Shown here in pieces: positions 1 through 64,000 of a stretch of DNA of 64,000 bases (positions within the stretch are counted from its first letter, which is position 1; each line of letters starts with the position of its first letter). Position numbers and translations under genes: made by a program. This stretch comes from Flavobacteriaceae bacterium (GTDB lineage Bacteria > Bacteroidota > Bacteroidia > Flavobacteriales > Flavobacteriaceae), in assembly GCA_003564185.1 (NCBI GenBank), contig PXFS01000139.1, positions 1 through 64,000 of the forward strand, given 5' to 3'. The notes beneath the pieces are model-generated. The model saw nothing but the letters and a program-made list of their open reading frames with translations. It made no database searches and was not told the DNA's origin.

Positions 1-83
1 TGAGCAAATACTTGAGCAATTCCTTTACCAATTCCACGGCTTGCTCCTGTAATAATAACGTTTTTATTTTCCAACATTTTCAT
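1..83 (-). CDS. fabG: 3-oxoacyl-[ACP] reductase / SDR family protein (5' part only, runs off window)
   Basis: Reverse-strand translation MKMLENKNVIITGASRGIGKGIAQVFA: SDR TGxxxGIG nucleotide-binding motif with typical FabG N-terminus; truncated by window edge. Confidence 0.75.
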   Translation of the reverse strand, partial: MKMLENKNVIITGASRGIGKGIAQVFA

Positions 84-142
84 GACTACTGTGTTGTTTA
101 AATTTGCAAAAATACCTTGCAAACTCAAGTTGATTATATATT

Positions 143-180
143 TAAAAAAACCTTTGTATGCCCGAAGACCACAAAGGTTT
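143..180 (-). terminator. Rho-independent terminator downstream of sucD
   Basis: Inverted repeat AAACCTTTGT (148-157) / ACAAAGGTTT (171-180); on the minus strand the stem is followed by a T-run. Confidence 0.7.
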
Positions 181-196
181 AAATAAGTTTATTGAA

Positions 197-1069
197 TTAG
201 CCTAAAACTTCAGCTACTTTTTTACCGATTTCGGCAGGAGAATCTACTACGTGAATTCCACATTCTCTCATAATTGCTTTTTTAGCTTGAGCCGTATCTT
301 CACTACCTCCAACAATTGCACCTGCATGCCCCATTGTCCTTCCTGCAGGAGCAGTTTCTCCAGCTATAAAGCCAACCACAGGCTTTTTGCTGCCACTATT
401 TTTGTACCAATTGGCTGCGTCTGCTTCTAACTGACCTCCTATTTCACCAATCATTACTACACACTCAGTTGCTTCGTCATTCACAAGCATTTCTACGGCA
501 TCTTTGGTTGTTGTTCCTATGATTGGATCTCCACCAATACCAATGGCTGTAGTAATTCCTAAACCTTCTTTTACTACTTGATCAGCAGCTTCATAAGTAA
601 GCGTTCCAGATTTAGAAACAATACCAACTTTCCCTTTTTTGAAAACAAAACCAGGCATAATTCCTACTTTTGCTTCTTCTGGTGTAATAACTCCTGGGCA
701 GTTAGGACCTATTAATCTACAATCTTTATTTTTGATATAGTTAGCAGCTTTAATCATATCCTTAACAGGGATGCCTTCAGTAATAGCAATGATTACTTTG
801 ATTCCTGCATCAGCAGCTTCCATAATAGCGTCGGCAGCAAATGCTGGCGGCACAAAAATAATAGAAGTATCTGCTCCAGCTTTTTCAACCGCCTCTGCAA
901 CAGTATTGAAAACGGGTTTGTCTAGGTGCGTAGTCCCCCCTTTTCCTGGAGTAACTCCTCCAACTACATTGGTACCGTATTCAATCATTTGACCGGCGTG
1001 AAAAGTACCTTCACTACCTGTAAATCCTTGAACTATTATTTTTGAATTTTTGTTCACTAAAACGCTCAT
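197..1069 (-). CDS. sucD: Succinyl-CoA ligase (ADP-forming) subunit alpha
   Basis: 290 aa; [45 protein letters not shown] and GHAGAIVGG active-site motif. Confidence 0.96.
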
Positions 1070-1140
1070 AATATTGTCATATTTTTGTTCAACAAATGTA
1101 ATTTTTTTCCAACGATTCTAAAAGTAAATCCTGTTTTATT

Positions 1141-1515
1141 TTAATCTCGATTGCTTCTATGACTCATCATTTCTCCTTGTACAATCCTATTGTTTTCTAG
1201 GGTCCAGAAACAACTAAATTCAGCCAAAGGAAAAACCTCTTCAGATTCAACTGTTTTAACATCATAAGAAAAGCTTATAGCCACTTGATTATCTTCTGCA
1301 ATGCAATTGTGTAGACTAAATTGTAAACTTTCAAAAGATTTGGCCATCTCTGCTATCAAGGCAGAAAAATCAGCACCAGTTAAGTGTTGAATACCCGTAG
1401 TACCATTCCACTCAATTCTTGCTGATGGGCTTAAATAATCACTTATAATACTGGGGTTTTCATAAAAGTTAGAAGATAAGAAGTCAATAATTATTTCCTT
1501 GTTCTTAGTTGTCAT
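1141..1515 (-). CDS. SnoaL/NTF2-like nuclear transport factor 2 family protein
   Basis: 124 aa small NTF2-like fold pattern; overlaps the end of the upstream lpxD-like ORF by 11 bp. Confidence 0.6.
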   Translation of the reverse strand: MTTKNKEIIIDFLSSNFYENPSIISDYLSPSARIEWNGTTGIQHLTGADFSALIAEMAKSFESLQFSLHNCIAEDNQVAISFSYDVKTVESEEVFPLAEFSCFWTLENNRIVQGEMMSHRSNRD

Positions 1516-2443
1516 CCTTTAATTTTTTTATCCATTTAGGAAGCAAGCTTAAACTTGCAATTTCCCTTGCTTTTTGTTTAAAAGGACCTGCTGGAGAACC
1601 CAAGAAGGTTCCTTTTTCTGTTACGGCTTTTGCTACACCAGATTGGGCTAAAAAAGTGCTTCCTTTAGCTATTCGAATGCCACTAATAACACCCACTTGC
1701 CCCCAAAAAGTCACTTCATCCTCAACCACAACACAACCGGCTATTCCCACTTGTGAAGCAATTAAGCAACGTTTTCCTATTTGTGTGTCATGACCTATCT
1801 GTACCTGATTATCTATTTTTGTTCCTTCTCCAATTCGCGTAGTTCCAGACACCCCTCGATCTATAGTAGTTAAGGCACCTATTTCTACATCATCTTCTAT
1901 TGCAATATCGCCAGTTGAAATCAGTTTATCAAAATGGTCTCCTCTATTTTTATAGTAAAATGCATCTCCTCCCAACACCGTACCTGAATGAATAATTACA
2001 CGATTAGCTATTCGTGTACCTGAACCAATACTCACATTAGCATGAATGATACAATCTTCACCAATTTCAACATTTTCACCTATAAAAACATTAGGTTGAA
2101 TATGGGTGTTCTTACCAATTTTTGCAGTTTTTGCAATGGCTTTACTGGCAGGTTGAAATTGCTGAAAGTGTTTGGCTAAACGGTTAAAGTCTGAAAAAGG
2201 ATCGCTAGAAATCAACAAAGCTTTTCCTTCTGGATAATCTACTTTTTTGTTAATCAGCACAATAGTAGCCGCCGATTGAAGGGCCTTATCATAGTATTTT
2301 GGATGATCTACAAAAACTATATCACCTGCTTCAACCATATGAATTTCATTCATTCCTTGCACCGGAAAATCAGCTTTACCTACATAATCACAGTCAATAA
2401 GCTTAGCAATATCCGCAAGTGCATAAGTTTTAGGAAACTTCAT
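1505..2443 (-). CDS. LpxD-like UDP-3-O-(3-hydroxyacyl)glucosamine N-acyltransferase paralog
   Basis: 312 aa, left-handed beta-helix hexapeptide repeats (IGKNTHIQPNVFIGENVEIGEDC), LpxD-like N-terminal domain. Confidence 0.8.
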   Translation of the reverse strand: MKFPKTYALADIAKLIDCDYVGKADFPVQGMNEIHMVEAGDIVFVDHPKYYDKALQSAATIVLINKKVDYPEGKALLISSDPFSDFNRLAKHFQQFQPASKAIAKTAKIGKNTHIQPNVFIGENVEIGEDCIIHANVSIGSGTRIANRVIIHSGTVLGGDAFYYKNRGDHFDKLISTGDIAIEDDVEIGALTTIDRGVSGTTRIGEGTKIDNQVQIGHDTQIGKRCLIASQVGIAGCVVVEDEVTFWGQVGVISGIRIAKGSTFLAQSGVAKAVTEKGTFLGSPAGPFKQKAREIASLSLLPKWIKKLKDDN

Positions 2444-2449
2444 CAGGTC

Positions 2450-3016
2450 TTATTCTTTGATTCTTTCTTTGTAAGTACCCTTCTCTGTCTCCACTTTAAT
2501 TTTATCACCTTCATTGATGAATAATGGTACATTTACGGTTGCTCCAGTTTCCACAGTAGCTGGTTTTGTTGCGTTAGTAGCTGTATTCCCTTTTACTCCT
2601 GGCTCCGTATGAGTAACTTCTAACACCACGTTGGCTGGCATTTCAACAGAAAGCGGCGCATTGTCCTCCGTGTTGATAATTACGGTTACTACCTCACCTT
2701 CTTTCAATAAATCTGGACGGTCTAAAGCAGCTTCAACCAATCTAATTTGAGTGTAATCTTCCGTGTTCATAAAATGGAAAAATTCGCCTTCTTGATAAAG
2801 AAATTGAAATTTGTGGGTTTCCACACGAACTTCATCGATTTTATGTCCTGCCGAAAAGGTGTTTTCAACCACTTTTCCTGTTGTTACACTTTTTAATTTT
2901 GTACGAACAAATGCAGGACCTTTACCGGGCTTTACATGTAAGAATTCAATTATTTTATAGATATCGTGGTTGTATTTTATACAAAGTCCATTTCTAATAT
3001 CGCTAGTACTTGCCAT
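2450..3016 (-). CDS. efp: Translation elongation factor P
   Basis: 188 aa; MASTSDIRNGLCIKYNHDIYKIIEFLHVKPGKGPAFVRTKLK, KPGKG loop. Confidence 0.96.
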   Translation of the reverse strand: MASTSDIRNGLCIKYNHDIYKIIEFLHVKPGKGPAFVRTKLKSVTTGKVVENTFSAGHKIDEVRVETHKFQFLYQEGEFFHFMNTEDYTQIRLVEAALDRPDLLKEGEVVTVIINTEDNAPLSVEMPANVVLEVTHTEPGVKGNTATNATKPATVETGATVNVPLFINEGDKIKVETEKGTYKERIKE

Positions 3017-3025
3017 AGTTATTTT

Positions 3026-3808
3026 TTAATTTGTAAAATATCCTTTCATTATTCCTCTTTGCGAATTCTTGATGAACTGCAAAATTTCATCTCGTTCTGG
3101 AGTGGCTTCCATTTCCGCTTCAATAATGGATACCGCTTGAGAATTATTGTAATGTTTTTGGTAGAGAATTCTGTAGATGTTTTGCACTTCTCTTATTTTC
3201 TCTGTATCAAACCCTCTTCGCCTTAATCCAACAGAATTAATACCCACATAAGAAAGTGGCTCTCTTGCTGCTTTCACGTATGGAGGTACATCTTTTCTAA
3301 CCAACGAACCCCCTGTTATAAAGGCATGTTTACCAATGCTACAAAACTGCTGAACGGCAGACATTCCAGCTAATACGGCAAAATCGCCTACTGTAGTATG
3401 CCCTGCCAGCGTTGAGTTATTGGAAAAAACGCAATTGTCCCCAACAATACAATCATGAGCAATATGACAATAGGCCATGATCCAACAATTTTTTCCTACT
3501 CGAGTTGTACCTCTATCTACGGTACCTCTATTAATGGTTACGCATTCTCTTATTGTGGTTCCATCACCAATTTCGGTGGTGGTTTCTTCATCGTCAAACT
3601 TTTTATCTTGGGGAATTGCTGAAATAACAGCTCCTGGAAAAATACTTACATTTTTCCCTATTCTTGCACCTTCCATGATGGTAACGTTGGAACCAATCCA
3701 ACTCCCTTCCCCAATAACAACATTGTTATGAATGGTTGTAAAAGGCTCTATAACAACATTTTTGGCAATTTTAGCGCCTGGATGTACGTAGGCTAATGGT
3801 TGATTCAT
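3026..3808 (-). CDS. lpxA: Acyl-ACP--UDP-N-acetylglucosamine O-acyltransferase
   Basis: 260 aa hexapeptide-repeat protein; AHDCIVGDNCVFSNNSTLAGHTTVGDFAVLAGMSAVQQFCSIGKHAFITGGS typical LpxA. Confidence 0.95.
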   Translation of the reverse strand: MNQPLAYVHPGAKIAKNVVIEPFTTIHNNVVIGEGSWIGSNVTIMEGARIGKNVSIFPGAVISAIPQDKKFDDEETTTEIGDGTTIRECVTINRGTVDRGTTRVGKNCWIMAYCHIAHDCIVGDNCVFSNNSTLAGHTTVGDFAVLAGMSAVQQFCSIGKHAFITGGSLVRKDVPPYVKAAREPLSYVGINSVGLRRRGFDTEKIREVQNIYRILYQKHYNNSQAVSIIEAEMEATPERDEILQFIKNSQRGIMKGYFTN

Positions 3809-5218
3809 CTACTCTTCTTTTTTCTGTTTTACAATCTGCGCCATCAATTCGGCTTCACAAGCTAATTTACCATTGGTGTAGGCATAGGCTTGCATATGGC
3901 AGATCCCTCGTCTAATAGGACTAATAAGTTCCAATTTAAAGATGATGGTATCTCCAGGTACTACTTGCTGTTTGAATTTCACATTATCTATTTTCATGAA
4001 AAAAGTCAAGTAGTTTTCAGGATCAGGAACGGTACTTAAAGCTAGGATACCGCCTGTTTGCGCCATCGCTTCAACTTGTAACACCCCAGGCATTACAGGC
4101 TTTCCGGGAAAGTGCCCTACAAAGAAAGGCTCATTCATGGTCACGTTCTTCACTCCAATTACATGAGTGTCTGTTAGTTCATATATCTTATCTACCAATA
4201 AAAAAGGTGAACGGTGTGGAAGCATTTCCATAATTTGGTTCACATCTTTTAAAGGCGTTGCATTTAAATCAATTTTAGGCACTTTATTTCGCTTTTCCAT
4301 CTTTATGATTTTAGAAAGCTTTTTGGCAAATAGCGTATTTATGGTATGCCCAGGCTTATTAGCTATTACTTTACCTCGAATACGCGTACCAACTAAAGCT
4401 AAATCACCAATTACATCTAATAGCTTGTGTCTAGCCGCTTCATTGGGGTGATGCAATTCTAAATTATCTAAAATTCCATTAGGCTTGACTGAAATCTTAT
4501 TTTTTCCAAAAGCAACTTTTAGCTTTTCCATAATTTCTGGAGAAAGCTCTTTATCTACATAAACAATGGCATTGTTTAAGTCGCCACCTTTAATCAACCC
4601 ATGCTCGAGTAAAGCTTCAAGTTCATGCAAAAAACTAAAGGTTCTTGAGCTAGCAATTTCCTTTTTGAATTGCGAAATACTACTTATAGATGCATTTTGA
4701 GTACCTAAGACTTTGGTTCCAAAATCAACCATAGTTGTAACCTGGTACTCGTCTGCTGGCATGACTAATATCTCTGAACCAGTTTCTTCATCAGAGTAAG
4801 AGATTACATCATTAACAATAAATTCAAAACGTTCTGCATCTAACTCTTTTTTTCCTGCTTTTTCCAAAGCTTTTACAAAATCCTTTGAAGACCCATCCAT
4901 AATAGGTGGCTCGGAAGCATTGAGTTCAATAATCACATTATCCAAGTCCAGTCCAACACAAGCTGCTAATACGTGCTCGGAGGTGTTTATACTCACTCCA
5001 TTTTTTTCTAAGCTCGTGCCACGTTGTGTACTTGTGACTAAATTAGCATCTGCAGGAATTTGTGGATGTCCTTCAAGATCAGTCCTTACAAAAACAAATC
5101 CTACGTTAGCTTCGGCTGGTTTAAAAGTAAGTTTGACTTCTTTTCCTGTGTGTAGGCCAACACCACTAAGAGAAGCTTCTTGCTCTATCGTGGTTTGTTT
5201 AGCTTTTTGCTTGCTCAT
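3809..5218 (-). CDS. lpxC/fabZ: Bifunctional UDP-3-O-acyl-GlcNAc deacetylase / 3-hydroxyacyl-ACP dehydratase (LpxC-FabZ fusion)
   Basis: 469 aa; LpxC N-terminal part ([37 protein letters not shown]) fused to FabZ ([33 protein letters not shown]). Confidence 0.95.
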
Positions 5219-6239
5219 CTTTTTTTAATTGTTTTTCAATATTGTTAATATTCCTTACTATTTCAGGTAGGTTTTTGAAGTGAACGTATGATTTATTGAA
5301 ATCACCATAATTAATAGCTGGTGTTCCTTGCAAAACTTCTCCATCTTTTACATTTCTTCCAATACCGGTCTGTGCTTGAATTCTAACATGGTCACCGATT
5401 TGAATATGACCTACAATACCCACTTGCCCACCTATCAAACAATGTTTACCAATTTTAGTAGAACCTGCTATACCTGTTTGTGCGGCAATTGCAGTATGTT
5501 TGCCAATTTCGACATTATGAGCAATTTGAATTTGGTTATCTAATTTCACTCCATCACGAATAACAGTTGACCCTAAAGTAGCTCGGTCTATGGTTGTTCC
5601 AGCACCCACATCAACATAATCTCCAATAATCACATTACCAATTTGAGGAACTTTTTTGTATACCCCATCATCATCGGGTGAAAAGCCAAAACCATCTGCT
5701 CCAATAACACACCCACCGTGAATCACTGAGTGGTTACCAATAATGGTTTCTGAATAAATTTTACTTCCAGCAAAAACAATTACATTATCTCCAATTTCAA
5801 CATTATCACCTATATAAACATGGGGGTAAATCTTCACATTATCCCCTAGCTTTACATTTTTACCAAGATACGCAAAAGCTCCAATATACACGTCTTCGCC
5901 ATATGTTGCTGAGGCATCTATATAAGTAGGGTCATCAATTCCAGATTTGCTTAGCTTAACTTGATTATAGTATTCTAGTAATTTTGAAAAAGCCTCATAA
6001 GGTTGAGCAACTTTAATCAAGGTAGTTTTGATTTCATCTTGGGCTTCAAAATCTTCGCCTACTATACAGATACTCGCATTAGTTGAATAGATGTAGGAAG
6101 TATATTTTGGGTTAGCCAGAAAAGTCAAGGAGCCTTCAGTTCCTTCTTCTATTTTTGAAAGACGATCAACTTCAACATTGCTATCGCCAACAATTTGACC
6201 TTCTAATATTTCTGCTATTTGGGTTGCTTTAAATTTCAT
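5199..6239 (-). CDS. lpxD: UDP-3-O-(3-hydroxymyristoyl)glucosamine N-acyltransferase
   Basis: 346 aa; [20 protein letters not shown]-terminus, hexapeptide repeats, [40 protein letters not shown]. Confidence 0.93.
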
Positions 6240-6262
6240 TTTGACAAAAATAGAAAAAAAAC

Positions 6263-7522
6263 TTAATTATAAAATTTTGGATAGCATATATAATATTTCA
6301 CAACAGGTTGAGACAAAGCTTTTAAATTAAATTGATCTGAAGCTTTGGCCACGTCCTTGGTTTTTCCATTCTTGTAAAGGATTTTAATTTGCTCCTCTTG
6401 AGCATGGTAAGCCGTGTTAGAGGTTTCTCCTTGAAAAACAAAATAAGATGCTTCTTCTTCATTAATTTCGTAAGCCTTACATACTTGATTTATTTTTTCT
6501 GAAAATTTTGTAGAAGAAACTGGTTTATTCTTTAATTTAATTTTTAACAGATTTCTATTTATAAGCATCAGGCAGAGCCTACTTAACACAAAATCTTGAT
6601 GAGAAGTCCATTTTTTAATGGCCGAAATCACATCATAATCATCCAATTTTGAAAACGTCTCTAAAGCTTTTAAATCCAATTGTTCTTCTGAAATGTTTTG
6701 CTTCAAAAAGAAATCCAAATAAGAAGAGGTTTCAAGGTTTACCGAATGATGAACTAGAAACTTAGCTCGCTTAAAAATTTTGATGAGTAGTTGTTCAGCT
6801 ACTAATCCCGTTTTATGCAAGTAAACTTGCCAATACATCAACCGCCTCGCTACTAAAAATTTTTCTACCGAATAGATTCCTTTTTCTTCAATCACCAATT
6901 CATTGTTCGCTACATTCATCATGGTAATGATTCGTTCTGAATTGATATTCCCTTCGGCTACGCCGGTAAAAAAACTATCTCGTTTAAGGTAGTCTAATCG
7001 ATCTATGTCCAACTGACTAGCCAACAGTTGTTGAAGGAATTTTTTAGGATGTTGTTTATTAAAAATCTGCATTGCTAAAGTTAGCTTTCCATCAAAAATG
7101 GTATTGAGTGCTTGCATGAACTGAAGCGAAATGCTCTCATGACTAACTCCTTCTATAATACTATGTTCCATAGCGTGTGAAAAAGGACCATGACCAATAT
7201 CATGCAATAAAATTGCGATCAGCAGTGCTTCCTCTTCTTCTGCAGAAATTGATGTTCCTTTAAAGCGGAGTATACCAATGGCTTTTCGCATAAGATGTAC
7301 ACAGCCTAAAGCATGATGAAAGCGCGTATGATGTGCGCCAGGGTAAACTAGATAAGACATGCCCATTTGAGAAATTCTGCGCAAACGCTGAAAGTAGGGA
7401 TGCTCAATCAAGTCGAAAATTATTTCTGACGGAATGGTAATAAAACCATAAATGGGGTCGTTAATTATCTTAAGTTTGTTTCTTTTGTTCAAAAGACAAG
7501 ATTTTAAAGCAAATATAGACAA
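6263..7522 (-). CDS. HD domain-containing phosphohydrolase (real start perhaps TTG at 7492)
   Basis: HD motif [27 protein letters not shown]-terminus. ORF-track start at 7522 is a TTG; another TTG at 7492 is closer to the conserved N-terminus. Confidence 0.85.
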
Positions 7523-7525
7523 AAT

Positions 7526-9076
7526 ATGAGCAAGATTAGCGTACTTTGGGTAGATGATGAGATAGATTTATTAAAACCTCACATTTTATTTTTAGAAAAG
7601 AAGGATTATGAAGTAACCACCTGCCAAAGCGGAACTGAAGCTTTGGAAGAGGTACAAAAAAATAGCTTTGATATCATTTTTTTAGATGAAAATATGCCTG
7701 GACTTACAGGTTTAGAAACGCTTTTTGAATTGAAATCTTTCAACAGCCAAACCCCTGTGGTAATGGTAACGAAAAGCGAGGAAGAAAACATCATGGAGGA
7801 GGCTATTGGGGCTAAGATTGCTGATTACCTCATCAAGCCTGTTAACCCTAATCAAATTTTACTTTCCATCAAGAAAAACCTTGACCACAATAGATTGGTG
7901 AGTCAGAAAACCTCTTCAAATTACCAACAGGAATTTAGAAAAATTGCTATGGATATGGCTATGATCAACACTTACCAAGAATGGGTTGACATCTACAAAA
8001 GACTTGTTTATTGGGAGTTAGAACTTGATGATGTGAATGATGATAGCATGTTAGAAATTCTCCAGTCTCAAAAAATTGAAGCCAATAATGAGTTTTTTAA
8101 ATTCATTGAGAAAAATTATAAAAATTGGTTTAAAGCTGGTGAAGATGCACCCGTTTTATCTCATACCTTATTGAAGAAAAAGGTGTTTCCATTGGTCAAC
8201 CAAAAACAACCTACCCTTCTGGTAGTGATTGATAATTTACGTTACGACCAATTTAAAGTTTTTGAAGAGCAGATAAATAAGTACTATAAAAAAACTGAAG
8301 AAGAAAGCTTCTTTAGCATTCTTCCAACAGCTACTCAATATGCTAGAAATGCTATGTTTTCTGGTTTAATGCCAGCTGATATGGAAAAAATTTATCCCGA
8401 ATATTGGAAAAATGATACGGATGAAGGCGGTAAAAATAATTTTGAAAAGGAATTCCTTGATACTCAAATTAAACGACTAGGAAAAGATATAGATTTTGAT
8501 TACATTAAAATTACCAATTTTAATAGTGGAAAGAAATTAGTTGAAAATTTTGCTCAGCAAAAGAACAAAGATTTAACTGTTTTGGTATATAATTTTGTAG
8601 ATATGATTTCGCATGCCAAAACTGAAATGGAAGTAATTAAAGAATTGGCTGCAGATGATAAATCCTACCGTTCAATCACAGAAAGTTGGTTCAAGAATTC
8701 GCCTTTATTAGATGTTATTCAGCAAGCAAAGCACATGGGATTCCAGCTGATGGTTACTACTGATCACGGCACCATAAACGTGAAAACGCCTTCTAAAGTG
8801 ATAGGAGATAAAAACACTAGTTTAAATTTAAGATATAAAACAGGGAAAAGTTTAACTTACCAAGACAAGGATGTATTTGCTGTAAAAAATCCTAAAGAAA
8901 TTCACTTGCCCAGCATCAATATGAGTAGTTCATATATTTTTGCTCGAGGCGATTATTTCTTGGCTTATCCAAATAATTTTAACTATTACGTAAATTACTA
9001 CAGAAATACCTTTCAGCATGGAGGTGTTTCATTAGAGGAAATGATTATTCCATTTAGTGTATATTTACCTAAGTAA
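7526..9076 (+). CDS. porX: T9SS response regulator / PglZ domain protein PorX
   Basis: 516 aa; N-terminal CheY-like receiver (VLWVDDEIDLLKPHILFLE, D-E-N-M-P) plus C-terminal alkaline-phosphatase-like PglZ domain (VVIDNLRYDQF, TTDHGT). Confidence 0.92.
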   Translation: MSKISVLWVDDEIDLLKPHILFLEKKDYEVTTCQSGTEALEEVQKNSFDIIFLDENMPGLTGLETLFELKSFNSQTPVVMVTKSEEENIMEEAIGAKIADYLIKPVNPNQILLSIKKNLDHNRLVSQKTSSNYQQEFRKIAMDMAMINTYQEWVDIYKRLVYWELELDDVNDDSMLEILQSQKIEANNEFFKFIEKNYKNWFKAGEDAPVLSHTLLKKKVFPLVNQKQPTLLVVIDNLRYDQFKVFEEQINKYYKKTEEESFFSILPTATQYARNAMFSGLMPADMEKIYPEYWKNDTDEGGKNNFEKEFLDTQIKRLGKDIDFDYIKITNFNSGKKLVENFAQQKNKDLTVLVYNFVDMISHAKTEMEVIKELAADDKSYRSITESWFKNSPLLDVIQQAKHMGFQLMVTTDHGTINVKTPSKVIGDKNTSLNLRYKTGKSLTYQDKDVFAVKNPKEIHLPSINMSSSYIFARGDYFLAYPNNFNYYVNYYRNTFQHGGVSLEEMIIPFSVYLPK

Positions 9077-9088
9077 ACATCAGATTTA

Positions 9089-9496
9089 ATGGAATATAGT
9101 CTTAATGAAATTCAACAAGTGGGCAAATTTATACTTTCAAAAGCCCAACATCAAGCCTTGTTATTTTATGGAGAAATGGGCGTAGGAAAAACTACATTAA
9201 TTAAGGTTATTGTGCAATTACTTGGATCTTCAGATCAGGTATCTAGTCCAACTTTTTCATTGGTAAATGAGTACCATTATCCGCATGGAAAAATTTTTCA
9301 TTTCGATTTATACCGAATCAAACAGGAAGAAGAAGTAGCTGATATTGGATTTGAGGATTATTTTTATGAAGCTAAAGATTGGCAGTTTATTGAATGGCCT
9401 GAAATGATTCCTAATTTACTCCCTGAGGAACACACAGCTGTTCATGTTGAACTATTAGCCTCGGGAAAGCGAAAAATTAATCTTGTTGATTCTTAA
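9089..9496 (+). CDS. tsaE: tRNA threonylcarbamoyladenosine biosynthesis ATPase TsaE
   Basis: 135 aa; Walker A GEMGVGKTT, SSPTFSLVNEY, FHFDLYR. Confidence 0.94.
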   Translation: MEYSLNEIQQVGKFILSKAQHQALLFYGEMGVGKTTLIKVIVQLLGSSDQVSSPTFSLVNEYHYPHGKIFHFDLYRIKQEEEVADIGFEDYFYEAKDWQFIEWPEMIPNLLPEEHTAVHVELLASGKRKINLVDS

Positions 9497-9584
9497 AATC
9501 GAAAGCATTTTTAGAAAAAATTTAATTTAATTTGCGAATTCATTTTAATTTGCCTTATTTTATACTTCTTTTTAACAACTTAAA

Positions 9585-10784
9585 ATGAGTCAACCTACAA
9601 CCCCGTTCAGTAAAAAAGAATTGCTCCCACAGGAGGAAATGCTTGAACTCAATCGCGATAAAGGCGAATTATTTATCGGTATTCCTAAAGAATGTAACTT
9701 TCAAGAAAAGCGTATTTGTTTGACTCCAGATGCGGTAGCTGGATTAACCGCAAACGGTCACCGGGTATTGATTGAAAAAGGGGCTGGATTACACGCTAAT
9801 TTTACCGACCAAAATTACAGCGAGGCTGGGGCTGAAGTAACAAGTGAAAAGGCAAAGGTTTTTGGTTGTCCTATTGTTTTAAAAGTTACTCCTCCAAGTT
9901 TTAAAGAATTGGATTTAATGCATCCTCACTCTAGCTTAATTTCTGCATTACAACTGAAAACCATAGGAAAAGAATATTTCAAAAAATTAGCAGAAAAACG
10001 AATTACTGCCTTGGCATTCGATTTTATCAAGGATGAATATGGCAGCTATCCAGCGGTTGAAGCCTTAAGTGAAATTGCAGGTAATGCATCCGTGTTAATC
10101 GCTTCTGAATTACTTTCAAACACTTCTGATGGAAATGGTTTAATGTTTGGAAACATCAGCGGTGTTCCACCTACAGAAGTAGTTATTTTAGGGGCTGGTA
10201 CAGTGGGTTTTTACGCTGCTAAATCTTCTTTGGGTTTGGGTGCTAACGTAAAAGTTTTTGACAGCTCACTAACTAAGCTGAGAAAAATTCAGAAGGAATT
10301 AGGTCAAAACGTATATACTTCTACCCTACAACCTAAGAATTTAATTAAATCGCTTAAACGTGCAGATGTTGTGGTGGGTGCCGTACGTGGTAAAAACCGA
10401 GCACCGGTTATTGTAACTCAAGAAATGGTTGAAAAAATGAAACCTGACTCCGTTATTATTGATGTAAGTATTGATATGGGGGGCTGTATTGAAACCTCCG
10501 AAATTACTTCTCATGACCATCCAGTTATAAACAAGTATGGGGTAATTCACTACTGTGTCCCAAATATACCCTCTCGTTATGCTCGTTCAGCATCTATTTC
10601 TATAAGTAACATTTTTACTCCTTATTTATTGCAAATTGGTGAAGAAGGAGGGATTGAAAATGCCTTACGTTTTGATTTAGGTTTGCGAAATGGTCTTTAT
10701 TCTTACCACGGAGTTATCACCAAAAAAGCTATAGCTGATTGGTTTGGGGTAGAATATAGAGATATTAATTTGTTAATTTTTTGA
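9585..10784 (+). CDS. ald: Alanine dehydrogenase
   Basis: 399 aa; IGIPKECNFQEKRICLTPDAV, Rossmann VVILGAGTVGFYAAKSSLGLGANVKVFD. Confidence 0.9.
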   Translation: MSQPTTPFSKKELLPQEEMLELNRDKGELFIGIPKECNFQEKRICLTPDAVAGLTANGHRVLIEKGAGLHANFTDQNYSEAGAEVTSEKAKVFGCPIVLKVTPPSFKELDLMHPHSSLISALQLKTIGKEYFKKLAEKRITALAFDFIKDEYGSYPAVEALSEIAGNASVLIASELLSNTSDGNGLMFGNISGVPPTEVVILGAGTVGFYAAKSSLGLGANVKVFDSSLTKLRKIQKELGQNVYTSTLQPKNLIKSLKRADVVVGAVRGKNRAPVIVTQEMVEKMKPDSVIIDVSIDMGGCIETSEITSHDHPVINKYGVIHYCVPNIPSRYARSASISISNIFTPYLLQIGEEGGIENALRFDLGLRNGLYSYHGVITKKAIADWFGVEYRDINLLIF

Positions 10785-10913
10785 TAGGCCTTCTGTACTT
10801 TAAATGCTGAAAAACTTGGCTGAAGACAATAAAGATAATTGTATAGACCAAAAATTTAAGATGCCCATAAGATTTTTTGTTTCGTATTTTTTTAAATTCA
10901 CCTAAAAAATAAA

Positions 10914-11198
10914 ATGAAGTTCTCAGAAAAGGAAATACAAGAAAAAATAGCACATTTTTCAGAATGGACTTATAATGAAAATGCAATTCATACTAGAATA
11001 GAGTTTGAAAACTTTAAAGAAGCCTTTAGCTTTATGGCAAGAGTAGCTTTTGAAGCTGAAGCACAGGCTCATCATCCAGAATGGACTAATGTATACAATC
11101 AAGTTGAAATTTCATTATCCACTCATGATGCAGGTGGAGTAACTGAAAAAGATTTCAAATTAGCTAAAACAATTGACCAGCTTCTTGGTGAAATATAA
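10914..11198 (+). CDS. phhB: 4a-hydroxytetrahydrobiopterin dehydratase (PCD/DCoH family)
   Basis: 94 aa; F.EAFSFMARVAFEAEAQAHHPEWTNVYNQVEISLSTHDAGGVTEKD. Confidence 0.92.
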   Translation: MKFSEKEIQEKIAHFSEWTYNENAIHTRIEFENFKEAFSFMARVAFEAEAQAHHPEWTNVYNQVEISLSTHDAGGVTEKDFKLAKTIDQLLGEI

Positions 11199-11202
11199 TT
11201 TT

Positions 11203-11457
11203 ATGAAACCTTTGAATAAGCAAATTAAATTCATTTGGGATTTTAGAGGTCCTGATGCAAAATCTATTGCAGCACACCATTGTATTCATCTAAAAGAATA
11301 TGCAGAAAAAGAAGGTTTATCTCAAGACTTAGTGAATGATGAAGCTATTAATGAGTATCATCATATTGCTTTTCTAATAGTTGATGAGGCTAATATGATT
11401 CAACATCGTGATGCATTAAAACCACACCGCGGACAAATTTATAGCCCTCAAAAATAG
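11203..11457 (+). CDS. Conserved hypothetical protein
   Basis: 84 aa from ATG at 11203 (ORF track extends upstream to 11173); start follows directly on the phhB stop. Confidence 0.65.
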   Translation: MKPLNKQIKFIWDFRGPDAKSIAAHHCIHLKEYAEKEGLSQDLVNDEAINEYHHIAFLIVDEANMIQHRDALKPHRGQIYSPQK

Positions 11458-11526
11458 TTTTTGAACATGGGTTTAAAAGCTCAACTCAATTTGAATATGT
11501 ATTTTTGATTTTCGCTATACTATATT

Positions 11527-13977
11527 ATGGGTTATTATATTGATGTTATTTTACCACTGCCTCTGCATCAGCTTTTTACATATAAAACTGATGAAACCGA
11601 GTTTAATGAAGCCCAAATCGGTGCTCGGGTGGCTGTACCCTTTGGAAAATCAAAGGTATATACAGGTATTATTGTTAAAAAACATCAGCAAGCTCCGCTT
11701 CATTATGAAACCAAATTCATTGAGGGGGTAATCGATGATGCTCCATTAGTGACTAAAAATCAGCTTCAGTTTTGGGACTGGATTGCCGATTATTACCTTT
11801 GTCCTATGGGCGATGTGATGCGCGCTGCCATACCTTCTGCTTTGGTTTTAGAAAGTGAAACTGTTATTGAGCTCAGTACTGATGTGGAGATATCAACGGA
11901 TGAACTTTCAGATACAGAATACTTGATTATTGAAGCGCTTCAGCAGCAAAAGCACATGAAAATTGCAGAAGTAGCTAAGGTTATTGACCGTAAAAATGTC
12001 TTTCCAATCATAAAGAAACTTACAGGAAAAAATTTCATTAGGACTCAGCAACAACTTTATAAGAAATATCAACCAAAATTAGCTACTTATATTCGCGTTC
12101 CTGAAAAGTTTAATGAAAAAGCATATTTCAATCAGCAGCTTGAAACTTTAGAACGTGCGCCAAAACAAAAAGAGGCCTTTTTGCATTATTTTAGGCTAGA
12201 AGGTCAAACCAAAAAACCGATTACTTCAAAGCTATTGGAAGAAAAAGCTGATGTATCAAGAGGAGTAATCAAGTCATTAATCGATAAAGGGTTTTTTGAG
12301 GAGTTTTACATTCAGCAAGAGCGTGTTGATTTTAATCATGAAAAAACTAGAGGCGTGATTGATTTATCGGGTGCTCAGTATACTGCTTTTGAAGAAATTA
12401 AAGCAAGTTTTAAAAAGTACCAAGTAAGTTTATTTCATGGAGTTACTTCCTCTGGAAAGACTGAAATCTACATGAAGTTGATAGAGGACTACTTAAATCA
12501 AAATCAACAAGTATTGTATTTACTTCCTGAAATTGCATTAACCACGCAGTTAATAAAACGTTTACAGGCTTATTTTGGAAATCAAGCTTATGTATTTCAC
12601 AGCAAATACTCCTTAAATGAGCGTGTTGAAATCTACCGAAAAATACTTAGTGAAAAAAAAGCATGTATAGTAGTTGGTACAAGGTCTTCTGTTTTTCTTC
12701 CATTTACAAATTTAGGCTTACTAATAGTAGATGAATCTCACGAAAATAATTTCAAACAGCAACGCCCTTCTCCTCGCTACAATGCAAAAGATTCAGCCAT
12801 TGTATTGGCGCAGCAATTTAAGGCAAAAACGCTTTTGGGTACGGCTACACCAAGTTTAGAAAGCTTTTATAATGTGCAGCAAAAAAAATTTGGATATATT
12901 AGGTTAGACCAGCGTTATGGAGGTATTCTTCCACCGGAAATAAACTTAATTGATTTAAAGGATAAGCAAAAACGAAAGCAGGTTAAAGGACATTTTTCTG
13001 ATACGCTTATAAAGGCCATTCAAAAAAAATTAAATGCAGGCAAACAAATTATATTATTTCAAAATAGACGCGGCTACTCCCCTATTTTAGAATGCAACAC
13101 CTGCGGTCATAGTCCACAATGCCCAAATTGTGATGTTAGTCTAACCTACCATAAATTTAACAACACACTTCGTTGCCATTACTGCAGTTACCAAATTGCC
13201 ATGCAAACTAAATGTTTGGCTTGTAGCAGCACAGATTTAAGCACTAAAGGCTTTGGTACAGAACAAATTGAAACAGAAATCAATCAAATATTCTCTACTG
13301 CTCAAGTGGCTAGAATGGATTTAGATACCACGCGTGGCAAAAATGCTTACGAAAAAATAATTGGACAGTTTGAAAATTTAGAAATTGACATTTTAATTGG
13401 TACTCAAATGGTGACCAAAGGTCTTGATTTTAAGAATGTTGCTTTAGTTGGTGTATTAAATGCGGACAGTCTATTGAACTATCCCGACTTTAGGTCGTTT
13501 GAAAGGTGTTTTCAATTGCTGGTACAGGTGGCTGGTAGAGCGGGTAGATTTGAAGAGCGCGGACAAGTTCTAATTCAAACCTATAATCCCTATCATCAAA
13601 TTCTTCAGCAAGTGACTACACAGGATTTTAAATCGATGTACAAACAACAATTATATGATCGGAAAATTTATAAGTATCCACCATTTTATAGGATAGTCAA
13701 ATTCACTTTAAAAAGTCGTTATTATAATTTAGTAAATGAAGCTTCAGATTGGTATGCAAAATTTTTGTATCAATATTTTTCTACTCATGTGTTAGGCCCA
13801 GAATTTCCCGCTATTTCCCGATTAAAAAACGAATATTTAAAAAATATTATCCTTAAGATACCTCCTAAGCAATCCTTAGCAAATACCAAAAAATACATTC
13901 AACAAGGAAAAGAAAAAATGAGTGCTATTAGTAAATTTAGAAGTGTAAAAGTAATTGTTGACGTAGATCCACAATAA
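11527..13977 (+). CDS. priA: Primosomal protein N' (replication restart helicase PriA)
   Basis: 816 aa; GVTSSGKTEIYM, DESHENNFKQQRPSPRYNAKDSAI, zinc-binding CNTCGHSPQCPNCDVSLTYH...CHYC. Confidence 0.97.
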   Translation: MGYYIDVILPLPLHQLFTYKTDETEFNEAQIGARVAVPFGKSKVYTGIIVKKHQQAPLHYETKFIEGVIDDAPLVTKNQLQFWDWIADYYLCPMGDVMRAAIPSALVLESETVIELSTDVEISTDELSDTEYLIIEALQQQKHMKIAEVAKVIDRKNVFPIIKKLTGKNFIRTQQQLYKKYQPKLATYIRVPEKFNEKAYFNQQLETLERAPKQKEAFLHYFRLEGQTKKPITSKLLEEKADVSRGVIKSLIDKGFFEEFYIQQERVDFNHEKTRGVIDLSGAQYTAFEEIKASFKKYQVSLFHGVTSSGKTEIYMKLIEDYLNQNQQVLYLLPEIALTTQLIKRLQAYFGNQAYVFHSKYSLNERVEIYRKILSEKKACIVVGTRSSVFLPFTNLGLLIVDESHENNFKQQRPSPRYNAKDSAIVLAQQFKAKTLLGTATPSLESFYNVQQKKFGYIRLDQRYGGILPPEINLIDLKDKQKRKQVKGHFSDTLIKAIQKKLNAGKQIILFQNRRGYSPILECNTCGHSPQCPNCDVSLTYHKFNNTLRCHYCSYQIAMQTKCLACSSTDLSTKGFGTEQIETEINQIFSTAQVARMDLDTTRGKNAYEKIIGQFENLEIDILIGTQMVTKGLDFKNVALVGVLNADSLLNYPDFRSFERCFQLLVQVAGRAGRFEERGQVLIQTYNPYHQILQQVTTQDFKSMYKQQLYDRKIYKYPPFYRIVKFTLKSRYYNLVNEASDWYAKFLYQYFSTHVLGPEFPAISRLKNEYLKNIILKIPPKQSLANTKKYIQQGKEKMSAISKFRSVKVIVDVDPQ

Positions 13978-14086
13978 ATTTTGGATGTTCAATTAAGGAT
14001 TTACTTAAATCAGTATTTCTAATATTTATGAAAATTTATATAGATTTTATTGATAGATTATTTAATTTTGAGAAAAATATGATGCT

Positions 14087-15031
14087 ATGACAATTACCCA
14101 ACTTCAATATGTGCTAGCAGTTGCTGAGTATAAAAATTTTACGAAAGCTGCTGAAAAAGTTTTTGTAACTCAACCTACGCTAAGTATGCAAGTACAGAAA
14201 CTTGAGGAGGAATTGGATATCAAAATTTTTGACCGAGCCAAAAAGCCGATTGAACTCACTGAAGTTGGGAAAACCATTGTTGAACAAGCTAAGAATATTG
14301 TTAATGAAAGTAATCGGATTCAAGACATAGTAGATCAACAAAAAGGTTTTATAGGGGGAGAGTTTAGGCTAGCTATTATTCCTACAATTATGCCTACTTT
14401 ACTGCCTATGTTTTTGAACAACTTTATTAAAAAATATAGTAAAGTTAATCTGGTAATTAAGGAAATGACTACTTCAGAAATCATTAAAAGTTTAAGGGAC
14501 GGTAATTTAGATTCTGCCATTGCTGCCACTCCATTAGGAGAGGATGATATTTTAGAAAAACCTTTGTACTATGAGCCATTTATGGCGTATGTTCCTGAAA
14601 GCCATAAACTGTATAAAGCAAAAGAAATACAACCAGAGGATTTAGACCCTGATGAGTTATTATTGTTGGAAGACGGGCATTGCTTTACAGATAATGTATT
14701 AAACATTTGTAAATCAACAAGACATTTACCTCAAATCAATCACTTTAATTTAGAGAGTGGGAGTTTTGAAACTTTGATTAAATTAGCAAATGAAGGACTT
14801 GGAATGACCCTTTTACCCTACTTACACACTTTGGACTTAAATGCAAAAGCACAATCTAAAATTAGAAAGTTTAAAGCTCCGTATCCATCTAGAGAAGTTA
14901 GTATTATTCATCATAACAGTCGACTTAAAATTCAGATTATAGAAGCCATGCATGAATTAATTAGCGCAATTGTTAGAGGAGCAATCAAGTTTCAAAACAT
15001 AAAAATAATTAGTCCTACCAAAAACAGCTAA
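14087..15031 (+). CDS. oxyR: LysR-family hydrogen peroxide sensor/transcriptional regulator OxyR
   Basis: 314 aa; MTITQLQYVLAVAEYKNFTKAAEKVFVTQPTLSMQVQKLEEELDIKIFDR HTH; redox Cys pair region DGHCFTDNVLNICK. Confidence 0.88.
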   Translation: MTITQLQYVLAVAEYKNFTKAAEKVFVTQPTLSMQVQKLEEELDIKIFDRAKKPIELTEVGKTIVEQAKNIVNESNRIQDIVDQQKGFIGGEFRLAIIPTIMPTLLPMFLNNFIKKYSKVNLVIKEMTTSEIIKSLRDGNLDSAIAATPLGEDDILEKPLYYEPFMAYVPESHKLYKAKEIQPEDLDPDELLLLEDGHCFTDNVLNICKSTRHLPQINHFNLESGSFETLIKLANEGLGMTLLPYLHTLDLNAKAQSKIRKFKAPYPSREVSIIHHNSRLKIQIIEAMHELISAIVRGAIKFQNIKIISPTKNS

Positions 15032-15119
15032 TTTTCAACTTAATTACCGAACGTTAATTTTACTTAATTTATCATATTAAACCAGCGCAAAGTTTAATTT
15101 TGATTATTCAAGAAACAGA

Positions 15120-16505
15120 ATGGGTTACAATTATCAAAAATTACTAAATCATCAAATTAGTTTTTTTAATCAAGGGCGTTGGGATGATGTGTATTATCGA
15201 ATTTCACTATTGAAAAAATTGAAATTGGTAATAGAACAACATGAGGACGAAATAATTGATGCCTTAGGTAAAGATTTGAAAAAACCTCCTGTTGAAGCCT
15301 ATTCAACTGAATTACTGGTAGTTTACAAAGAACTAAATAAATTTATTAGAAGAATAAAATCTTGGCAAAAACCAAGGCTCAAGCTTCCAAGCCTTATCAA
15401 CTTTCCATCGGTAGATTATATTCATCATAAACCTTGGGGACAAGTCTTAGTTATTAGTCCTTGGAATTATCCATTTCAATTAGCTATTAATCCACTTATA
15501 GCCGCAATAGCTTGTGGGAATACGGTTGTTTTAAAACCTTCAGAGTTAAGTCCAAACACCAGTAAAATTATTCAAAAAATCATTCATCAATGTTTTTCAA
15601 AAGAAATTGCGGAAGTTTGTCTTGGAGACGCTGATGTAGCTAGTCAGCTACTAGAATTAAAATGGAATTACATATTTTTTACAGGAAGTGTTGCCGTTGG
15701 TAAAATAGTTGCAGAGGCTGCTGCTAAAAACCTAACACCTGTAACTTTAGAGCTAGGAGGTAAAAACCCTTGTATAGTTGATACTTCAGCTAAATTAGAT
15801 GTTACTGCAAAACGAATTGCTTGGGGTAAATTTATTAATGCTGGACAAACTTGTATAGCACCAGATTATATTCTGGTTCATGAGAGCATTAAAAATCAAT
15901 TGACCGAAAAGATAATTTCAGAGATAAGAAATTTCTATGGAGACCAGCCTAAGGAAAGTTCAGATTTAGCTCGAATAATCAATAAAAAGCATTTTCAACG
16001 CTTGATAAAGCTATTTCAAAATCAGAAAGAATTAAGGTATGGTGGAAAATATGCTGAAGATGAGCTGTATATAAGTCCAACAATTCTTATTGATCCAGAG
16101 CTGGATGATGAGGTAATGCAAGATGAAATATTTGGCCCTATACTCCCTATACTATCCTACACTAATGATAATGAATTACATTATGTTTTAGATCAACATA
16201 ACCCCCCCCTTTCTTTATATATATTTACTGAAAACAGGTATTTTGCTAAAAAAATACTATCTAAATATCAATTTGGAGGAGCTGTAATAAATGATACTAT
16301 TGTTCACTTTATCAACGATAGGTTACCCTTTGGAGGAGTTGGAACCTCCGGAATTGGAAGTTATCATGGCAAACATTCATTTTCTACCTTTACTCGAAAA
16401 ACTAGTATTGTTGATCGAAAAACTTGGTTGGACGTAGAAGTAAAATATCCTCCCTATGCAGGCAAATTGGATCTACTAAAAAAAATTAAAAATTGGATAA
16501 CCTAA
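15120..16505 (+). CDS. Aldehyde dehydrogenase (NAD(P)+), class-3-like
   Basis: 461 aa; PWNYPFQLAINPLIAAIACGNTVVLKPSE, FFTGSVAVGKIV, LELGGKNPCIVD, NAGQTCIAPDY, FGPILPI. Confidence 0.94.
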   Translation: MGYNYQKLLNHQISFFNQGRWDDVYYRISLLKKLKLVIEQHEDEIIDALGKDLKKPPVEAYSTELLVVYKELNKFIRRIKSWQKPRLKLPSLINFPSVDYIHHKPWGQVLVISPWNYPFQLAINPLIAAIACGNTVVLKPSELSPNTSKIIQKIIHQCFSKEIAEVCLGDADVASQLLELKWNYIFFTGSVAVGKIVAEAAAKNLTPVTLELGGKNPCIVDTSAKLDVTAKRIAWGKFINAGQTCIAPDYILVHESIKNQLTEKIISEIRNFYGDQPKESSDLARIINKKHFQRLIKLFQNQKELRYGGKYAEDELYISPTILIDPELDDEVMQDEIFGPILPILSYTNDNELHYVLDQHNPPLSLYIFTENRYFAKKILSKYQFGGAVINDTIVHFINDRLPFGGVGTSGIGSYHGKHSFSTFTRKTSIVDRKTWLDVEVKYPPYAGKLDLLKKIKNWIT

Positions 16506-16507
16506 AC

Positions 16508-16741
16508 ATGAAGCAGCCCTCCATAGATACCAAGGAACTTGTTAAGTTAGCCCATGCTAAAATGCACTTTGGAAAATATAAAGGCAGGTATTTGTCTGAT
16601 TTGCCAGAACATTACCTTATTTGGTATCAGCAAAAAGGATTTCCTGACAATCAGCTAGGTAAACAAATGCAAGCCGTTACCGAAATGAAAATTAATGGCT
16701 TAGAAAATATTTTATACAAAATTCGAAATTTAAAAAAATGA
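16508..16741 (+). CDS. DUF3820 family protein
   Basis: MHFGKYKGRYLSDLPEHYLIWYQQKGFPDNQLGKQM; ATG at 16508 inside the ORF. Confidence 0.8.
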   Translation: MKQPSIDTKELVKLAHAKMHFGKYKGRYLSDLPEHYLIWYQQKGFPDNQLGKQMQAVTEMKINGLENILYKIRNLKK

Positions 16742-17118
16742 AGCGACCAAAAATACCTCATCAAAAAAATGTATTAGGTGGAGATCTCAAATCTTGTTCT
16801 TTTCATCCTATGACTGGTGTTTTTAGAGACGGTTATTGTTTGTATACCCCCCAAGATAATGGTTTACATATTGTTGCAGGAAAAGTAACACAAGCATTCC
16901 TAGAATGGAATAAAGCAAGAGGTAACGATTTAATCACCCCCAAACCGCAGTGGCAATTTCCTGGATTAAAAGATGGCGATTGGTGGTGTATTTGCATGGG
17001 GGTTTGGTTAAAAAGTAAAGAAGCTGGAGTTGGTATCCAACTGAAATTAGAATCATGTCATGAAAAAATGTTGGATTATATAACTTTAGAAGAGCTAAAG
17101 GATTGGGAATTTAAATGA
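16738..17118 (+). CDS. DUF2237 family protein
   Basis: NVLGGDLKSCSFHPMTGVFRDGYC...DDGDWWCICMGVWL-type pattern. Confidence 0.82.
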   Translation: MKRPKIPHQKNVLGGDLKSCSFHPMTGVFRDGYCLYTPQDNGLHIVAGKVTQAFLEWNKARGNDLITPKPQWQFPGLKDGDWWCICMGVWLKSKEAGVGIQLKLESCHEKMLDYITLEELKDWEFK

Positions 17119-17173
17119 TTATCCTAATAAATATCATGGATCAATTAAAATTACTGGTTTAATTTTAAAGTAC

Positions 17174-17207
17174 AAAAAAAGCAACTTAATGAAATCAAGT
17201 TGCTTTT
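17174..17207. terminator. Bidirectional Rho-independent terminator between converging genes
   Basis: AAAAGCAACTT (17177-17187) / AAGTTGCTTTT (17197-17207), A-run on left and T-run on right. Confidence 0.75.
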
Positions 17208-17228
17208 ATATAAGTGTTTACAATCAAA

Positions 17229-17648
17229 TTAAAACATTTCTCTCCCGGCAAAATGGAAAGCACTTTCAATTTGAGCATTTTCATCACTATCACTTCCATG
17301 AACGGCATTTTCGCCAATTGAAGCAGCGTATTTTTTACGAATTGTACCTTCGGCTGCATCTTCTGGGTTAGTAGCTCCAATTAAGGTTCTAAAGTCTTCA
17401 ACAGCATTTTCTTTTTCTAATACAGCTGCAACAATAGGCCCTCTTGTCATGTATTCAACTAACTCGCCAAAAAAAGGACGTTCCTTGTGGATTGCGTAAA
17501 ATTGTTTTGCGTCTGCTTCAGTCATTTGTGTAAGCTTCATAGCTACTATTCTAAAACCAGATTCAGTAATTTGATTTAAAATTGCTCCAATGTGTCCTTT
17601 TTCAACAGCATCTGGCTTTAACATTGTGAATGTTTTATTTCCTGACAT
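17229..17648 (-). CDS. ndk: Nucleoside diphosphate kinase
   Basis: 139 aa; [46 protein letters not shown]. Confidence 0.97.
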
Positions 17649-17801
17649 TTTTTTTATTTTTTAATTGTTGCAAAATTAATAAAAGAAGACCAATCTTAAT
17701 GGCATTATAGAAAAAGTTTAAAATCTACTATTTTCATACCTGTAAACTTTAAACTCTTGCTAATAAAATGCTTCATTAGAGATAAAGCTAAAATAAATTT
17801 T

Positions 17802-17809
17802 TAAATTTG
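17802..17809 (+). promoter_or_regulatory. Putative Bacteroidetes -7 box (TAAATTTG)
   Basis: TAnnTTTG match a few bases upstream of the ATG at 17815; -33 element not confidently assigned. Confidence 0.4.
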
Positions 17810-17814
17810 TTAAA

Positions 17815-18810
17815 ATGAAAGAATACATTTCAAAAATTGAAAAATTAGTAAAGCATGCGAAGCAAATAAGTATCACTTCGCATAAAAATCCTGACGGTGA
17901 TGCTATTGGATCCTCATTAAGTTTGTATCTTTTTTTAAAAAAAATACATCCTCAGGTAAGAGTTATACTTCCCAATGAATATCCAGATTTTTTAAAATGG
18001 CTACCTCAACAGGAGGAGATTCTATTTTTCACTAAACATAACAAAGAAGCTATAAATTATATCGACCAATCTGATTTAATTTTTAGCTTAGATTATAATG
18101 ATCTTTCACGCACTGGTGATATGCAAACTAGCTTAGAAAATGCAAATGCTGATTTTATCATGATAGATCATCATCAACAACCCGCATCTTATGCTCAAAT
18201 TTGTATAAGTCAACCTGAAATTGGATCTACTTGCGAATTGGTTTATGAAGTATTAGAAAACTGGAATAGAGAATTGATTAATCAATCAATTGCAACATGC
18301 ATTTATACAGGAATCATGACAGACTCTGGTTCCTTTAGATTTCCTTCTACAACTAGCCGGACACATCAAATTATTGGTCACCTAATTGATCTTGGAGTCA
18401 ATAATGCTGAAATTCATCAAAACACGTTTGATACTAATTCTTACAATAGACTTCAATTACTAGGTGTAGCTCTATCAAACTTAAAATTTATTGAAGAACA
18501 CCACACCGCATACATTACCTTGAGCCAAAAAGAATTAGATCAACATAATTTTAAAAAAGGAGATACAGAAGGCTTTGTAAATTATGGGCTTTCTCTAAAA
18601 AATGTTGATTTTGCTGTGATTTTTATAGAAAATAAAGAGGAAGGAATAATTAAAATTTCATTTCGTTCTAAGGGAGATTTTGATGTCAATCAATACGCCA
18701 GGAAATACTTTAGTGGTGGGGGACATAAAAATGCAGCTGGTGGAAGAAGTGAATTAAGCCTCAAGGATACAGTTCAAAAATTTTTAGCTACCTTACCCAA
18801 AGAAAAATAA
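17815..18810 (+). CDS. nrnA: DHH/DHHA1 bifunctional oligoribonuclease/PAP phosphatase (NrnA-like)
   Basis: 331 aa; HKNPDGDAIGSSL, DHH motif MIDHHQQP, TGIMTDSGSFRF, SGGGHKNAAGG. Confidence 0.93.
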   Translation: MKEYISKIEKLVKHAKQISITSHKNPDGDAIGSSLSLYLFLKKIHPQVRVILPNEYPDFLKWLPQQEEILFFTKHNKEAINYIDQSDLIFSLDYNDLSRTGDMQTSLENANADFIMIDHHQQPASYAQICISQPEIGSTCELVYEVLENWNRELINQSIATCIYTGIMTDSGSFRFPSTTSRTHQIIGHLIDLGVNNAEIHQNTFDTNSYNRLQLLGVALSNLKFIEEHHTAYITLSQKELDQHNFKKGDTEGFVNYGLSLKNVDFAVIFIENKEEGIIKISFRSKGDFDVNQYARKYFSGGGHKNAAGGRSELSLKDTVQKFLATLPKEK

Positions 18811-18813
18811 AGA

Positions 18814-19353
18814 ATGAAAAACATTGTATTAATTATTGCACTTATAGGTTTTAATTTAATTTCTTGCCAAACCCCAGAGGAGCCAAGAAAACCTATTAGC
18901 CATCAGTCTGGAAGCTACATGAAAGAGTCTTCTGAAAGAAACAAAAAAATTGCAGCTAAAGAAAAAAAGGCTATCCTTTCAATTATTGAAAAAGATACAT
19001 TAGTTTATAAACAGTCGCAAAATGGTTTTTGGTATGCCTACCTAACTAAAAATGAAAAAGATACCATCAAACCTAAGAAAGGGGATCAAGTGATTTTTCA
19101 GTATTCTATCTCAGATTTGAATGGAAATGAAATATACAGCTTAGAAGAATTAGGAGAAAAAGAATATTTCATTGATGAAGAGGTGATTTTTTCTGGCCTA
19201 AGACAAGGTTTAAAATTAATGAAAGAAGGGGAAAAGGTGAATTTTATTTTTCAATCGTTCAAAGCCTTTGGAACTACTGGAGATCGAGAAAAAATTGCTT
19301 CTAACACCCCCATTATAGCAGAAGTAGAATTATTAGAGATTAATCAAAAATAA
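18814..19353 (+). CDS. gldI: Gliding-motility-associated FKBP-type peptidyl-prolyl isomerase lipoprotein GldI
   Basis: Signal peptide/lipobox (LISCQTPEEPRKPIS), FKBP-like domain; adjacent to second PPIase. Confidence 0.85.
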   Translation: MKNIVLIIALIGFNLISCQTPEEPRKPISHQSGSYMKESSERNKKIAAKEKKAILSIIEKDTLVYKQSQNGFWYAYLTKNEKDTIKPKKGDQVIFQYSISDLNGNEIYSLEELGEKEYFIDEEVIFSGLRQGLKLMKEGEKVNFIFQSFKAFGTTGDREKIASNTPIIAEVELLEINQK

Positions 19354-19375
19354 ATCAAATTCAAATACGTAAAAA

Positions 19376-20431
19376 ATGAAGAAAATTAATTTAATTTTAT
19401 TAGCAATTGCAACAATTTTTGCAACCTCTTGTGACGAGTATCCAAACTTAGAAGATGGCATGTACGCAAAGATGAATACTACAATGGGTGAAATAATTAT
19501 TGAACTACACTTTGACCAAACACCGATGACTGTAGGGAATTTTGTGAGTCTTGCAGAAGGCACAAATCCGATGGTTGACGAGAAGTTTGAAGGTAAAAAT
19601 TACTATGATGGCATCATATTTCATCGCGTAATTAAGGATTTCATGATTCAAGGAGGAGATCCAGAAGGGAGCGGGCAAGGAGGACCTGGTTATCAATTTC
19701 CAGATGAAATTAATGAAAATTTAAAACATGATTCTAAAGGTATTTTATCTATGGCAAATGCTGGTAAAGATACTAATGGAAGTCAGTTTTTTATCACTCT
19801 TAAAGAAACACCACACCTTGATGGAAGACATACAGTATTTGGTAAAGTTGTGGAAGGTCAAGAAGTAGTAGATCAAATTGGTGAAGTTGAAACAGCTGCT
19901 CAAGATAGACCATTAGAAGAAGTAAAAATCGAAAGCATTGACATCATTAGAAAGGGTGCTGCAGCAAGAAACTTTAATGCTGAAGTAGCATTAACCAATG
20001 GTATTGAAAAGATTGAAGAAGCTCTTCAAGCTGAAGCAGAAGAAAAAGCAAAAATCTTTGACGAAATGTCTGAAGGATTTGAAGAAACAGAATCTGGTCT
20101 TCGCTACAAAATAACTGAGGAAAATCCTAAGGGTAAAAAAGCAGAAAAAGGTCAAAAAGTTGCTGTACATTATACTGGGATGTTTTTGGATGGAAACAAA
20201 TTTGATTCTTCGTTAGATCGCCAAGAGCCAATTGAGTTTGAAGTTGCTAGAGGTTTTGTGATTCCAGGATGGGATGAAGCTTTACTAATTTTAAGAGAAG
20301 GTGAAAAAGCAGATTTGTTAATCCCTTCTGATTTGGCTTATGGTAAAGCTGGAAGAGGTCCAATTCCTCCAGATTCTCCTTTGTATTTCCAAGTGGAACT
20401 TGTAAAAGTATATGATACAGATCAAAAATAA
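19376..20431 (+). CDS. Lipoprotein with fused cyclophilin and FKBP peptidyl-prolyl isomerase domains
   Basis: 351 aa; lipobox ATSCDEYP; cyclophilin ([38 protein letters not shown]) then FKBP ([48 protein letters not shown]). Confidence 0.93.
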
Positions 20432-20447
20432 ATTTAGAATTTAGTAT

Positions 20448-20487
20448 AAAAAAAAAGGTGTTTTGAAAATTCAAAACACCTTTTTTT
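20448..20487. terminator. Strong bidirectional Rho-independent terminator
   Basis: Perfect A9-GGTGTTTTGAA-AA-TTCAAAACACC-T7 inverted repeat between converging genes. Confidence 0.9.
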
Positions 20488-20505
20488 AATTATAGTTTGG
20501 AATGA

Positions 20506-21489
20506 CTAATCTAAGTACATTACTTTTTTAACAGCCTTAATTACGTCTTCATGATTTGGCAACCATTCTTTAAGTAAAACAGGAGAATAGGGTGCTGGAG
20601 TATCAGCTGTATTTATTTTCACAATTGGAGCGTCTAAGAAATCGAATGCATCTTGCTGCACGCGGTAAGTAATTTCTGTAGAAACATTTCCAAAAGGCCA
20701 AGCTTCTTCTAAAATTACCATTCTATTAGTTTTCTTTATTGATTCAATAATCATATCGTAATCCAACGGACGTACAGTTCTTAAATCAATAATTTCAACA
20801 GAGATATTGTGCTCTTCAGCTAAAACTTCAGCAGCTTTATATGCCTCCTTTATAATTTTTCCAAAAGAAACAATCGTTACATCCTCTCCTTCTCTTTTGA
20901 TATCTGCTTTCCCTAAAGGGATAGTGTATTCTTCCTCAGGCACTTCTCCTTTGTCCCCATACATTTGTTCACTCTCCATAAAAATTACAGGATCATTATC
21001 ACGTATAGCCGACTTCAAAAGACCTTTTGCATCATAAGGATTGGAAGGAACAACAACTTTTAAACCTGGTGTATTTGCATACCAATTTTCAAAAGCTTGA
21101 GAATGCGTAGCTCCCAATTGACCTGCAGAAGCCGTAGGACCTCTAAAAACTATGGGGATATTAAATTGACCACCAGACATTTGGCGCATTTTAGCTGCGT
21201 TGTTGATAATTTGATCAATTCCTACAAGAGAGAAATTAAACGTCATAAATTCAATAATTGGTCGATTACCATTCATAGCTGAACCAACTCCAATACCGGC
21301 AAAACCAAGTTCTGCAATAGGAGTATCAATCACGCGATCGGGGCCAAATTCGTCAAGCATACCCTTAGAAGCTTTATAGGCTCCATTATATTCTGCAACC
21401 TCCTCTCCCATCAAATAGACAGACTCATCGTTGCGCATTTCTTCGCTCATTGCTTCGCAAACAGCTTCTCTAAATTGTATTGTCCTCAT
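20506..21489 (-). CDS. pdhB: Pyruvate dehydrogenase E1 component subunit beta
   Basis: 327 aa; MRTIQFREAVCEAMSEEMRNDESVYLMGEEVAEYNGAYKASKGM; DTPIAELGFAGIGVGSAM. Confidence 0.95.
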   Translation of the reverse strand: MRTIQFREAVCEAMSEEMRNDESVYLMGEEVAEYNGAYKASKGMLDEFGPDRVIDTPIAELGFAGIGVGSAMNGNRPIIEFMTFNFSLVGIDQIINNAAKMRQMSGGQFNIPIVFRGPTASAGQLGATHSQAFENWYANTPGLKVVVPSNPYDAKGLLKSAIRDNDPVIFMESEQMYGDKGEVPEEEYTIPLGKADIKREGEDVTIVSFGKIIKEAYKAAEVLAEEHNISVEIIDLRTVRPLDYDMIIESIKKTNRMVILEEAWPFGNVSTEITYRVQQDAFDFLDAPIVKINTADTPAPYSPVLLKEWLPNHEDVIKAVKKVMYLD

Positions 21490-21662
21490 GCTTATGATTT
21501 AAATTTCACAAACAGCAAAAATAAGTCATTATTTGCTGCTTTAAAAATCAAATAAGCCTTAATTTTACAGAAAATAAATTTTAATAAAATTTTGCTATGC
21601 GCGCATAATAAAATTCGAAAGTTCTTAGTATATTCGCAACATATAAATATAAAAGTGATAAA

Positions 21663-22409
21663 ATGAAAATATTAGTTTGTATAAGTCATGTACCTGATAC
21701 AACTTCCAAAATCAATTTTACGGAAGGGGACACAAAGTTTGACACTAACGGAGTTCAGTTTATTATTAATCCTAATGATGAGTTTGGATTAACTCGCGCA
21801 ATGTGGTTTAAGGAAAAACAAGGTGCTTCTGTAGATGTAGCAACCGTAGGTCTTAAAGATACAGAGCCTACCATAAGAAAAGCCTTAGCCATTGGTGCAG
21901 ATAATGCTATTCGGATAGATACAGCTCCATTAGATGGATACCAAGTTGCTACTGAATTAGCAAAGGTTGCTAAAGAGGGTGAGTATGATTTAATTATTGC
22001 TGGGAGAGAATCTATTGACTATAATGGTGGTATGGTTCCTGGAATGATGGCCAAAATGTTAGGTTACGGTTTCATTAACACTTGTGTAAGTTTAGAAATT
22101 GATGGAAATACAGCTACTGCCATTAGAGAAATTGATGGTGGAAAAGAAACCTTGAAAACTAATCTTCCTTTAGTTATTGGAGGACAAAAAGGTTTAGTAG
22201 AAGAATCAGATTTAAAAATTCCTAATATGAGAGGAATTATGATGGCCAGAAAAAAACCATTAAACGTTGTAGAAGCTGTTGGAGATAAAGTTTCAACCGA
22301 AGCCAAAAAATTCTCTAAACCAGCACCTAAAGGTGAAGTCAAATTAGTTGACGCAGAAAATATTGATGAATTAATCGATTTATTACATAACGAAGCAAAA
22401 GCAATTTAA
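21663..22409 (+). CDS. etfB: Electron transfer flavoprotein subunit beta
   Basis: 248 aa; MKILVCISHVPDTTSKINF, GRESIDYNGGMVPGMMA. Confidence 0.94.
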   Translation: MKILVCISHVPDTTSKINFTEGDTKFDTNGVQFIINPNDEFGLTRAMWFKEKQGASVDVATVGLKDTEPTIRKALAIGADNAIRIDTAPLDGYQVATELAKVAKEGEYDLIIAGRESIDYNGGMVPGMMAKMLGYGFINTCVSLEIDGNTATAIREIDGGKETLKTNLPLVIGGQKGLVEESDLKIPNMRGIMMARKKPLNVVEAVGDKVSTEAKKFSKPAPKGEVKLVDAENIDELIDLLHNEAKAI

Positions 22410-22420
22410 AAAAAAATATT

Positions 22421-23389
22421 ATGTCTATTTTAGTTTATACAGAAACAGAAAATGGTAAATTTAAGAAGGCTTCATTTGAGGTAGCTTCTTATGCTAAAGC
22501 CATAGCAGATAAAACAGACAGCAAAGTTACTGCCATTGCTGTAAATGCAGATGATCCTAGTGAATTAGGAAAGTATGGGGTTTCAAAGGTGTTGCATGTA
22601 AATAATGAAGAACTTGCTAAGTTCAATGCTGATTCCTACGCTGCGGTGCTTACCGAAGCTGCTAAACAAGAGTTATGCAATACAATAGTGCTTAGTCAAA
22701 GTGCTAATGCCAAGTATTTAGCTCCTTTGTTGGCTGTAAATTTAGAAGCTGGATACGCATCTAACGTGGTAGATTTACCTATAACAGAAAATGGTTTTAT
22801 GGTGAAGCGCACAGCCTTTACTAATAAGGCTTTTAACGAAACTGAAATTACAACAGATACTAAAATCATAGGGCTTTCTACCAATTCTTTTGGTGTGCAC
22901 GAAAACTCATTAGAAGTTGAAATTAGCAATTTTGAGCCTACAATTTCTGAAGAGAGCAAAAAGGTTACCGTTGAATCGGTTGACAAAAATAAAGATAAGG
23001 TAAGCATAGCTGATGCAGAAGTTGTAGTATCTGGTGGAAGGGGGCTTAAAGGACCTGAAAACTGGCATTTGGTAGAAAATCTTGCGGATACTTTAAATGC
23101 CGCTACAGCATGCTCTAAACCAGTAAGTGATATGGGCTGGAGACCTCATGGAGAGCATGTTGGCCAAACAGGAAAACCAGTTGCCACAAATTTATATATT
23201 GCTATTGGAATTTCTGGAGCAATCCAGCACTTAGCTGGAATAAATGCCTCAAAAACCAAAGTCGTTATCAACAACGACCCCGAAGCCCCTTTCTTCAAAG
23301 CAGCTGATTATGGTATAGTTGGTGATGCCTTTGAAGTAGTTCCAAAACTTACAGAAAAGCTTAAGGAATTTAAAGCTAACAATGCTTAA
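22421..23389 (+). CDS. etfA: Electron transfer flavoprotein subunit alpha
   Basis: 322 aa; VVSGGRGLKGPENW, HVGQTGKPVATNLYIAIGISGAIQHLAGI, NNDPEAPFFKAADYGIVGD. Confidence 0.96.
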   Translation: MSILVYTETENGKFKKASFEVASYAKAIADKTDSKVTAIAVNADDPSELGKYGVSKVLHVNNEELAKFNADSYAAVLTEAAKQELCNTIVLSQSANAKYLAPLLAVNLEAGYASNVVDLPITENGFMVKRTAFTNKAFNETEITTDTKIIGLSTNSFGVHENSLEVEISNFEPTISEESKKVTVESVDKNKDKVSIADAEVVVSGGRGLKGPENWHLVENLADTLNAATACSKPVSDMGWRPHGEHVGQTGKPVATNLYIAIGISGAIQHLAGINASKTKVVINNDPEAPFFKAADYGIVGDAFEVVPKLTEKLKEFKANNA

Positions 23390-23416
23390 AAGTTCGTATA
23401 TTAGCAAATTGAAATT

Positions 23417-23465
23417 GCGGTCTAAATTGCCAAGATTTATCTTTTTTATTTAGACCGCTTTTTTA
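23417..23465 (+). terminator. Rho-independent terminator after etfA
   Basis: GCGGTCTAAAT (23417-23427) / ATTTAGACCGC (23448-23458) then T-rich tract. Confidence 0.75.
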
Positions 23466-23471
23466 TTTTTG
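23464..23471 (+). promoter_or_regulatory. Putative Bacteroidetes -7 box (TATTTTTG)
   Basis: TAnnTTTG match immediately after the etfA terminator and 7 nt before ATG 23478. Confidence 0.4.
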
Positions 23472-23477
23472 CGAAAT

Positions 23478-24083
23478 ATGAGCTTAGTTAGATTAAACAT
23501 AAAAGGAATTTCCTATAGCCAAACTCAAAATGGTGCATATGCCCTATTATTGAGTGAAATTAATGGTAAAAGACAGTTACCTATTGTTATTGGAGCATTT
23601 GAAGCTCAATCTATTGCTATTGCGTTAGAAAAGGAAATTAAACCACCTAGACCACTTACCCACGATTTATTTAAAACTTTTTCTGAACATTTCTCAATAA
23701 CCATCAAGCAAGTTATCATTCATAAACTAGTTGATGGTATTTTTTATTCTAGCTTGATTTGCGAAAGGGATAAAATTGAAGAGATTATTGACGCAAGAAC
23801 AAGTGATGCGATTGCTTTAGCGCTTCGTTTTGATGCACCAATCTTTACGTATAAAAACATTATTGATAAAGCCGGTGTTCAACTAACCCCTAAAAGTGCT
23901 GCAGGAATGTTTGATGCTAAACTTTCAGAAAAAGAAAAAACCACAGGTGGTGATTTAAGTAAAAAATCTGATTTTAATAATATTCCACTTAAAAAGCTGA
24001 ACGAAATGCTAGAAGAGGCGGTTAAAAATGAAAATTACGAAAAAGCAGCTCGCATTCGTGATGAAATATCAAAACGTCAATAA
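23478..24083 (+). CDS. Bifunctional nuclease (BFN/DUF151) family protein with C-terminal UvrB/UvrC-like motif
   Basis: MSLVRLNIKGISYSQTQNGAYALLLSEINGKRQLPIVIGAFEAQSIAIALE; DARTSDAIALALRFDAPIF; C-terminal LNEMLEEAVKNENYEKAARIRDEISKR. Confidence 0.88.
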   Translation: MSLVRLNIKGISYSQTQNGAYALLLSEINGKRQLPIVIGAFEAQSIAIALEKEIKPPRPLTHDLFKTFSEHFSITIKQVIIHKLVDGIFYSSLICERDKIEEIIDARTSDAIALALRFDAPIFTYKNIIDKAGVQLTPKSAAGMFDAKLSEKEKTTGGDLSKKSDFNNIPLKKLNEMLEEAVKNENYEKAARIRDEISKRQ

Positions 24084-24086
24084 GGA

Positions 24087-25781
24087 ATGAAAAAACTATT
24101 CCTTTTTCTTACTCTTCTTTTTGGATTTTTATCAAGTGGACAATCTCTTGAAGGTACGTATTCTGTTTCAACAATTGACTCTTTAAGTAATGCTGTTGAT
24201 CATCAATTTTCACTAAATCAAACATTTGAATTTGATGCTCACTCACTTCAAATTAAAAATGAAAATTTGACTGTGACAGCATATGATTACGCAATAGAAA
24301 ACGACAGTCTATTTTTAAGAAATGAAAACAAACTACTTTCTTTTTCATTCATAAATAAGGAAAATAACAAAATAAAACTTCAAACAGAACTATTTCAACT
24401 TGTATTGGTTAAAGAAAATCAAACTAATCTAACCCGTCAACTTAAAGAAGCTTCAAAAGATAAAGAAATGATTCCAAATCAAGATTTTACTTTAGAGGGA
24501 TTTTACCGCGGAGTAATTGGTGTTTTTAGTATTATATTTTTATCGTTTTTATTCAGCTCCAACCGAAGAGCTATCAATTGGAAGACGGTGGGCGTAGGTC
24601 TTTTAGCCCAGTTGGTTCTAGCTATTGGAATTTTGAAAGTACCTGTTGTTCAAGCGGTTTTTGAATTCATAGGAAAAATATTTGTAAAAATTCTTGATTT
24701 TACAGCTGAAGGAAGCGAATTTTTGTTGGGTGATTTGATGAATGCGGATAGCTATGGGTTTATCTTTTTATTTCAAATACTCCCTACCATTATCTTTTTC
24801 TCAGCACTTACATCACTTTTATTTTATTTGGGTGTTATACAAGTTATAGTTAAAGGAATGGCATGGGTGCTTACTAAATTAATGAGCATTTCTGGAGCCG
24901 AAGGATTGAGTGTTGCAGGTAATATTTTTCTTGGACAAACCGAATCTCCTTTAATGATTAAAGCCTATTTAGAAAAGATGACCAAATCAGAAATTTTATT
25001 GGTCATGATTGGTGGAATGGCCACTGTTGCTGGTGGAGTTTTAGCTGCGTATATAGGATTTTTAGGTGATGGAGATCCAGTAAAACGTCTTGAATTTGCT
25101 CGCCATTTACTAGCCGCATCGGTAATGGCAGCTCCTGGTGCAATTGTAGTCTCAAAAATTCTTTATCCACAACAGGAAAAAATTGAGCGAACCGCAGAAG
25201 TTTCGCAAGATAAAATTGGTTCTAATTTTCTAGATGCCATTTCAAATGGAACTACAGAAGGACTTCGATTAGCTGCTAATGTGGGAGCTATGCTCTTAGT
25301 TTTTATCGCCTTTATTGCATTTATTAATTACTTGCTTGAGGGGTTTGGTGGGCTTGTAGGTCTAAATCCATTTATAGCAGAAAACTCACCTTATTCAACC
25401 TTTTCATTAGAATCTATTTTAGGTTTCCTATTTGCTCCTATCATGTGGCTTATTGGAGTTCCTAAAGAAGATGTTATGCTCATGGGGCAACTGCTTGGTA
25501 TCAAACTTGCGGCAAGCGAATTTGTTGGATATATTCAATTAGCAGAACTTAAAAATCCTGCTAACTTGTTAAGTTTAAATTATCAAAAATCAGTAATTAT
25601 GGCCACCTATATGCTCTGCGGATTTGCCAATTTTGCTTCCATTGGAATTCAAATTGGAGGAATTGGATCATTAGCTCCCAATAAAAGAAAATTACTTTCA
25701 GAATTTGGACTACGAGCTCTAATTGGTGGAACGTTTGCTTCTTTACTTTCTGCTACTATTGCTGGAATGATTATAGGTTAA
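24087..25781 (+). CDS. Na+-dependent nucleoside transporter, NupC/CNT family, with N-terminal periplasmic extension
   Basis: 564 aa; GQTESPLMIKAYLEKMTKSE, MATVAGGVLAAYIGFLG, LCGFANFASIGIQIGGIGSLAPNKR. Confidence 0.9.
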   Translation: MKKLFLFLTLLFGFLSSGQSLEGTYSVSTIDSLSNAVDHQFSLNQTFEFDAHSLQIKNENLTVTAYDYAIENDSLFLRNENKLLSFSFINKENNKIKLQTELFQLVLVKENQTNLTRQLKEASKDKEMIPNQDFTLEGFYRGVIGVFSIIFLSFLFSSNRRAINWKTVGVGLLAQLVLAIGILKVPVVQAVFEFIGKIFVKILDFTAEGSEFLLGDLMNADSYGFIFLFQILPTIIFFSALTSLLFYLGVIQVIVKGMAWVLTKLMSISGAEGLSVAGNIFLGQTESPLMIKAYLEKMTKSEILLVMIGGMATVAGGVLAAYIGFLGDGDPVKRLEFARHLLAASVMAAPGAIVVSKILYPQQEKIERTAEVSQDKIGSNFLDAISNGTTEGLRLAANVGAMLLVFIAFIAFINYLLEGFGGLVGLNPFIAENSPYSTFSLESILGFLFAPIMWLIGVPKEDVMLMGQLLGIKLAASEFVGYIQLAELKNPANLLSLNYQKSVIMATYMLCGFANFASIGIQIGGIGSLAPNKRKLLSEFGLRALIGGTFASLLSATIAGMIIG

Positions 25782-25830
25782 CTCTTGTATGATATTCAGC
25801 AGTGATGACTTCAGAAATTTTAAAAATCCC

Positions 25831-25838
25831 TATCTTTG
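25831..25838 (+). promoter_or_regulatory. Putative Bacteroidetes -7 box (TATCTTTG)
   Basis: TAnnTTTG match just upstream of ATG 25845. Confidence 0.4.
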
Positions 25839-25844
25839 CCCGCT

Positions 25845-26477
25845 ATGAATTTAGATGAGATTAAAAACCTAGTCAACAAAGGTGAAATGCTTCCGCTTAT
25901 GGAAGACTTTTACACCATTCAAGGGGAGGGGCATCATACAGGAACAGCTTCTTATTTTGTGAGGATTGGTGGTTGTGATGTGGGCTGCCATTGGTGTGAT
26001 GTAAAAGAAAGTTGGGATCCAGAAAAACACCCTCCTACCCCAACTGCAGAAATTGTTGAAAAAGCCTCGAAATATTCAGACACAGTAGTAGTTACTGGGG
26101 GTGAGCCACTTACCTGGAATATGCAGCCTCTTACGCAAGGATTTAAAGATAAAAATATGAAAATCCATATTGAAACTTCTGGTGCTTATGCGCTTACAGG
26201 AAGTTGGGATTGGATTTGTTTATCGCCAAAAAAAAACAAACTCCCCACAGAAAAAGTTTATCAAAAAGCAGATGAACTAAAGGTTATTATTTACAATAAA
26301 CACGATTTTAAATTTGCTGAAGAACAAGCCCATAAAACAAACAAAAATGCACTTTTATATCTTCAACCTGAATGGAGTGTTAGAGATAAAATGATGCCCC
26401 TTATTGTAGACTATGTAATGACAAACCCAAAATGGAAGATTTCTTTACAAACCCATAAATATTTACGCATTCCTTAA
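25845..26477 (+). CDS. queE: 7-carboxy-7-deazaguanine synthase QueE
   Basis: Radical SAM with C-x3-C-x2-C (CDVGCHWCDVKESWDP), FYTIQGEGHHTGTASYFVRIGG, TGGEP. Confidence 0.93.
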   Translation: MNLDEIKNLVNKGEMLPLMEDFYTIQGEGHHTGTASYFVRIGGCDVGCHWCDVKESWDPEKHPPTPTAEIVEKASKYSDTVVVTGGEPLTWNMQPLTQGFKDKNMKIHIETSGAYALTGSWDWICLSPKKNKLPTEKVYQKADELKVIIYNKHDFKFAEEQAHKTNKNALLYLQPEWSVRDKMMPLIVDYVMTNPKWKISLQTHKYLRIP

Positions 26478-26566
26478 ATAATTAAATTTCAATTAAAGCC
26501 TGTAAAAAAACTTCAATCAATTAAATAATTGGTATATTGTTTGTTGTATTTATTAAAAAATATGTC

Positions 26567-27346
26567 ATGAAAAAAATAGTTTTAATTTTAGTTTTGTTTG
26601 CTTTTCAAAGCTATGTTTATGCAGATCATCTAAATGGAGCTTGGAAATTGGAAGAAGTTAATGGAGAAAAAGTTACTGAGCATGTAATACAGCTTTTTAG
26701 TAATCAATTTTACACCTATAGTGAATTTGACCCCAATAACGGAGATTTTATAAAAGCTGGTGGAGGAACTTACTTATTAGAAAACTTTCGTATACAAAAA
26801 TTTATAGAAATTGATTCTGAAGATCCAAGTCTATCAAATACTTCAGAAATTTATCGCTTTTTGTTTTTGGAAGATGATGTAATCAAATTTACCAATTTAA
26901 AAGATTCCTCTAAATTTGAAATATGGAAACGCATTGATGAATCTAAAAATGTGGAAATGGCCAAATGTTGGCGGATACATAAAAAGCAGGATGAAGGTGA
27001 TAAAGATTGGAGGGTAATAGAATATGCCCCAAGAAAAACTATCAAAATGCTAACTGATAATTACTACCAAGTGTTAGCCTTCAATAAAAAAACAGGAGAG
27101 TTTGTTGGGTCAAGTGGCGGAACTTGGACCAAATCACCGACTGAATTTTTTACAGGAGCAACGGGTGGTATAACCACTAAAAAAACTGCCAAATATGTGG
27201 AAAATATTGATTATTTTTCAAAAAATCCAGATAATGTTGGTAGAAGCATAGAATTTAATTTAAGAATGGTAGAAGGCTTATGGAACCATACCGGCAGACA
27301 AACAGATGGAAAAGCACTTTTGGAAATTTGGATGCCTTACAAGTAA
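26567..27346 (+). CDS. Secreted hypothetical protein with two lipocalin-like halves
   Basis: Signal peptide MKKIVLILVLFAFQSYVYA; both halves carry W(K/R)..E/I-type N-termini and FKS/GGTxxLxx/GGTWTxS patterns. Confidence 0.55.
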   Translation: MKKIVLILVLFAFQSYVYADHLNGAWKLEEVNGEKVTEHVIQLFSNQFYTYSEFDPNNGDFIKAGGGTYLLENFRIQKFIEIDSEDPSLSNTSEIYRFLFLEDDVIKFTNLKDSSKFEIWKRIDESKNVEMAKCWRIHKKQDEGDKDWRVIEYAPRKTIKMLTDNYYQVLAFNKKTGEFVGSSGGTWTKSPTEFFTGATGGITTKKTAKYVENIDYFSKNPDNVGRSIEFNLRMVEGLWNHTGRQTDGKALLEIWMPYK

Positions 27347-27368
27347 GATTTTCAAATCAAAAAAACTT

Positions 27369-27398
27369 AAAGCTTCGTTAGATCACGAAGCTTTTTTT
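27369..27398 (+). terminator. Rho-independent terminator
   Basis: AAAGCTTCGT / ACGAAGCTTT with T7 tail. Confidence 0.8.
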
Positions 27399-27458
27399 AT
27401 GAATTATAGATTAAATCACTTCATTATAAAAAAAAAGTAATTTCCCATTAAAACAAAG

Positions 27459-27466
27459 TAAATTTG
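27459..27466 (+). promoter_or_regulatory. Putative Bacteroidetes -7 box (TAAATTTG)
   Basis: TAnnTTTG match 20 nt upstream of ATG 27486, downstream of a terminator. Confidence 0.4.
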
Positions 27467-27485
27467 TCTACATAAAAAATAGCTG

Positions 27486-28304
27486 ATGAATTTTAAATTA
27501 ATTTGTTCTGATATAGACGGAACTTTGCTCAATAAAGATCGTGAATTATCTACTTCTACTCTAGAAACCATTAAGGCTTTAAAAGAGAAGTTGCCTTTTA
27601 TACTTATTTCTTCGCGTATGCCAGCTGCAATGAAACACCTGCAGGAGCAATTAGGTATTGAAAAAGAACCACTAATTGCGTACAACGGAGGGTTAGTGCT
27701 TGACCAGGAACAAATATTGAGTTCAACGGAAATTTCACTTGCTCAAATGGAAAAAATCTTAGCTTATAATCAAGATTTTACAGAAGTGCACTTAAGTTTA
27801 TATCAACAAGATGATTGGTTTGTGCCTAAAATGGATTATTGGGCAGAAAGAGAAATGCGAAATACAAAAGTAACTCCTACTGTGTTGGGAAATAATAAAG
27901 TTTTAAAGAAATGGTCTAAAACTAAATTTGGGGCACATAAAATTATGTGTATGGGGGATGCTGAAAAAATTGATCAACTCTATAATTATCTTACTGAACA
28001 AATGGCTGAAGATATCCATTTGTATCGTTCGAAACCAACTTATATTGAAATTGCTCCAAAACGTATTTCCAAATTAACGGCCATCGATTTACTTTTAAAT
28101 GAAAAATACCATTTTCAGCGTGATGAAGTTCTAGCTTTTGGAGATAATTTTAATGATATAGAAATGCTTAAAAATGTTGGTTTTGGTGTGGCTGTTGATA
28201 ATGCAAAACCAGAAGTAAAAGCAGTTGCTGATGCTACTACTCTTGAATCAAAAAATGATGGTGTAGCGAATTATTTGAGACAGCAATTCTTAAAACATCT
28301 CTAG
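27486..28304 (+). CDS. Cof-type HAD-superfamily hydrolase
   Basis: 272 aa; CSDIDGTLLNKDRELS, ISSRMP, AFGDNFNDIEMLKNVGFGVAVDNA. Confidence 0.93.
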   Translation: MNFKLICSDIDGTLLNKDRELSTSTLETIKALKEKLPFILISSRMPAAMKHLQEQLGIEKEPLIAYNGGLVLDQEQILSSTEISLAQMEKILAYNQDFTEVHLSLYQQDDWFVPKMDYWAEREMRNTKVTPTVLGNNKVLKKWSKTKFGAHKIMCMGDAEKIDQLYNYLTEQMAEDIHLYRSKPTYIEIAPKRISKLTAIDLLLNEKYHFQRDEVLAFGDNFNDIEMLKNVGFGVAVDNAKPEVKAVADATTLESKNDGVANYLRQQFLKHL

Positions 28305-28347
28305 TAAATATCAGCTATTTTTCTATTTTTACCAAAATTTGATTCAT

Positions 28348-29613
28348 ATGGTATACACTCCAGTTTTTACAAATGATGCAATAGTTCTGGGAATATTAGC
28401 TGCTTCTTTGGCTTTTATATTTTATACTTCGTCTATAAAATCTGGATTTTGGCATAAATTTTACAAAATTGTTCCAGCTCTTTTAATGTGTTATTTGTTA
28501 CCTGCCATATTCAATTCATTAAATATAATAAGCGATGAAGAATCAAACTTGTATTTTATAGCAAGTCGTTATCTACTACCAGCTTCGTTGGTTTTATTTA
28601 CCCTTAGCATAGATCTTAAGGCTATATCCAACTTAGGTTTTAAAGCCTTACTTATGTTTTTTACAGGAACTATTGGAATTGTTATTGGTGGGCCAATTGC
28701 CATTTTATTAATCTCTTTAGTTTCACCAGAAACTGTGGGTGGGGCAGGCCCAGATGCTGTATGGAGAGGCCTAGCAACCTTGGCTGGAAGTTGGATTGGT
28801 GGTGGGGCAAATCAAGCAGCTATGCTAGAAATATTTGAGTACAATCCAGAAAAATACGGAGGAATGGTGTTGGTTGACATAGTGGTTGCCAATTTATGGA
28901 TGGCCATTATTTTAATAGGTATTGGAAAGAAAAATGCTATTGATAAATGGTTAGAGGCAGATAATTCTGCTATAGAAGAATTAAAAGAACGAGTTTCTAC
29001 ATATACAAAAAGTGTAAGCAAAATTCCAAATTTAACCGATTATATGATTATGTTAGGCTTTGCATTTACTGCGGTTGGAATCGCTCATTTTTCTGCAGAT
29101 GAAATTTCTGCTTTCCTGACCAATAACTTTGATATTTTTAGTGATAAAAAATCAGCATTTTCTTCATTTGCTTCACAGTTTTTTTGGATGGTAAGTATAG
29201 CTACATTGATTGGAGTGTCTCTTTCGTTTACAAAAGCTAAGAAATATGAAGGAGCTGGAGCAAGTAAGATAGGTAGCATTTTTATTTACATTTTAGTAGC
29301 TACTATTGGAATGAAAATGGACTTAACCACAGTTTTTGAAAACCCTGGATTATTAGCAATCGGTTTGGTTTGGATGAGTATTCATGCAGGTCTTCTAATC
29401 TTAGTAGCTAAATTAATTAAAGCCCCATACTTTTTCCTAGCTGTTGGCAGTCAAGCAAATGTTGGAGGTGCAGCATCTGCGCCTGTAGTAGCAGCTGCAT
29501 TTCATCCCTCACTTACTAGCGTTGGTGTACTATTAGCAGTTTTTGGCTATGTGGTGGGCACCTATGCAGCTTTGGGCTGTGCAATGCTAATGGATATAGC
29601 CTCAACTTTTTAA
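28348..29613 (+). CDS. DUF819 family membrane protein
   Basis: Polytopic protein; GSWIGGGANQAAMLEIFE, GSQANVGGAASAPVVAAAFHPSLTSVGVLLAVFGYVVGTYAALG. Confidence 0.87.
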   Translation: MVYTPVFTNDAIVLGILAASLAFIFYTSSIKSGFWHKFYKIVPALLMCYLLPAIFNSLNIISDEESNLYFIASRYLLPASLVLFTLSIDLKAISNLGFKALLMFFTGTIGIVIGGPIAILLISLVSPETVGGAGPDAVWRGLATLAGSWIGGGANQAAMLEIFEYNPEKYGGMVLVDIVVANLWMAIILIGIGKKNAIDKWLEADNSAIEELKERVSTYTKSVSKIPNLTDYMIMLGFAFTAVGIAHFSADEISAFLTNNFDIFSDKKSAFSSFASQFFWMVSIATLIGVSLSFTKAKKYEGAGASKIGSIFIYILVATIGMKMDLTTVFENPGLLAIGLVWMSIHAGLLILVAKLIKAPYFFLAVGSQANVGGAASAPVVAAAFHPSLTSVGVLLAVFGYVVGTYAALGCAMLMDIASTF

Positions 29614-29650
29614 AATATCTTCATTAAAATTGAATTCAATAAAATACAAT

Positions 29651-30403
29651 ATGAAAAATAATTTAATAATTTTAATCATTATTCTAAGTCTAGTTGCATG
29701 TAATCAGCAAAAAAATAAACCAAATTTATTTCTTGAGGGAAAAGTTTCTGATCTTAAAATTGGCAAGATTTACTTACAAGGAGTTAAAGATAGTACTATT
29801 GTTAATATCGATTCAGCAAGTTTTGATGGAAGTAGTGAAAACTTTAAACTAAAAGCACAACTTGAGGAACCTGAACTTATGTTGTTATTGCTAAAAAAAC
29901 ATAATAATGAAGATTACATGGAAGTAATCAACTTTTTTGCGGAGGAAGGAAATTATGAAGTGGATGCTAAAGTAACTGATTTCACAAAAGCTAAAATAAC
30001 CACATCCTCAGAAAATCATCAAAAACTAGAAGAAATCAAAAAATCAGTCAAACGCTTTAATGACCAAGACCTAGACTTGATTAAAGAGGAGTTTGAATTA
30101 AAAAATCAAAATAAAAATTTAGACGACTTCGAGAACAAAAAGAAGTCTATGGAACGTAGAAGATATCTTTATATGGTGAATTTTGCCCTACAAAATAAAA
30201 ATCTTGAAATTGCTCCATTTATAATTTTATCTGAAGCTTCAGAATTAAATATGAAATACTTAGATACCGTTTATAACAGTTTAGATGAACACATTAAGTT
30301 GAGTAAATACGGAAAAGAACTAAAAGATTTAGTTGAATTTAGAAAAAAGCAACTGAAAGAAACAGAAGAAAAGGTCATGGACCAAGATTCGCTAACCACT
30401 TAA
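29651..30403 (+). CDS. Hypothetical lipoprotein, DUF4369-like
   Basis: Lipobox SLVACNQQ; FLEGKVSDLKIGKIYLQGVKDSTIVNIDSASFDGSSENFKLKAQLEEPELMLL. Confidence 0.7.
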   Translation: MKNNLIILIIILSLVACNQQKNKPNLFLEGKVSDLKIGKIYLQGVKDSTIVNIDSASFDGSSENFKLKAQLEEPELMLLLLKKHNNEDYMEVINFFAEEGNYEVDAKVTDFTKAKITTSSENHQKLEEIKKSVKRFNDQDLDLIKEEFELKNQNKNLDDFENKKKSMERRRYLYMVNFALQNKNLEIAPFIILSEASELNMKYLDTVYNSLDEHIKLSKYGKELKDLVEFRKKQLKETEEKVMDQDSLTT

Positions 30404-30451
30404 ACTTCAATTATAGCAATTTCAATATCTTAGATTCAAGACTAGCACCGA

Positions 30452-32953
30452 TTAAAAAATCAATCGTATCATAAAATTTGGTGTAAAACCAAGACCTAAT
30501 TGTTGAAAGTTTTCTATAGTACCCAATTGTTGATTGTTTTCATAAAAGGAATTATAAATATTCTTTCTATCAGTAATATTCCAGAAAGACAAGCCTGATT
30601 TAAGCTTCATTTTAGACGTAAGTTCTACCTTATAATTCACTGAAGCATCCAAACGAAAATAATTTGGTAATACTGATTGATTAGGGTGTTCAAAAGGAAT
30701 AGAAGTCCCCTGAGCCTGTTGCGTCTGAATACCTGTAAAAGGAACTCCTGAATGCCAACTTGCTCCTATTGAAAAATCAAAATCTCCTAGTTGATGCTGT
30801 ACCCCTGCATTGATGATATGTGTTATATTGGTATTGTTTGGAAACTCATTTGGAGTAAGTGAATCAAAATTATAGGTATTATCCATAAAAGAATAACTCA
30901 TCCACATTGAAGTTTTTCTTAGCTGCTTATTAATTAAAAAATCAAGGCCTAGTACATTGTATTCCCCAAAGTCTTCTGTAAATTGAAATTGATTTACAAA
31001 GCCTTGACTTTGTGTTCCAATACCTTCAACACTTTTAACGTATCCAGCAAGGCTCACCAACCAATTATTCTTAAAAAACTGAAATGCTGCTTCAAATTGT
31101 TGAGATTGTAAAATAGGCCGTTGGTTAGGGTCTGCTACTACCCACCTTCTATTTTCCACTCCTAAAAAATCTGTCTGTAAATCTACTAATTGTGTTGTTA
31201 CTTGCGATTTTTGTTCTGTTGATAATTCAAAAGTAAAATGATTTAAAAATTTTTGTCTGAAATATAACCTAGGTTCAAAGCTTACAGAATTAAATTGACT
31301 AAAATGATTAAGTCTTCCTCCAAGATATAATTTGCTCATTTCATCTTTAGATAAAAACTCTAAGCCGCCATAAGCACCACTAACTAAAATGGATTTTCTT
31401 TCCTCACTTAAAAAAAAAGGATTTTCAAATTCCTCTTTATTAATGACTCCCGTTTCATTTAGTTGAATTCCATACGTAATAGCTAATTTGTCAGTCCATT
31501 TTTGAGAATGTTGCCAATTAAAATTCCAATCCCTAACCTCGTTAGCTTGGAAAAGAGATTGCTCTTGAGAAAAAGCTGAATTAAGTCCTTCTAAATTATA
31601 ATTACTTATACCAAATTGTATATTCGATTCATGATTTTCATTCCATCTTCTTTGCCAATTAAAACCACCACTCCAATTAGATTGTTGAAGCTGGCTACCT
31701 AATTCAGTTGTAGCTGGTAAAAAAGCATCATGCTGAGAAAGTTCAAAGTTATTTTGATGATATACTAAATTTATTCGAATTTTATCCATTTCTGTAACTT
31801 GGTTTAGGTACCTAATAGCTGTATCAAAAAAATTGAAGGTATGCGATTCAGCAGAAGATGTATGTTGCGCATTTTCAAAAACAGTATTTTGAAACACTTT
31901 ATCGTAAAATGAATTGTAGGTAGGTGTATTTAATGCAAAGTTCAATGAATGTCTTGAAGACACTTGAATAGAAGACGTTGAGTTTATAGGCTGATTGGTA
32001 AAAACATCAGCATTGATCAGGTTAAATCCAACCTCTGTGCGTGAAACGGAACTTACTAAGTTTGAGGTTTTCATTTCTACCATTCCAGAAACGCCATCAA
32101 AGTATTGAGCACTTGTAGCATTTTTACTGATTTCTGTAGATTCTATCATATAAGGGCTAAAAGCAGAAATCATTCCGAAGAAATGAGAGGTTTGATACAT
32201 TTTTATGCCATCCCATAAAAACAAGTTTTGATCATGAGTTCCTCCCCTTATGTTTAAATAAGACAAACTTTCTTGAGTGCTATTGATTCCAGGTAAAATT
32301 TGAATATTTTGTAATACATCTGCTTCTACTAAACCAGGAAAGCTTTTGAATTTTGACACCCTAATTTCTTCATTCCCATTTTCTAACTTGTTAATTCCTG
32401 AAGCTATATAATTTGAAATCAAAATACTCTTTAATTCTTCAGCTTTGATTTCTAAATATAAAGTGTTTAGTTTGTTTGTTTTTATTTCTGAGAGTTTAAT
32501 TTTATTTACTTGGAAATTTTTGGCATCAATAAGAAGATTTGAGTTTTGAAATGAAACGGGAAACTTTAAGCTAATTTGATGCTGATTTGTGACTTTGAAA
32601 ATTAAATTTTTAATACTTAAAGTAAAGGAATCTACTGGTTGATTTGTTGCTAATTCCAAAACTTGAATATCAATATCCGTCAATTTTTCGTTGGCAACTA
32701 AAGTATAAATGCGGTCTGAAACTTGACTAATTTCAAAATAAGAGAAATTTTGTATATGCTTTAATCGTTGATTAATATCTTCAAAGAATATAGCTGGTAG
32801 ATGTAGATTTTCTAAATCATCATCAGCGTACGAAAAATAAATATCAAAATCATCTTCAGTAACAGAAAGATATTCAGATAAAAGGAGTAATTCATTTTGC
32901 TGAGCTTTTGCATGAATGCATAAAAACATTAATAGCCAACAAAAGTATCTCAC
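30452..32953 (-). CDS. TonB-dependent outer-membrane receptor with N-terminal STN-like signalling domain
   Basis: 833 aa; signal peptide; plug domain (FPGLVEADVLQNIQILPGINSTQESLSYLNIRGGTHDQNLFLWDGIKMY), C-terminal barrel ending MIRLIF; downstream of FecI/FecR-type genes. Confidence 0.88.
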   Translation of the reverse strand: MRYFCWLLMFLCIHAKAQQNELLLLSEYLSVTEDDFDIYFSYADDDLENLHLPAIFFEDINQRLKHIQNFSYFEISQVSDRIYTLVANEKLTDIDIQVLELATNQPVDSFTLSIKNLIFKVTNQHQISLKFPVSFQNSNLLIDAKNFQVNKIKLSEIKTNKLNTLYLEIKAEELKSILISNYIASGINKLENGNEEIRVSKFKSFPGLVEADVLQNIQILPGINSTQESLSYLNIRGGTHDQNLFLWDGIKMYQTSHFFGMISAFSPYMIESTEISKNATSAQYFDGVSGMVEMKTSNLVSSVSRTEVGFNLINADVFTNQPINSTSSIQVSSRHSLNFALNTPTYNSFYDKVFQNTVFENAQHTSSAESHTFNFFDTAIRYLNQVTEMDKIRINLVYHQNNFELSQHDAFLPATTELGSQLQQSNWSGGFNWQRRWNENHESNIQFGISNYNLEGLNSAFSQEQSLFQANEVRDWNFNWQHSQKWTDKLAITYGIQLNETGVINKEEFENPFFLSEERKSILVSGAYGGLEFLSKDEMSKLYLGGRLNHFSQFNSVSFEPRLYFRQKFLNHFTFELSTEQKSQVTTQLVDLQTDFLGVENRRWVVADPNQRPILQSQQFEAAFQFFKNNWLVSLAGYVKSVEGIGTQSQGFVNQFQFTEDFGEYNVLGLDFLINKQLRKTSMWMSYSFMDNTYNFDSLTPNEFPNNTNITHIINAGVQHQLGDFDFSIGASWHSGVPFTGIQTQQAQGTSIPFEHPNQSVLPNYFRLDASVNYKVELTSKMKLKSGLSFWNITDRKNIYNSFYENNQQLGTIENFQQLGLGFTPNFMIRLIF

Positions 32954-32956
32954 GAT

Positions 32957-33856
32957 TTATGGGTTATAGATAATCACTTTATTTTCAAAAATTTCATACC
33001 CCAATGAAAGTGGTCTGCAAATTGATTCAAGTGCCAATTCAAGATTGCCATGCTCAAAACTTCCTGTAAATTTGGTATCTGAATTAATAGAATTATAATT
33101 GACTTGTATGTCAAAATGGCTATTTAATTCTTGAAATACTTGAGCAACAGCCACACTTTTAAAGGATGAAAAACCATTTTTCCAATCAGGTTGTTCCTTA
33201 TTTATATCAGATTTACTCACATTCCCATCAAAATTTTGCATACTCTCTCCTGCTTCAATGATATAAGACTGACCGCCTGTATCTACTTGCACTTTCCCAC
33301 TATAACAAGTTACTTCAAAAAGTTTACCTCTATGCTTTACATTAAAACTAGTTCCTAACACACTTACATTTCCCATACGCGTATTAACAACAAACACTTT
33401 TCCTTCTTCCACCTCAAAAAATGCTTCGCCTTTTAGTTTTAAAGAACGATTATTTAACCATGTTTTATTATCCAACAATAAATTAGAATTTGCTGCTAAG
33501 CTTACATTTGAATCATCAGGCAAATTAAATTCAATGGTTTCAGCTACGTTAGTATGATAGTTCTCGGTATGTGTAAATAAGTCAGCTAAAACAAACACTC
33601 CAAACACTAAAAGGGCGGCAATATTAGAAATAACACCAATACTGATTAATTTACCACGCTTAAGTTTTGATTTATTTATTGTCTTTTGAATTTCTTTAAA
33701 ATGATGCTTAGAATCAAATTTTTTGCTTTTGAAACTTGGTGCTGTATCAATTAATTTAGAATAATCTTTGTAAATTTCAGATTTTTCAAAAGCATCTCTA
33801 TCTGCTTGAGAAAGCTGATTATTTAGATATTTTTTTAACATTTCACTTGAATCCAT
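32957..33856 (-). CDS. FecR family anti-sigma factor (DUF4974 C-terminus)
   Basis: 299 aa; single TM after N-terminal cytosolic domain, FecR core ETIEFNLPDDSNVSLAANSNLLLDNKTW...LKGEAFFEVEEGKVFVVNTRMGNVSVLGTSFNV. Confidence 0.92.
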   Translation of the reverse strand: MDSSEMLKKYLNNQLSQADRDAFEKSEIYKDYSKLIDTAPSFKSKKFDSKHHFKEIQKTINKSKLKRGKLISIGVISNIAALLVFGVFVLADLFTHTENYHTNVAETIEFNLPDDSNVSLAANSNLLLDNKTWLNNRSLKLKGEAFFEVEEGKVFVVNTRMGNVSVLGTSFNVKHRGKLFEVTCYSGKVQVDTGGQSYIIEAGESMQNFDGNVSKSDINKEQPDWKNGFSSFKSVAVAQVFQELNSHFDIQVNYNSINSDTKFTGSFEHGNLELALESICRPLSLGYEIFENKVIIYNP

Positions 33857-33912
33857 AAATCGTCCTATATAAATATAACAATTATAAGCTTTTTTTTCCT
33901 CCTTTAAAAATG

Positions 33913-34431
33913 TTAAATTTCTTTAATATAAATTCGAAGTTCATCAATAGCTGTATATAAACGTTTTTCAATAGTTTTTCTTGAAACTCCAAATAAATCT
34001 GCTACTTCTTGGTGCTTTTTACCTTCTGCCTTACACATTAAAAATGTAGCTCTTTTTTCGGGGCTTAATTTGGAAAGTGCCTTTTGAAATTTTTTCAAAT
34101 ATTCTTTTTCCTCCATAATAAAAGATGGGTCTTGACTATTTTTGGTGTCACTCAAATGATTGGATTCATAGTTTAAAATGACTTTTTGATGTTTAAAAGC
34201 ATTAATTGATAAATTATTTGCTACGGTAAATAAAAAGCTTTTAGCCTTTTCTGGAACAATATCACTGCACTTTTCCCATAATTTTATAAAAGCATTTTGA
34301 ACTTTATCTGATGGATCTAGTTGTTCACCATATTTATAATATAAAAAATTATACAAGTCTGTTGCATGTTTATTATAAATAGTTTCAAATGTTTTTTCTT
34401 CGCATACATTTGATTTTTTGGAATGTGTCAT
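33913..34431 (-). CDS. ECF RNA polymerase sigma-70 factor (FecI-like)
   Basis: 172 aa; region 2 (NAFIKLWEKCSDIVPEKAKSFLFTVANNLSIN), region 4 (LSPEKRATFLMCKAEGKKHQEVADLFGVSRKTIEKRLYTAI). Confidence 0.92.
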   Translation of the reverse strand: MTHSKKSNVCEEKTFETIYNKHATDLYNFLYYKYGEQLDPSDKVQNAFIKLWEKCSDIVPEKAKSFLFTVANNLSINAFKHQKVILNYESNHLSDTKNSQDPSFIMEEKEYLKKFQKALSKLSPEKRATFLMCKAEGKKHQEVADLFGVSRKTIEKRLYTAIDELRIYIKEI

Positions 34432-34525
34432 TAGTTTTCAATTTACTTCAATAAAAAAAACATATAACAATGGTAGGAATTTTTGATTTAAAATTGTTTT
34501 ATTTATAAATTAATTAATAGCACAA

Positions 34526-35194
34526 ATGAAATATGTATTTATTTTACTATTAGCATTGCTCATGTTTGGTTGTTATGACGATGATTTGGTAATTATTGAG
34601 GATGAGGATATTAATCTTCATAATGAATCTGAGTTGACTCATCTTTTAAGAGGTATAAGTTCCCATAATACTGTTTATGACCAGTTGCTTGATGGTTCCT
34701 TATGTTTTAGTATAGAGTTTCCATACCAATTAAAACAAGATAACGGAAATATTATAAATGTAAAGAATAAAGAAGAACTATCTAATTTTATTGCAAATAA
34801 TAATCAGGAATTTGATTTTTTGTATCCATTGAATATCAAAACAGCTGATTACGAAAGCCATAAAATTAACCACAAGAGACAACATAAAGAATTACTAGAA
34901 AAATGTAATCAAGGTGAATTTTTCAAAGATCATATTGATTGTGCCAGCCTTATATATCCTATTCAACTTGCTGTATCAGACACCCAAAAATTACGTTTTG
35001 AAAAAATTGAATTTAATAATAGCGAGGAATTATTCAATTACTTAAATAATATAACATCAGACATTAGGTTTAAGATTGAATATCCTTTGGATCTTATCAT
35101 ACTCGAAGATAAACATCTAGAGTCTTACAACAATCTTGAACTTGAGACTATCATTAAAGATATAAAATTCATGCGTTGTTCAGTAATTGAATAA
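34526..35194 (+). CDS. Hypothetical lipoprotein with internal duplication, divergent from ECF sigma operon
   Basis: Lipobox ALLMFGCYDDD; two modules each with C-x4-(F/Y)P..L, an E-E-L-F/S segment and F.YPL.I motif. Confidence 0.75.
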   Translation: MKYVFILLLALLMFGCYDDDLVIIEDEDINLHNESELTHLLRGISSHNTVYDQLLDGSLCFSIEFPYQLKQDNGNIINVKNKEELSNFIANNNQEFDFLYPLNIKTADYESHKINHKRQHKELLEKCNQGEFFKDHIDCASLIYPIQLAVSDTQKLRFEKIEFNNSEELFNYLNNITSDIRFKIEYPLDLIILEDKHLESYNNLELETIIKDIKFMRCSVIE

Positions 35195-35365
35195 ATTAAT
35201 TTTTTCAAAATCAAAAAATTTAAATATTAAAAAATTGATTTTCAGATAATTATAATAATAATTAAAAAATCTTTAGGGCTACAGTGTCTTTTGTACATTT
35301 TTTTCTAAAAAAAACTATATTCTGATAATATTCTTATATTTACATCAATTTAAAATATGTAAAAC

Positions 35366-38300
35366 ATGTATAAGAAGCCAATCTTATTTGTTTTTTTGTT
35401 GTTGTTTTTCAGCAACATAAGTGCTCAAGTTACAAATTTTAATTTATTAGATGACTTTTTAGCACCTCTCAATAACCCAGCTACCATTGAAGGTAGGGTA
35501 TATTTAGACATCAATGGTAATGGAGTTCAAGACCCAAATGAGCCAGGTTTAGAAGATATTTCAATCATTATTATTAATGCAAATAATGTTGGATTTTCAA
35601 CACTTACTGATAGTAATGGGGATTGGTCTTTTGACGTCATGCCTGGGACTACAATTGTTTTTGTTTCAAATAATAGTTTACCTGTTGGTGCCGTACTTAC
35701 ACAAGGAGAAGATCCGTCAACTTTTATGGCCATCGAAGATGAAGTAACACAGGTAACACACTTTGGTTATTTCATCACGGGTTCAATTGAGGGAAGGGTA
35801 TATCTAGACGTAAACGGTAATGGTCAACAGGATTCAGGTGAACCAGGTATTGAAGATGTTGATATTAGCTTAACTGATGAGTTTGGAAATGAGACTATTG
35901 TTTTTACTAACCAAGATGGAGATTGGTCTGCAGAAGATATTGGTACTGGAGAAGTAGTTATAGATATCAATCAAGATGCAGCAACTTTTCCAACTGGAGC
36001 TGTTCAAACTGAAGGGACAGACCCTAAAACTGTAAACTTACAACCTGGAGAAAACCTTAATGTAGGCAATGATGGCTTCTTTGATTTTGGCACCCTTGAG
36101 GGAATTGTTTATCTTGATGAAAACGGAAACGGCACACAAGACCCTGGAGAGCCTGGTATAGCAAACATAAATATCGATATAACAACACCCGATGGAAGTC
36201 CACTCACTACAACAACAGATGCAGATGGAAATTGGAGTATTGATGTGCCTACAGGAAATAATGTTGTAGAAATTGATGAAAGTCAACCCAATTTTCCAGC
36301 TCTAGTAGTTCAAACTGAAGGAACTAATCCAACTACCCAAACCGTAAACACAAATGAGATTATTTTTCAAATTGATGGTTTTGCTGAAGCAGGATTACTA
36401 GATGGTGTAATTTATCTTGACGAAAATGCAAATGGTACACAGGATCCAGGTGAGCCTGGTATAGCTGGTGTAGATATTGAAATCACAGATCTAAATGGTG
36501 ATGTTCAAATTGTTAATTCAGATGCTAATGGAAATTGGGAAGTTCTTGTTTTAGCTGGTGAAGTTACTTCTTTGATAGATGAAGACCATCCAAATTTCCC
36601 CACTAACGCAGTGCAAACAGAAGGAACAAACCCAACAACATCAATTGTAATAGCTGGTGAAACACTATCTGAAGTAGATGGCTTTTTTGTATTAGAAGAA
36701 GATACAGGACAACTCACAGGGAATGTATATGAAGATATTAATGGTAATGGTACCCAAGACCCAGGTGAAGAAGGTATTCCTAATGTTGAAGTAATTGTCA
36801 CCGATAGTAATGGTAATTCCCAAAGTGTAACAACTAATCAGAATGGTCTTTTTTCAGCTATTGTCCCCGAAGGAGAAACCAATTATTTAATTAACGAGAA
36901 TGATCCAAATTTCCCGACAGGTGCCATCCAAACAGAAGGGACAAATCCTACTCAAATTTTTGTAGATGCGGATACCACCACATTTGGTGGTAATAATGGT
37001 TATTTTATTCCTGATGAAGATGTTGTAGGACAGTTATTTGCCCATCTCTATTTTGATCTCAATGGTAATGGCACACAAGACCCTGACGAACCCGATATGC
37101 CTAATGTTGAAGTTTTAATCACAGACACCTTTGGCAACCAACAAACAGTAGAAACAGATGCTAATGGAGATTTCTTTGTTGAAGTTCCTGCTGGAATTAA
37201 TGTTTATGAAATAAACGAAAATGATCCTGACTTCCCTACCGGTGCCATTCAAACTGAGGGAACTAATCCTACTGAAGTATTTGTTGCTTCTGGTTCAGAT
37301 ACATTCGGTGGTAATAATGGTTTTTTTGAACCCGATGAAGGATTAACTGGTCTGTTATTTGCTCATCTCTATTTTGACTTAAACGGAAATGGAACACAAG
37401 ACCCTGGTGAACCTGATATGCCAGATGTAGAAGTACTTATTACAGACACCTTTGGAAATCAACAAACCGTAGAAACAGATGCTAACGGTAACTTCTCTGT
37501 GGAAGTTCCTGCTGGAATAAATGTATATGAAATTAACGAAGAAGATTCTGATTTTCCAACAGGAGCAATACAAACAGAAGGAACTAACCCAACAGAAGTT
37601 TTTGTAGCAGTTGATTCAAATACTTTTGGTGGTAACAATGGATTTTTTGAACCTGATGAAGGATTAACTGGTCTGTTATTTGCCCATCTCTATTTTGACG
37701 TTAACGGAAACGGAACACAAGATGCTGACGAACCTGATATGCCTGATGTAGAGGTACTTATAACTGATACTTTTGGCAACCAACAAACCGTTGAAACAGA
37801 TGCTAATGGAAACTTTTCTGTAGAGGTTCCTGCAGGAATAAATGTTTATGAAATCAATGAAGAAGACCCCGACTTCCCTACTGGAGCCATTCAAACAGAA
37901 GGAACCAATCCTACTGAGGTTTTTGTAGCAGTTGATTCGGATACCTTTGGTGGGAATAATGGATTTTTTGTTCCTGACGAAAATTTGACTGGTCAGCTAT
38001 TTGCTCATCTATATTTTGATTTGAATGGAAATGGTACGCAAGATGCAAATGAACCAGATATGCCAAATGTTGAGGTGCTTATAACAGATACTTTTGGTAA
38101 TCAACAGTCTGTAGATACAGATGCTAATGGAAATTTTTCAGTTGAAGTTCCTGCTGGAATAAATGTCTATGAGATCAATGAAAATGACCCTGACTTCCCT
38201 ACTGGCGCACTCCAAACTGAGGGAAGTAATCCAACTGAAGTATTTGTTCCGGCTGGTTCAAATACATTTGGTGGAAATAATGGTTTTTTTGATGTAGAAG

Positions 38301-39589
38301 ATTCTGATGAATTTGGAGGTCTAACAGGTCTAGTGTATTTAGATGAAAATGCAAATGGAAACTTTGATGAAGATGAAGAAGGTATTCCAAACATTAATAT
38401 CATAATAACAAACTCAGAAGGGAATAATCAAACGGTAACAACTAATGCTAATGGAATTTTTAGTGCTGTAGTTATAGAAGGTGAAACTTCAATCTTGATT
38501 GATGAAAATGATCCCGACTTCCCTACTGGTGCTATTCAAACAGAAGGTACTAATCCTATAAATACAATAGTTACTATAGGAGAAACCACAGAAGTTGGTG
38601 ATAGCGGTTATTTTGTTCCAGACGAAAATATTGAAGGGATTTTAACTGCTCGGGTGTACTTAGATAGTAACGGCAACGGCACTCAAGACAATGATGAGCT
38701 TGGTATTGAAAACATAGAGATCATTATCACCGATGTATTTGCCAATGAACAGATTGTTTTTACGGATGAAAATGGGGATTTTGATGCTATAGTTCCCGCA
38801 GGCCCCACTTCATATTTAATTAATGAAGAAGATATTGATTTCCCTGAAAATGCCATACAAACAGAAGGTGAAAATCCTTCTATAGACATATTAGTTGTTG
38901 CTAATGAAATAACCGATGATGGAGGAAACGGATTTTTTGTGCCAGATGAGGACGTAATTGGTACCCTAATTGGTAAAGTTTATTTTGATGCCAATAATAA
39001 CGGTGAACTTGATGAGGATGAAATAGGCATCCCAAACGTTGAAATTGAAGTTACTGATGCTTTTGAAGAAATTCTGTTTATAACAACTGATGAGAATGGT
39101 GATTTTGAAGTAGCAACCACAGCTGGATTAACCACAATTTTTATTGATGAAACCCAAGAAAACCTTCCTGAAGGAGCTATTTTAACCGAGGGCATCATAC
39201 CAGACACACGTTTAGTGACTCCAGAATCGACAACAAATTTTGGCAACTTTGGATATTTTGCTGAAATAGATGAAGAGGTGGAAGACGATGGATTAGAAAT
39301 TTTTAATGCTGTACATCCAAATGGAGATGGAAGAAATGATTTCTTCAGAATTGAAGGCATTGAAAACTTTCCAAGTAACAATCTTAAAATTTTTAATCGC
39401 TCTGGAATAAAAGTTTTTGATGTTAATAATTATGGAATAAGCGGAAATCTCTTTGTTGGCATTAGTGAAGGTAGAATAACTATCCAGAAAAACAAGCAAC
39501 TACCCGCTGGAACTTATTTTTATTTGTTTGAATATCGGGACAACGACGGAAGTAGAAAAAAGAAACAAGGGTATCTTTATTTAAAGTAA
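35366..39589 (+). CDS. Large acidic SdrD B-like repeat protein with T9SS type B (gliding-motility-associated) C-terminal domain
   Basis: 1407 aa; signal peptide; 12 copies of a ~105-aa unit starting (V/L)Y(L/F)D.NGNGTQDPGEPGI; C-terminal IFNAVHPNGDGRNDFFRIEGIENFPSNNLKIFNRSGIKVF...AGTYFYLFEY..GYLYLK matches the type B CTD pattern. Confidence 0.92.
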   Translation: MYKKPILFVFLLLFFSNISAQVTNFNLLDDFLAPLNNPATIEGRVYLDINGNGVQDPNEPGLEDISIIIINANNVGFSTLTDSNGDWSFDVMPGTTIVFVSNNSLPVGAVLTQGEDPSTFMAIEDEVTQVTHFGYFITGSIEGRVYLDVNGNGQQDSGEPGIEDVDISLTDEFGNETIVFTNQDGDWSAEDIGTGEVVIDINQDAATFPTGAVQTEGTDPKTVNLQPGENLNVGNDGFFDFGTLEGIVYLDENGNGTQDPGEPGIANINIDITTPDGSPLTTTTDADGNWSIDVPTGNNVVEIDESQPNFPALVVQTEGTNPTTQTVNTNEIIFQIDGFAEAGLLDGVIYLDENANGTQDPGEPGIAGVDIEITDLNGDVQIVNSDANGNWEVLVLAGEVTSLIDEDHPNFPTNAVQTEGTNPTTSIVIAGETLSEVDGFFVLEEDTGQLTGNVYEDINGNGTQDPGEEGIPNVEVIVTDSNGNSQSVTTNQNGLFSAIVPEGETNYLINENDPNFPTGAIQTEGTNPTQIFVDADTTTFGGNNGYFIPDEDVVGQLFAHLYFDLNGNGTQDPDEPDMPNVEVLITDTFGNQQTVETDANGDFFVEVPAGINVYEINENDPDFPTGAIQTEGTNPTEVFVASGSDTFGGNNGFFEPDEGLTGLLFAHLYFDLNGNGTQDPGEPDMPDVEVLITDTFGNQQTVETDANGNFSVEVPAGINVYEINEEDSDFPTGAIQTEGTNPTEVFVAVDSNTFGGNNGFFEPDEGLTGLLFAHLYFDVNGNGTQDADEPDMPDVEVLITDTFGNQQTVETDANGNFSVEVPAGINVYEINEEDPDFPTGAIQTEGTNPTEVFVAVDSDTFGGNNGFFVPDENLTGQLFAHLYFDLNGNGTQDANEPDMPNVEVLITDTFGNQQSVDTDANGNFSVEVPAGINVYEINENDPDFPTGALQTEGSNPTEVFVPAGSNTFGGNNGFFDVEDSDEFGGLTGLVYLDENANGNFDEDEEGIPNINIIITNSEGNNQTVTTNANGIFSAVVIEGETSILIDENDPDFPTGAIQTEGTNPINTIVTIGETTEVGDSGYFVPDENIEGILTARVYLDSNGNGTQDNDELGIENIEIIITDVFANEQIVFTDENGDFDAIVPAGPTSYLINEEDIDFPENAIQTEGENPSIDILVVANEITDDGGNGFFVPDEDVIGTLIGKVYFDANNNGELDEDEIGIPNVEIEVTDAFEEILFITTDENGDFEVATTAGLTTIFIDETQENLPEGAILTEGIIPDTRLVTPESTTNFGNFGYFAEIDEEVEDDGLEIFNAVHPNGDGRNDFFRIEGIENFPSNNLKIFNRSGIKVFDVNNYGISGNLFVGISEGRITIQKNKQLPAGTYFYLFEYRDNDGSRKKKQGYLYLK
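37034..38317 (+). repeat. Four consecutive 321-bp in-frame tandem repeat units (107 aa) inside the adhesin-like gene
   Basis: LFAHLYFD anchor codons begin at 37034, 37355, 37676 and 37997 (exactly 321 bp apart); encoded units almost identical. Confidence 0.9.
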
Positions 39590-39592
39590 ACA

Positions 39593-40531
39593 ATGATGAA
39601 AAAAAAATACATCCCATATCAAATTATAACGTTGGTTTTTTTCTTATTAGGTTTTAATAATTCAATAAGAGCCCAGCAAGATCCTAATTTCACACAATAC
39701 ATGTATAACACCATGACCATCAATCCAGCTTATGCAGGAACAAGAGATGTATGGTCTACTGGAATGCTTTTTAGGTCACAATGGACGGGTATAGATGGAT
39801 CTCCAATGACAGGAACATTTTCCTCACATGCCCCACTTTCTGATGGAAAAATGGGACTTGGTCTAAATATAGTTCATGACGAAATAGGCCCAGCAAGAAA
39901 TACTTTTATGAATGCGAATTACAGCTATATCATTCAGGTTTCAAGATATACTAAGTTAAGTATGGGAGTAAGTGGTGGACTCCATTTTGAAAATATTAAT
40001 TTTAATCAACTTAATATCTTCGATCCAAGCGACCCTAATTTTGATAATGTTAGAAATCGATTATTTCCTCAGGTTGGTGCTGGGCTTCAGCTTTATAGCG
40101 ATCGTTATTATGTGGGTTTGAGTGCCCCATTTTTATTAAGAAGTACACAATTTGAAGATGGTGGTGGTGAAGGTAGAATTAGAGAAGAAATTCACTATTA
40201 TTTAACCGCAGGCTATGTATTTGATTTAAGTCCAGATGTACAATTTAAACCTTCCTTTCTAACAAGAGCTGTTAGAGGTGCTCCACTCAGATTAGATTTA
40301 ACAGCTAATTTGTTATTTTACGAAAAATTTACCGTTGGAGCAGCCTATAGGTGGGATGCAGCAGTAAGTGCAATGTTTGCAGTTCAAGCTACAGACGCTA
40401 TGCTTATTGGTTTTGCATACGATTATGATACTGTAGAATTCGCAGAATTTCAAAATGCTTCATTTGAAGTATTTTTACGCTACGAATTATTCAAAAAATA
40501 CAAAAAAATGTATACACCCAGATTCTTTTAA
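39593..40531 (+). CDS. PorP/SprF family type IX secretion system membrane protein
   Basis: 312 aa; AQQDPNFTQYMYNTMTINPAYAGTRDVWSTGMLFRSQWTGIDGSPMTGTFSSHAPL; VGAAYRWDAAVSAMFAVQ. Confidence 0.93.
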   Translation: MMKKKYIPYQIITLVFFLLGFNNSIRAQQDPNFTQYMYNTMTINPAYAGTRDVWSTGMLFRSQWTGIDGSPMTGTFSSHAPLSDGKMGLGLNIVHDEIGPARNTFMNANYSYIIQVSRYTKLSMGVSGGLHFENINFNQLNIFDPSDPNFDNVRNRLFPQVGAGLQLYSDRYYVGLSAPFLLRSTQFEDGGGEGRIREEIHYYLTAGYVFDLSPDVQFKPSFLTRAVRGAPLRLDLTANLLFYEKFTVGAAYRWDAAVSAMFAVQATDAMLIGFAYDYDTVEFAEFQNASFEVFLRYELFKKYKKMYTPRFF

Positions 40532-40533
40532 TT

Positions 40534-42882
40534 ATGAAATATAAGGCTAAATACAAATCGATTGTGGTGCTAATTTTAATTCTAGCATTACCTTCTTTTG
40601 GTTGGGCACAAATAAACAGGCTTAAGGAAGCGGATAGAATGTTTGAAAATTACGCATTTATTGATGCGCAGGAAATCTATTTAGAAGTAGCTAAAGCAGG
40701 ATATAAATCAGAAAATTTATTCAAAAAATTAGGGGATTCTTATTATTTTAATTCAAATCTTCCAGAAGCTCACAAGTGGTATGAAAAGCTTTTTGAGCTG
40801 AATGAAACACCTGATGAGCAAGAGTATTTTTACCGTTATGCCCAAAGCTTAAGAAGTATAGAAAAATATGATGAATCTGATGAATTGATGAAACGCTTTG
40901 AAGAATTAAGTGGTATAGAAGATTCAAGGGTTTCAAAAATTAAGAATGAAGCAAATTATTTAGAATTAATTGAACTACAATCCGGTAAGTTTGAAATTTC
41001 AGATGCTTCTATAAATTCCGAATTAAGTGAGTTTAGCCCAAGATTTGTAGGTGACTCTCTTCTTTTGTTTGCTAGCAATAGAGAGGTTTCTGCCGCTATA
41101 AAAAGGGTTCATGAATGGAACAATCAACCTTATCTAAATATATATCAAGTAAAGCTAGATGACAGCCTTTACGCTGAAGGTGAACCTCAACTTTTTCATG
41201 AAGACTTAAGTTCTAAATTTCATGAGGCATCTGCTGTAGTAACTAAAGATGGTAATACTGTGTTTTTTACTAGAAACAATTTTGATAATAAAAGACTTGT
41301 AAAAAGTGAAGATGGGTATAATTATTTAAAAATTTATAAATCAACAAAAGATGAAGATGGAAATTGGGGAGTTCCTAAGGAATTACCTTTCTGTAGTGAT
41401 GAATTTAATACAGCTCATCCCGCTTTATCACCAGATGAAAAAAAGCTTTATTTTGCTTCTGATGGTCACAATACAATCGGACAATCAGATCTTTTTTATG
41501 TTGATATTTTAGAAGATGATAAATATGGAGAGCCTGTTAATCTAGGAAAGAAAATCAACACAGAAGGTAAAGAGAGTTTCCCTTTTATAAGTAAAGACGG
41601 TTATTTGTATTTTTCATCAAATGGACATGTAGGTTTAGGTGGCTATGATGTTTTTATTAGTGCACCGAAGAAAGATGGGAGTTTTGGAGAACCTTTTAAT
41701 TTAGGTAGACCCATAAATTCGTCCAAAGATGATTTTAGTTTCATAATTAACGATGAAAAAGGAATTGGTTTTTATGCTACAAATAGAGGTGAAAATAATT
41801 CAGATCAAATTATGAGAGCTGTTCTTTTAGATGAATTAATTACAGATTGTAAGCAATTCTTAGAAGGAAAAATTACTGAGATAAATACTTCAATGGGAGT
41901 TTCAGATGTACAAGTAGAGCTTTTAGATGATGAATTAAATTCAATAGAAACCTCAGTAACTGATAGTGATGGCGCTTATTCTTTTAAGGTTGAATGCAAT
42001 AAACGTTACGTAGTAAGAATTACTAAGGAAGGCTATAAAACCTATGAAGCTCTGGTAAGTACTGGAGAAGACTTTGAAGATTCTGTAATAAAAGACTTAA
42101 ATATAGAGTCTGGTGATGAATTAGGAGTGAAACGTGTGCAAGAGGGAGATGACCTTAGGGATATTCTACAGCTTGATCCAATATATTTTGATTTAGACGA
42201 ATTTAATATCACTCAAGCTGCAGAAGTAGAACTTCAAAAAGTAATCGCCGTTCTTAAATCCTATCCAGAAATGCGTATTGACATACGATCTCATACAGAT
42301 AGTAGAGCTGGTGATGCTTACAATAAAATCTTATCTGAAAAAAGAGCTGACGCTACAGTTAGTTATATTGTTGAAAGAGGTGTGGACAAAAAAAGAGTCA
42401 CTGGCAAAGGATACGGGGAAACACAGTTAGTTAATCACTGTGCCAATAATGTTGATTGTACAGAAGAAGAACATGCGCTAAACAGAAGATCTGAATTTAT
42501 TATTTTAAATAAAAATGAAACACCTGAAGAGCTTAGGAAAAATTTAGCCAAAAAATACAATCAAAAAATAGATCAACGAGAAAGAAATACAACTAAGGCT
42601 AAAGCTGTATCTCGTAGCAGAGCAAATTCACTAGCTGGTAGTTATGATTTTGAAAGTGATGAAGAGGTTTATACCGTTCAAGTTGGAGCATTCAAAAACA
42701 TCATTGAAAATCGCTTTGATGTGCAAGATTTATTTTACAATGAATATAATGACGGTTTTGTTCGCTATTTCTCTGGTGTCTTTAATTCAAGAGAAGAAGC
42801 CTTAAAACATAAAACATTTCTTCTTTCCAAAGGCTTTGAAGGAGCTTTTATTGTTGGATTAAGAGGAAATGAAAGATTTTAA
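40534..42882 (+). CDS. OmpA family protein: TPR-like N-terminus, PD40 repeats, carboxypeptidase-regulatory-like domain, OmpA domain and C-terminal SPOR-like domain
   Basis: 782 aa; HPALSPDEKKLYFASDGHNTIGQSDLF; VQVELLDDELNSIETSVTDSDGAYSF; OmpA DIRSHTDSRAGDAYNKILSEKRADATVSYIVERGVDKKRVTGKGYGE; SPOR-like VYTVQVGAFKN. Confidence 0.9.
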   Translation: MKYKAKYKSIVVLILILALPSFGWAQINRLKEADRMFENYAFIDAQEIYLEVAKAGYKSENLFKKLGDSYYFNSNLPEAHKWYEKLFELNETPDEQEYFYRYAQSLRSIEKYDESDELMKRFEELSGIEDSRVSKIKNEANYLELIELQSGKFEISDASINSELSEFSPRFVGDSLLLFASNREVSAAIKRVHEWNNQPYLNIYQVKLDDSLYAEGEPQLFHEDLSSKFHEASAVVTKDGNTVFFTRNNFDNKRLVKSEDGYNYLKIYKSTKDEDGNWGVPKELPFCSDEFNTAHPALSPDEKKLYFASDGHNTIGQSDLFYVDILEDDKYGEPVNLGKKINTEGKESFPFISKDGYLYFSSNGHVGLGGYDVFISAPKKDGSFGEPFNLGRPINSSKDDFSFIINDEKGIGFYATNRGENNSDQIMRAVLLDELITDCKQFLEGKITEINTSMGVSDVQVELLDDELNSIETSVTDSDGAYSFKVECNKRYVVRITKEGYKTYEALVSTGEDFEDSVIKDLNIESGDELGVKRVQEGDDLRDILQLDPIYFDLDEFNITQAAEVELQKVIAVLKSYPEMRIDIRSHTDSRAGDAYNKILSEKRADATVSYIVERGVDKKRVTGKGYGETQLVNHCANNVDCTEEEHALNRRSEFIILNKNETPEELRKNLAKKYNQKIDQRERNTTKAKAVSRSRANSLAGSYDFESDEEVYTVQVGAFKNIIENRFDVQDLFYNEYNDGFVRYFSGVFNSREEALKHKTFLLSKGFEGAFIVGLRGNERF

Positions 42883-43023
42883 GAATTAAAGATTAGCCGA
42901 AAATTATTGGATTAATTAATTTCACACTACTAGTATTTATTAGTAATTGTAAGATTATAAATATATGCTAAATAAGTTGTAAATCGAATTTCAGATGTTT
43001 TCTTTGTTAGTAAAGAAATTTAA

Positions 43024-43566
43024 ATGCAAAAAGAAGATTCTAAAAAAGAGGAGCAAGTTATTTTAGTAGATGAGAATGATCAGTTTCTTGGACTGATGCC
43101 AAAAATGGAGGCGCATGAAAAAGGGCTACTACATAGAGCGTTTTCTGTTTTTGTTTATAACCAAAGTGGAGAGTTACTTCTTCAGCAAAGAGCATTAAGT
43201 AAATATCATACTCCAGGGCTGTGGACAAATACTTGTTGTAGCCACCAGCGTAAGGGAGAATCAAATATTGAAGCTGGGAAACGAAGGCTTATGGAGGAAA
43301 TGGGATTTACCACAGACCTAAAAGAAACTACCTCTTTTATTTATAAAGCCCCATTTGATAATGGTTTAACAGAACATGAGTATGATTATATTTTAGTTGG
43401 AAAATTTAATGGCGAACCAAAACCCAACCCCTTAGAGGTAGAATCTTATAAATGGATGAAACTGGAACAAGTAAAAGAGGATATTGATAAAAATCCGCAT
43501 CTTTATACAGCTTGGTTTAAAATAATTTTTGAGAAGCATTACACAGATATGCTTGTAAATTCATAA
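43024..43566 (+). CDS. idi: Isopentenyl-diphosphate delta-isomerase
   Basis: 180 aa; HEKGLLHRAFSVFVYN, LWTNTCCSHQRKGE, EHEYDYILVGKF. Confidence 0.95.
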   Translation: MQKEDSKKEEQVILVDENDQFLGLMPKMEAHEKGLLHRAFSVFVYNQSGELLLQQRALSKYHTPGLWTNTCCSHQRKGESNIEAGKRRLMEEMGFTTDLKETTSFIYKAPFDNGLTEHEYDYILVGKFNGEPKPNPLEVESYKWMKLEQVKEDIDKNPHLYTAWFKIIFEKHYTDMLVNS

Positions 43567-43576
43567 AACTCAACAG

Positions 43577-43987
43577 ATGAAAGTAACCGTTCATAGAAAA
43601 GCACATTTTAACGCTGCTCATCGACTTTACAGAAAAGATTGGAGCATGGAAAAAAATGATAAGATTTTTGGCAAATGTAACAATCCCCAATACCATGGCC
43701 ATAATTATGAATTAATTACATCAGTTACAGGTGAAATTGATCCAGATACTGGCTATGTAATTGATATGAAAGTCTTAAAGGATATCATTAAAGAAGAGGT
43801 TGAGGAAAAGTTTGATCACAAAAATTTGAATGAGCAGGTGGAAGAATTTTATAATTTAAATCCTACGGCAGAAAATATATCTGTAGTCATTTGGAACAAG
43901 CTTAGGAAAAGATTAAACGCTAATTTAGAGTTAGAGGTTACTCTTTATGAGACACCTAGAAATTTTGTAACATATAACGGTCAATAA
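43577..43987 (+). CDS. 6-pyruvoyl-tetrahydropterin synthase / 6-carboxytetrahydropterin synthase family protein (QueD-like)
   Basis: 136 aa; FNAAHRLYRKDW, GKCNNPQYHGHNYEL, DFDHKNLNE-like motif, TAENISVVIWNKL. Confidence 0.9.
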   Translation: MKVTVHRKAHFNAAHRLYRKDWSMEKNDKIFGKCNNPQYHGHNYELITSVTGEIDPDTGYVIDMKVLKDIIKEEVEEKFDHKNLNEQVEEFYNLNPTAENISVVIWNKLRKRLNANLELEVTLYETPRNFVTYNGQ

Positions 43988-43988
43988 A

Positions 43989-44453
43989 ATGAAACTAGAA
44001 ATTGGAGATATAATACCAAATTTTAAAGCAAAAAATGCAATTGGCGAAGAATTTAATTCTTCAGTCATAATTGGCAAAAAACCAGTTGTTATCTTTTTTT
44101 ATCCTAAAGATTTTACTCCAGGTTGTACAAAAGAGGCATGTAATTTTAGAGATGCCTACCAAGATTTCCAAGATTTAGGTGCAGAAGTTATTGGAGTGAG
44201 TGGTGACTCAGAAAAATCACATCAAAGGTTCGCAAAAAAATACCAATTACCTTACACCCTACTTTCAGACTCATCAGGAAAATTAAGAAAAAAGTTTGGC
44301 GTAAAAAAAAGTTTATTAGGTCTAATACCTGGTAGAGAAACTTTTGTGATAGATAAAAATGGAATGGTTCAAATGAGGTTTAATAATTTAGATGCTAATA
44401 GACATATGAAAAAAGCTCTTAAAAAAATTAAAGAGCTTGTTGAAAATGAGTAA
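43989..44453 (+). CDS. Peroxiredoxin (BCP/PrxQ type)
   Basis: 154 aa; VIFFYPKDFTPGCTKEACNFRDAYQDF. Confidence 0.94.
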   Translation: MKLEIGDIIPNFKAKNAIGEEFNSSVIIGKKPVVIFFYPKDFTPGCTKEACNFRDAYQDFQDLGAEVIGVSGDSEKSHQRFAKKYQLPYTLLSDSSGKLRKKFGVKKSLLGLIPGRETFVIDKNGMVQMRFNNLDANRHMKKALKKIKELVENE

Positions 44454-44458
44454 ATTAA

Positions 44459-45214
44459 TTAATACTTAGATTTATTTGTTAATTCATCATACTCATATAA
44501 TTCCATTTGATCATCCATTAAGTCAATATCAGAAATACTAATACCTGAATTAAAGTAGTCAGACCAAATACCTATTTCCATGACTAATTCAAAATTAGAC
44601 TTTAAAAGGTTAATCTCTTTTGGATCCAGCTTTCTAATACACTTATTTAATTTTGATTTAGAAACAATCTCCATAAAATTGATATAGCTATTTACCGTTT
44701 TTTGAAAAATTTCTTTTTTCATTTCAACGGTTTCAAATGAGTCCCAATCAATTAAAAATCTTGCTTGATTTAAAGCCTCTTCCTCATTGTAGGCAAGTTT
44801 AAGCGTCTCCAACAAGGCTACTTCTAGTTCATAAAGGTTGAATGTATTAACTATTTCGCCTTGAAAAACTACTTTTACTTGACCGTTTTTTAGATTACTA
44901 ATACCAATTTTTGGTTTTAAATCAAAAGTAGAGTTACCATTATTAATAGGACTCAAAATTGTTAAATGTGTGTCATAAAAATCATAACCTATAAATTCAA
45001 TTTTCTCTTGGTCTGCTGTCAAATCAGCTTCAATAGATAAGTTTGTCAAATTTTCAGTAAGGCTTAGATTATAACTAAAATGAAAATAACTAATTACATG
45101 GGGCTGCAGTAAACGTTCATGCTGCTTGGATAACGGTTGAGCTTGCAAATCAATACAAATCAAAGCTAGCATGAAGCAAACAAATGCGGAAAAATCACTT
45201 CTATTTACTAACAT
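44459..45214 (-). CDS. Secreted hypothetical protein
   Basis: 251 aa with N-terminal hydrophobic signal sequence ending LQAQ; no family recognised. Confidence 0.55.
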   Translation of the reverse strand: MLVNRSDFSAFVCFMLALICIDLQAQPLSKQHERLLQPHVISYFHFSYNLSLTENLTNLSIEADLTADQEKIEFIGYDFYDTHLTILSPINNGNSTFDLKPKIGISNLKNGQVKVVFQGEIVNTFNLYELEVALLETLKLAYNEEEALNQARFLIDWDSFETVEMKKEIFQKTVNSYINFMEIVSKSKLNKCIRKLDPKEINLLKSNFELVMEIGIWSDYFNSGISISDIDLMDDQMELYEYDELTNKSKY

Positions 45215-45307
45215 AACTCAAATATTTATGTTAAATATAATAAAAATATTTTGAATAAAAATATATAAATATATTTATGGATGTTAATTAACAGAATAAC
45301 TATTTGC

Positions 45308-45760
45308 TCACTCTCTGTTTTTAGAGTCAATAAATATGGTTACTGGACCTGCATTGGTAAGCGATACATTCATATTTGCACCAAAAACACCTGATTTAAC
45401 GGGAATATTTGTACTTGACTCTAAAACTTTTAAAAACTGATTATATAAATCTTTAGCTTTTTCAGGAGATGCAGAGTTTATAAAACTAGGTCGATTACCT
45501 TTTTTAGTTGAAGCGTGTAAAGTAAACTGACTAATAATCAAAAATTCACCTCCAACATCTTCAATTGATGTATTTATTGGATGTTTTTCATCCGGAAAAA
45601 TTCGTATTTTAATTAACTTTTTAACCAACCAATTGATATCTTCTATATAATCTTCATGTTCAATACCTAAGAAGACAAGTAATCCACTCTGAATTGAAGC
45701 AAGTATTTTATTGTTTACCTCAACTGAAGCATTTTTGACTCTTTGAATCACTAAACGCAT
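45308..45760 (-). CDS. dtd: D-aminoacyl-tRNA deacylase
   Basis: 150 aa; MRLVIQRVKNASVEVNNKILASIQSGLLVFLG, SQFTLHASTKKGNRPSF, NAGPVTIFID. Confidence 0.96.
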   Translation of the reverse strand: MRLVIQRVKNASVEVNNKILASIQSGLLVFLGIEHEDYIEDINWLVKKLIKIRIFPDEKHPINTSIEDVGGEFLIISQFTLHASTKKGNRPSFINSASPEKAKDLYNQFLKVLESSTNIPVKSGVFGANMNVSLTNAGPVTIFIDSKNRE

Positions 45761-45823
45761 AATTAATTGTATTTATAAAAGATTTTAATTCAATTTTTAG
45801 TGAATAGGATAATGATCTAAAAA

Positions 45824-46774
45824 TCAATTCTCAGCATATATATCTTTTCTATAATTTTCATCTTCACCCCTCAAAATCTGCAAATAGCTTTCGTATCTAG
45901 AAAGTTCAATTTCACCCTCTTCTACAGCTTTTTTAATAGCACATTTAGGTTCAGATAAATGCAAGCAATTATTAAATTTACACTTATGCTTAATCGCAAA
46001 AAACTCGGGAAAATAATCAGTTAACTCATGATCTTCTATATCTACAATTCCAAAACCTCTAATTCCAGGGGTATCTATGATTCTACCTCCAAAATCTAAT
46101 TCATGCATTTCTGAAAATGTGGTAGTATGCTGCCCTTGAGCATGTTGCAGTGAAATAGAGGAAGTTTTAAGATTTAAACCGGGCTCTAACGCATTAATTA
46201 AAGATGATTTACCTACCCCAGAATGCCCTGACAGCATACAAGTTTTTTCTTTCATTAAATCTTTAACTAACTCTACTTGATGTCCAGTTTGAGCTGAAAT
46301 ACCATGGCATTCGTAGCCTATTTTTCTGTATAACTCAGCAAGGTATTTTAACTCTACTTTTTCTTCTAATTCATAAGTGTCCATCTTATTAAATAAAAGC
46401 ACTACTGGTATACCATAAGCTTCTGCTGAAACCAAGAAACGATCAATGAAAGTTGTAGAGGTTGGAGGATTATTATAAGTGATAAGTAAAAAGGCTTGGT
46501 CAATATTGGAAGCAATAATATGAGTCTGTTTAGAAAGATTTACTGATTTACGAATTATGTAATTTTTTCTTTCTTCAATATTTTGAATCACCCCTATTTT
46601 TTCATCTCCTTTTTTTTCAATTTTTACATCTACATAATCACCAACAGCAACTGGATTAGTGCTTTTTATTCCTTGAATTCTAAACTTTCCTTTTAATCTT
46701 GATTTGATTAACTCACCAGATTCAAGTTTTATGTCATACCAACTTCCTGTTGATTTATATACTAATCCCTTCAT
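45824..46774 (-). CDS. rsgA: Ribosome small subunit-dependent GTPase A
   Basis: 316 aa; circularly permuted GTPase motifs NKMD, SGHSGVGKSSLIN, DTPGIRGFG and C-terminal zinc-binding CKFNNCLHLSEPKC. Confidence 0.96.
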   Translation of the reverse strand: MKGLVYKSTGSWYDIKLESGELIKSRLKGKFRIQGIKSTNPVAVGDYVDVKIEKKGDEKIGVIQNIEERKNYIIRKSVNLSKQTHIIASNIDQAFLLITYNNPPTSTTFIDRFLVSAEAYGIPVVLLFNKMDTYELEEKVELKYLAELYRKIGYECHGISAQTGHQVELVKDLMKEKTCMLSGHSGVGKSSLINALEPGLNLKTSSISLQHAQGQHTTTFSEMHELDFGGRIIDTPGIRGFGIVDIEDHELTDYFPEFFAIKHKCKFNNCLHLSEPKCAIKKAVEEGEIELSRYESYLQILRGEDENYRKDIYAEN

Positions 46775-46909
46775 TAATAACTCTTGTTCATTTCTATATA
46801 ATTAAATCACTTAGTTGAAACAAAGTTAGATTTAATTTACTAATATAACTTCTCAGTTTTGAAAGATTTTTTTAAAGAGGTTAATTTGAGTATTAAAAAC
46901 AATCTATTA

Positions 46910-47566
46910 TTACTCATTATTTTCTTTCAATAATGCTGGAAATTTTTTCTTGAACTTTTCTAACCTTGGATTAGAAACACGCCTTACATATGAATTATTT
47001 GGGTTTCTCTTTTTGTAATCTTGGTGATAATCCTCAGCCACCCAGAATTTTTCAAAAGGCATGACCTCAGAAGCAATAGGTTGGTCGTATACCTTAGCTA
47101 ACTCTTTGATTTTCGCCTCTATAATTTCTTTTTGCTCATTGTTTTGATAAAAAATAATAGAGCGGTATTGTGAACCTTTATCAGGCCCTTGTCCATTGAC
47201 TTGCGTAGGATTTTGTGAGCCGTAATACACGTCTACGAGTGTAGAAAAACTCACTTTTTCAGGGTCATAAATAACCTCTACAGCTTCAGCATGACCTGTT
47301 CTACCTGTATTGCTTTCCTCATAGGTAGGATTTTTGGTGTGACCACCTGCATACCCAGAAATTGACTCTTCTACCCCATAAACTGACTCGTAAATAGCTT
47401 CAACACACCAAAAACACCCGCTTGCAAAATAAGCTTTTGCTAATCCATTTTCCATGGGCACTTCAACTGGCTCTTGATTTGATTTGTTTTTAGGTGATTG
47501 CTGCGCTTCTGAGCAACCTATGAAAATTATAGTCAGGAATATTCCCCAAAAGTGAAAATCTTTCAT
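46910..47566 (-). CDS. msrA: Peptide-methionine (S)-S-oxide reductase MsrA (lipoprotein)
   Basis: 218 aa; lipobox IFIGCSEAQ; ASGCFWCVEAIYESVYGVEESISGYAGGHTKNPTYEE. Confidence 0.96.
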   Translation of the reverse strand: MKDFHFWGIFLTIIFIGCSEAQQSPKNKSNQEPVEVPMENGLAKAYFASGCFWCVEAIYESVYGVEESISGYAGGHTKNPTYEESNTGRTGHAEAVEVIYDPEKVSFSTLVDVYYGSQNPTQVNGQGPDKGSQYRSIIFYQNNEQKEIIEAKIKELAKVYDQPIASEVMPFEKFWVAEDYHQDYKKRNPNNSYVRRVSNPRLEKFKKKFPALLKENNE

Positions 47567-47615
47567 ACTTTTTTTAAAGCAAATTTATGAAAGGCAATAT
47601 CTTAAAATCAAACAT

Positions 47616-48119
47616 TCAAGATTTATTAACAATAAGTTCTGTAGAAAATGTCTTTTTTTTGAATTGAAATTTTAACGATTGATTTTTCTTTAAAACTCCA
47701 AAAGCTAATACGCAAGATATAATTAGAATAGGGATTGCGAAGGGTAAATAATCAATTGGCATCCAGAATGTAAAAAATGAATTAATCTTTATCGTATCTT
47801 TTGACGGCTGGTACAAAATCTTCACTTTTTGTCCTTCTTTAAAAAACTCAAATGAAGCTTTTGGCCCTTGAAATTGATGCGTTTGCCCCTGATACTTAAA
47901 TTCAATTATGGGTATTACAGTTGCATATTTTTCACGCATTTCATCAGTAGCAACAACATTGTTTGAATTGGAATTAAAAAATAAATAATCTTGCTTGACT
48001 ACTTGGCCTTCAATTTTTTCTGAAGTTCCATAAAAATAAAGCTGATCGGCCAAAATACCAATAAATAATAATGCAAAGACAGCAAGAAAACATTGAAACC
48101 TACTTAAACTAATCTGCAT
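47616..48119 (-). CDS. DUF3592-like membrane protein
   Basis: Two TM segments with EGQVVKQDYLF...VIPIIEFKYQGQTHQFQGPKASFEFFKEGQKVKILYQPSKDT. Confidence 0.7.
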   Translation of the reverse strand: MQISLSRFQCFLAVFALLFIGILADQLYFYGTSEKIEGQVVKQDYLFFNSNSNNVVATDEMREKYATVIPIIEFKYQGQTHQFQGPKASFEFFKEGQKVKILYQPSKDTIKINSFFTFWMPIDYLPFAIPILIISCVLAFGVLKKNQSLKFQFKKKTFSTELIVNKS

Positions 48120-48228
48120 AATTACTTTTTTCCAAATTTATTTTAAAAGCAATTAATTTTCAACTATTTATTAATTAATTAGTAAAAAAAATAACAAAAT
48201 GTGTGTTTATTAGAATCGGAACATTTCT

Positions 48229-48672
48229 TTAAATAAACATTCTTGTCTTCTTTTTGTAGTTTGTATATTCATTAAATTTTTTACTCAAAAGTGTCTCTTC
48301 ATAGCGTGCTTTGAAATATATAAAACCCAAAAAAATCAAAGCTATTAATACTTGATATATGCTCTGATTGGCTAGAGCCCAACTGACGAAAAATACTATT
48401 AATCCTGTATAAATGGGATGTCTAGACCATTGATATACACCTGTAGTTTTTAATGTAGAACTCTCTTTGGGGGTGGGAAAAGGCGAAACTAAATAATCAA
48501 AACTTAAAAGTGCAAGAAGAGTAAAGGCAATTCCTATGAATGCGATTAAACGAAATAAAATTGTAAAATCATGCGATAATTCAAATTCACCTATATTAAT
48601 GGGAAGAATAAAGCTGATAAATAGAGAAATTTGCACAGCCAAATAAATCTTGTCTTTCAGTGGTTTAGTCAT
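48229..48672 (-). CDS. Isoprenylcysteine carboxylmethyltransferase-like (NnrU/ICMT-type) membrane methyltransferase
   Basis: LKTTGVYQWSRHPIYTGLIVFFVSWAL; ATG at 48672 overlaps the rlmH stop (ATGACTAA), so the longer ORF start at 48726 is less likely. Confidence 0.8.
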   Translation of the reverse strand: MTKPLKDKIYLAVQISLFISFILPINIGEFELSHDFTILFRLIAFIGIAFTLLALLSFDYLVSPFPTPKESSTLKTTGVYQWSRHPIYTGLIVFFVSWALANQSIYQVLIALIFLGFIYFKARYEETLLSKKFNEYTNYKKKTRMFI

Positions 48673-49138
48673 GATGATAGGGTAAATTATGTATAATTGA
48701 AAATGCTCTGTAAATTTGTTCAACAAAAAACAAACGAACCATTTGATGAGAAAAAGTCATTTTTGATAAAGCTATTTTGGCATCTGAGCGTTGGTTTACC
48801 AAACTATCAAAACCATATGGCCCTCCAATTATAAAAACTACTTTCCTTGAACCAAGATGTTGTTTCTTAGCTATCCATTGTGCAAATTTTCTAGAGGTAA
48901 ACTCTATTCCCTTTTCATCCAAAAGTACAACATAATCGGTTGTAGTTACTTCTTTTAAAATTAATTCTCCCTCTTTTCTTTTTTGCTCTAACTGAGACAA
49001 TTTTTTTGTGTTTTTTATATCTGGTAAAATTTTCCATTCAAGCTTAGCAAAACGTTGTAATCGCTTTTCATATTCGCTCATTAACTTTGTCAATAATGAA
49101 TTATCTGTTTTACCAACCGCAATAATTTTTAAATGCAT
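48665..49138 (-). CDS. rlmH: 23S rRNA (pseudouridine1915-N3)-methyltransferase RlmH
   Basis: 157 aa; LDEKGIEFTSRKFAQWI, VVFIIGGPYGFD, KMTFSHQMVRLFFVEQIYRAFSIIHNLPYHHD. Confidence 0.97.
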   Translation of the reverse strand: MHLKIIAVGKTDNSLLTKLMSEYEKRLQRFAKLEWKILPDIKNTKKLSQLEQKRKEGELILKEVTTTDYVVLLDEKGIEFTSRKFAQWIAKKQHLGSRKVVFIIGGPYGFDSLVNQRSDAKIALSKMTFSHQMVRLFFVEQIYRAFSIIHNLPYHHD

Positions 49139-49453
49139 GATTCAATGTTTAAACTTTTTTGTCTGCTACTTGATTTAAGCAATATTTAGATGAATAGGCT
49201 ATAAATATTCAGCTAAATAATTTAAATAAATGAAATGAACTTCAAATTTAGCAAATAATAATCTTCCACAACATGAGCTTGTCAAATGAACGAAAATTTG
49301 CTCAAGTAATAAGAGATGTGCCAAAAAACTTTCATAAAAAATTTTAGGAAAATTGTCTATAATAGTTTTCTAATAAAATTCAAATTTTCTTCAATGGAAA
49401 AAAGAATAAATTTGTACTTTACAATTTTGTAACTTTTGTAATTATTTGCACTA

Positions 49454-50131
49454 ATGAAATTACTCGTTGTAGAGGATGATTTAAGGGTTTCGGAGCTACT
49501 GCAAAGAGGGCTTACTGAAGCGAATTTTGATATTCAATTAGCTTACGATGGAAAATCTGCAGAACGCCTATTTGCATCGGGGGATTTTGATTTAATTATT
49601 ACCGATATTATTCTTCCTAAAGTTGATGGAATTGAATTTTGTAAACGCATTAAATCTAAAACCCCAAGTGTTCCTATAATTATGTTGACTGCTCTAGGTA
49701 CAACCGATGATAAAGTAGAAGGATTTGATGCAGGAGCAGACGACTACCTGGTTAAGCCATTTGAAATGAGAGAGTTAATAGCAAGAATTAATGCGCTTTT
49801 AAAACGAAAGTCTTATTCAAATCAACCAGAACGAATATTACTTCAATTTGCTGATTTAGAAATGAATCTTCATACCAAAGAAGTAAAACGCATGGGGCAA
49901 GATATAAATCTTACTCCTAAAGAGTTTAAGCTACTTAAATTTATGATGGAAAATCCAGAACGTGTGCTATCAAGACAAGAGATTTCTAAAAAAGTATGGG
50001 AGATGGATTTTGACACAGGAACAAATTTTATAGATGTTTATATCAATTATTTACGTAAAAAAGTAGATAAAAATTTCAACCAAAAATTAATCCATACCAA
50101 AACAGGAATGGGCTTTGTTTTAAAAAACTAA
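49454..50131 (+). CDS. Two-component response regulator, OmpR/PhoB family
   Basis: 225 aa; receiver MKLLVVEDDLRVSELLQRGL, winged-helix LTPKEFKLLKFMMENPERVLSRQEISKKVWEMDFDTGTNFIDVYINYLRKKVD. Confidence 0.94.
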   Translation: MKLLVVEDDLRVSELLQRGLTEANFDIQLAYDGKSAERLFASGDFDLIITDIILPKVDGIEFCKRIKSKTPSVPIIMLTALGTTDDKVEGFDAGADDYLVKPFEMRELIARINALLKRKSYSNQPERILLQFADLEMNLHTKEVKRMGQDINLTPKEFKLLKFMMENPERVLSRQEISKKVWEMDFDTGTNFIDVYINYLRKKVDKNFNQKLIHTKTGMGFVLKN

Positions 50132-50135
50132 AATT

Positions 50136-51521
50136 ATGCTTAGTTTAAAAGCAAGAATAACAATACTCTTTACCGCCATAACAGCAGGATTGCTGTTAAG
50201 TTTTGCTTTCTTAATCTATTATACCTCAGAAAAAAATAGAGAAAGAGAATTCTATAACTTGCTTTACAATGAAGCTTTAACCAAAGCCAATTTGTTTTTA
50301 GATGCAAAAGTAAATGAAAAGACTTTACAAGTAATTTATAAGCAAAATAGAGAGTTAATTAATGAAGTTGAAGCTGCTATTTATGACGATAATTTTGTAC
50401 TACTTTATCATGATGATGTAAAAACTGACGTAGTAAAAGAAGATGTTGAAATGCTTCAAACTATATTAAATAACGAAATTTTAGAATTTTATATAGATGA
50501 ATGGCAAGTAGTAGGACTCAAGTATACTTATAACAACCAAGGCTTTTTGGTTACCGCAGCTGGTTTTGATGAATACGGCTACAATAAGCTTTCAAGCCTA
50601 GGAAAGACTCTTGCTACTGCTTTAATAGCTGCTGTTTTTTTGGTCTTTCTGATTGGAATTCTTTTCAGCAAACAAGCGCTTTCACCAATTTTTAGAATGA
50701 ATGAGCAAATTAAGAAAATTACAGCTGCCAACTTACATTTAAGACTCAAAATAGAAAATAATAAAGATGAGCTTAACGCGTTAGCCCAATCTTTTAATAG
50801 TATGCTGGATCGTTTAGAAAATTCGTTTGATAGTCAAAAACAATTTGTTTCAAATATATCACATGAACTTAGAACACCCTTAGCAGCTATTATATCTGAA
50901 TTGGAAATAACAGCCTCAAAAGAACGTAAAAAGTCAGCGTATAAAAAAGCCATTAAGGATGCATTAAACGATGCAAATAAATTAGCAAAATTATCTAACT
51001 CACTATTGGATTTAGCAAAAGCCAGTTATGACCCGTCAGAAATTCATTTTAAAAAAATTAGAGTAGATGAGATTTTGATGGAATCAATGATGCAAGTAAA
51101 GAACAGCAATCAAAATTACAAGATTCAAATTGAATTTGAACAGGAATTTGATGAGGAGTTTCAAATGAGTGTAAGTGGAAATGAATATTTACTTAAAGTA
51201 GCTTTTTCCAATTTAATTGATAATGCTTGTAAATTTTCCGAAGATCATGAAAGCTTTGTAAGCATTAATATTTTAAACAATGGTATTAGTTTAGATTTCT
51301 GGGATAATGGAATTGGAATATCAAAAAAAGATATCAATCAAATTTTCACTCCATTTTACAGAGGCAAAAACAAAAAATTTACTGAAGGTCATGGTATAGG
51401 TCTTCATCTAACACAAAAAATTATCAATTTACATCGCGGACAAATCCATGTAAAATCTACTAAAAACGTAGGAACAAGTTTTAAAGTCTTTTTACCATTT
51501 TCATTTAAAATGGAGGATTAA
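50136..51521 (+). CDS. Sensor histidine kinase with HAMP domain
   Basis: 461 aa; two TMs, HAMP, FVSNISHELRTPLAAIISELE H-box, NLIDNACKFS, DNGIGISKKD, HGIGLHLTQKI. Confidence 0.94.
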   Translation: MLSLKARITILFTAITAGLLLSFAFLIYYTSEKNREREFYNLLYNEALTKANLFLDAKVNEKTLQVIYKQNRELINEVEAAIYDDNFVLLYHDDVKTDVVKEDVEMLQTILNNEILEFYIDEWQVVGLKYTYNNQGFLVTAAGFDEYGYNKLSSLGKTLATALIAAVFLVFLIGILFSKQALSPIFRMNEQIKKITAANLHLRLKIENNKDELNALAQSFNSMLDRLENSFDSQKQFVSNISHELRTPLAAIISELEITASKERKKSAYKKAIKDALNDANKLAKLSNSLLDLAKASYDPSEIHFKKIRVDEILMESMMQVKNSNQNYKIQIEFEQEFDEEFQMSVSGNEYLLKVAFSNLIDNACKFSEDHESFVSINILNNGISLDFWDNGIGISKKDINQIFTPFYRGKNKKFTEGHGIGLHLTQKIINLHRGQIHVKSTKNVGTSFKVFLPFSFKMED

Positions 51522-51529
51522 ATTTAATT

Positions 51530-52540
51530 TTAACTTCTCATCACTTGAACCAAAAAAGATTTAAGTAGATCTCCTTCGGGTTGAGTACCCACTCCTACCC
51601 CTTTAGATTGAATGTCTAAATCACGTAATAAAGCAATTGCATGGCTCACTTTTTTAAGTGGATAATTTTTAGCTGCTATTGAATAGTCTTTAGTAAAAAA
51701 AGGATGCACGCCAAGTTGTTTTGCCACATTGGTATTGGATTTATCTTTTAGGGAATGAAATATGAGAAGTTTTTCAAAATAACCAAATAAAACTCCAACT
51801 GTAAAAGGTAAGGGATTATTTTTTGAATTTTGAGCAAAATAATTAATAATTTTAAAAGCCTTCACCTCATCTTTTACCCCAATGGCATTGGTTAGTTCAA
51901 AGTTATTGAAATCTTTACTTATGCCAATATTTTCCTCCACAACATCTGGAGTAATCCTACTTCCTTGAGGTAAAATTTGCATCAATTTTTCCAATTCTTT
52001 ATAAATTTTGGAAAGATTGGCTCCTAAAAACTCGACAAGCATTGAGCTGGCTTTTGGGTCAATGCTATATTGTTTTTCTGCTAGCGTTTGAACAATCCAG
52101 TCGGGAACCTGATTATCATAAATCTTTGCTGTTTCATAATAAACAGCATTCTTTTTAATTTCTTTTATTACTTTCTTCCTTCCATCAGGTTTTTTGTATT
52201 TGTAACAGAAAACTAAAATTGTAGAAAGTTGAGGTTGTGTAGCATAGGCTTCTAATTGGTCTAACTGTCTTGACAATTCTTGAGCCTCCCTAACTATAAT
52301 TACTTGATATTCTGCCATCATTGGGTAGCGCTTAGCAGCTTCAATCACTTCACTCATGCTCACATCCTTACCATATAATACACTTTGATTAAAACCTTTT
52401 TCTTCTTCAGTGAGGATGTTCAATTCAATATATTTAGCAATCTGATCTACAAAAAAAGTTTCGCTTTCGCCTACCAAAAAATAAATGGGAGCGTATTTTT
52501 TTAGCTTTAAATCATTTAATACTTGAACTGCTTTTTTCAT
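51530..52540 (-). CDS. holA: DNA polymerase III subunit delta
   Basis: 336 aa; YFLVGESETFFVDQIAKYIE, MMAEYQVIIVREAQEL, LAEKQYSIDPKASSMLVEFLGANLSKIYKELEKL. Confidence 0.92.
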   Translation of the reverse strand: MKKAVQVLNDLKLKKYAPIYFLVGESETFFVDQIAKYIELNILTEEEKGFNQSVLYGKDVSMSEVIEAAKRYPMMAEYQVIIVREAQELSRQLDQLEAYATQPQLSTILVFCYKYKKPDGRKKVIKEIKKNAVYYETAKIYDNQVPDWIVQTLAEKQYSIDPKASSMLVEFLGANLSKIYKELEKLMQILPQGSRITPDVVEENIGISKDFNNFELTNAIGVKDEVKAFKIINYFAQNSKNNPLPFTVGVLFGYFEKLLIFHSLKDKSNTNVAKQLGVHPFFTKDYSIAAKNYPLKKVSHAIALLRDLDIQSKGVGVGTQPEGDLLKSFLVQVMRS

Positions 52541-52581
52541 CTAAGAACCTTTATATTTGTCAAAAAAATAGTGGAAAATCA

Positions 52582-53025
52582 ATGCAACTACTTAATTTCC
52601 CAAGCTATGAATTTAGGCTCAAAAATAGAGAAAATAAAACAGCTATATTCTCTGTATTACGCAAAAAATTTTTGGTCTTAACTCCAGAGGAATGGGTGAG
52701 GCAACATTGCATTCAATTCCTGCATAAAAACCTCTGTTACCCACTGTCTTTATTAAGCGAAGAACGAAAAATTGAAATCAATGGTAGATCTAAGCGCTAT
52801 GATATTGTTGCCTATGAACCAAGTGGTAAAATCAATTTAATAGTTGAATGTAAAGCCCCTACTGTAAAAATAACGCAAGATACATTTGATCAAATAGCCC
52901 GATACAACATGGAATTAGAAGCTAGCTATTTGATGATTACTAATGGAATTAATCACTATTATTGCAGGATAAACAAAGAAGAAAAAAAATACCAATTTCT
53001 ACCTGAATTACCTAATTATAAGTAA
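52582..53025 (+). CDS. HsdR N-terminal-like (HSDR_N_2) nuclease-fold domain protein
   Basis: 147 aa; SEERKIEINGRSKRYDIVAYEPSGKINLIVECKAPTVKITQDTFDQIARYNMELEASYLMITNG. Confidence 0.88.
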   Translation: MQLLNFPSYEFRLKNRENKTAIFSVLRKKFLVLTPEEWVRQHCIQFLHKNLCYPLSLLSEERKIEINGRSKRYDIVAYEPSGKINLIVECKAPTVKITQDTFDQIARYNMELEASYLMITNGINHYYCRINKEEKKYQFLPELPNYK

Positions 53026-54005
53026 TGGAAAACACAGCAGTCATTATATTGAATTGGAATGGATTAAACCTGCTCAAGCAATTTTTGCCATCAGTAGTTC
53101 AGTCTAGTGATCTTGCACAAATATATATTGCAGACAATGCCTCTACAGATGAATCTGTTGCCTGGGTTAAATTGAATTATCCTGATGTAAAAATTATTCA
53201 ATTAAAGAAAAATTTTGGCTATGCAGAAGGATATAACCAAGCTTTAAAACAAGTTCCTGAGGAATACTGTATACTGCTCAATAATGATGTTAAAGTTGAA
53301 AAGGGATGGACAAAAGCCATCACAAAACTACTTCAGCTAGATCTAAAAGTAGCAGCTGTACAACCTAAAATAAGGGATTATAATAAGCCTGAATATTTTG
53401 AGTATGCCGGAGCTGCAGGTGGATTAATAGATTATTTTGCTTACCCCTACTGTAGAGGAAGAGTTTTTGATAAAATTGAAAAAGACCTTGGACAATACGA
53501 AAAAGAAACAGAAATATTTTGGGCTTCGGGAGCATGTCTAGGAGTTAAAAAATCTGTATTTTTTGAGGTTGGTGGATTTGATACTGATTATTTTGCTCAC
53601 ATGGAAGAGATTGACTTATGTTGGCGTATGAAAAATAAGGGCTATAAAGTTTATTATACTCCTTTTTCAAAAATCTTTCATTTGGGCGGAGGTACATTAA
53701 GTAATAGTAGTCCTCAAAAAACATTTTTAAATTTCAGAAATTCACTTTATAATTTGCTAAAAAATGCTCCCTCTAGAGCAATCATTGCAAAAATTTTATT
53801 GCGTTTAATAATAGATGGGTTTGCAGCATTATATTTTTTATTTCAATTAAAGACAACTCACTTATGGGCGATACTAAGAGCTCACTTCAGCTTTTATAAA
53901 AATTTTTATAAGATAAGAAGAAAAAGAAATATTCCACCAATTAGCAACAAATATTATACTGCAACAAGTATTATATTTAAAAAAATTGGGCATATAAAGA
54001 GCTAA
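53025..54005 (+). CDS. Family 2 glycosyltransferase
   Basis: 326 aa; VIILNWNGLNLLKQFLPSVV, ADNASTDES, LLNNDVKVEKGW, FDTDYFAHMEEIDLCWRMKNKGYKVYY. Confidence 0.93.
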   Translation: MENTAVIILNWNGLNLLKQFLPSVVQSSDLAQIYIADNASTDESVAWVKLNYPDVKIIQLKKNFGYAEGYNQALKQVPEEYCILLNNDVKVEKGWTKAITKLLQLDLKVAAVQPKIRDYNKPEYFEYAGAAGGLIDYFAYPYCRGRVFDKIEKDLGQYEKETEIFWASGACLGVKKSVFFEVGGFDTDYFAHMEEIDLCWRMKNKGYKVYYTPFSKIFHLGGGTLSNSSPQKTFLNFRNSLYNLLKNAPSRAIIAKILLRLIIDGFAALYFLFQLKTTHLWAILRAHFSFYKNFYKIRRKRNIPPISNKYYTATSIIFKKIGHIKS

Positions 54006-54020
54006 ACGTTAGTTGTTATT

Positions 54021-55482
54021 TTAAAAACTGTAAATTAATCCAAGTCCAGCCTCAAATCTTGAAAAGCTTTCAGATTCATCAAGTTCTAGAGTAATTTGGG
54101 TTGAACCATCATTTACCCGATAGCTATTGTTTTGAGCTACAATATAACCTATATTAAAATTAAGGTAAAAATTACTAACTATATAAACATCATAACTTTT
54201 ACGAAAATTGAAACCTAAGACATCTGATCTAAATTCTAACCTGTTAAATTCTGATTCAATATTATCATATACACTTAAAAGTCCGGCTCCAGCTGTCGCA
54301 ATGATTTGATTTCTCTTTTTATTACCAAAAAACAATCGATATGAATAATTCAGTCCATAGAACAAAAAATTAATGTCATTTTCTACTTGAATTGATTCTG
54401 TAAACATGTTCAAATTTATTGCTCCTGAAGCAGAAGAAAAGAAACGATTATGGTATAGACCCAAGCCGCTATTTTCATCCCAGAAAAAAGTGGCCTCAAT
54501 ATCAAAATAAGATCCTGAGGATAACTTTTCTACAAGTCTTCTAGTAGATGGTGTTAGGTCTGGAGATATGCTACCAAGTACTGATGAAAAGCCAAAACTT
54601 GATTGCAATCTTAACCAAGTAACTTTAGGACTAACCCTTATAAGATTAAGCTCGTTAAAATCATTTATCTCTCTAAATTTGCTTACTTTTTCTTCTGCTG
54701 TATTTTTTTCGAAGGTATCAGTACCTTCAACTCTATTATTTTCTAATTTTCTTGATTCTTCATTTAAAACATTAGTAGTATCATTTGAAATGGAGTTTAA
54801 GAGTGTATATTCATACTCTAATCTTCCTTGGAGTAGTGAAGGCATTACTTTTAATTCAGGCCGTAGGGATTGCTTATCTACATAAAGCCTAATGTAATAA
54901 TTTTCTCCATTTTGAAATTGTTGATATTGGCCAATGTATTTTTCCACTTCAATTAAAGTTTTACCTTCAGGAACAATTGTACTAAAAGAAGAATCACTTG
55001 GCAATTCAAAACTTTGATCATTCACGTTTAGAGTATAGGATTGGTCTTTGTAAATCTGTTTTTCATCATCAATTCTATATACATATACTTTAGCTCCATC
55101 CTCTAAATTTTCATCAGCACTTCGTTTAGCCTTTATTATATCAGCTTCAACATTAATATAATTCTGCTGTTAGATGTAAACAGTTATCAGAACTTGATTG
55201 TATAGATTTAATTTTAATGATATTAGCTCCTCTAAGCTGAGCTTTTTTTATCATTAATTTAGATTGTCTATCAAAATTACAATTTGGCGTTGAACGTGGG
55301 TCAAATTCAAAAACACCAATAGGAGTTGAATAATCAGGAAATTTTTCTGTTGCAGTAAATATATAAACATCCTCCATAGATGGTTGCTGTTTATTATTTT
55401 TATCCACAAAAGTATTTATAATTGGACTACAAGAGCTGGATAAAATAGCTAATACAACTATCAGTAAGGGGTTATTCTTCAT
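54021..55482 (-). pseudogene. Frameshifted paralog 1: lipoprotein + Cys-pair (RcsF/DUF4156-like) + DUF2846-like + outer-membrane beta-barrel protein
   Basis: ORFs 55153-55482 (109 aa, ends ...TAELY*) and 54021-55025 align consecutively with the intact 494-aa ORF 55524-57008. The intervening sequence reads in the other frame NVEADIIKAKRSADENLEDGAKVYVYRIDDEKQIYKDQSYTLNVNDQSFELP with no stop; shift lies in a ~15-nt window near 55153-55170. Confidence 0.85.
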
Positions 55483-55523
55483 TTTTTTTTATAACAAATG
55501 ATTTTTAATGAGTACTTGATACT

Positions 55524-57008
55524 TTAAAAATTATAACGTAAGCCAAGCCCAGCTTCAATTCTTGAAAAGTTTTCATCATCATCTAGTTCGAAAGTAAATT
55601 TGTTAAACCCATTGTCAATTCTGTAATTATCATTAATAGCCACTATTAATCCAACATTAAAACCAAGATAAAAATTACCTCCTAAATAGATGTCATAATT
55701 GAGTCTTGTATTAAAAGCAAAAACATCTGATCTAGCTTGAACTCTACCATTTTCAAATCTATTGTCTTCCAAGTAGCTCATTCCTCCAACACCTACTGAA
55801 AAAATTAACTGGTTTTTATCTTTGGAACCAACAAATACTCTATGTGTATAATTTATACCATAATACAAAAACTCTGTACTAGAGTTTACAAACTCATTTG
55901 AGAACAATGCTCCGCCAAACCTTAGGTCTGTTTCAATTAATTCTGATGTTGAAGTGTAAAATCGATTGAAATAAAGGCTTATTCCGTTTTGATTATCGAG
56001 AAAAAAAGAAGCCTCAAAATCAATAAAATATCCTGTCCTAAATGATTCTGAAAGACTTTTTACATCATCAGGTAAATTTGGAGGAACTTGACCTAAACGA
56101 TTTGAAATTCCTCCACTTGAAGAAAGTCTTAACCTATTACTTTGTTCTTCAGCTCTTTCAAAACTAATTTCGCTTATCCTTCTTGTTTTATTGTCTTGCT
56201 GGTCTGAAAATTCTTGATCAGTTCCTTGATTCCTTTTGTCATCTATATCATCATTATTTTGATTTTCTGTTGATTCCATTTTTCTTTCATGTACATATGA
56301 ATCATGAAAAGAGTCATCTAAAAAAGCATATTCATATTCTATTCTTCCTTGCAAGGAGGGCATAATTTTAAAACTAGGTTGTAGGCTTTGTGAATCTACA
56401 TATAATTTTACGTAATAACTTTTACCATTTTCAACCTCTAAATATCTACCCTCTTTAGAATTGTTATCTATTTCAATTAATGCTCTACCTTTTGGGGCTT
56501 CCACACTAACAAATGCATTTCGTTCTACCTTATAACTCTGTTTATTTAACCTTAATGTGTAGGAACTCTTTTTGGCTATCTGTTTTGAATTATCAATACT
56601 ATAAAAATATATCTTCGCGTTATTTTCATTAGCATTAACATCTTTATCTTTACCTTTAAATATTTTTGCATCTTCAAAGTAGTATATTTCAGCTTCTACA
56701 TCAAAACAATTTGCAGAACCTTTTTCTATTGATTTGATTTTAATCAAATTAGCTCCATATTTTTTTGCTTCATCAGTCATTAATTGATATTGCTCTTTAA
56801 AAGTACAATTATTAGTTGATCGTGAATTATAGTTCAAAAGCCCTAAGGGTGTTGCGCCTTCTGGAACTTTCTCTACCATAGTAAATATATATACAGGCTC
56901 TGCAATAGAAGAATGACTTTTATCTTTATCGATAAAAGTAGAAATAGTTGGACTACAAGAACATGCTAAAATAGTAATTACAAAAAATTTTAAGAAGTTG
57001 TTCTTCAT
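55524..57008 (-). CDS. Intact paralog 2: lipoprotein with Cys-pair (RcsF/DUF4156-like) domain, DUF2846-like domain and predicted C-terminal outer-membrane beta-barrel
   Basis: 494 aa; lipobox ILACSC; ATPLG...C-x-F...AKKYGANLIKI...C-x-VEAEIYY; AKIYFYSIDNSKQIAKKSSYTLRL...YYVKLYV; C-terminal barrel-like strands ending GLGLRYNF. Confidence 0.8.
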   Translation of the reverse strand: MKNNFLKFFVITILACSCSPTISTFIDKDKSHSSIAEPVYIFTMVEKVPEGATPLGLLNYNSRSTNNCTFKEQYQLMTDEAKKYGANLIKIKSIEKGSANCFDVEAEIYYFEDAKIFKGKDKDVNANENNAKIYFYSIDNSKQIAKKSSYTLRLNKQSYKVERNAFVSVEAPKGRALIEIDNNSKEGRYLEVENGKSYYVKLYVDSQSLQPSFKIMPSLQGRIEYEYAFLDDSFHDSYVHERKMESTENQNNDDIDDKRNQGTDQEFSDQQDNKTRRISEISFERAEEQSNRLRLSSSGGISNRLGQVPPNLPDDVKSLSESFRTGYFIDFEASFFLDNQNGISLYFNRFYTSTSELIETDLRFGGALFSNEFVNSSTEFLYYGINYTHRVFVGSKDKNQLIFSVGVGGMSYLEDNRFENGRVQARSDVFAFNTRLNYDIYLGGNFYLGFNVGLIVAINDNYRIDNGFNKFTFELDDDENFSRIEAGLGLRYNF

Positions 57009-57019
57009 GATTGAAATTT

Positions 57020-58520
57020 TTAAAAATTATAATTTAATAAAAGACCTAAATTTACCCTATTTAAAGAATCTGGGTCTGGGATATCAAAAGTTCTGCCACT
57101 AAATTCATCTGCTACTTTTACATCTCCTAATCTACCCGTAATGAAACTTATTTGAGCACCTAAAAACCAATTTTTTGAAAATTGATAGGAGTATGAAACA
57201 GAAGCATAAACACCAAAAGTGTTGGTTGATTTTAATAATTCAAAAGATTGATTTTCATTTGAATATGCATCTGTAGTATCATAACTAACATAGCCAGCTC
57301 CAATACCAGAAGTCAATTGGTGCTTTTGGTTTGAAAGTAAATACCTGTTTTGATAACTCAATCCGTAAAAATTAATTTCTTGATTAGAATTTACATTTCC
57401 TGTAAATTCGTTTCCACCAGGTGGGTTTTGTGTAAAAAAATTGCTCGCTGATGAACGAAAAGTATTGGCATGAAAACCTAAGCCATGCATTTCATCAAAA
57501 AACAAAGAAAAATTAAGTTCTAAAAAGTAACCTGAATTTAAATCGCTTATATGATTTCTCAAATCTGAAGGTACCGAAGATGAAACACTTGCTGTTCTAA
57601 AAGCAGCTCCTCCTGAAACACTTATATCAACATCAAGATTCTTAAAAAATTTACTTTTCCTATATTCCTTTTCTTTTTTAGTTCTATTAGATGTATTTAC
57701 ATCTTCTAAGTCAACATAATTTAAACGACTTAAGTGCTTAACATCTTCAGGAGTAAATTCATACAAAAATTGGTTTTTTTTAGCTACATCAAAATCAAAA
57801 GATTCATATTCAATTCTTCCTCTTAAAGAAGACATAAGCTTAATTCTTGGGCAGGTATCACCTATTTCTGAATACAATTTTAAATAATAGACTTTTCCTT
57901 TCTCAAATTTAGTGTAAGCACCATATTTGTCTTCATCTAATATTTCAAAATAATTATTTCCATCGTTTACATTTAATAAACTGATTTTTGATTGCCCTTT
58001 TAACTGTGTTGTATCTCTTCTACTATTATATATGATTTTAAACTCATCCCTATTTCTTGTGGGAATTCCATGACTATATATTTGGACTAAAGCTTTATCA
58101 TCTTCAGCTTCTATAAAACTATCCTTATTTGAGTATTGGTAAGCATTTTCTAAATAATATAATTTGGCTTCTATGAAAAAGCATGTATTGCGCGTAAAAT
58201 AAAAATCATTGATTTTAATAATGTTGGCTCCCTTTAATCTGGCCTCTTTTTTAAATTCTATAAAAAGATCTTTAAAATCACAGCCCCCCCCTTTCTTTTG
58301 GGTTGAAATTTAAACTTCCAACAAATTCTACAGTCTCAGGTAGTTTTTCTGATTGCGTGAAGATTACTACTTTTTCATTTCTATCAAGTTTTTGCATTTC
58401 ATTCGCAGAACTTACAATCAACTTAGGCCCACAGGAAGTGACTAAAAAAAGACAAATGAAATAAATATAAATTTTTTGATTATAAAAAAAATTTTGGATG
58501 ACAGATGGATTAATTTTCAT
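57020..58520 (-). pseudogene. Frameshifted (possibly phase-variable OFF) paralog 3 of the same family
   Basis: N-terminal ORF 58278-58520 ends ...NPKERGGL* at a G8 tract. Removing one G gives NPKERGGCDFKDLFIEFKKEARLKGANIIKINDFYFTRNTCFFIEAKLYYLENAYQ... which stays open into ORF 57020-57877 with no stop. Confidence 0.85.
58284..58291 (-). repeat. G8 (C8 on + strand) homopolymer at the frameshift point of paralog 3
   Basis: cagCCCCCCCCtttc at 58281-; codons AGG GGG GGG CTG TGA. Confidence 0.95.
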
Positions 58521-58622
58521 TTAAAATACGCATTCAAAAGTTGAAGCGGCAATATATTATTTTCTTAACTTCTTAAGAAACTCTTACTAATTTTATTCCG
58601 ACTTTTGAATTTTATAAATCAG

Positions 58623-59312
58623 ATGAGTCAATTAGTTACCCTTAGTATATTTAAATATTCTACATTTAGCTCTAAGCTTTGGGCTTTTGGCATGATGCAG
58701 TTTGCACATACCAGATTAAGAAAAGCAAAGAATTGTACTTTCTACAAATTACTTGGAAGTGGCAAAGATGGTTTTAATCCATTTCCAGATTGGTCAGTTT
58801 ATGGGGTATTACAAGTATGGGAAAACGAAGAGTCTGCTTCGCATTTCATTCATCATAGTAAATTGTTTAAAAAATACTTCAAGCATTCTAACAAGCATAG
58901 CATTTTGTATATGAAAAGCATACAAGCTAAAGGTAAATGGTCTGGAGTTAATCCTTTTCAAAAGCATGAAGTTGATTCAGAAGATCAAAAAATAGCCGTC
59001 ATTACAAGAGCAAGTATAAAATGGAGTAAGTTATTTACTTTCTGGAAATTTGTGCCAGAATCTCAAAAACCATTAAGCAATGCCAAGGGTTTAGTCTACA
59101 CAAAAGGTTTTGGTGAGGTACCATTTAAAGAAATGGCAACATTTAGTATATGGGAAACAAAAGATGATTTATTCAAATTTGCGTATCAAAGTAAAGAACA
59201 TATTGAAGCTATTCAAAAAACAAGGAGTATAAATTGGTACTCAGAGGAAATGTTTAGTCGATTTGCCATAATTAAGATAGTTGGAGAACTTATAAAAAAA
59301 TCGAACAAATAG
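58623..59312 (+). CDS. Spheroidene monooxygenase (CrtA)-like family protein
   Basis: MQFAHTRLRKAKNCTFYKLLGSGKDGFNPFPDWSVYGVLQVWENEESA; GLVYTKGFGEVPFKEMATFSIWE; ATG at 58623. Confidence 0.65.
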   Translation: MSQLVTLSIFKYSTFSSKLWAFGMMQFAHTRLRKAKNCTFYKLLGSGKDGFNPFPDWSVYGVLQVWENEESASHFIHHSKLFKKYFKHSNKHSILYMKSIQAKGKWSGVNPFQKHEVDSEDQKIAVITRASIKWSKLFTFWKFVPESQKPLSNAKGLVYTKGFGEVPFKEMATFSIWETKDDLFKFAYQSKEHIEAIQKTRSINWYSEEMFSRFAIIKIVGELIKKSNK

Positions 59313-59369
59313 ATTTTCGTATTATTTTTAATTAATTTAGCTTGTATTAATTTATTTAAAAACAGTAAC

Positions 59370-60298
59370 ATGAAAAAAATTACAAAATTATTCTTATGTT
59401 TCTTTGTTGTTTGTTCAATCAAAGTTACAGCTCAAGATTTATCCATTTCATTTGAATCTGATGAGGGATTCAACTTAGGAGAAATTAATGGTCAAAATAA
59501 CTGGGTTTCCAATCCTGACTTGTCTCCATTAATCACAATCACAGATGAACGTTCAAGTGATGGTGACCGATCACTTCACTTACAAGGAGACCCAAATGGA
59601 TCAATTCCAGGTGGAAATATAACTGGAACCTTGAGTCCTGATATTGCTTTTGATGGACAAGTTACTTCTACAGTTGACGTTTGGATTGAGTCTGGAGATG
59701 AAACTACTTCTTCAGAATTTAATTTAATAGCACAAAGCCCAAGTCAAGGATTTTTAACCTCACGAGTGATTTTTTTTAATGGAGAGATACTTGTTTTAGA
59801 TACCAGCTCCACTAATCCAGAGGACTTAGAGTTTAAAATGGCAGGCACCTACCCTGAAGACCAATGGTTTGAATTAAAAATTGAATACGACTTTAATGCT
59901 GAAACAATTGAATATTATATTGAAGACGACTTGATATTAACTGGAGATGTGTATGCTGGGACTAACATAGAGCAAATTATATTTTTCTCTTCTTTTAATC
60001 AAACTGAAGCTTTTATAGATAACATTAATTTTATGAGCGAAAGCATGAGTGTTCAGCAAGTTGTAGATTTCAATTTTAGTGTTTACCCAAACCCTACTTC
60101 TAACATGTTAAAAATTTCTGGGCAAAATATTTCAGAAATAAATGAAGCTCAAATCTATAATATTGCTGGCAAACAAGTAAAAGCAGAACTTAATCAAGAC
60201 AAAAGTATTGATGTGAGCCATTTACCATCTGGAGTATATATATGATGAATTTAAAAACATCAGAAACCACAAAAACAGTAAAGTTTATTAAAAATTAA
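59370..60298 (+). CDS. T9SS type A sorting domain protein with laminin-G/ConA-like N-terminal region; 3' end frameshifted (ORF stops at 60245, sorting-signal tail encoded in another frame to 60298)
   Basis: FSVYPNPTSNMLKISGQNISEINEAQIYNIAGKQV...SHLPSGVYI* followed out of frame by MNLKTSETTKTVKFIKN*, the expected type A CTD terminus. Confidence 0.85.
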
Positions 60299-60325
60299 TT
60301 ATTACAGTTATTAATACACGCATTT

Positions 60326-60357
60326 AAACCACTCTTAATTAGAGTGGTTTTTATATT
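60326..60357 (+). terminator. Rho-independent terminator after T9SS protein gene
   Basis: AAACCACTCT (60326-60335) / AGAGTGGTTT (60341-60350) followed by T-rich tract. Confidence 0.75.
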
Positions 60358-60370
60358 TTTGGAAAAAAAC

Positions 60371-61165
60371 TTGATTTTAGAAGCTAAAAATTTAACGGTA
60401 GGTTATGCTGATGGTGGTAAAACAAATAATATACTAACTTCCATAAACCTCTGTTTGGACGAAGGTAAAATGATAGCTGTGATTGGAGTTAATGGCTCTG
60501 GAAAATCCACACTTTTGAGAAGTCTGACTGGTGTACAAGAAGTTTTAAAAGGCCAAGTTTATATTCAAGGTATAGATTCAAGAAAATTAAATCCTAAAGA
60601 ACTAGCTTCAAAAATGAGTCTGGTGTTAACCAATCAACCCATTTCTAAAAACCTAAGTGTATATGAATTGATAAGTCTTGGTAGACACCCTTATACAAAT
60701 TGGTTGGGAATAAATTCTCCAAACGACAAAAAAATTATTTTAAAAGCTTTACAACAAGTAGGTCTTCAAGATTTAAGAGATAAAAAATGTGACGAATTAA
60801 GTGATGGGCAACTTCAAAAAGTACTTTTAGCTAGAGCAATTGCGCAAGATACGCCGCTAATTATTTTAGATGAGCCTACCACTCATTTAGATATGTATCA
60901 TAAAGCGCAGGTACTTCACCTATTAAAGGATGTATGTCTACAAACCAAAAAAACAGTAATTTTTGCTTCTCATGAATTGAATCTAGCTATACAGCTCTGT
61001 GATGAAATTGTTTTAATTAACAACGGAAAAGCATATCAAGGCAGTCCACAAGAACTAATTGATTCGGGAGATTTCAACCAATTATTTCCACAAGATCTTA
61101 TTGAATTTGATCAATCCAGTAGAAGCTTTAGAGTATCAAAAAAACAAATTGATAAATATCAGTAA
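60371..61165 (+). CDS. ABC transporter ATP-binding protein, iron-siderophore/cobalamin (FecE/BtuD) type; probable TTG start
   Basis: Walker A GVNGSGKST, signature-like LSDGQLQKVLLARAIAQ, Walker B LIILDEPTTHLD. ORF-track start 60344 (GTG) lies inside the preceding terminator stem; TTG 60371 gives LILEAKNLTVGY. Confidence 0.85.
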   Translation: MILEAKNLTVGYADGGKTNNILTSINLCLDEGKMIAVIGVNGSGKSTLLRSLTGVQEVLKGQVYIQGIDSRKLNPKELASKMSLVLTNQPISKNLSVYELISLGRHPYTNWLGINSPNDKKIILKALQQVGLQDLRDKKCDELSDGQLQKVLLARAIAQDTPLIILDEPTTHLDMYHKAQVLHLLKDVCLQTKKTVIFASHELNLAIQLCDEIVLINNGKAYQGSPQELIDSGDFNQLFPQDLIEFDQSSRSFRVSKKQIDKYQ

Positions 61166-61235
61166 TCCGGTTAAATTATAAATTTATTTGATTTTAAATT
61201 TTATTGTTTTTTTAATTTCGAATAAAAATCGAAAT

Positions 61236-61985
61236 ATGTTACTTAAAAACAAAATTGCTTTGATTACGGGTGCAAGCAGTGGCATTGGAAAAGCTACTGC
61301 AAAATTATTCGTAAAAGAAGGTGCAAAAGTCGTTTTATCTGATCTTAATGATGAAGAAGGTAATAAACTTATTGAGGAGTTAAATAAAGATCAGAAAACT
61401 GCCGTTTTTTTAAAAGCAGATGTAGCCAAAGAAAAAGATCACAAAAAGCTTGTTGATTTAGCCCTATCTGAATTTAAAAAATTAGATATTGCGGTTAATA
61501 ATGCTGGGATTGGAGGACCACAGGCTAAAACAGGAGATTATCTATCAGAAGATTGGAACCATGTAATTAACGTCAACCTAAATGGTGTCTTTTATGGAAT
61601 GAAGCATCAGATTAAAGCGATGAAACAAAATGGATCTGGTTGTATTATTAATATTTCTTCTATCCTTGGCAAAGTTGGGACACAAAATTCACCTGCCTAT
61701 GTAACCGCTAAACATGGTATGAATGGATTAACTAAGGCGGCGGCTTTAGAACATGCAGAAGATAATATTAGAATTAATTCTGTTGGTCCTGGTTATATAC
61801 TTACACCACTCCTTGAAAATAATTTAGATCAACAGACATTAGAAATGCTTAAAGAACTACATGCACTAAAAAGATTAGGAAAGTCAGAAGAAGTATCAGA
61901 ATTAATTGCTTGGCTGGCAAGTGATAAAGCTTCTTTTGTAACAGGTTCATATTATCCAATTGACGGGGGATATTTATCTCAGTAA
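61236..61985 (+). CDS. SDR family NAD(P)-dependent oxidoreductase
   Basis: MLLKNKIALITGASSGIGKATAKLFV, NNAGIGGP, YVTAKHGMNGLTKAAALEHA, FVTGSYYPIDGGY. Confidence 0.93.
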   Translation: MLLKNKIALITGASSGIGKATAKLFVKEGAKVVLSDLNDEEGNKLIEELNKDQKTAVFLKADVAKEKDHKKLVDLALSEFKKLDIAVNNAGIGGPQAKTGDYLSEDWNHVINVNLNGVFYGMKHQIKAMKQNGSGCIINISSILGKVGTQNSPAYVTAKHGMNGLTKAAALEHAEDNIRINSVGPGYILTPLLENNLDQQTLEMLKELHALKRLGKSEEVSELIAWLASDKASFVTGSYYPIDGGYLSQ

Positions 61986-62107
61986 ATCACTTCTCTTGTT
62001 AGATCTCATATAAAGTATTTTCAATTTAATTTAAAACTATTGAAAATTAATTTATAACATGATAATTTCTGCTTAAATTAAGCTTGTCATTTTCTCATGA
62101 TGTAAAG

Positions 62108-62935
62108 CTAATCAGAATCATCCTTATTTGGATCATAACTATACTTTCTTTGTTCGTTGAGCTTTTCTGCTGCCTCCAGTTCCTCTTTAGGAATTACCTT
62201 CAAAAACGAAGGATGTTGTTCTATTGCATATTGAAGCTTTTCTGTAATTTCCTCAACGCTTTCATTTTCATAATCAATCTCCATGGGTTCTTTTATAACC
62301 ATAGATTGAAGAATCCCTCTTTTTTTAATCACTAAACCTTTTTTATCAAAGGAACGCCTAAAACCATCAATAACAATAGGAATAACAATTGGTTTCTGAT
62401 TTTTGATAATGTAAGCTGTACCTTTACGTATTGGTTTCCAGGGAGTTGTTGTGCCTTGTGGAAAGGTTATGAGCCAGCCATCATCTAAAGCTTTTTTAAT
62501 GCTGGTAATATCACTCATCTTTACTTGCCTATTCACATCTTTACCACCAGCACGCCATGTTCTATCAATACTCACAGAACCTGCATAAGCAAAAACCTTA
62601 GGTAAAAATCCCTTTTTCATGGTCTCTCTTGCAGCAACATAGTACATATTTAATTTTGGGTGCCATAAATAACCTACGTTTTTAATATTATCAATTCTAC
62701 CACTTAAACTGGCATTAAAAACATGGTACATGGCAACTACATCTGCAAAATAAGTTTGATGATTAGAAACAAATAGTACATTATTATGAGGTAATTTTCT
62801 TAAAATTTCTGAACCTTCAATTTGAAGTTGATTAAAACCTCTATAGCGCCTATGCGTTAAAAAACCCATTATTCTTATAATCCATTTTTTAATGTATAAA
62901 TAATGACCAAATGGATTTTGTCTAAATATTCCCAT
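62108..62935 (-). CDS. Lysophospholipid acyltransferase (1-acyl-sn-glycerol-3-phosphate acyltransferase family)
   Basis: 275 aa; VSNHQTYFADV (NHxxxxD variant), SIDRTWR, ITFPQGTTTPWKPIRKGTAYI. Confidence 0.88.
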   Translation of the reverse strand: MGIFRQNPFGHYLYIKKWIIRIMGFLTHRRYRGFNQLQIEGSEILRKLPHNNVLFVSNHQTYFADVVAMYHVFNASLSGRIDNIKNVGYLWHPKLNMYYVAARETMKKGFLPKVFAYAGSVSIDRTWRAGGKDVNRQVKMSDITSIKKALDDGWLITFPQGTTTPWKPIRKGTAYIIKNQKPIVIPIVIDGFRRSFDKKGLVIKKRGILQSMVIKEPMEIDYENESVEEITEKLQYAIEQHPSFLKVIPKEELEAAEKLNEQRKYSYDPNKDDSD

Positions 62936-63023
62936 GAATATAATTAAAATGAAATTGCAAAAGTAAATAAAATTTTAATTTATGTACAAGATACCCGCAA
63001 TCTATAATCAATGAAAAATCTCT

Positions 63024-63680
63024 CTAATTATTTGAATTCTTAATAATTCCATTTAAATATTCTTTCAATTCACTTAAAATCATTGCTGTAGCCCCCCAAA
63101 CAATTTCATTATTGAGATATAAGCATTTCACGGTAGTTGGAGATAAATATGCCGAGGAAACTTCTTTGTATTGAACATACTCATCATTGAGCAAATCTTC
63201 CACTTTTATTTCAATTATTTCTTCTACTTCTGCCTCCTGTAGCTTGAATTTAGGAGGTTTTGAATAGGTTCCAAGATATGGGCTTACTAAAAAATTTGAG
63301 GGAGGAATATAAAGTTGGGTCAACGCAGAAACTAATTGAATTTGGCTTGCACTTACCCCTATTTCTTCTTCAGTTTCTCGAAGTGCAGTAAAAGCCTCAT
63401 CCAAATCATTCTCTTCTTGCGCCCCTCCAGGTAATCCGATTTGATTGGAATGAACGCCTGGGTATTTGTTTCTTCTAATCAAGGCTATACAGGCTTTGTT
63501 TTTTGAATTTGGATAAATTAAAACCATGACAGAAGCTGCTTTTGCCGATAAGCTTGAAAAGTCTAATTTATGGAGTTCCTCTCTTCTACTTTTATGAGTC
63601 ATAATTGCATGGGCAACTCTACCTGGTAGTTGATTTTTTTTTATTTTAGCCACTAAATTTTTTACATATGAAAAGTCCAT
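63024..63680 (-). CDS. CoA pyrophosphatase, NUDIX family
   Basis: 218 aa; NQIGLPGGAQEENDLDEAFTALRETEEEIG NUDIX box with upstream CoA-type motif. Confidence 0.93.
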   Translation of the reverse strand: MDFSYVKNLVAKIKKNQLPGRVAHAIMTHKSRREELHKLDFSSLSAKAASVMVLIYPNSKNKACIALIRRNKYPGVHSNQIGLPGGAQEENDLDEAFTALRETEEEIGVSASQIQLVSALTQLYIPPSNFLVSPYLGTYSKPPKFKLQEAEVEEIIEIKVEDLLNDEYVQYKEVSSAYLSPTTVKCLYLNNEIVWGATAMILSELKEYLNGIIKNSNN

Positions 63681-64000
63681 TAAAGTACTTAAGTTTTTTA
63701 ATCGTTTTAACTTTGATTATAGCTTGTCAAAGCGAAGATAAATCGAAAAAATCAAATGCTGAAGATCAAGTTACTAAAGAAAAGCCAAAAGGTATTCAAG
63801 AGTCAAAATTGCCAGAAGTAAAAATCCCTACTGATGGTACCGAAGACATAGATGTCTCACATATTGAAACACTTACCCAAGAAGAACTGATACCTTACCT
63901 CACTAAGTACGAAAGAAGGAATTCTGAATCAATGGCGCGTATTTCTACTGAGTACGGAGATATTGAAATTCAATTATATGCTGGCCCCAGATTACATAGA
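63668..64000 (+). CDS. Cyclophilin-type peptidyl-prolyl isomerase lipoprotein (5' part, runs off window)
   Basis: MKSPLKYLSFLIVLTLIIACQSEDKSKK lipobox, ...ARISTEYGDIEIQLYAGPRLHR cyclophilin start; open to the window end, hence absent from the ORF track. Confidence 0.78.
   Translation, partial: MKSPLKYLSFLIVLTLIIACQSEDKSKKSNAEDQVTKEKPKGIQESKLPEVKIPTDGTEDIDVSHIETLTQEELIPYLTKYERRNSESMARISTEYGDIEIQLYAGPRLHR

Follow-up and report, generated by a model that had tools for sequence, protein, structure and literature searches.

A frame break at a G8 tract in a predicted surface-protein array of a Psychroflexus-like bacterium: a candidate recent and potentially reversible slippage allele

Does a gene that loses its reading frame exactly at a run of eight guanines represent a phase-variable switch, or has the tract merely slipped in a gene that the cell can spare? 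The question is raised by the first member (gene A, 57020-58520, minus strand) of a small array of related genes in a 64-kb window, by which we mean the whole stretch of DNA that was analyzed. Judging from its conserved neighbours, the window comes from a Psychroflexus-like draft genome of a salt-water bacterium, either of Psychroflexus itself or of a very near relative. The closest named relative of a neighbouring glycosyltransferase is found in P. maritimus (70%), where the array is missing beside the glycosyltransferase gene.

On the minus strand the interrupted region reads ...AACCCAAAAGAAAGGGGGGGGCTGTGATTTT..., the eight Gs occupying 58291-58284, and in the frame of the upstream ORF its codons are AAA GAA AGG GGG GGG CTG TGA. 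This N-terminal ORF of gene A (58278..58520, 80 aa) encodes a hydrophobic leader resembling a signal peptide, which closes on TSC in a lipobox-like context (LVTSC), and then the start of a first module, before it ends at CTG TGA right after the tract. The remainder of the gene lies in the shifted frame (57020..58294, minus strand; 424 open codons at 57023-58294 plus a stop) and comprises a DUF2846-like middle part and a C-terminal barrel. This second frame is open from 58309 to 57023, or 429 codons from stop to stop. Since the two open frames overlap nowhere but at about 58281-58309, the break must have occurred within this short segment, in which the G8 tract (58284..58291, minus strand) is the sole homopolymer longer than four. 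The residues flanking the tract align without gaps to those of the two paralogues downstream, genes B and C (NPKERGG-C / NSRSTNN-C / DPRSTPN-C).

That 57023-58294 is real coding sequence follows from two observations: none of 2000 shuffles of this segment was fully open, and a protein comparison of the remainder with gene B (residues 64-494) gave 28% identity at E 3.6e-41. The first start codon (ATG, GTG or TTG) of the downstream frame is a TTG at 57877, so that the remainder has neither a start nor a signal peptide of its own. The initial annotation had proposed that the lipoprotein ORF stops within the G8 tract and that the shifted frame continues open and colinear with the neighbour at 55524-57008, and on both points the sequence and the alignments agree. 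The assembly thus does contain a frame break at G8, in a genuine gene whose predicted product is a surface lipoprotein that ends in an outer-membrane barrel. A change in the length of the tract shifts the frame and truncates this product early, while the rest of the gene, with its 424 open codons homologous to gene B, stays intact in the OFF state.

Genes A, B (55524-57008) and C (54021-55482) follow one another head to tail, 11 and 41 bp apart, and probably form one operon. Judging from the gene layout, the promoter of the array probably lies in the short intergenic stretch between gene A and a divergent ORF at 58605-59312 (58521..58604), in which a consensus TAnnTTTG box was looked for and not found. 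Gene B (55524..57008, minus strand, 494 aa) is an intact paralogue, with a lipoprotein module, a DUF2846-like module and an eight-stranded barrel. Gene C is also frame-broken, at about 55150-55160, which the initial annotation had overlooked. Its N-terminal ORF (55153..55482, minus strand, 109 aa) has a lipobox-like SSSC and ends in TAA, its remainder continues in another frame (54021..55160, minus strand; 379 open codons at 54024-55160 plus a stop), and the site of its break is without any homopolymer or short repeat of note. Two of the three members of the array are broken, one at a G tract and one elsewhere, and the other long ORFs across the window look uninterrupted. Recombination among the three genes was considered and rejected: as DNA only B and C align (66-69%), and this is too diverged for cassette shuffling.

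In the full members of the array, a lipoprotein leader is followed by a first module (~110 residues), then a middle part and finally a C-terminal domain. Residues 128-206 of gene B match Pfam DUF2846 (PF11008) weakly (E 1.9e-4), with a score of 21.9 bits that falls short of the curated (gathering) cut-off of 34.3. In the AlphaFold2 model of gene B (mean pLDDT 72 overall, with most ten-residue blocks of the barrel at 77-93) the C-terminal domain is built as eight strands (residues 293-493) and the protein ends in Phe, so that the model has both the strand number and the aromatic end of an eight-stranded outer-membrane barrel. A Foldseek comparison of this domain found OmpW (TMt 0.42-0.68), OmpA (0.36-0.65) and NspA (0.76), with which gene B shares the eight-stranded domain. 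The likeness is one of predicted fold. Gene B differs from these barrels in having only about 10% sequence identity and in being fused to an N-terminal lipoprotein part of ~230 residues that includes the DUF2846-like module. The array family is therefore predicted to consist of outer-membrane lipoproteins with a beta-barrel and hence of surface products.

Could the two frames of gene A be two proteins by nature? In other Flavobacteriaceae these modules are found as a 131-aa lipoprotein that stands alone, as a shorter fusion, or as a lipoprotein plus DUF2846-like gene adjoining a separate barrel gene with a signal peptide, and the last arrangement (L114, L115 and L119) would be a precedent for a gene that is naturally split into a lipoprotein part and a barrel part. 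In those relatives, however, every barrel gene comes with a signal peptide of its own and whole modules lie on either side of the split, whereas the break in gene A, at residue 78, cuts through module 1, where no natural module boundary of the relatives lies, and leaves a downstream piece that lacks a start and a signal peptide. The domain boundaries of the relatives rule out a two-gene split as far as we can judge, and it is the least probable reading considered here. Hardly more probable is recoding, in which some full-length product would still be made from gene A because the ribosome shifts frame, or transcription slips, on the G tract. The order AGGGGG, three-base spacer, CTG and TGA has what we take to be a superficial likeness to the layout of the prfB frameshift site, and the CTG directly before the TGA is a rare codon (3.7% of Leu codons). 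But no stable RNA structure follows the site (z 0.54), an Rfam search of it gave no match, it is common to no paralogue or relative, and a Leu tRNA on CTG would, by our reasoning, re-pair poorly one base on.

A sequencing, assembly or strain-consensus error, by which the tract and the break of gene C would both be mis-called and gene A would be intact, deserves more weight but is still improbable. The draft is fragmented (173 contigs, 90% complete) and contains one foreign-looking contig, mistakes of this kind fall at homopolymers, and two of the three array genes are hit, the only broken genes noticed in the window. Against this stand 77 other homopolymers of at least 7 bases in ORFs of the window, none of which is at a frame break; they include A/T tracts of eight and nine bases and a further G8 within an intact gene. 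Furthermore, where contig composition is native, each of the other four G8 tracts lies in an intact frame, and the break in gene C is away from any homopolymer. The 77 tracts also disfavour a general homopolymer error in the assembly.

If the break is genuine, it appears to be young. Of all single-base substitutions in what remains of gene A, 7.8% would create a stop, and because no such stop is present, the number of substitutions since the break is bounded at roughly 38, i.e., <3% of sites (95%; the calculation ignores indels). GC contents at the three codon positions of the broken parts (0.37/0.33/0.18 and 0.41/0.32/0.19) resemble those of the intact gene B (0.39/0.32/0.18). The breaks in A and C are recent, or reversible, or not real.

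The initial annotation had regarded the G tract as the "classical signature" of ON/OFF switching, and this reading holds up in part, as the break lies at the tract, the remainder is intact, the family is predicted to be at the surface and slippage is the simplest cause. Less favourable is the background against which such tracts occur. A tract of eight Gs is not rare in itself: this genome has six, and no longer G tract. Two are in the window, where 10 of 100 shuffled versions reach the same number of G7 matches. One of the six is on the foreign-looking contig, and the other four outside gene A are all in intact genes, encoding an aldehyde dehydrogenase (16202-16209), a phosphoglucosamine-mutase-like, an esterase-like and a sensor-like protein. 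The foreign-looking contig (C45; L010, G000:C45) clearly differs in composition, has a high GC content, carries NRPS-like and TonB-receptor-like ORFs and is probably a contamination.

Every G/C tract of at least 8 bases was then located in 27 Psychroflexus genomes and classified by the open frames around it on both strands, a frame break being called where 50 codons or more lay on either side and the gain was likewise 50 codons or more. Of 58 tracts, 36 lie in uninterrupted frames (under these automatic ORF rules a few, e.g., L171, L157 and L172, may sit in chance ORFs), 20 are intergenic or at ORF edges and 2 are at frame breaks. In other words, 36 of the 38 intragenic tracts are in frame, some of them in essential genes; an LpxB-type gene (lpxB) contains a G9, for example, and a prohibitin-like gene a G10. 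Because most intragenic G8-G10 tracts are in frame, G8 by itself is no signature of phase variation in Psychroflexus. Tracts that toggle freely are expected to be out of frame in about two thirds of cases. The in-frame excess in housekeeping genes is explained by selection for function, which argues against the tract as a diagnostic and not against slippage as such. The only frame-break tract besides that of gene A belongs to another Psychroflexus species, whose secreted SBBP-like beta-propeller gene (L141; G020:C62, 443-937 and 3-512, minus strand) is again broken exactly at the tract, a G9, and this case keeps the phase-variation reading alive.

How readily would a tract of eight slip? According to published classes, tracts of 6G-8G are mutable (1e-7 to 1e-5 per division) and those of >7G hypermutable (PMC4235727, Table 1), which places G8 at the border of the two and at the lower limit of hypermutability. 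An evolved contingency locus, in which the G8 slips often and toggles gene A, perhaps together with the array by polarity, is thus a reading to be weighed, with the resulting surface diversity possibly serving against phage or grazers. A mutable tract within the published ranges, close to the start codon of a surface-protein gene with a predicted outer-membrane barrel fold and followed by 423 clean codons, gives gene A the look of such a locus too, and the secreted protein of L141 broken at G9 adds to it. Opposed to it are the length of the tract (only 8), the broken sibling C without a repeat, the 36 of 38 tracts in frame, and the paralogues: B, C and five family genes of another Psychroflexus genome (G014) contain no G tract, and among homologues of gene A the tract is neither conserved nor enriched beyond the genome background. 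With one genome per species, nothing in this genome establishes that gene A was selected as a switch. An ordinary slippage mutation in a spare gene copy accounts for the evidence no less well. We therefore regard a contingency locus as possible but the weaker account, and its more specific form, a poly-G locus of a free-living flavobacterium that toggles the first gene and the downstream paralogues by polarity, as somewhat more doubtful still.

With the poly-G/poly-C loci of Campylobacter, Helicobacter and Neisseria the gene A locus shares a G tract of mutable length in a surface-related coding sequence and early truncation of the protein by a one-base change in length. It differs from them in that its tract is only 8 long and known from one genome, its sibling is broken without a repeat, and G8+ tracts of the genus are mostly in frame. 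Moreover, no precedent was found for the gene A family or for Psychroflexus, and a search of the literature for Psychroflexus phase variation or Flavobacteriaceae poly-G switching turned up no paper.

Slippage in the G8 tract best explains the break in gene A, and because the sibling is broken, the tract is short, the paralogues lack it and many G8+ tracts are in frame, we favour incidental slippage over a contingency locus. The reading that we prefer, at about even chance, is that of a recent and potentially reversible OFF allele in a dispensable surface-protein array. Replication slippage would have changed the length of the tract at about codons 76-78 of gene A and produced an OFF allele in the sequenced population, in which translation would end at residue 80 and could yield no more than a lipoprotein stub. 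The event would be recent, given 423 remaining codons without a second lesion, and as the tract would still be slippery, it could in principle revert. Through polarity, premature termination in gene A could reduce the expression of B and C as well. The array as a whole may be dispensable or redundant, considering that gene C was lost independently through a frame change at a non-repeat site, which points to relaxed selection.

If gene A does toggle, environmental flavobacteria would share with mucosal bacteria a homopolymer-based switching of the surface that might serve against phages or grazers, and together with L141 this would mean that slipped-strand surface phase variation operates in the marine and saline genus Psychroflexus. 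If it does not, the locus calls for caution, since G8-G10 tracts are common inside intact genes of Psychroflexus and a G tract at a frame break should not by itself be called phase variation.

The fused lipoprotein-barrel family was detected in 2 of the 27 Psychroflexus genomes, namely the one studied here (G000) and G014, which has at least five intact copies. As the family is missing from 24 of the 27 and in a further genome (G007) only the N-terminal module is matched, and that weakly, the array is accessory. Neither an orthologue of gene A among the genome contigs searched nor another record of its locus was found. A mobile origin was considered and set aside, gene B having no plasmid match and no viral contig carrying the flank of the tract. 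In G014 and in two genomes of another genus (L007, L126 and L140) members of the family adjoin a lipoamide dehydrogenase gene, which suggests that this neighbourhood is the ancestral location of the lipoprotein-barrel family.

Elsewhere in the window, a gene on the plus strand (35366-39589) encodes a secreted protein of 1407 aa with many near-identical SdrD-like repeats (YLDxNGNGTQDPGEP...), and is followed by PorP/SprF-like and OmpA-like genes. Longer tracts of G10-G14 were seen between genes or at ORF starts in other Psychroflexus genomes (L192 (1495), L171 (1497), L174 (1497), L179 (1502) and L016 (1501)). In two of these, L016 and L179, a member of one T9SS-tailed family (YESIFGEESTRMQL...) follows 150-250 bp downstream of the tract, so that variation in promoter length is possible.
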